Of a DNA stretch of 23,016 nucleotides, positions 1 to 23,016 are shown in pieces. This DNA is from a virus. The stretch covers positions 1-23,016 of IMG/VR virus record IMGVR_UViG_3300033997_000391; one strand, 5' to 3'. Position numbers and translations under genes: made by a program. The first letter of the stretch is position 1. Each line of letters opens with the position of its first letter. A model generated the notes under the pieces. The model was not told the origin of the DNA, searched no databases, and worked only from the letters and a program-made list of their open reading frames with translations.

Positions 1-1612
1 GCCGGGCGGCCCGACGGATGCCGAGGTGGTGCGCGACACCATTGCCGCGGCGCTGGTGGCGGGATCGGGCGTGACGATCACGCCCGACGACGTGGCCAAC
101 ACCATCACGATCTCGGCGACGGGCGGCACCACGGATGCCGAGGTGGTGCGCGACACCATTGCCGCGGCGCTGGTGGCGGGATCGGGCGTGACGATCACGC
201 CCGACGACGTGGCCAACACCATCACGATCTCGGCGACGGGCGGCGCCACCTCCGGCCCCCTGACGCCTGCGCAGCGCGATGCCCAGCGGGTTGAGCTGGC
301 CGTGTACTACCCCGGCGCCGAGGAAACGGTCGCCATCGTGTCCGACGGCGACAGCAAGAGCCAGGAATCGATCGAGGGCCTGATCTGGGCCAGCGCCCAG
401 CAGCCGCTGGACTTTGCGTGGTTCCGCCACATCGGCCAGGGCGGCAGCGTGTCGTCGGACAACGAGGCCAACCCCTCGGGCATCCTCAGCGCTGCGCGCC
501 AGACGGATCTGGTCAACGCCATCGCCGCGGCCAAGGCGGCCGGCCACCGCTCGGTGGACGTCTTCCTCACCATCGGCACCAACGACAACACCTTGACGGC
601 CGAGCAGACCATTGCCAACGTCAAGACCTATTACGACGCCTTCGTCGCCGCGGGCGGCCGCCTGCTGTGGGTGTGGGGCATCGACCCCACCACGGGCGGC
701 GCCGGCACCACGGCCCGCGCCTGGGCCACCAATGCGGGCTACCAGGACATGGCGCGCACCCGCACGCAGATGGTGTACGTCAGCCCCGAGCGGTATTGGC
801 TGGACCCGGCCAACGCCGGCTACACCCCCATCGGCCAGGCCACCAACACGGTGGGCGCCGTCACCTACGACGGCCTGCACGGCTCGGTGTTCGGCATGTT
901 CCAGAAGGGCAAGGCCATCCTGCCGCTGGCCGAGCGAGCCTTCCGCCGCCGCGAGCACTTCGACAGCCTCAGCAGCGGCGGGGCCTGGGGTGCCAGCTTC
1001 CCGCGCGGCAACATCCTGGGGGCGCAGGGCCGCTTCCGGGCGCTGGGCGGCACCGTCAGCGCCACGGGTGGCACCGTCACCGGCACGCCGCCCGATGGCT
1101 GGGCGCTCACCGGCACCTTGAACGGGCTGAACGTCACCTTCACGGCCGAATCGAGCGCGGCGGCGGCTGCCGCCCTGGGCCTGCCGGCGCCGTTGCCGGT
1201 GGTGCGCTGCGCCTTCGGTGGCACGCCCACGGCCAACACCACTTTCAACCTGAACCGCACCTTCACCAGCACGGGCGCCATTTCGCCCGGCCGCATGGTG
1301 CATGAGCTGCTGGCCTATGCCGAAGGCGTCACCGGCATGACGGGTGTGGACCACCAGAGCATCCGCGTCAGCGCCAACCCGCGCGACAACGCCACGATGA
1401 GCGCCCGCATCGGCGTGCTGGTCTCGAACATCCGCGATGCCGATGCACTGCCGGCCTTCACCGGCCTGCTGCATGCCCGCGAGGCGCACGACAACACGGC
1501 CAGCAACAACCAGGTGCAGAGCAACCTGCGCGTGATGTTCCGCAGCGGCATTGCCGCCAGCGGCTCGCTGCTGCTGATCGGCGTTTGCAGCCGTCGCGCC
1601 CCTTTCTTGTGA
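1..1612 (+). CDS. SGNH-hydrolase-like phage structural protein, 5' end missing
   Basis: The frame is open at the left edge, so the gene starts outside the window; about 536 residues are visible. Two 39-residue repeats (motif VRDTIAAALVAGSG) come first, a module seen in phage fibre and decoration proteins. An SGNH/GDSL esterase-type domain follows. It has the GDS block with Ser at nt 353-355, a GTND block (Asn and Asp at 581-586) and a D-x-x-H block (Asp 869-871, His 878-880), so the catalytic set looks complete. The C-terminal third is Gly/Thr-rich and beta-like and resembles the C-terminus of the next gene. Such domains in phages usually deacetylate or de-esterify surface glycans. It precedes the head-completion genes, so it may be a head fibre or decoration protein; a tail receptor-binding role is the alternative. 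The stop at 1610-1612 overlaps a GTG that opens a Pro/Ala-rich frame. Confidence 0.8.
   Translation, partial: PGGPTDAEVVRDTIAAALVAGSGVTITPDDVANTITISATGGTTDAEVVRDTIAAALVAGSGVTITPDDVANTITISATGGATSGPLTPAQRDAQRVELAVYYPGAEETVAIVSDGDSKSQESIEGLIWASAQQPLDFAWFRHIGQGGSVSSDNEANPSGILSAARQTDLVNAIAAAKAAGHRSVDVFLTIGTNDNTLTAEQTIANVKTYYDAFVAAGGRLLWVWGIDPTTGGAGTTARAWATNAGYQDMARTRTQMVYVSPERYWLDPANAGYTPIGQATNTVGAVTYDGLHGSVFGMFQKGKAILPLAERAFRRREHFDSLSSGGAWGASFPRGNILGAQGRFRALGGTVSATGGTVTGTPPDGWALTGTLNGLNVTFTAESSAAAAAALGLPAPLPVVRCAFGGTPTANTTFNLNRTFTSTGAISPGRMVHELLAYAEGVTGMTGVDHQSIRVSANPRDNATMSARIGVLVSNIRDADALPAFTGLLHAREAHDNTASNNQVQSNLRVMFRSGIAASGSLLLIGVCSRRAPFL
14..247 (+). repeat. Two tandem 117-bp repeats coding for a 39-aa module
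   Basis: Copy 1 (14-130) and copy 2 (131-247) are identical at the DNA level except for one base near the end of copy 2. Each encodes TDAEVVRDTIAAALVAG followed by SGVTITPDDVANTITISA and a Gly-Gly-Thr/Ala linker. The first bases of the window resemble the end of a further, diverged copy, so the array may continue to the left. Confidence 0.95.
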
Positions 1613-1649
1613 TCCCCGCGCCGGGGCCGGCCCCTGCGCCGGCCCCGGC
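1600..1649 (+). promoter_or_regulatory. Candidate -1 frameshift site plus strong stem-loop at the end of the SGNH gene
   Basis: C CCT TTC (1600-1606), read in the frame of the upstream gene, fits the X XXY YYZ pattern and sits one codon before the TGA. A perfect 12-bp GC stem (1620-1631 with 1638-1649, 6-nt loop) starts 13 nt after it. A -1 shift would bypass the stop and add the Pro/Ala tail. The spacer is longer than usual, and Pro/Ala codon runs form GC stems easily by chance. A GTGA stop-start overlap is an equally good explanation. Confidence 0.35.
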
Positions 1650-1773
1650 ACCTGCGCCTGCGCCCACGCCTTCACCGGCCCCGGCACCGGCGCCCGCACC
1701 CGCGGGGAGTGCAGTCACCTCAAACGGCCAGCCGGTCACGTCCGGCGGATCGGCAGTCACCTCAGGAGCTTGA
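1609..1773 (+). CDS. Small Pro/Ala-rich protein or frameshift extension
   Basis: A 54-codon frame starts at a GTG that overlaps the upstream TGA (GTGA) and ends 3 nt before the next ATG. The first 33 or so residues alternate Pro and Ala, like a rigid linker. The rest carries three short VTS-Gly-type repeats (AVTSNG, PVTSGG, AVTSGA). No Shine-Dalgarno sequence precedes the GTG. It could therefore be made by translational coupling, or as a -1 frameshift extension of the SGNH protein, giving that protein a stalk-like tail. No enzymatic function is suggested. The frame fills the whole interval between two large paralogous genes, which argues that it is used. Confidence 0.5.
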   Translation: MIPAPGPAPAPAPAPAPAPTPSPAPAPAPAPAGSAVTSNGQPVTSGGSAVTSGA

Positions 1774-1776
1774 CGG

Positions 1777-3201
1777 ATGTTCCCAACCGCAGAAATCGAC
1801 GTGGGTGGCGTCGACATCCCCTTCGCCACCCGCGCCAAGTGGCGCACCGACCTGGGCATCCAGTTCCCGGGCTCCATGCAGCCCGTGGCGATGATCGACT
1901 ACGGCGACAGCCGCGGCCTGGAGACGGTCGGCCGCGTGCTGCTGGCCAATGCCGCGCTGCGCCGCAACCTGCTGTGGTGGAACTCGCTCAGCGTGGCGGC
2001 CACCGAAAGCGGCACGGCCAACAACGGTGCCCTGGCCACGACGCGGCTTGACGCGCTGAAGGCATCCATCGAAGCCGCGCAGGCCGCCGGCTACCTGGTG
2101 GACGTGATCGTCAGCACCGGGGGCAACGATTTCCCCAGCGGCATTGCGCCGGCCACCACGCTTGCCAACATCAAGCAGCTGCACACCCTGCTGGTGGGCT
2201 GGGGCGTGCGCCTGCACTGGATGGTGGGCATCTACCCCTCCTTCCTGGTGGGCAGCCTGGGCGGCTTTGACCTGCTGCAAAGTCTGAACGCCGGCATCAG
2301 CGACATGGCGCTCACGATGCCGCAAATGGTGCCCCTGATGCCCGGCCCGGCCTTCCTTGACCTGGCGGCCTCGGCCTGGCTGCCGGTGGGCGGCGGCACC
2401 GGCACGGTGGGCAGCACGGCGGCCGGCGCGCCCACGGTGGATGGCACGCACGACAGCTTCTTCGGCCACCTCGTCAGCGCGGCCGAGCTGGAGATCGAAG
2501 CCGGCCCCTTCGCCCGCGCCTTCGGCCGCTTGAGCGACAGCGATGTCATCAGCACCCTGTCGGGCTTCACCTCGGCCACGCAAACGCCGCAGGGCAACAT
2601 GCTGGGCGCCCAGGGCCGCATGCGCGCGCTGGGCGGCACCAACAGCAGCACCGGCGGCACCGTCACGGGCACGCCGCCGGCCGGCTGGACGCTGAGCGGT
2701 GCGCTGGGCGGCCTCGCGGTCACGTTCGAGACGGCGGGCAGCCCCGAGCTGCGCGCCATGTACAACACCCGGGCCGATGTGCCGGTGGTGCGCATGACGG
2801 TGTCGGGCACCCCCTCGGCCGACGTCACCCTCAACCTGGCCCGCAGCAACACCCCCAGCGGCGGCTGCCCGGCCGGCCAGTACCGGCACGAGCTGCTGGC
2901 CTTCGGCCGGGCCATCCAGGGGCTGTGCGGCTTCGGCCTCACCACCAACGTGGCCCAGGGCGGCAACCCGCTCTTCGGCAACGTGGTGCGGCTGGGGCGC
3001 ATCCCCGGCGGCCCGCGCAGCCCGGCCGATGCGCTGCCCGCCACCACCCATGCGCTGGGCGGCCACCACATTGCCAGCCAGGCCAGCGCGGCCGGCAGCA
3101 TCACCGGCACCGTCTATGCGCTGTTCGAGCAAGGGCAGGCCGTGTCGGGTTCGATCGACCTGGCCGGCGCCTGCACCCGCCGCATCATCCCGGTGGCCTA
3201 A
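1777..3201 (+). CDS. Second SGNH-hydrolase-like phage structural protein (paralogue)
   Basis: This 474-residue protein has AGGAG at 1764-1768, 8 nt before the ATG, which supports the start. After a short N-terminal segment the SGNH signature appears: YGDS (Ser 1909-1911), GGND (Asn/Asp 2125-2130) and D-G-T-H (Asp 2440-2442, His 2449-2451). The C-terminal part shares long motifs with the upstream gene, such as GAQGR-x-RALGGT and GGTVTGTPP-x-GW, so the two are tandem paralogues. The N-termini differ: this one lacks the 39-residue repeats. The likely role is a glycan esterase or deacetylase carried on the virion. It sits directly before the head-tail connector gene, which is unusual for a receptor-binding protein. 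Catalysis is inferred from the motifs only. Confidence 0.8.
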   Translation: MFPTAEIDVGGVDIPFATRAKWRTDLGIQFPGSMQPVAMIDYGDSRGLETVGRVLLANAALRRNLLWWNSLSVAATESGTANNGALATTRLDALKASIEAAQAAGYLVDVIVSTGGNDFPSGIAPATTLANIKQLHTLLVGWGVRLHWMVGIYPSFLVGSLGGFDLLQSLNAGISDMALTMPQMVPLMPGPAFLDLAASAWLPVGGGTGTVGSTAAGAPTVDGTHDSFFGHLVSAAELEIEAGPFARAFGRLSDSDVISTLSGFTSATQTPQGNMLGAQGRMRALGGTNSSTGGTVTGTPPAGWTLSGALGGLAVTFETAGSPELRAMYNTRADVPVVRMTVSGTPSADVTLNLARSNTPSGGCPAGQYRHELLAFGRAIQGLCGFGLTTNVAQGGNPLFGNVVRLGRIPGGPRSPADALPATTHALGGHHIASQASAAGSITGTVYALFEQGQAVSGSIDLAGACTRRIIPVA

Positions 3202-3204
3202 GCC

Positions 3205-3567
3205 ATGAGCACCGGCCTTGCCCCCACCGGCTTGCACAGCACGGGCCTCAGCCCCGCGGCGCTTGTGCTGACGCCGGCGGTGCAGCTCATCTGCACCCCC
3301 GACGAAGTGCGCCACGCCGCCCGCCTGGATGCCGACGACGCCAGCTTCGACCTGCTGCTGCCGCTGGCCATCCGCTCGGCCCAGGCCGCGATCGAGCACC
3401 GCTGCGGCGTGGCGCGCGGCAGCTTCGGCCCGGCGCCGGACGACGATCTGCGCAGCGCCGCCATCGGCCTGGCCGTGATGTTCCTCAGCAACCCGGCCCC
3501 GCCGCGCGAGCAGCTGGAGGCCGTGCTGGGCAGTGCGCTGCTGGACGCGCACCGCGTGTGGAGCTGA
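3205..3567 (+). CDS. Head-tail connector protein, HK97 gp6-like
   Basis: This 120-residue protein probably forms the adaptor ring below the portal. The segment DDASFDLLLPLAIRSAQAAI followed by EHRCGV is typical of the gp6/gp15-type connector family, in which a helical bundle starts with a short acidic loop. The length fits the family once an extra leader is allowed for. The first 15 residues, MSTGLAPTGLHSTGL, are a TGL-repeat leader also found on the tail fibre gene at 12682. It starts 3 nt after the preceding stop, and the head-closure gene follows closely, as in other siphoviruses. Confidence 0.75.
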   Translation: MSTGLAPTGLHSTGLSPAALVLTPAVQLICTPDEVRHAARLDADDASFDLLLPLAIRSAQAAIEHRCGVARGSFGPAPDDDLRSAAIGLAVMFLSNPAPPREQLEAVLGSALLDAHRVWS

Positions 3568-3570
3568 ACC

Positions 3571-3936
3571 ATGGCCAGCACCCCCATGCATCCCGGCGAG
3601 CTGGTGGACCGCGTGCGCCTGCTGCAGCCGCAGGCTGGCCAGGGCGCCCTGGGCGGCCCGCTGAGCGGCTGGCAGGATGGGCCCGAGGTGTGGGCCCGCG
3701 TGCGCGAGCGCATGGGCCTGGAGGGCGTCAGCACCCTGGGCGGCGTGGAGGTGCAGCGCACCCTCACCCGCCGCATCACCGTGCGCCTGCGCTACCGCGC
3801 GGGCGTGCGCGCCACCTGGGCCGTGCGCCTGCACGATGGCCGGGTGGTGCAGCTCATCGGCGAGCCGATGCCCGTCACCGAGCCCGGGCACCTGCGCCCC
3901 ATGTGGCTGGACCTTGAGTGCCAGGAGGCCACCTGA
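3571..3936 (+). CDS. Phage head closure protein (gp7/gp16-like)
   Basis: This 121-residue protein matches the head-tail joining family in length and layout: an N-terminal MHPGELVDRVRLLQP segment, a WARVRERMGLE strand region, and then R-x-T-V-R-L-R-Y-R and RVVQLIGEP motifs close to the C-terminus. It should form the ring that closes the connector after DNA packaging. The gene starts 3 nt after the gp6-like gene and is followed by the gp10-like gene with a 1-nt gap. The AGGAGG in its last codons serves the next gene. The assignment rests on these motifs and strongly on position. Confidence 0.75.
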   Translation: MASTPMHPGELVDRVRLLQPQAGQGALGGPLSGWQDGPEVWARVRERMGLEGVSTLGGVEVQRTLTRRITVRLRYRAGVRATWAVRLHDGRVVQLIGEPMPVTEPGHLRPMWLDLECQEAT

Positions 3937-3937
3937 G

Positions 3938-4537
3938 ATGAGCACGTCCGCCGACATCAATGTGCGTGGCCTGGCCGCGCTGGAGCGTGCGCTGCTGGCC
4001 CTGCCCGACAAGCTGCAGCGCAACGTCATGCGCAGCGCCCTGCGGGCCGGGGCGCAGGTCATCCGCCGCCAGGCGCAGGCCCTGGTGCCGGTGGCGCAGC
4101 CGAACCGCCGCAATGCCGAGGCCTACGGCCTCAAGGCCGGCGCGCTGCGGGCCAGCATCCGCGTCAGCGCCCGCCTGCGCAACGGCCGGGCGGTGGCCTA
4201 CGTCAAGGCCGGCGGCCAGCGCAAGGGCGACCCGTTCTATGCCCGCTTCGTCGAGTACGGCACCAAGCCGCACCTGATCGCAGCCCAAGGCGCCTCGGGC
4301 AAGCGCGCCTCGGTGGCCACGCTGAACCGCCGCATCGCCAAGGGCGCGCTGAAGATCGGCGACAAGCTGCTGGGCGCCACCGTGCAGCACCCCGGCGCCG
4401 CGCCGCGGCCCTTCATGCGCCCGGCCCTGGCGCGCGCCGCCCGGCCCGCCGTGGTGGCGGTGGGGCAGCAGATTCGCGCCCGGCTCACCAAGGCCGGCAT
4501 CGAGGCGCCGGATTTCGACGGCGGCCTCAGCGACTGA
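3938..4537 (+). CDS. HK97 gp10-like tail-component protein
   Basis: This 199-residue protein belongs to the HK97-gp10 putative tail-component group. The signs are an opening of the form I-x-V-x-G-L-x-A-L-E-R-A-L, the R-x-A-L-R-A-G-A-x-V-I-R-R-x-A segment, the YARFVEYGT segment in the middle, and a P-x-P-F-M-R-P-A-L motif near the end. The start is supported by a perfect AGGAGG at 3923-3928, nine nt upstream. This family acts at the head-tail interface, probably in tail completion. It is somewhat longer than many gp10 proteins because of an extra basic stretch (roughly residues 110-150). A 52-nt gap with no visible feature separates it from the next gene. Confidence 0.75.
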   Translation: MSTSADINVRGLAALERALLALPDKLQRNVMRSALRAGAQVIRRQAQALVPVAQPNRRNAEAYGLKAGALRASIRVSARLRNGRAVAYVKAGGQRKGDPFYARFVEYGTKPHLIAAQGASGKRASVATLNRRIAKGALKIGDKLLGATVQHPGAAPRPFMRPALARAARPAVVAVGQQIRARLTKAGIEAPDFDGGLSD

Positions 4538-4589
4538 GCCTGTCCCCGCCCGCCACCGCCCACCCCTTGCGGCGCCCGCCGCCCTGACC

Positions 4590-5000
4590 ATGCTGCCCTT
4601 CCAGATTGCCCGCGCCCTGCTGCTGCAGGACAGCGCGGTGTCCGCGCTGGTGCCTGCTGGCGCCATCGGCCCCGTGCCGCTGCCCGCCGGCGCCGTGCCG
4701 GGCCTGGGCCTGCTGCTGCTGGATGCCAGCCGCGATGGCCTGGTCGACGACCAGCCCGCTGGCGAGCTGTGGCAGGCGCAGCTGCAGATCACCTGCACCG
4801 CCGGCACCTTCGAGGCCGCGCTGCACCTGGCCCAGGCGGTGGAGCGTGCGCTCGACCGCCGCAACGGCGCCGTGCTCGGTGTGCCTGCCGTGCACCTTGT
4901 CAGCCTGGTGCTGGGCCGCTACGGCCCGCACGGCTTCGATACCGACCGCTCCGCCTGGGAGCAGCCGGTGGACTTTTCGCTCACCTATCAACCGCTCTGA
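4590..5000 (+). CDS. DUF3168-like tail completion/terminator protein
   Basis: This 136-residue protein has the usual form of the DUF3168 family, which caps the tail tube (lambda gpU-like role). It opens with I-A-R-A-L-L-L-Q-D-S-A-V-S-A-L-V, then has a segment containing LWQAQLQITCTAGTFEAALH, a helix of the form LAQAVERALD, and an end segment ending in QPVDFSLTY. It lies between the gp10-like gene and the tail tube gene, the normal position for this function. No Shine-Dalgarno sequence is obvious before the ATG, and the stop lies 17 nt before the tail tube start. Confidence 0.7.
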   Translation: MLPFQIARALLLQDSAVSALVPAGAIGPVPLPAGAVPGLGLLLLDASRDGLVDDQPAGELWQAQLQITCTAGTFEAALHLAQAVERALDRRNGAVLGVPAVHLVSLVLGRYGPHGFDTDRSAWEQPVDFSLTYQPL

Positions 5001-5017
5001 CTGGACTGGAGACCCCC

Positions 5018-6262
5018 ATGGCCGAAGCCGCTGGCATCCGCAAGCAAGTGCGCATCGCGCGCAACAACACCGGCACCTACGGTGCTGCCCCGGCCCGCAC
5101 CGGCGCCCAGCGCCTGCGCCGCACCACCAGCGACGTCAAGCTGGCCAAGGAAACCTATGGCAGCAACGAGATCCGCGACGACCAGCAGCGCGCCGTGTTC
5201 CGCCACGGCGTGCGCAGCGTGCCGGGCACGATCAACAACGAGCTGAGCTGCGGCACCTACGCCGAGCTGCTGGCCGCCATGGTGCGGCGCGACTGGACGG
5301 CCGGCCCCAGCGAGTCGGGCCTCACCATCACCGTGGCCGGCACCGGCCCGGTGTACACGGTGAGCCGCGCCTCGGGCAGCTGGTATGCGGGCGGCTGGAA
5401 GCGCGGCATGGTGTTCCGCTTCGGGGCGGGCCTGGCCGCGGGCAGCTTGGGCAAGAACCTGCAGATCCTCGGCATCGCCAGCGCCACCAGCATGACGGTG
5501 ATCGTGGTCAACGGCAGCACGCTGGCGGCGCAAAGCGCGGTGTCCGGTGTGTCGGCCATCTTCGTGGGCAAGCGCACCTTCATGGCCGCCAGCAACCACA
5601 CCGACATCGACTTCGGCCTGGAGCACTGGTACCCGGACCTGCCCACCAGCGAGCTGTACCTCGGCATCAAGCCCACCCGCATCACCCTGCAGGCGCCGGG
5701 CAGCGGCAATGTGCAGTTCAGCTGCACCCTGGGCGGGCAGGACGTGGCCGATGTGCCCGAGAAGCGCGGCGGCGTGGCCCTGAGCAGCGAATACTTCACC
5801 AACCCCACCGCGGCCACCACCAGCAACGTGCTCACCAGCAGCAGCGGCTCGCTGGTGGTGCAGGGCCAGCGCGTGGGCGTGGTGACCAGCGTCAACCTGG
5901 AGCTGATGGCCGAATTCACCGGCGAGGCCTGCGTCGGCAGCGACATCAAGCCCTTCATGACGCCGGGCACCATGACGGCCAAGGGCCAGCTCACCGTGTA
6001 CTTCAACACCACCAGCCTGCGCGACGCCTTCTGGGGTGAGCAGGATGCCGAGATCCTGGGCTGCTTCACCGCCGGCCGCGCAGGCGATGCGGACGTGTTC
6101 GCCTACACCATCCACCGCAGCAGCCTGACGGATGCCACGGTGGACGACGGCAACAAGGCCCTGATCCAGACCGTGCCCTTCGAGATCCTGCTGGCCACCG
6201 ACGGTGCCGCCGGCAATGACATCGAGCGCACCACCATCGCCTTCCAGGACAGCCTGGCCTGA
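5018..6262 (+). CDS. Major tail tube protein
   Basis: This 414-residue protein starts at an ATG with GGAGA at 5008-5012. It opens with a short N-terminal arm (GIRKQVRIARNNTGTYG) and the sequence TTSDVKLAKETYGSNEIRDD, both typical of the long phage tail tube proteins of beta- and gammaproteobacterial siphoviruses. The middle contains a beta-rich segment around LTITVAGTGPVYTVSRASG that may be an extra domain inside the tube fold. The C-terminal half returns to tube-like strands and ends at PFEILLATDGAAGNDIERTT, also family-typical. It should polymerise around the tape measure. Position before the chaperones and tape measure supports the call. Confidence 0.8.
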   Translation: MAEAAGIRKQVRIARNNTGTYGAAPARTGAQRLRRTTSDVKLAKETYGSNEIRDDQQRAVFRHGVRSVPGTINNELSCGTYAELLAAMVRRDWTAGPSESGLTITVAGTGPVYTVSRASGSWYAGGWKRGMVFRFGAGLAAGSLGKNLQILGIASATSMTVIVVNGSTLAAQSAVSGVSAIFVGKRTFMAASNHTDIDFGLEHWYPDLPTSELYLGIKPTRITLQAPGSGNVQFSCTLGGQDVADVPEKRGGVALSSEYFTNPTAATTSNVLTSSSGSLVVQGQRVGVVTSVNLELMAEFTGEACVGSDIKPFMTPGTMTAKGQLTVYFNTTSLRDAFWGEQDAEILGCFTAGRAGDADVFAYTIHRSSLTDATVDDGNKALIQTVPFEILLATDGAAGNDIERTTIAFQDSLA

Positions 6263-6453
6263 CGACACGGCCAGGCCGGCAGCCTGCACAGGCGCCTGCA
6301 CCCACTGGCCCGCCCCGCGCGGGCCGCCCCTTCGCCGGCCCTGCCGGCACCCCCGCACCGACCCGGCCGGGTTCGCCGCTCTCGCAGGTGGCGGCCCGGT
6401 CGGGCACGGGCATGCCTGCCGCACTGCGGCGCCCTCACCACCTGCGACCCACC
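6263..6453 (+). other. Intergenic stretch with GC hairpins before the tail chaperones
   Basis: The largest gap in the structural block holds no credible gene. It contains a 7-bp hairpin (6307-6313 with 6319-6325) and a 6-bp GCCGGC hairpin (6334-6339 with 6343-6348). A longer imperfect dyad lies between about 6358 and 6406. None is followed by a T tract. They could reduce or process the transcript downstream of the highly expressed tube gene. Confidence 0.4.
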
Positions 6454-6915
6454 ATGAGCCAAGACACCACCGCCCATCCCCCGGCCCTGGCCCAGCCTGC
6501 CAGCGCTTTGCCCGCGCTCGACCTGCTGGACTTCGACACCGTCACCACCGCCCGGCTGCACCTGCTGCACCCGCTGGACGGCAGCCGCACCACCACCTGG
6601 GTGGAGCTGATGGGCCCCGACCACCCCGTGCGCGATGCCGCCACCCTGGCCGCCCAGCGCCGTGTGCGCGCCGAGCTGCAAGCCGACGGCAAGCTGGCCG
6701 CCAGCGACCCGGCCGACGACCGCGCCGAAGAGCTGGACAACGCCGTGGCCTGGACCGTGGGCTGGAACCTCACCCGCGGCGGCAAGCCGCTGCCCTGCAC
6801 GCCCGAGACCGTGCGCGCCGTCTATACCGATGTGCGCACCCGCTGGCTCTATCTGCAGGTGCTGCAAGGCCTGCGCGGCCGCCAGCTTTTTACCGTGCGC
6901 TCCGCGCGCAGCTGA
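6454..6915 (+). CDS. Tail assembly chaperone (lambda gpG-like)
   Basis: This 153-residue protein lies between the tail tube and the tape measure, where the tail assembly chaperone belongs. It has a Pro/Ala-rich start, a compact domain around FDTVTTARLHLLHPLDGSRT and WVELMGPDHPVRDAA, and a helical end with LDNAVAWTVGWNLTRGG and V-R-A-V-Y-T-D-V-R-T-R-W-L-Y. Chaperones of this kind bind the tape measure before tube assembly. The end of the frame carries a T-run followed at the right distance by a stem-loop, which allows a -1 shift into the next frame to make a G-T fusion of about 275 residues. No clear Shine-Dalgarno sequence precedes the ATG. The alternative in-frame start at 6388 adds only intergenic-type sequence. 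Confidence 0.7.
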   Translation: MSQDTTAHPPALAQPASALPALDLLDFDTVTTARLHLLHPLDGSRTTTWVELMGPDHPVRDAATLAAQRRVRAELQADGKLAASDPADDRAEELDNAVAWTVGWNLTRGGKPLPCTPETVRAVYTDVRTRWLYLQVLQGLRGRQLFTVRSARS

Positions 6916-6932
6916 TCGCCGCGGCGGAGCGC
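6886..6932 (+). promoter_or_regulatory. -1 ribosomal frameshift signal of the tail chaperone pair
   Basis: The run C TTT TTA (6886-6892) is read as CTT TTT ACC in the zero frame; the Phe tRNA on TTT (6889-6891) can re-pair on TTT at 6888-6890. Five nt later a perfect 9-bp stem begins (6897-6905 with 6924-6932). The downstream frame has no ATG or GTG until about nt 6979, so it needs the shift. The heptamer is not the classical X XXY YYZ form because only one tRNA re-pairs fully. Confidence 0.65.
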
Positions 6933-7280
6933 GAGGCCGCCCTCAGCCGCCCCGCGGCCGACGGCCTGCCCGAGGCCGTGCACCTGCGCGCCGCCCAGCG
7001 CCAGGGCGCCGATGTGGGCGACCTGCTGGAGCCCCTGCCCATCCCGGCCGCGGCCGCGGCGCTGTGGGGCGTGTGGCAGGGCCTCAAGGGCCAGCGCCGG
7101 CAAGCCATGCAGGGGCTGGCGCCCCTGCTGGCCGCCGACATCGAGCCCTGGCTGCGCCTGCGCGGCCTGCGTCTGACGCCCTGGGAGCTGGACACCCTGG
7201 ACGCGCTGGACCTGGCCACCCGCGCCGTGGTGGCCGGCTGGGCCCAGCCCGGCCGCCCGCCCGGGCCGAAGGGCGATTGA
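6891..7280 (+). CDS. Tail assembly chaperone C-terminal part (lambda T-like), made by -1 frameshift
   Basis: This frame overlaps the end of the gpG-like gene by about 25 nt in the -1 frame and runs for 129 codons to 7280. It has no usable start near its beginning; the first GTG is at about 6979, inside the domain. The protein is helical and Ala/Leu-rich, with EAVHLRAAQRQGADVGDLLE, ALWGVWQGLKGQRRQAMQGL and LTPWELDTLDALDL as recognisable segments. A similar short helical protein precedes the tape measure in many siphoviruses. As the T part of a G-T fusion it would recruit tail tube subunits to the chaperone-coated tape measure. If the shift is not used, a short product from the internal GTG is possible. 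Confidence 0.65.
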   Translation, partial: YRALRAQLIAAAEREAALSRPAADGLPEAVHLRAAQRQGADVGDLLEPLPIPAAAAALWGVWQGLKGQRRQAMQGLAPLLAADIEPWLRLRGLRLTPWELDTLDALDLATRAVVAGWAQPGRPPGPKGD

Positions 7281-7289
7281 TCCCCCCGA

Positions 7290-7310
7290 GCCGCCCCACC
7301 CCGGGGCGGC
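7290..7310 (+). promoter_or_regulatory. Stem-loop between chaperone and tape measure genes
   Basis: A perfect 8-bp GC stem (7290-7297 with 7303-7310) with a 5-nt loop lies 18 nt before the tape measure start. There is no T tract, so a standard terminator is unlikely. It may affect translation or stability of the tape measure message. Confidence 0.4.
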
Positions 7311-7328
7311 GCAGACGAAAGCACACGC

Positions 7329-10300
7329 ATGAGCTTCGAGGTCGGTGACCTGTTGATCAGCCTGCGGGCGGACCTGGCGCGCTACCAGTCCGACATGCGC
7401 CAGGCTGTGGCCCTTACCACGGGGGCCGTCCGGCAGATCGAGGCCGGCGCCGATGCAGCGCGCCGCGCCCTGGGTGGCATTGGTGCCGGGCTGGCGGCCG
7501 GGCTGTCTGTGGTGGCCATCGGCAACTACACCCGCAACGTGCTCGCCGGCTTCGACGCCGTGAACGACTTGGCCGATGCCACGGGTGCCAGCGTGGACAA
7601 GCTGCTGCTGCTGCAGCGCCAGGCCGAGGCCGCCGGCGGCAGCCTGGACCAGGTGGGCGGCGTCATCGTCAAGCTCAACGCTAACCTGAAGGAGGCCAAC
7701 GGCATCAACGGCGTCAGCCAGGCGCTGAAGGCCATCGGCCTGGACGCCGACGAGCTGCGCCGCCTGGACCCGGCCGACGCCCTGCGGCGCGTGGCCGATG
7801 CCCTGGCCGGCTATGCCGACAACGGCAACAAGGCCCGCATCATCCAGGAGCTGTTCGGCAAGGGCGTGCGCGAGGCGGCCCCGCTGCTCAAGGACCTGGC
7901 CGAGCAGCAGCACCTGACCACGCGGGCCAGCGCCATGGCGGCCGAGGAGGTGGACCGGCTCAACAAGAGCGTGGCCCAGCTCAACGCCAGCGCGCTGGAT
8001 GCAAGCCGCAGCTTTGCGGGCCAGCTGGTGCCGGCGATCAATGGCTTGATCTATGCCGTGGAGGGGGATCCGCTGGACCCGCTGAGCCGCGGCCTGGGCA
8101 ACGTGGCCGAGCAAGGCAGCGCGGCCAAGGCCGTGGTGGGTGGCATTGGCGTGGTGCTGGAGTCTGTGGCGATCGTTGGCGCCACCGTCAGCAGCGCGCT
8201 CACGGGCATCGGACGCCAGCTTGGGGGCGTGGCTGCGCAGGCTGCATTGCTGGGTTCGGGCGACATGGCCGGGGCAGAGCGCGTCGGCGAGATGATGCGT
8301 GCCGACGCCGCTGCGGCCCGTGCCGAGTGGGACGCTTTCGTGGACCGCGTTGCAGGCTCCACCGAGCGGGCCATGCGCCCGCTGGTGGGGCCGGTGATGC
8401 CTGCGGGCATCAAGCCACCCGACAGCCGCCCCACGGTGCCCGACATTGCCACCAGCGCCGGCACCGACAGCACCACCACGCCCACCGCCGACGCCAAGCG
8501 CCGCGAGGCCGAGGCCCTGCGCAGCGCCCAGGATGCCGCCAAGGCCTATGGCGAAACCTGGACGCGGCTGCTGGAGATCGAGCAGCAGGCCACGCAGCAG
8601 ACGGGCAGCCTGAGCGCCGCCCAGAAGGTGCTGGCCGACTACCTGGGCAGCGAGGCCTACGCCACCGCCAGCGAGGCCACCCGCCAGCTCACCCTGGCCA
8701 AGGCCTACCAGGTGATCGAGACGGAGCGCCTGGCCGCGGCCGAGCGCGACCTGACCGCCGCCGGCATCGAGGGCCGCGCCAACCGCGTCGACCAGCTGCA
8801 GGCCGAGGCCGCCGCGCTGGAGGCGCAGGTGCGCCAGCAGCTGCAGGCCAACGAGGCGCTGGGCCTGGGCGGCCTGGCCCTGGCCCGGCTGGAGCAGGGC
8901 CGCACCCTGGACGCCGCCGCCGAGAAGGACCGCCTCGCTGCCATTGCCGACGGCGTGGACCCGGCCATCGCCGCCGAGTACCGCCGCCAGGCCCAGGGCC
9001 TGCGCGACCTGGCCGCCGCCCGCCAGGCCGGCGCCGACCGCCAGGCCGAGCTGGACCGCGCCACCGAGGTGGCCCGCGTCAACGACGCGCTGCGCCAGCG
9101 CGAGCAGGACGCCTGGCAACGCACCTACGACCAGCTGGGCCAAAGCCTGGCCGATGCCATCGTCAACGGCGGCAAGGGCGCGGGCGAGCTGCTGCGCAGC
9201 TACTTCCGGGGCCTTGTGCTGCAGCCCGTGGTGCGCGCCGTGGGGGGCGCCCTGGGCGGCGCGCTGGGGCTGCCGGCCGTGGCCTCGGCCAGCACCGGTG
9301 TGGGCGGCGGCGGCCTGGGCGGGCTGGGTGACCTGGCCGGGCTGGCCCGGCTGATCAGCAACCCGGGCGCCGCGCTCGATGCGGGCAATGCCTCGCTGCT
9401 GGGCAGCGTCAGCGGCTTCAGCAGCTTCCTCACTGAGGCGGGCTTCGCCGGCGGCGGCAGCTTCTTCTCCGGCATCGGCCAGGGCCTGCAGCAGGGCCTG
9501 GGCGGCATTGCGGATGCCACCAGCAGCCTCTTCCAGCTGGGGCAGGCCGCGGGCTCGGTGGCGCCTTACCTGGGCAGCATCGCCAGCCTGCTGAGCGGCG
9601 ACGTGAAGGGCGCGGCGCTGGGCGCGGCGGGCACCTACATCGGCTCGCTGGCGGGCCCGCTGGGTGCGCTGGCCGGCGGCTTGATCGGCCAGACGCTGGG
9701 CGGGCTGATCGGCAGCGACGACCCGTACAACGTCGGCGCGGCCTACACCATCAACGCCGCCGGCCAGGGCCGCCGGCCCACGGACCGGGCCTTCTTTGCT
9801 GAGTCTGGGCTGACCCGCAGCCAGGTCGGATTCGAGGACTACACCAAGCGCCGCAGCGATGAGCTGGACAGCGCTGCGAAGACCCTGGCCGAGGCGCTGT
9901 ACGGCACCTATGCCGACCTGGCCCAGCGCTTCGGCCGAGAGGCTCAGGCGCTCACCATCGGCTTCCGGGCCAACGGCGAAAAGGCCAGCGGCAACATCGT
10001 GCTGGGCGATAGCAACATCGTCTTCAAGACGGGCGAGGACGACCCGGCCAAGGCCTTCGCCGCCTTTGCTGACCGGGCCGGGGGTGCCATCGTCGAGGCC
10101 TTGCGCAAGGCAGGCTTGCCCGCCTGGGCGCAGGAGATCCTGGACGCAGTGGACGCCAGCCAAGGCGCGGAGGCCCTGCAAGCTGCTGCCGGCACCATCG
10201 CGCAGATCATGGGTATGGCGCAGGCGCTGCGCGCGCTGCCCAGCAGCAACCTGGCCGAGCTGACGGAGGCTCAGGTGCTGAGCTTGGCCGAATACGCTGG

Positions 10301-11222
10301 CGGCTTGCAGCAGCTGCAGGCCGGGCTGGATGCCTTCGTGGGTGCCACCTACAGCAGCGCCGAGCGCGAGGCCCTGGCCCGCAAGCGCCTGGGCGAAAGC
10401 CTGGCCAGCCTGGCCGATGGGCAGGGCCTGCCGGCCGCGCTGGCGGGCCAGCTCGATGCCATGGCCGATGCGCTGGCCGGCACCGGCGCAGGCGCCTTGA
10501 CCAGCACCGCCAGCCTGCGCGCGCTGGTGCAGGCGCTGGACCCGGCCGACGAGGCGCAGCAGCGCCTGCTGGTGGGGCTGCTGGGCCTGAGCGATGCCTT
10601 TGCCCAGGTGACCAGCGCCACGCAGCAGGCTGCCGGCGGCGTGCTGGCCGAGGTGCAGCGCCTGCGCGGCGGCACCACGCTGGACGATCAGAGCAGCACC
10701 GAGCTGCAGGCCCGCTTTGCCCTGACCAATGCGCAAGCCCGCGCCGGCGACCGCAGCGCGCTGGAGCGCCTGCCCGAGATCAGCCGCGCCCTGGAGCAAG
10801 CCACCACGGCCAGCGCCGTGTCGGCCCTGGAAGTGGCGCGGCAGCGCGCCTACCTGCGCAGCGCGCTGGAGGGCACGCTGGGCCTGCTGGGCGTGGAGGT
10901 GCCCGCCTTCGCGGCCGGCGGCATGCACGCGGGTGGCCTGCGCCTGGTGGGTGAGCGCGGCCCCGAGCTGGAGGCCACCGGCCCCGCCCGCTACTGGACG
11001 GCGGCCCAGACGGCCCAGATGCTGGCCCCACCGCAGGCGCCTGCACAAGCCGCCGCCCAGGCCGAGCGCCTGGCCGAGCGCGTGGCCAGCCTGGAAGCCG
11101 CCGTGCGCGAGCTGATGCAGCCGCTGGTGGGCGTGTGGCTGCACACCCGCGACACCGCCGACACCCTGCGCGATGCCGCCGTGGGTGCCCGGCCCATCAC
11201 CACCAAGACCGCCGCGCCATGA
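7329..11222 (+). CDS. Tape measure protein
   Basis: At 1297 residues this is by far the largest gene and sets tail length. It begins with a form common in tape measures (V-G-D-L-L-I-S-L-R-A-D-L-A-R-Y). A predicted helical head region follows, with the LQRQAEAAGGSLDQVGGVI and LKAIGLDADELRRLDP segments. Two hydrophobic Gly/Ala stretches (about residues 265-300 and 745-800) may insert in the host membrane during DNA entry. Long Ala/Arg/Glu-rich helices occupy residues 390-620. The end, AFAAGGMHAGGLRLVGERGP followed by ELEATGPARYW, is typical of tape measure C-termini. The stop overlaps the next gene by an ATGA. A very long antisense open frame is only a shadow of the GC-rich codons. Confidence 0.92.
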   Translation: MSFEVGDLLISLRADLARYQSDMRQAVALTTGAVRQIEAGADAARRALGGIGAGLAAGLSVVAIGNYTRNVLAGFDAVNDLADATGASVDKLLLLQRQAEAAGGSLDQVGGVIVKLNANLKEANGINGVSQALKAIGLDADELRRLDPADALRRVADALAGYADNGNKARIIQELFGKGVREAAPLLKDLAEQQHLTTRASAMAAEEVDRLNKSVAQLNASALDASRSFAGQLVPAINGLIYAVEGDPLDPLSRGLGNVAEQGSAAKAVVGGIGVVLESVAIVGATVSSALTGIGRQLGGVAAQAALLGSGDMAGAERVGEMMRADAAAARAEWDAFVDRVAGSTERAMRPLVGPVMPAGIKPPDSRPTVPDIATSAGTDSTTTPTADAKRREAEALRSAQDAAKAYGETWTRLLEIEQQATQQTGSLSAAQKVLADYLGSEAYATASEATRQLTLAKAYQVIETERLAAAERDLTAAGIEGRANRVDQLQAEAAALEAQVRQQLQANEALGLGGLALARLEQGRTLDAAAEKDRLAAIADGVDPAIAAEYRRQAQGLRDLAAARQAGADRQAELDRATEVARVNDALRQREQDAWQRTYDQLGQSLADAIVNGGKGAGELLRSYFRGLVLQPVVRAVGGALGGALGLPAVASASTGVGGGGLGGLGDLAGLARLISNPGAALDAGNASLLGSVSGFSSFLTEAGFAGGGSFFSGIGQGLQQGLGGIADATSSLFQLGQAAGSVAPYLGSIASLLSGDVKGAALGAAGTYIGSLAGPLGALAGGLIGQTLGGLIGSDDPYNVGAAYTINAAGQGRRPTDRAFFAESGLTRSQVGFEDYTKRRSDELDSAAKTLAEALYGTYADLAQRFGREAQALTIGFRANGEKASGNIVLGDSNIVFKTGEDDPAKAFAAFADRAGGAIVEALRKAGLPAWAQEILDAVDASQGAEALQAAAGTIAQIMGMAQALRALPSSNLAELTEAQVLSLAEYAGGLQQLQAGLDAFVGATYSSAEREALARKRLGESLASLADGQGLPAALAGQLDAMADALAGTGAGALTSTASLRALVQALDPADEAQQRLLVGLLGLSDAFAQVTSATQQAAGGVLAEVQRLRGGTTLDDQSSTELQARFALTNAQARAGDRSALERLPEISRALEQATTASAVSALEVARQRAYLRSALEGTLGLLGVEVPAFAAGGMHAGGLRLVGERGPELEATGPARYWTAAQTAQMLAPPQAPAQAAAQAERLAERVASLEAAVRELMQPLVGVWLHTRDTADTLRDAAVGARPITTKTAAP

Positions 11223-12643
11223 AGCTGATTGAGCTGACCCCCATCACCGACGCACGCCTGGTGGCCAGCAGCGTGCCCGAGGACCCGAGCCCCGCCTGGG
11301 CGCCGGGCACCTACGCCGCACTGGACCGCGTGCACCGCCCCGAACGGCATGAGGTGTACGAGCGCCTGCTGGACGGCCCGAGCACCGCGCCGCCCGAGGC
11401 CGACCCAGACGGCTGGGCGCTGGTGGGCCCGACCAACCGCTGGGCCATGTTCGACGCCCGCAGCGGCACGCGCACCACCGCGCAGGACCTGATCCGCGTG
11501 ACGCTGGCCCCGGGTGTAGTGCGTGGCCTGGGCCTGGTGGAGCTGCGCGGCGCGGAGGTGAACATCGTGCAGCGCGAGGCCGATGCATCCGCCAACCTGG
11601 TGCGCAACCCGCTGGACCTGCGGGCCGCCAACTGGCTGCCCGTGGGCCTGCTGCCGCCCACCCCAGCCCAGGCGCGCGATGGCAGCTTGACGGCCGTGAC
11701 CCTGGTGGCCAACACCGAGCCGGTGGCGCACTACCTGGACGAGATGCTGCCCGGCCTGCAAGAGGGCGAGCTGTTCAGCGCCAGCTGCGAGATGCGGGCC
11801 GAGGGCACGCCGCGCCTGCGCCTGGGCGTGGTGGTCAAGAACGGCAGCGGCCCGGTGATCGAGTGGGACACCGAGGCCCGGGCCCTTGTGATCCAAAGCC
11901 CGGGCACCGGCCAGGCCGGCGTGATGTTCGACGCGGTGGAGCTGGAGGACGGCTGGGTGCGCCTGAGCATCGGCAACATCAGCACGCTGACGGGCAGCGT
12001 GGTGCCCCGCGTGCGGCCGAGCTGCCGCCTGCCCCCCGCCTTCGACGCGCCGGGCGACGGCGTGGCCGGCGTGCGCGTGGCGCAGGTGATGGTGGGCCGC
12101 ACCGTGGAGCCGCAGCCCTTCCAGCCGGCCACCCTGTATGCCCGCACGATCTCCCTGATCCGCCGGCCCGATGTGACGGACTGGCTGACCTTCTTCGCCC
12201 AGCCGATCAACCCGGACAAGCGGGCGGTGGATCTGCGCCTGCTGCCCCTGACCAACACGCACCTGGAGGTGACGCTGTACGGCGTGGGCCCGGTGAGCAT
12301 CGGCGCGCTGGGCGTGGGCGCGGTGCACGAGGGCTGGGGCACGCTCTACGGGCTGGATCAAGGCCTCAAGGACTTCAGCGCCCGCGTGACCGACCGCTTT
12401 GGCGTGACGCGCCTGGAACCGGGCCCGGGCACCAACAGCAACCGCATGACGCTGCAAGTGCCCGCCGCGCGCAGCGATGCGCTGATCGATCGCATCGACT
12501 CACTGCGCGGCAAGCCGGTGATGGTGCTGGCTTCCGAGGCTTACCCCAGCACCCTGGGCCTGGGCTGGTTCGAGGACGCGCGCCGCGTGTTCCCCAGCCC
12601 CGGCCTGCACCTGGTGAGCTGCCGCTTCGAGACCCTGGCGTAA
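11219..12643 (+). CDS. Distal-tail-type structural protein with an inserted carbohydrate-binding-like module
   Basis: This 474-residue protein starts in an ATGA overlap with the tape measure gene, the usual place for the distal tail or tip protein. It begins LIELTPITDARLVASSVPED, an opening known from phage tail proteins of this position. Residues about 40-120 and 310-474 look like one structural frame. Between them, a segment from about 125 to 310 (ANLVRNPLDLRAANWLPVGL, FSASCEMRAEG, ELEDGWVRLSIGNIS) reads like a jelly-roll carbohydrate-binding insertion. Such insertions in tip proteins often help attach to host glycans. The structural role rests mainly on position; the inserted module is an inference from its sequence style. 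Confidence 0.6.
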   Translation: MKLIELTPITDARLVASSVPEDPSPAWAPGTYAALDRVHRPERHEVYERLLDGPSTAPPEADPDGWALVGPTNRWAMFDARSGTRTTAQDLIRVTLAPGVVRGLGLVELRGAEVNIVQREADASANLVRNPLDLRAANWLPVGLLPPTPAQARDGSLTAVTLVANTEPVAHYLDEMLPGLQEGELFSASCEMRAEGTPRLRLGVVVKNGSGPVIEWDTEARALVIQSPGTGQAGVMFDAVELEDGWVRLSIGNISTLTGSVVPRVRPSCRLPPAFDAPGDGVAGVRVAQVMVGRTVEPQPFQPATLYARTISLIRRPDVTDWLTFFAQPINPDKRAVDLRLLPLTNTHLEVTLYGVGPVSIGALGVGAVHEGWGTLYGLDQGLKDFSARVTDRFGVTRLEPGPGTNSNRMTLQVPAARSDALIDRIDSLRGKPVMVLASEAYPSTLGLGWFEDARRVFPSPGLHLVSCRFETLA

Positions 12644-12681
12644 GCCATCAACCCCACCCCCAACACCCCAAGCCTCACCGC

Positions 12682-13809
12682 ATGAGCACCGGCCTTCACC
12701 CCACCGGCCTGCAGGCCACCGGCCTGGGCCTGGCGCTTGTCGTCAGCACGGCCCCCGCAACCCCTGGCACCTTCTACGTCATGGACCAATTCACCACCCG
12801 CCCCGACCCCCGCAACCTGGACGCATTCGCCAATGACGCCGCGCAGATGGCCCGCGAGCTCCCCCGATTCATCGACCAGACCAACGCGGCCCTGGCGGCG
12901 CTGCAAGCGCAGTTCCTGACCGGCGTCAGCACCAGCAGCGTCAGCATCGGCACCGGCAACCGCACCTTCGCCAGCCAGGGCGGCCGGGCCTGGCCGGTGG
13001 GCCAGTGGCTGGTGGCCACGGCCCTGGCCGCGCCGGCCAACTTCATGGTGGGGCAGGTGGTCAGCTACAACAGCAGCACGGGCCTGCTGGTGCTCAATGT
13101 GCAGCAGGTGGCGGGCAGCGGCACGCACGCCAGCTGGGGCCTGAGCATGGCCGTGGCCCCGGCCACCGGCCTGGACGCCGGCAACATCACCACGGGCGTG
13201 CTGCCCAATGCGCGGCTGCAGGGCAGCTACACCCAGCTGACGGGCGTGACGGGCAGCGGCCGCGCCAAGTTCGCCGGCTTCGATGCCGAGGCCGAGGCGC
13301 CCGAGCTGACCCTGCACGAAACCGACCAGGCCGGCACCGCCGGCCTGTGGCGCGTGCTGCTGGAGGGCAATGCGCTGCGCATCCAGCGATCGAGCAACGG
13401 CACCGACTTCGTGGCGCCGGCTACCCCGCTGACGGTGGGGGCGGACGGGGTGCTGACGGGCAATGGGGCGGGTTTGACCAACGTGACCGCCGCCGCGCTT
13501 GCTGCATCCGCCGGCTACGCGGCCAAGGCGATCGTGCTTTTCAACGGCGAGTTTTCAGGGGATGTGCGACTCCGCAGTCAAAATGTGAGCAGTATTACTG
13601 ACGAGGGCGTTGGTTCGTACCTTGTAAACCTTGCGATACCTCTTGCCAATGCGCAGGGTATTGTCCTTGTGACGGCGGGTGACAGCGTTTCGATACCGAC
13701 CGCAGGCCAGGGCTGGATGATTAACGAGAGCCAGGCCAGGATTCGCACGTATGGCAATGAATCCTCGACCCCGCTGGATTTTGACCGCGTCAGCGTCGTT
13801 ATCTTCTGA
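12682..13809 (+). CDS. Tail fibre / receptor-binding protein
   Basis: This 375-residue protein starts with the TGL-repeat leader MSTGLHPTGLQATGL, then a helical segment (NLDAFANDAAQMARELPRFI). Beta-rich repeats and the collar-like segment GLDAGNITTGVLPNARLQG follow; this D-x-G-x-I-x-x-G-x-L-P-x-A-R-L pattern is common in phage fibres. The last 90 residues (AKAIVLFNGEFSGDVRLRSQ then NVSSITDEGVGSYLVNL) match the well-known fibre-tip style NVSSITxxGxGxYxVNF. The DNA of this last part (about 13540-13830) is clearly less GC-rich and uses ATA, GTA and CTT codons, a sign that the tip was acquired separately. An ATG at 12781 is an alternative start, but the shared leader favours 12682. Confidence 0.75.
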   Translation: MSTGLHPTGLQATGLGLALVVSTAPATPGTFYVMDQFTTRPDPRNLDAFANDAAQMARELPRFIDQTNAALAALQAQFLTGVSTSSVSIGTGNRTFASQGGRAWPVGQWLVATALAAPANFMVGQVVSYNSSTGLLVLNVQQVAGSGTHASWGLSMAVAPATGLDAGNITTGVLPNARLQGSYTQLTGVTGSGRAKFAGFDAEAEAPELTLHETDQAGTAGLWRVLLEGNALRIQRSSNGTDFVAPATPLTVGADGVLTGNGAGLTNVTAAALAASAGYAAKAIVLFNGEFSGDVRLRSQNVSSITDEGVGSYLVNLAIPLANAQGIVLVTAGDSVSIPTAGQGWMINESQARIRTYGNESSTPLDFDRVSVVIF

Positions 13810-13818
13810 TCATTAAAA

Positions 13819-14085
13819 ATGCTCCGAATCATTTACCCAATGCACGGCGGCGGCGTCGCCGTCATCGCGCCCGCCGGTGAGCTGCCCATCCAGCAAGTCG
13901 CCGCGCGCGATGTGCCGATCGGCACGCCTTACCTGATCGTGCCGGCGGCCGAGGTGCCGCCCCGCGACCAGCGTGCCAACTGGTCGCCGAGCTTTGCCGT
14001 GCCCCATGGCCATGGCCTGGGCCATGCCACCTGGACGCTGGCCGAGCAGCACCTGGCCGCGGTGCGCGGCGCCGGCGGCGCCTGA
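13819..14085 (+). CDS. Small conserved-type phage protein after the tail fibre
   Basis: This 88-residue protein has an N-terminal half (RIIYPMHGGGVAVIAPAGEL then PIQQVAARDVPIGTPYLIV) that resembles small proteins found downstream of tail fibre genes in many phages. Those share an I-x-x-x-A-x-x-D-V-P-x-G-x-P-Y-x-I-V motif. Their function is not known; roles in fibre assembly or as a fibre accessory are guesses. It begins 9 nt after the fibre stop, in an A-rich patch without a clear Shine-Dalgarno sequence. The second half is rich in His and Gly and ends loosely. Confidence 0.55.
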   Translation: MLRIIYPMHGGGVAVIAPAGELPIQQVAARDVPIGTPYLIVPAAEVPPRDQRANWSPSFAVPHGHGLGHATWTLAEQHLAAVRGAGGA

Positions 14086-14121
14086 GCCCATGAACCACCC
14101 TGATCAAGCGACCCCCTCACC

Positions 14122-14427
14122 ATGAGCCAGCACGATCATCAAGCCGACTCGGCCCCCTCCACCCGCACCGCCGCCCTGCTGGCCGTGGGCAGCGCGGCCA
14201 GCAAGACGAGTCATGCCGGCGCCACCGTAGCCGTCTTCGGCGGCCTGACGGCCACCGACCTGGCAGCCTTCGGCGGCCTGGCCGTCGCCCTGGTCGGCAC
14301 CGTGGTGGCGCAGGGCATCAACTGGTACTACCGGCACAAGGAGCACGAGCGCGCCGAGCGCGAAAGCGCCGCCCGCCTGCGCGCCGCCGAAGGGCAGGGC
14401 GGCGCTGCCCCCGGGGGCCGGGCATGA
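14122..14427 (+). CDS. Putative holin
   Basis: This 101-residue protein has a polar N-terminus and one or two hydrophobic segments (about residues 32-42 and 46-64, the latter LAAFGGLAVALVGTVVAQGI). A strongly charged tail beginning NWYYRHKEHERAERE follows. That pattern (membrane segment, then N-W-Y-Y-R/K-H-K/R and a charged tail) is typical of small phage holins encoded directly before the endolysin. It would form the membrane lesion that activates or releases the lysozyme. The stop overlaps the endolysin start by an ATGA, showing coupled expression. The call rests on topology and position; no enzymatic motif is expected. Confidence 0.65.
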   Translation: MSQHDHQADSAPSTRTAALLAVGSAASKTSHAGATVAVFGGLTATDLAAFGGLAVALVGTVVAQGINWYYRHKEHERAERESAARLRAAEGQGGAAPGGRA

Positions 14428-14960
14428 GCCCCCGGCGCGCCTTGCAGCGCGGCGCCGCGCTGGCGCGGGTGAGTGTGGTGGCGCTGAGCCTGAGCGCCGC
14501 TGGCCTGGTGGGCCTGGCCCTGCATGAGGGCTACAGCGACCAGGCGTATCAAGCCACGCCCCATGAAGCCGCGAAGGGCATCAACACCCTGGGCTTCGGC
14601 TTGACCCAGCACCCCGAAGACGGCCGGCCGGTGCAGCCCACGGACCGCACCACGCCCACCCGCGCCCTGGTGGCGCTGCTGGCCGACATCGACGCCCGGC
14701 AGCAGGCCCTGCGCGCCTGCATCGGCCCCGAGGTGGCGCTGCACCCGTGGGAGTGGGATGCGATCGTGAGCTGGGCCTACAACGTGGGCGTGTCCGCAGC
14801 CTGCCGCAGCACGCTGGTGCGCAAGCTGCGGGCCGGCGACCACGCCGGCGCCTGCGCCGAGCTGCTGCGCTGGGATCGCCAGGCCGGCCGCGTGCTGCCG
14901 GGGCTGACCAAGCGGCGGCAGGCGGAGCACCGGCAGTGCTTGGGGGAAGGGGCGCGATGA
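14424..14960 (+). CDS. Endolysin, GH24 lysozyme type, probable SAR endolysin
   Basis: This 178-residue protein starts with a weakly hydrophobic segment rich in Ala, Gly, Ser and Val (about residues 11-33) directly followed by HEG. This is the layout of signal-arrest-release endolysins, which sit in the inner membrane until depolarised. The lysozyme signature follows: catalytic Glu35 in HEGYSDQAYQ and the strand N-T-L-G-F-G-L-T at 54-61, then WEWDAIVSWAYNVG and S-T-L-V-R-K-L-R. The catalytic Asp expected a few residues after the AYQ motif is not obvious; an inserted stretch (ATPHEAAKGI) takes its place. Cys101, Cys124 and others could form periplasmic disulfides. It is linked to both neighbours by ATGA overlaps. 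Confidence 0.82.
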   Translation: MSPRRALQRGAALARVSVVALSLSAAGLVGLALHEGYSDQAYQATPHEAAKGINTLGFGLTQHPEDGRPVQPTDRTTPTRALVALLADIDARQQALRACIGPEVALHPWEWDAIVSWAYNVGVSAACRSTLVRKLRAGDHAGACAELLRWDRQAGRVLPGLTKRRQAEHRQCLGEGAR

Positions 14961-15184
14961 GCATTACCAGAGGCTTCGGCTTGACGCTGGACCTCGCCCG
15001 CGGCACGCAACGCCGCTGGGTGATGGGCCGCGACGGCATCAAGCGCTGGGCCGACGACGGCAAGCCCGTCGACCCGTCCCCCACCGGCGCGACGGCCGAA
15101 AGCCTGCCGCTGCGGCTGGTGGGCTGCCATGAGTGCGGCTTCGGCAAGGTGCTGGGCTGCTGGCGCTGCGGAGGCCGTCAATGA
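14957..15184 (+). CDS. Small protein with a C-terminal four-cysteine motif
   Basis: This 75-residue protein lies between the endolysin and the i-spanin and overlaps both by ATGA. Its first 45 residues are polar and basic (TRGFGLTLDLARGTQRRWVM). The end has Cys57-x-x-Cys60 and Cys68-x-x-Cys71, the spacing of a zinc knuckle or small zinc ribbon. I do not recognise the family. It has no membrane segment or signal peptide, so it does not look like a standard lysis protein. Tight coupling on both sides shows it is co-translated with the lysis genes. It could be a small regulator or a structural zinc protein. Confidence 0.6.
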   Translation: MSITRGFGLTLDLARGTQRRWVMGRDGIKRWADDGKPVDPSPTGATAESLPLRLVGCHECGFGKVLGCWRCGGRQ

Positions 15185-15573
15185 GCTGGCCCCGCCTGGC
15201 CGCCGCCGCCGCCCTGCTGGCCCTGGGCGCCGCCCTGGCCGCGTGGGTGCTGCACCCCCGCATCGAGCTGCACCGCCAGCGCGCCGAAACCCTGGCCCAG
15301 GGCCTGGCCGAGCGCGCCGACGAGCTGGCAGCCGAGCGCGCAGCCGTCGCGCAGCTTCAGCAGGCCCTGCAGGCCGCTGGCCAGGCGGTGCGTCAAGTCG
15401 AGGCCGCTGCCGCAGCGCGGTCGCGCGAAGCTGCCCGCCTGGCCGCGCAAGCCGCCCGCGGCCGGGTCGAGGCTGACGCCCAGGTGCAGCGCCTGCTGCG
15501 CCTGCCCCCGCCGCCGGCCGGCGAAGAGTGCGGGGCGGCGCTGGAGCTGATCCGCCAGGAGCTTGCCCGATGA
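15181..15573 (+). CDS. i-spanin (Rz-like)
   Basis: This 130-residue protein has an N-terminal membrane anchor (about residues 5-24, Ala/Leu-rich) and a long helical periplasmic part full of Ala, Glu, Arg and Gln. That part would form a coiled coil (HRQRAETLAQGLAERADELA and on to about residue 105). A single Cys near the C-terminus (GEECGAALELI) could link dimers. This is the standard make-up of Rz-type i-spanins, which pair with the outer-membrane lipoprotein encoded next to fuse the membranes at the last step of lysis. Its start overlaps the previous stop, and its stop overlaps the o-spanin start, by ATGA. Confidence 0.8.
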   Translation: MSWPRLAAAAALLALGAALAAWVLHPRIELHRQRAETLAQGLAERADELAAERAAVAQLQQALQAAGQAVRQVEAAAAARSREAARLAAQAARGRVEADAQVQRLLRLPPPPAGEECGAALELIRQELAR

Positions 15574-15875
15574 GCCGCCACCGCCTGAGCCTGCCCGCCG
15601 CCGCCCTGGCCGCCCTGCTGGCCGCTGGCTGCGCGGCCCCGCCGGCCCCGGTGCCGCCGTCGGTGCAGACGGTCGAAGTGCGCGTGCCAGTGCCCGTGCC
15701 CTGCACCGCGGCCGTGCCCCCGCCGCCCGCCTGGGCCACCGAAGGCCTGCCGGCCGAGCCGGGGCTGATTGAAGCGGTGCGGGCGCTGCTGGCCGAGCGG
15801 ATCCAGCGGCGGGCGTATCAGGCCGAGCTGGAGGCGGTGGTGCGCGCCTGCGTCGAGGCGCCGGGCGGGGGTTGA
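15570..15875 (+). CDS. o-spanin lipoprotein (Rz1-like)
   Basis: This 101-residue protein has a short basic N-terminus, a hydrophobic stretch and a lipobox-like LLAAGC with Cys21 as the lipidation site. A Pro-rich region (APPAPVPPSV, VPVPVPC, AVPPPPAW) follows, typical of Rz1 proteins. The helical C-terminus (about residues 62-95) would meet the i-spanin in the periplasm. It overlaps the i-spanin gene by only four bases, so the pair is of the separated type and not nested. It is the last gene of the rightward late block; a palindrome and the attP region follow directly. Confidence 0.78.
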   Translation: MSRHRLSLPAAALAALLAAGCAAPPAPVPPSVQTVEVRVPVPVPCTAAVPPPPAWATEGLPAEPGLIEAVRALLAERIQRRAYQAELEAVVRACVEAPGGG

Positions 15876-15880
15876 CCATG

Positions 15881-15896
15881 TTGTTGGCGCCAACAA
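15881..15896 (+). promoter_or_regulatory. Perfect 16-bp palindrome, operator-like
   Basis: TTGTTGGCGCCAACAA is a perfect dyad 5 nt after the o-spanin stop. With one mismatched pair it extends to CAT...ATG on the outside (15877-15900). It has no loop and no T tract, so a repressor or other dimer-binding site is more likely than a terminator. Confidence 0.5.
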
Positions 15897-15962
15897 GATG
15901 GTCTGCTGCCTGCCCGAGCTGGTAGCAGCCTCGCAAGTGCTTGTCGCCGTTGAAGGCGTGCC

Positions 15963-16008
15963 GATTGCAAATCCGTCCAGGGCGGTTCGACTCCGCCCCG
16001 CGCCTCCA
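15963..16008 (+). other. attP-like core: 3' half of a tRNA-Cys(GCA) gene
   Basis: From the anticodon loop (GCA at 15967-15969) onwards the sequence is a good tRNA-Cys 3' half. It has the 3' strand of the anticodon stem, a 4-nt variable loop, a T arm with TTCGACT in a perfect 5-bp stem (15981-15985 with 15993-15997), the 3' acceptor strand CCGCGCC, a T and CCA at 16006-16008. The matching 5' acceptor strand GGCGCGG and a D arm are absent, and the anticodon stem already has a C-C mismatch. This is what an attachment-site core inside a tRNA gene looks like on the phage side. It lies 131 nt before the integrase. Confidence 0.75.
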
Positions 16009-16067
16009 GCAAAATCAAGCACTTAGCGAGTTTCGGGGGCCTGCGAAGGCACCTCCAGCGGGCTCCA

Positions 16068-16095
16068 GCTACCTCAAATTGGTAGCAGTGCTACC
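16068..16095 (+). repeat. GGTAGC(A) inverted repeats upstream of int
   Basis: GCTACC (16068-16073), GGTAGCA (16081-16087) and TGCTACC (16089-16095) form two overlapping inverted pairs. A further direct copy, GGTAGCAG, lies on the other side of the tRNA core at 15921-15928. Short repeats flanking an attP core are typical of integrase arm-type or excisionase sites. Confidence 0.5.
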
Positions 16096-16139
16096 GTGAA
16101 TCGGACTGAGTAATCCGCTGCAACGGGTACGCTTGCGGC

Positions 16140-17246
16140 ATGGCAATCTCAGTGCAGCAGCGCGGGCAGCGGTGGCAGTTGCGGGTGACGCACAAGCTGC
16201 TGGCCCGGCCCTTCTTCTTCACGTTCGACGGCGAGGCCGAGGCGCGCGACTACGGCGTGCAGCTCACGCGCATGCTGCAGGCCGGCATCGTGCCGGCGGA
16301 GCTGCTGGAGCGGCGCGAGCGGCCGGCCGAAGACCCGACCCTGGCCGAGCTGATCCGCGGCTACACCAAGGGCTACGCGGCGCTGACGCCGAGCGATGAG
16401 GCCCTGCTCGGCACGATGCTGGGCGAGCTGACGGGCGTGCGGCGCAGCCATGTGACCTATGCCTGGGCCGAGGCTTACGTGCGCCGCCTGAAGACGGTGG
16501 GCCACTACAGCCCGGGCACGATCCGCAAGCGCGTGGGTGCGCTGGCCCGGGTGATCGACTGGCATGCTCGCACAACCGAAAGCACGCTGGCCAATGCGCT
16601 GCGGGCCCTGCCGCGCGGGTACAGCCAGTACACCGCGACCGACGCGGCGGCCCTGCCGGCCGGCAAGGCGCCGCGGCAGGACGTGCAGCGCGACCGCCGG
16701 CTGCTGCCGGGGGAAGAGGCCAAGATCCGCGCGGCCCTGGCGCACGATGCGGACCTGCGCAGCCTGTTCGACACGATCTTGGCGACCGGCCTGCGCCTGC
16801 GCGAGGCTTATCGCCTGCGGGTGGACCAGGTGGACATGGAGCGCGGCATCCTGCGCGTGGAGGGCAGCAAGGGCGTGCGCGGGGCGCTGCGGCCGCGCAC
16901 GGTGCCGCTGCTGCACTGGGTGCGCCCGGTGCTGGCCGAGCGGGTGCAGGGCCGGGTGGGGCTGCTGTGGCCGTGGTGGTCAGGCGACCCGGGCCAGCTC
17001 GATGCAGTGACGGCGCACCTGAGCCGCTGCTTCGCCCAGGCCTTCCGGGCCGCGGGCGCGGCCGGGCTGACGGAGCATGACCTGAGGCATGAGGCCACCT
17101 GCCGGTGGTTCGAGCTGCGCGACCCGGCGGGACGCTGGGTGTTTTCGGACGTGGAGGTCTGTCGAATCATGGGCTGGTCGACGCCGAGGATGGCGCTGCG
17201 GTATGCCAGCCTCCGGGGGGAGGATCTGGCGGCGCGGTTGGGGTGA
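16140..17246 (+). CDS. int: Tyrosine recombinase, phage integrase
   Basis: This 368-residue protein catalyses site-specific recombination between phage and host attachment sites. The N-terminal arm-binding part (residues 1-60) is followed by a SAM-like core-binding domain (about 65-180). In the catalytic domain I see Arg219 in ATGLRLREAY, Lys244 in EGSKG, His313-x-x-Arg316 in EHDLRHEA, Trp346 in the usual His/Trp position (MGWST) and the nucleophile Tyr355 in ALRYASLRG. The catalytic set is complete. The attP-like tRNA-Cys core lies just upstream, the usual pairing, so the target is probably the 3' end of a host tRNA-Cys gene. It lacks an obvious integron-integrase-specific insertion, so it is not a good candidate for the enzyme behind the attC-like sites downstream. 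It converges with the leftward operon. Confidence 0.92.
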   Translation: MAISVQQRGQRWQLRVTHKLLARPFFFTFDGEAEARDYGVQLTRMLQAGIVPAELLERRERPAEDPTLAELIRGYTKGYAALTPSDEALLGTMLGELTGVRRSHVTYAWAEAYVRRLKTVGHYSPGTIRKRVGALARVIDWHARTTESTLANALRALPRGYSQYTATDAAALPAGKAPRQDVQRDRRLLPGEEAKIRAALAHDADLRSLFDTILATGLRLREAYRLRVDQVDMERGILRVEGSKGVRGALRPRTVPLLHWVRPVLAERVQGRVGLLWPWWSGDPGQLDAVTAHLSRCFAQAFRAAGAAGLTEHDLRHEATCRWFELRDPAGRWVFSDVEVCRIMGWSTPRMALRYASLRGEDLAARLG

Positions 17247-17258
17247 GCGGGTGTGCGT

Positions 17259-17285
17259 GTTAGGCGGCTGGTTGTGCCGTCTAAC
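17259..17285. terminator. Hairpin between convergent genes, possible two-way terminator
   Basis: GTTAGGCGG (17259-17267) pairs with CCGTCTAAC (17277-17285), one pair being G-T, around a 9-nt loop. It lies between the int stop (17246) and the end of the leftward gene, whose TAG is inside the 3' arm. There is no T tract. The arms contain the same GTTRRRY/RYYYAAC boxes as the attC-like sites further right, so it may instead be the remnant of a recombination site. Confidence 0.4.
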
Positions 17286-17541
17286 GCACGTTAGGCCGCA
17301 GCCCACCATACCTGTCGCCCGCAAAGGGCGGGTCCAGCGTGAACCCGTTGGCGAGGATGTCGCACACCACAATGCGCTCGGGGTCGCGCATGCTGCTTTG
17401 CCAGGCTTGGAGCGCATCGCAGCGGCGCTTGTAGAACGCGGCGGTGTCTCGCAGTTCCTTCAGTTCTTCCAGCGCGGCCAGCGTGTCGCCAGCGTGGCCC
17501 AGCTCTTCGCACAGCCGCGCTGCCCGAAGCATGCGGCGCAT
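17281..17541 (-). CDS. Unknown small protein, last gene of the leftward operon
   Basis: This 86-residue protein starts MRRMLRAARLCEELG at 17541, 17 nt after the attC-like site ends. A longer reading (start at 17622) would run through the attC-like palindrome, so I prefer the shorter one. The body is helical (AALEELKELRDTAAFYKRRC, then DALQAWQSSMRDPERIVVCD) and ends with the G-D-R-Y-G-G-L-R-P-N-V-R tail. I recall similar small proteins of unknown function in Burkholderiales accessory regions, but cannot verify this here. No catalytic motif is visible. The stop codon falls next to an RYYYAAC box (17290-17296), as for the neighbouring cassette-like genes. Confidence 0.6.
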   Translation of the reverse strand: MRRMLRAARLCEELGHAGDTLAALEELKELRDTAAFYKRRCDALQAWQSSMRDPERIVVCDILANGFTLDPPFAGDRYGGLRPNVR

Positions 17542-17558
17542 ATTCGGCCCGGCGAGCG

Positions 17559-17654
17559 GCCTAACCCCTCGGTCAACCGGAGAGCCGCCGGCAGCGGTTG
17601 TGGTGTTGTCGTCAGTCTGCATGGGGCGTCTCCCGGTTACCTCGAACGTTGGGC
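17559..17654 (-). repeat. attC-like recombination site 1
   Basis: On the minus strand the 96 bp begin with GCCCAAC (RYYYAAC box, 17654-17648) and end with GTTAGGC (GTTRRRY box, 17565-17559). Inside, L-type boxes at 17625-17641 and 17571-17589 pair as GGT/ACC, AACCGG/CCGGTT, AGA/TCT and CGCC/GGCG, with single unpaired bases between the blocks. The spacers are 6 and 5 nt. This is the layout of an integron attC site, including extrahelical bases. It starts 1 nt after the stop of the upstream gene. Confidence 0.6.
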
Positions 17655-17655
17655 G

Positions 17656-18042
17656 TCATGCGGCGCACGTCACTTCACCGGCCAGCGGCAGCGGGGTTTT
17701 GTCCTCGTCGCCATCGATCCAGTTGCACGGCGTGCCTTCCAGCGCTAACTTCGCCACGCGGCCGTTCTCCACCATCGTGGTGCTGTCCTCGCGCCCGCTG
17801 CAGAGCCAGTTCTGCGGCTCGCCGCTCACGCTGTCGAATTCCTCGCTCTCGTCCAGGTGGTAGTGCTCGCCTCGGCCGTAGAACCGCAACGCGGTGCGCA
17901 GCATCGCAATCTCGTCCAGCGCAGCCTTCAGCGCGTGGGCGCCTTGGTCAATCAGATCGTCGTCGCGGTGTAGCGTCTCGCTAACGCGCACGCGGCAGGC
18001 CACGTCCAGCAGCTTGCGGGGCAGTTCCTTGGTCGTCGTCAT
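17656..18042 (-). CDS. Unknown protein, gene of a cassette-like unit
   Basis: This 128-residue protein has a strong Shine-Dalgarno sequence (AGGAAGGA) just before the ATG at 18042, which sets the start. It is acidic and mostly helical at first (KELPRKLLDVACRVRVSETL, HALKAALDEIAMLRTALRFY), followed by a loop-rich part with Tyr, Trp, His and acidic residues (GRGEHYHLDESEEFDSVSGE, PQNWLCSG, CNWIDGDEDKTPL). I do not recognise the family. The gene lies exactly between two attC-like sites: the upstream one ends 27 nt before the ATG and the downstream one starts 1 nt after the TGA. That is the build of a single-gene integron cassette of about 510 bp. Confidence 0.7.
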   Translation of the reverse strand: MTTTKELPRKLLDVACRVRVSETLHRDDDLIDQGAHALKAALDEIAMLRTALRFYGRGEHYHLDESEEFDSVSGEPQNWLCSGREDSTTMVENGRVAKLALEGTPCNWIDGDEDKTPLPLAGEVTCAA

Positions 18043-18068
18043 CGTCCTTCCTCTCGCTCCGGCACCAG

Positions 18069-18140
18069 GCCGAACTGGCGGGTCAACCGGACCCGCTACG
18101 GTGTCCCGCCTACGCGGGCCCTTTACCCTTTTCGTTGTGC
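18069..18140 (-). repeat. attC-like recombination site 2
   Basis: On the minus strand the 72 bp run from GCACAAC (18140-18134) to GTTCGGC (18075-18069), each one base off the R-box consensus. The L-type boxes (18114-18127 and 18081-18096) pair over GGT/ACC, AA/TT, GG/CC and CCCGC/GCGGG with unpaired bases between. Spacers of 6 and 5 nt equal those of site 1. The 11-mer TCCGGTTGACC is identical in both sites. A small hairpin (18105-18109 with 18114-18118) lies in the centre. Confidence 0.5.
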
Positions 18141-18313
18141 TGCAAGAGCAGCCGCAGTTGTTCGGCCACCGCCTCAAGCTCTGCGCGGCCCACGATGTAG
18201 GCGGCGCCGGCATCGCAGCCGTGCTCCAGCAGCATCTCCGGCTGTCCTTGCCGCACGCGGAAGTACGCCGTGCTGTGCGCCAGCCGCAGGGTGGTTTCGG
18301 CCAGCTGAGTCAG
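18110..18313 (-). CDS. Small ORF with a CTG start coupled to the upstream gene
   Basis: A 67-codon frame starts at a CTG that overlaps the upstream TGA as CTGA, mimicking the ATGA couplings used elsewhere here. It reads TQLAETTLRLAHSTAYFRVR then QGQPEMLLEHGCDAGAAYIV and GRAELEAVAEQLRLLLQHNE, protein-like with a balanced composition. No ATG or GTG exists near its beginning; an internal GTG or ATG would give 48 or 41 residues. Its stop lies inside attC-like site 2. Function is unknown, and the non-canonical start is a guess from the overlap. Confidence 0.4.
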   Translation of the reverse strand: MTQLAETTLRLAHSTAYFRVRQGQPEMLLEHGCDAGAAYIVGRAELEAVAEQLRLLLQHNEKGKGPA

Positions 18314-18753
18314 GAGCGCCCCAGCGCAGCCATCACGCCCTGAAGGCGGCCGCCGCGCTCCAGCTCGGCCAGCTTGGTCAGCGCATCGGCCAGGCGCTCC
18401 ACCTGCGCCAGCCGGGACTCGAAGTCCTGCCCTAGCAGGCGGTTCACGCGGGCCAGCGAGTCGCCGAGCTGGGCGGCCGTGTCTTTGGCCCGGCCCACTG
18501 CGGCTTTCGCCTTCTCGCTGGTGCTCTTCTCGGCCGCCATGAGCCCATCGAGTGCCGCCTCCATGCGTTGCGCGGCTGCGGTCAGTTCGGTGGCGGCGGT
18601 GTCGTACTCGCCAGCGGTGTGCTTGTAGGCCATGGCAATCCTTCTCGGTAGGTTGGTCATCACCGCGTCGGTGACGGTGCTGCGCCGAAAGCCGGCGCCT
18701 TGGGTTTCTGCGGTGCGCGCGGTCTTCTCGCGCAGCGCGGCTTGTAGGTTCAT
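18310..18753 (-). CDS. Unknown helical protein
   Basis: This 147-residue protein starts MNLQAALREKTARTAET at 18753, with AGGAG five nt upstream. Two other starts are possible in the same frame: an ATG at 18828, 7 nt after the upstream stop but without a Shine-Dalgarno sequence, and an ATG at 18633 (MAYKHTAGEYD) with AAGGA before it. From MAYK onwards the protein is almost all helix, with Ala, Lys, Glu and Leu in coiled-coil style (AATELTAAAQRMEAALDGLM, SEKAKAAVGRAKDTAAQLGD, RLAQVERLADALTKLAELER). No known motif is seen. The 82-nt gap to the HTH gene on its upstream side holds nothing else I can support. Confidence 0.6.
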   Translation of the reverse strand: MNLQAALREKTARTAETQGAGFRRSTVTDAVMTNLPRRIAMAYKHTAGEYDTAATELTAAAQRMEAALDGLMAAEKSTSEKAKAAVGRAKDTAAQLGDSLARVNRLLGQDFESRLAQVERLADALTKLAELERGGRLQGVMAALGRS

Positions 18754-18835
18754 GCGTGCTCCTGTGCTCCTTGTTGACGCGCTGGTCTCCGTGTTCATGA
18801 ACCGGCGGCCCGCTTGGTGCTGGCTCATGCTGGCG

Positions 18836-19120
18836 TCACGCCCGCACATCCACCAGCCGCGGCGGCTGCCGCCTGGCGCGGCGCGTGGGGTGGGCGGCGG
18901 CCACTGCGGCCGGGGCGGGGCTGGGTTGGCGGCGCTGCTGGGCGGCCTGCAGGGCCAGCTCGTTGAGGCGCTGGGCCAGCGCAGCGGCCGGGAAGACCCA
19001 GCCGCGCCCGAACTGCAGGCCGGGCAAGTCGCCGGCGCGGGCGCGGGCCTCGACGGTGTCGGGGCCGCAGTCCAGCAGGGCGGCGACCTGGGCGGTGGTC
19101 AGGGCGATGGGCTCAGTCAT
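18836..19120 (-). CDS. Small helix-turn-helix protein, excisionase/AlpA-like
   Basis: This 94-residue protein carries a compact MerR-type winged helix at its start: L-T-T-A-Q-V-A-A-L-L-D-C-G-P-D-T-V followed by EARARAGDLPGLQFGRGWVF and PAAALAQRLNEL. This is the pattern of the excisionase (HTH_17) family, small DNA-binding proteins that bend att DNA or act as regulators. The tail after residue 65 is Pro/Ala/Arg-rich and probably disordered. The start at 19120 overlaps the upstream gene by 8 nt. Being in the int-proximal part of the leftward operon, it is the best candidate for a recombination directionality factor. Acting as a transcription regulator is the alternative. Confidence 0.7.
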   Translation of the reverse strand: MTEPIALTTAQVAALLDCGPDTVEARARAGDLPGLQFGRGWVFPAAALAQRLNELALQAAQQRRQPSPAPAAVAAAHPTRRARRQPPRLVDVRA

Positions 19121-19637
19121 GGCGGGCCTCTTGCTGGCGTTCGGGTGCGGCGCGCTCAGCCATCTGCTGATCCAGCGCCTCTTGCCGGCGCTGGATCGAG
19201 GCCACGCGCACGCGGTTGAGCGTGTCCTCGGACCACTCGGCAGCCCGGACCGCGGTGACGCGGTCAACGGCCTCGGCCATGGCGTCCTGCAGCTCGACGA
19301 GCAGGCGGGCCTGGGTCAGCTCGAGGCCGCTGAAGCCGACGCGGCCGGTGCGGATCCAGCGGTCAGCGACGGACTGCACCAGGCCCAGGCCCGCGGCCAT
19401 CAGCTGGCGCGCGTAATCTTCCCAGGCGGGCGACATCTCGGCCACCCGTGACCAGGTAAGCACGCCTCCGGCCCATTGCCACAGCGTCTCGACATCGGCC
19501 TGGCCGGTGGCGATGGCATCGACGTTGACGAGGTGGCACAGGGCCAGGTCGCGCACCTGGTCGGGCGCCAGGATGGGGCGCAGGCCGCGGGGCGGCACGG
19601 GCTTGATGGGGCGGCGGTGGCAGCGCTTGCGGGTCAT
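19113..19637 (-). CDS. Unknown phage protein
   Basis: This 174-residue protein begins with the basic stretch MTRKRCHRRPIKPVPPRG, followed by helices containing LAPDQVRDLALCHLVNVDAI, TLWQWAGGVLTWSRVAEMSP and AWEDYARQLMAAGLGLVQSV. Similar proteins with a short Arg/Lys/Pro-rich start occur in early operons of betaproteobacterial phages, but no function is established that I can name. AGGAAGG lies 9 nt before the ATG, and the start overlaps the preceding stop by ATGA. The end overlaps the HTH gene by 8 nt. No catalytic or metal-binding motif is visible. Confidence 0.6.
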   Translation of the reverse strand: MTRKRCHRRPIKPVPPRGLRPILAPDQVRDLALCHLVNVDAIATGQADVETLWQWAGGVLTWSRVAEMSPAWEDYARQLMAAGLGLVQSVADRWIRTGRVGFSGLELTQARLLVELQDAMAEAVDRVTAVRAAEWSEDTLNRVRVASIQRRQEALDQQMAERAAPERQQEARHD

Positions 19638-20404
19638 GCTGCACCGCCTTCCTGGCCGGTGGCATCATCCAGCGCGAGGGCCAACGCGGCCATAAGGTGC
19701 GACGGAACCTCGAAGGTGTCGATCTTGTCGTCGCATCCGGTGGTCACCGCCTGCGCGGCGGCAATGACGCGCTGCATCGTCAGCGGCACCCGCGCTGCGG
19801 CGGGCGGGGTGCACTTCGACTCGGCTTCAGCTCGGCCAATGTCCCATGCGGCGGTCAGCCAGTGGCCGGCGGGCGGGCGGAAGACACCCTGATAGCCACA
19901 TGCCATCACCCCCGTGATGCAACTGAGGAACAGCTCTTGCAGGCGCGGGTCGTGCAGCGGATTAGGTGGGGCCACCGGCTCCCCGGCCGGCTGCGCCGAT
20001 TGAACCGCTGCGGCGGGATCGGCCGCCGCCAGCGCGGCCTCAAGGCGCTCAATGGCCCGAAGGCGGGCCTGCTTGCCCTGGTTGCGCTTGAGGACATCGA
20101 GCGCGTACTGGGCGGCGTCGGTGTGCTGCTGGCGGTCCCACGTGCCCGCCGTGGAGGGCAGCGTGCCGAAGTGGGCCTGCAGGTCCTGCGGGCCGTTGAT
20201 GGCCTGGTCGTACTGCCTCAAGTCTTGCAGCTTCCGCAACATGCTCTCCAGTCCCTTGATGGCCTGGTCGTACTGCGCCAGCGCCTGCAGGGCCAGCTCA
20301 TCGTCCGAAGGGATGCCGGCGCCGCTGGAGTGGCAGTCGATGAGGGCCTGCCGGTCGGCGCGCAGCACTTCGAGGGCGGTGTGGATGGGGTTGGGCGTCA
20401 GCAT
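19634..20404 (-). CDS. Unknown phage protein with an internal repeat
   Basis: This 256-residue protein has GGAGG seven nt before the ATG at 20404, giving a firm start. The N-terminal third is helical and contains two copies of QYDQAI(K/N)G exactly 20 residues apart; at the DNA level 21 bases are identical (20196-20216 and 20256-20276). A middle basic helix (LDVLKRNQGKQARLRAIERL) leads to a Pro-rich linker. The C-terminal domain (LQELFLSCITGVMACGYQGV, GHWLTAAWDIGRAEAE, FEVPSHLMAALALALDD) looks globular. I do not recognise the family. It is coupled to both neighbours by short overlaps in the early operon. Confidence 0.6.
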   Translation of the reverse strand: MLTPNPIHTALEVLRADRQALIDCHSSGAGIPSDDELALQALAQYDQAIKGLESMLRKLQDLRQYDQAINGPQDLQAHFGTLPSTAGTWDRQQHTDAAQYALDVLKRNQGKQARLRAIERLEAALAAADPAAAVQSAQPAGEPVAPPNPLHDPRLQELFLSCITGVMACGYQGVFRPPAGHWLTAAWDIGRAEAESKCTPPAAARVPLTMQRVIAAAQAVTTGCDDKIDTFEVPSHLMAALALALDDATGQEGGAA

Positions 20405-20682
20405 GCCGGAGCCTCCGGGCTGGGGTTGACGCGCAGCTCGTCCAGGCTCATGCCCTGAGCCAGGGCCTGCTTGACCCAGGCGGGGCGCAGGCCGCGGCCC
20501 GTCCAGGTGTCGCCGTGCACGGGGTGGCGGAACTTGATGCCGGGGCCGTGGGTGCGGCGGTGGCGGGCGGCCTGGGCGTGGTGCAGCAGGGCGCTGCGGG
20601 CGGTGTCGTCGGGGGTGACGAGCTGCAGGCTGAGCTGCTGGCTGGCCTGCGGGGTGGCCTGCGGGGCGGTGGCGCGATTCAC
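20398..20682 (-). CDS. H-NS-type DNA-binding domain protein
   Basis: This 94-residue protein ends in a clear H-NS C-terminal domain: the segment KFRHPVHGDTWTGRGLRPAW at residues 50-69, then VKQALAQGMSLDEL. The TWTGRG core (59-64) contains the Gln/Arg-Gly-Arg-type loop that enters the DNA minor groove. The N-terminal 40 residues are polar and too short for the usual H-NS dimerisation helices, so this is a reduced form. It could silence or tune early phage promoters, or interfere with host H-NS by occupying its sites. Its start overlaps the upstream gene by ATGA, and its end overlaps the next gene by 7 nt. Confidence 0.75.
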   Translation of the reverse strand: MNRATAPQATPQASQQLSLQLVTPDDTARSALLHHAQAARHRRTHGPGIKFRHPVHGDTWTGRGLRPAWVKQALAQGMSLDELRVNPSPEAPAC

Positions 20683-21431
20683 GGGGTGGGCTCCTGGGCC
20701 GGGCCGGGCGCGTCGTCAAGGCGGTAGAGGTAGCACAGGCCTTGCGCGGGGCGCTTGGCCAGGGTGTAGCGCTGCAGGGTGTTGCGGTGGCGGCGGGTGA
20801 TGGCCCTGGCCAGGCTGGCAGCCCAGGTGATGGGCAGGCCGTGTACGGTGCCCTGGCCGGGCTGCAGGCGGTCGAGCAGGGCGCTGTAGGGGCAGGCGCC
20901 GGGCTGGGCGCGCAGGGGGGGCAGGCAGGCGGCGATGGGCACGTCCAGCACTTGCTGCAGGGTGGGGGTGCTGCGGCGGGTGGTGTGCGGCGGCTTGGCC
21001 TGGGCTGGTGCGCCAGGGCTGGCCGCCGGGCGGGCCGCCTGGCGGGCGTGGTTGAAGATGCTGGTGACGCTGGTGGGGGTGACGCGGCCGTCGCTGGCGA
21101 TCAGGGTGCCCGCGGCGAAGGCGAGTTCGGGGCCGGGGCTGACGCGGCACTCGCTGCCCTTGCCGGTGATGCGCAGCAGGCCGTGGGCGGCCCAGGTTTG
21201 CAGGTGGTCGAGGATGACGGCGTTGTCGCTGTTGGAGCCGGTGAGGTGCCGGATGATGGGCAGGCTCAGGCGCAGGTCCTCGGCATCGGGCGCGGGGTGG
21301 CGCTGGGTGATGCGGGCAAGGTGCACGGCCACGGTGTGGGCCACGGTGCCGGGCTGGGGCAGGCTCTTGGGGTCGGGCGTGTTGGCTTGGGGGGCGGCTG
21401 CGGGCTGGGCGCTGGCGGGTTTGCTGGGCAT
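20679..21431 (-). CDS. Putative DNA-binding protein with winged-helix-like segments
   Basis: This 250-residue protein has a Pro/Ala/Gln-rich disordered start (to about residue 28) and a helical domain with SLPIIRHLTGSNSDNAVILD followed by HLQTWAAHGLLRITGKGSEC, which resembles a winged helix. A Pro/Ala linker follows at about 145-165. The C-terminal domain (CPYSALLDRLQPG, LPITWAASLARAITRRHRNT, LYRLDD) is another possible helix-turn-helix module. A role in replication initiation or regulation fits the layout but is not proven. The start at 21431 has no good Shine-Dalgarno sequence, and 28 nt separate it from the upstream gene. Confidence 0.5.
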   Translation of the reverse strand: MPSKPASAQPAAAPQANTPDPKSLPQPGTVAHTVAVHLARITQRHPAPDAEDLRLSLPIIRHLTGSNSDNAVILDHLQTWAAHGLLRITGKGSECRVSPGPELAFAAGTLIASDGRVTPTSVTSIFNHARQAARPAASPGAPAQAKPPHTTRRSTPTLQQVLDVPIAACLPPLRAQPGACPYSALLDRLQPGQGTVHGLPITWAASLARAITRRHRNTLQRYTLAKRPAQGLCYLYRLDDAPGPAQEPTP

Positions 21432-21459
21432 GGCGGGTGGCTGATGGTGGTTGGCGGAC

Positions 21460-22074
21460 TCAGGGGTGGCCTGAGGGGCGGCGCAGGCGGGCCTCGATGG
21501 CGGCGCGGGCGGCGCTGTCGAGGGCGTGGCACTGCTGGCCGCTGCGCCAGCGCAGGGTGTCGCCGTAACGGCTGGGGATGAGGTGGCGGTGGCAGGCGGC
21601 CTGCCGGGGCAGGGGGGCGCCGATGTGGGCGGGCAGGGCCTCGGTGGGGATGCCGCCGCGGGCGCCGGGGCGGATGGGCAGGCCATGCGCGCCGAAGTGG
21701 GTGTCGGGTCCAGGCCGGTGGCTGGGGCCGTCTGTGGCGGGCTGCAGGTCTTGGCCGAGGGCGCTGCTGCGCAGGCTGTCCAGCCCGGTGGCGGTGAGGG
21801 TGAGGACGGACTCGGCAGGCCGGCTGGCCGCCTCATCGACCAGGATCCAGCCGCAGCGGACGGCGGATTGCACCGCGCGGATCAGCTCGATGCCGCTGAG
21901 GGTGGTGGTGCCCAGGCCGATCTGCGCGCAAGCGCGTGCGGTGGCCATCCGGCCGCTTTGCCGGGCCAGGTACGCCATCACCCGCAGGGTGCGGCTTTCG
22001 CGCCGGCTGGTGTCGGGGCGGTTGGTGGTGCTGGTGTCCGAGGTGGACACGCGCAGGCTGGCGGCGCGGCTCAT
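21460..22074 (-). CDS. Unknown protein with a winged-helix-like N-terminal domain
   Basis: This 204-residue protein has a Ser/Thr/Arg-rich start, then a domain whose order of helices suggests a winged helix (RTLRVMAYLARQSGRMATAR, LIRAVQSAVRCGWILVDEAA, SVLTLTATGLDSLRSS). The C-terminal half is rich in Pro, His and Arg. It ends with the segment SRYGDTLRWRSGQQCHALDS, AARAAIEARLRR, which may be a second small domain. The start overlaps the HD-like gene by ATGA. It may be a regulator, or work with the similar protein encoded next. No enzyme motif is visible, so function is left open. Confidence 0.5.
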   Translation of the reverse strand: MSRAASLRVSTSDTSTTNRPDTSRRESRTLRVMAYLARQSGRMATARACAQIGLGTTTLSGIELIRAVQSAVRCGWILVDEAASRPAESVLTLTATGLDSLRSSALGQDLQPATDGPSHRPGPDTHFGAHGLPIRPGARGGIPTEALPAHIGAPLPRQAACHRHLIPSRYGDTLRWRSGQQCHALDSAARAAIEARLRRPSGHP

Positions 22075-22811
22075 GCGGCTTGGGGGCCGGGCTGGGCGGC
22101 TTCGGTCAGGTCAAGCTCCAGGCAGGCTTCCAGCAGGCCTTCGTATGTGTGCAGCCAGATCTGGGCCCAGGCGGTGGCGGGCATGGCGGCGCGCTCGGGC
22201 GTGTGCAGGCTGATCCACGCGGCAGGGCGCACGTTGCCGGCTTGCAGCTCTTCGGGCAGCGGGGCGTGGGCGGGCATGAGGTCGCGCCAGGCGGTGCGGG
22301 TGGCGATTTCGTCAGCGGCCAGCACGGTGCAGGCGGCGCGGGCGCGCAGCTCGTGCCGCAGGCCCAGGGCCAGGGCCATGTGGCGGTGGTGGTGTTGCTC
22401 GATCCGGTCGAGGTCGCTCCACAGGCCGTCGCCGTGCTGGGTGTGGCGCAGGGCCACGCGCAGGCTGTAGGGGGTGTCGCCCAGCACGGTGGCCAGGGCG
22501 TGGTGGGTGAGCGCGGCCAGGCGCATGCGGGGGCAGGTGATGCCGCGGTTGCGGGTGACGATCTCTTCCATTAGCAGGCTGTGCTCGGCCAGGCTGTAGG
22601 CGCGGGCCGGGGCGCCGGCCCAGCGGTTGATGTGGGCGAGCTGGTGGGCCACGGTGTCGGCCGTGACTTGCAGGTAGGCGGCCGGGGTGTGGCTGGGGTG
22701 GTGCAGCACGGGCACGCTGGCGCCGCTGGCCAGCACGGTGGCGGTGGCGGCGGGGTTGCTGGCCACGGCTTGCTGCGCAGCGTGGGCCAGGGCTTGGGGG
22801 GTGGTGGGCAT
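22071..22811 (-). CDS. HD-domain-like protein (YfbR-type) with an altered metal site
   Basis: This 246-residue protein has GAGGAGA eight nt before the ATG. Residues 55-90 (VAHQLAHINRWAGAPARAYS, LAEHSLLMEEI) are very close in style to the phage and bacterial HD-domain 5'-nucleotidases, with the first metal His at position 77. The canonical His-Asp pair that follows (usually LxHDAxE) is here LTHHALATVL, so Asp is replaced by His104 and the usual E-A-Y is lost. Later parts (WSDLDRIEQHHHRHMALALG, D168-E169 and W-R-D-L-M-P) again match the family. The fold is likely kept while classical phosphohydrolase activity may be lost. It is the most upstream complete gene of the leftward operon in the window. 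Confidence 0.65.
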   Translation of the reverse strand: MPTTPQALAHAAQQAVASNPAATATVLASGASVPVLHHPSHTPAAYLQVTADTVAHQLAHINRWAGAPARAYSLAEHSLLMEEIVTRNRGITCPRMRLAALTHHALATVLGDTPYSLRVALRHTQHGDGLWSDLDRIEQHHHRHMALALGLRHELRARAACTVLAADEIATRTAWRDLMPAHAPLPEELQAGNVRPAAWISLHTPERAAMPATAWAQIWLHTYEGLLEACLELDLTEAAQPGPQAA

Positions 22812-22862
22812 GGGGGTGTCTCCTCGATGCGGGTGGGCAGCAGGTGCGGCGTGGGCCCAGGC

Positions 22863-23016
22863 TCAGGCGCTGAGGCCGGCGTGCAGGCTGATGCCGATGA
22901 GGGTGAGGGTGATGTGGCCGGCCAGCACCAGGGCGGCCAGCAGGGCGGCGGCTTCGGCCGGGTGCGACACCCAGGTGACGTGGTGGGTGGGTGCTTCGCC
23001 CAGGCCGCAGGCCAGG
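22863..23016 (-). CDS. Partial small membrane protein, 5' end outside the window
   Basis: The last 50 codons of a leftward frame run in from the right edge and end at TGA (22863-22865). The visible part has Ala/Leu-rich and Ile/Thr/Leu stretches (EAAALLAALVLAGHITLTLI, GISL) that read as one membrane segment close to the C-terminus. A 51-nt gap follows before the HD-like gene, including its GAGGAGA ribosome-binding site. The frame is open to the edge and no start can be assigned. Function is unknown. Confidence 0.45.
   Translation of the reverse strand, partial: LACGLGEAPTHHVTWVSHPAEAAALLAALVLAGHITLTLIGISLHAGLSA

Follow-up and report, generated by a model that had tools for sequence, protein, structure and literature searches.

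The 23,016-nt stretch analyzed here (the window, a complete IMG/VR virus record) belongs to a temperate phage, probably of a betaproteobacterial host, and between its integrase and excisionase genes it carries genuine integron attC sites, one far beyond chance and a second that is marginal by model. We consider it probable that these sites delimit a short CALIN-like array of integron-type cassettes whose genes are reversed, and that the cassettes are moved between phages by an integron integrase (IntI) and expressed from a phage operon. Five observations form the basis for this reading: the identity of the attC sites, the polarity of the genes relative to them, a start codon embedded in an attC, cassettes shared among other phages with R' boxes as their limits, and IntI genes in relatives.

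Tail, endolysin and integrase genes occupy the plus strand of the window, and a leftward early region occupies the minus strand. The integrase is 43–58% identical to integrases on 10 IMG/VR contigs. In nine related loci the stop codons of int and xis lie −18 to +8 nt apart, and in a tenth locus (L012) the distance is 222 nt; in the window xis is displaced from int by 1,589 nt, with an inserted stretch between them, and in the array-bearing locus L007 the stop codons are 1,776 nt apart. The inserted stretch in both the window and L007 begins near a lone GTTAGGC shortly 3' of int, and the copy at position 17290 of the window is presumed to be the left boundary of the cassette array. Insertion of a first cassette at this lone G^TT would be explained by non-classical insertion at attG sites. 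As a candidate attI beside int, the motif was rejected; it scores about 0 as an attC right arm, and we therefore call it a core site only. Between the int stop codon and this core site lies a hairpin formed by inverted GTTRRRY motifs, and in phage TJE1 a similar, terminator-like inverted GTTRRRY is reported beside a CALIN (PMC9892861). Searches of the window against Rfam and for tRNA genes gave no match.

Such motifs beside int could also be taken to mean that the phage's own tyrosine integrase recognizes attC-like sites, its attP resembling attC, and that the array arose by faulty integration into host integrons. The GTTAGGC directly behind int in the window and L007 and the inverted-repeat hairpin in the window are compatible with this proposal. 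However, such motifs are absent behind int in most relatives that have the same integrase, some arrays lie apart from int, as in L006, and others are found in phages whose gene contexts differ, and the window integrase is not IntI-like: it scores 25 bits against the integron integrase profile TIGR02249, for which the cut-off is 265. We regard this origin as very improbable. The same score upholds the statement of the first-pass annotation that no integron integrase is visible on the contig, and relatives that have the same phage integrase or an array of the same kind do encode IntI.

To identify attC sites, we gathered IntI loci from plasmids and bacterial genomes and extracted 142 attCs from them by iterative matrix search. 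A two-arm position-weight matrix was trained only on attCs of IntI loci, and a covariance model was built from 48 bacterial attCs of such loci; these replaced a first, purely structural scanner, which had scored shuffled sequences up to 38 against 41 for site 1. The covariance model matches the window exactly twice, at 17559–17654 and 18069–18140, the same coordinates at which the first-pass annotation had recognized two imperfect palindromes. Its suggestion of an attC model search thus bore out site 1 clearly (51.6 bits, E = 3.5e-10) and site 2 marginally (14.8 bits, E = 0.077). On the matrix, site 1 reaches 52.7 bits, ranking 19th among the 142 true attCs, and site 2 reaches 15.5 bits, with 9.9 bits for the next best position anywhere in the window; in 1.38 Mb of dinucleotide shuffles the top score was 15.9, and the site 2 level was reached once.

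Site 1 has the full attC-type order that had been read from the letters alone, including RYYYAAC/GTTRRRY boxes, spacers of 5 and 6 nt and an unpaired base. Its boxes, R'' = GCCTAAC and R' = GTTGGGC, show no consensus mismatch and pair at 7/7 positions, one of them a G-T pair; the spacers are CCCTC (5 nt) and TCGAAC (6 nt), and the arms are L'' = GGT[C]AACCGG, with one extrahelical C, and L' = CCGGTTACC. A repeat finder run on the window did not list the attC sites because of the bulge in the arms. The 11-mer noted as common to the two sites is the conserved attC L'' arm; considered as a promoter or operator, it has no −10 element and is fully accounted for as this arm. Over 112 nt, site 1 is 92% identical to an attC of phage contig L127, behind which stands a different gene, and it is likely still active for recombination. 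At site 2 each box is one base off (GCCGAAC/GTTGTGC), as the earlier reading held, the L' arm is damaged, and the best fold of the sequence is a different, strong hairpin. An 87-nt match at 86% identity to a phage attC with better boxes (L160:9388–9458) suggests that site 2 is a damaged relative of that site, and its continued activity is doubtful.

The strong hairpin at site 2 is what one might expect if the palindromes were products of chance or transcription terminators, an explanation that the E value refutes for site 1 and that shuffles, co-variation and family-wide conservation also oppose; we find it scarcely credible. Diverged palindromes that do not co-vary, the outcome first named as contrary to an integron origin, are not what the wider data contain. 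Across 223 phage attCs the L'' and L' arms co-vary strongly (one position, for example, is paired in 93%, versus 51% in shuffles), and 208 of these sites retain the extrahelical C.

Features of the window and phage-encoded IntI genes of other loci (positions are those of the window unless a locus is named)
Feature	Position	Strand	Basis
Phage tyrosine integrase (int), not an integron integrase	16140–17246	+	Pfam PF00589, PHROG_1 integrase
Hairpin from inverted GTTRRRY motifs (GTTAGGCGGC...GCCGTCTAAC), directly 3' of int stop	17253–17289	.	Sequence, fold
Gene 1, start and first codons within site 1 (leader MQTDDNTTTAAGGSPVDRGVRPL)	17281–17622	−	Coding score, homology
Lone core site G^TTAGGC	17290–17296	+	Sequence
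Cassette A (358 nt), reversed gene 1 and site 1	17291–17648	+	R' to R' sequence, boundary rule from shared phage cassettes
attC site 1, a canonical site of betaproteobacterial type with + as its top strand	17559–17654	+	Covariance model, matrix, sequence
Shine-Dalgarno-like GGGAG in L' arm of site 1, 7 nt before ATG 17622	17630–17634	−	Sequence
Cassette B (486 nt), reversed gene 2 and site 2	17649–18134	+	R' to R' sequence, boundary rule from shared phage cassettes
Gene 2 (128 aa)	17656–18042	−	Coding score, homologues
attC site 2, decayed	18069–18140	+	Covariance model, matrix, L160 similarity
Gene 3, small ORF ending inside site 2	18110–18313	−	Weak coding score
Gene 4 (179 aa), between site 2 and xis	18310–18849	−	Strong coding score
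Excisionase (xis, HTH_17)	18836–19120	−	PF12728, PHROG_1840
Phage-encoded IntI genes	L006:7472–8509 (minus strand); L179:3714–4694; L183:85–1101; contig end of L157/L180		

The window holds a clear attC and, about 415 nt from it, a decayed one; the contig has no intI. A cassette of 510 bp had been proposed between them; 510 is indeed the R''-to-R'' distance, but the unit between the integrase cut points runs from R' to R' (17649–18134) and measures 486 nt. A second copy of the window's cassettes, or their exact presence and absence in a close relative, was not found; analogous pairs were. Genes 1 and 2 match no named family, and gene 4 matches none at E < 0.001. Homologues of gene 2 occur in phages Cruim01, L004 and L013 and in an attC-bounded cassette of phage L140. 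The frame of gene 3 has no ATG, GTG or TTG at its beginning, and it may be a remnant or a gene with a rare start.

Gene 1 most likely begins at the ATG at 17622, within site 1. Its body resembles proteins of L015 and L016 only from residue 44–47 onward, that is, behind the attC-encoded leader, and L127 shares the leader only (96% over residues 1–24). Shared N-terminal leaders encoded by attCs, of PVDRGVRP and LSEGLGP types in two frames, precede unrelated proteins, for example in the window (17622–17560), L179, L180 and L127.

The halves of an attC differ, with spacers of 5 and 6 nt and the extrahelical C on the left, and each site therefore has a direction. Read in reverse, site 1 falls from 52.7 to 7.8 bits on the matrix, and polarity calls were unambiguous for 582 sites, the smallest margin being 13.6 bits. 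Integron cassettes usually, though not strictly necessarily, carry a gene in the same direction as their attC. In the window the two directions are opposed: the top strand of both attCs is the plus strand, and coding scores and homology place genes 1, 2 and 4 on the minus strand. The first-pass annotation had assigned the genes to the minus strand correctly but missed both their opposition to the attC top strand and the probable start of gene 1 inside site 1. The same arrangement, good attCs on the plus strand and genes on the minus strand, is found in L006 and L007, whose integrases are 57% and 55% identical to that of the window.

The left arm GCCTAACCCCTCGNTCAANC was present in 68 stretches of IMG/VR, the majority of which hold several attCs in an array, and an independent right-arm search yielded 81 stretches, 54 of which were new. 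The direction of each cassette was taken from the best coding ORF between neighboring sites, as ranked by a simple coding score. Phage cassette genes ran against the attC in 206 cases and with it in 1 in the left-arm set, and in 127 cases against 1 in the right-arm set, giving 333 reversed cassettes among 335 scored and 2 in the same direction. Bacterial integron loci showed the opposite, with 69 cassette genes running with the attC and 2 against it (Fisher p = 5e-73, to be read with the caveat that cassettes within one contig are not independent). At the level of loci, all but two of those with scorable cassettes contain reversed genes only. The two phage cassettes scored as same-direction are L207:3315–4229 and L159:3010–3615. 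A Terminase_6N or portal match is present in 19 of 50 array-bearing contigs, and the environmental phages with reversed cassettes, that of the window among them, form a large and apparently undescribed group.

This polarity largely refutes the idea that the phage took up ordinary bacterial integron cassettes by chance (333/335 reversed in phages versus 2/71 in bacteria). The attCs are of betaproteobacterial type with arms close to host attCs, and TJE1, a phage of the set of Qi et al., has cassette genes in the same direction as the attC, both as chance uptake would have it. Yet relatives in 85 IntI loci exist for no more than a handful of the 235 phage cassette proteins, and the recognizable gene content of the cassettes is phage-like, which leaves such uptake very improbable. 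Of the two origins first suggested, integron-type cassettes as such are supported, but the cassettes are inverted, so that a capture of ordinary cassettes from a host does not describe them; the better fit is a device for swapping small accessory genes, here turned against their attC. The 125 cassette proteins are very diverse and include DNA methyltransferases, a dNMP phosphatase, an RNA ligase, helicases and one Acb2/Tad1-like match; the methyltransferases and the Acb2/Tad1-type match point to anti-defense cargo.

Embedded starts like that of gene 1 occur in about half of the long phage attCs. Among attCs of at least 80 nt, a Shine-Dalgarno sequence and start codon lie inside the site and read out through R'' into an open frame in 70 of 129 phage sites, compared with 3 of 56 bacterial attCs and 1 of 129 phage sites on the opposite strand. 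In other phage attCs, the Shine-Dalgarno sequence and start stand just behind the site rather than inside it.

Evidence that cassettes may move as units comes from a comparison among phages, in which 231 cassettes formed 188 clusters. Cassette c1 is 99.5% identical over 394 nt between L109/L121 and L131/L174, where its neighbors differ; c25 (99.6% over 472 nt) and c0 (78% over 351 nt) are likewise common to different neighborhoods. In these clearest cases the shared blocks start and stop at R' boxes, which is the canonical integron unit. Between L161 on one side and L131 and L174 on the other, one exact 373-nt unit of attC plus gene is absent or present with identical flanks, and here the break falls at the R'' box; homologous recombination therefore probably also acts. 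Both this R'' break and the match to L127 confined to the attC fit homologous recombination between similar sites as well. Two left attC half-sites (GCCTAAC...) without a right half, at L006:10558 and 10877, are possible relics of lost cassettes.

These same observations lend some weight to a different explanation, namely that the sites derive from integrons but are now kept for a role in RNA, forming hairpins that bear the ribosome-binding site or control access to it, insulate neighboring genes of the early operon and spread among phages by homologous recombination. Besides the start signals inside the hairpin in 70/129 long sites, the L161/L174 break at R'' and the attC-only sharing between the window and L127, it would accommodate the absence of IntI from most contigs. 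An RNA hairpin would not need the R' and R'' boxes, the 5/6 spacers or the extrahelical C, however, and all are kept; the start lies outside the site in many phage attCs, shared cassettes stop at R' boxes amid otherwise unrelated flanks, and some phages encode IntI beside the array. On balance we think this explanation unlikely.

IntI genes above the profile cut-off were found in 3 of 50 array-bearing contigs, many of which are incomplete: G003 (L006), G024 and G049, the last cut by the contig end. In L006 the gene neighbors xis, in L179 it neighbors int, and in L157/L180 it lies at the contig end. In a tree of IntI proteins the full phage IntIs of L006 and L179 and their relative L183 form one group (UFboot 99). 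The geometry of intI and attC in the IntI phages is normal and the genes alone are turned, which gives cassette genes and intI a common direction; in L179 a GTTAGCC core lies about 40 nt before intI. With no IntI on the contig of the window, movement of its cassettes would need IntI in trans, and the same applies to most other contigs. Virus Rctr41k (L021), which has an IntI-like gene, contained no convincing attCs of the window type; near that gene, at 8415–8545 and 8686–8813, are long inverted repeats ending in GTTAGGC/GTTAGCC that are unlike the attCs described here.

In the reading that we favor, integron-type cassettes would have entered the interval between the int and xis genes of a temperate phage, each running from just behind the G of G^TT in one R' box up to the corresponding G of the following R' box and bearing its attC at the plus-strand end. 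The turned gene would read with the leftward early operon of the phage, and the attC of cassette A would supply a ribosome-binding site and start codon. IntI, provided by the host or by a related phage, would act on the folded bottom strand and move cassettes between phages, and small accessory genes could in this way be swapped within the operon without loss of transcription or translation. We infer IntI as the agent, expression from the phage operon and the continued activity of the window's sites. Counting against this explanation, only one of the two sites in the window is good, the other being decayed, its 23 kb contain no IntI, and IntI is present in only 3 of the 50 contigs. We also lean, with somewhat less confidence, toward a general proposal: widespread phages run an inverted integron, in which the attC acts as 5' translation start, cassettes face the phage operon, and host or phage IntI swaps anti-defense and other accessory genes among phages and into bacterial integrons.

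Several known systems share parts of this organization. The available text of Qi et al. 2023 (PMC9892861) reports attCs and integrons in 21 phages and recombination of phage attCs by IntI1 in E. coli; as described there, those phage CALINs and integrons, like the arrays here, have attCs with or without IntI, small ORFs between the sites and DNA methyltransferase genes. That text describes no genes inverted relative to attC and does not analyze direction, whereas here a large group of betaproteobacterial type has inverted genes and start codons inside attCs. Sedentary chromosomal integrons of Betaproteobacteria (loci L046–L108) have the same attC type, R' and R'' boxes, 5/6 spacers and extrahelical C, and their intI and attCs are placed relative to each other as in the three IntI phages. 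Unlike in the phages, their genes share the direction of the attC and point away from intI, the attC follows the gene, and the start is almost never inside the attC. In the "reverse" integrons of Treponema it is intI that is turned relative to the cassettes, not the gene inside the cassette; both systems show an unusual direction, but here it is the gene that is turned, and intI and attC lie in their ordinary arrangement. The reversed, start-embedding attC architecture appears to be new, a provisional assessment, as our literature search, which found no description of the reversed form, covered sources other than subscription papers and preprints.

Gene capture by integrons is known from bacteria, and the mosaicism of phage genes is usually ascribed to illegitimate or homologous recombination. 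If our interpretation is correct, the inverted-cassette system of phages would be a site-specific route for exchanging single accessory genes between them. Inversion would explain how cassette genes are expressed from the phage operon, and a start codon inside the attC would make a cassette self-sufficient for translation.

A gene running against its attC would, in addition, be a simple mark for tracing phage genes in bacterial integrons, and we found two candidates, either of which could be phage sequence contaminating a MAG bin. Both are reversed, phage-type cassettes that adjoin intI, with the gene facing it; the first cassette position is the expected place of the newest acquisitions. In a Dechloromonas MAG (L075, 1590–1985) the cassette encodes a small protein with 39% identity to a cassette of phage L180, and in an Accumulibacter MAG (L091, 1571–2194) it encodes an MT-A70 methyltransferase with 78% protein identity to an L180 cassette.
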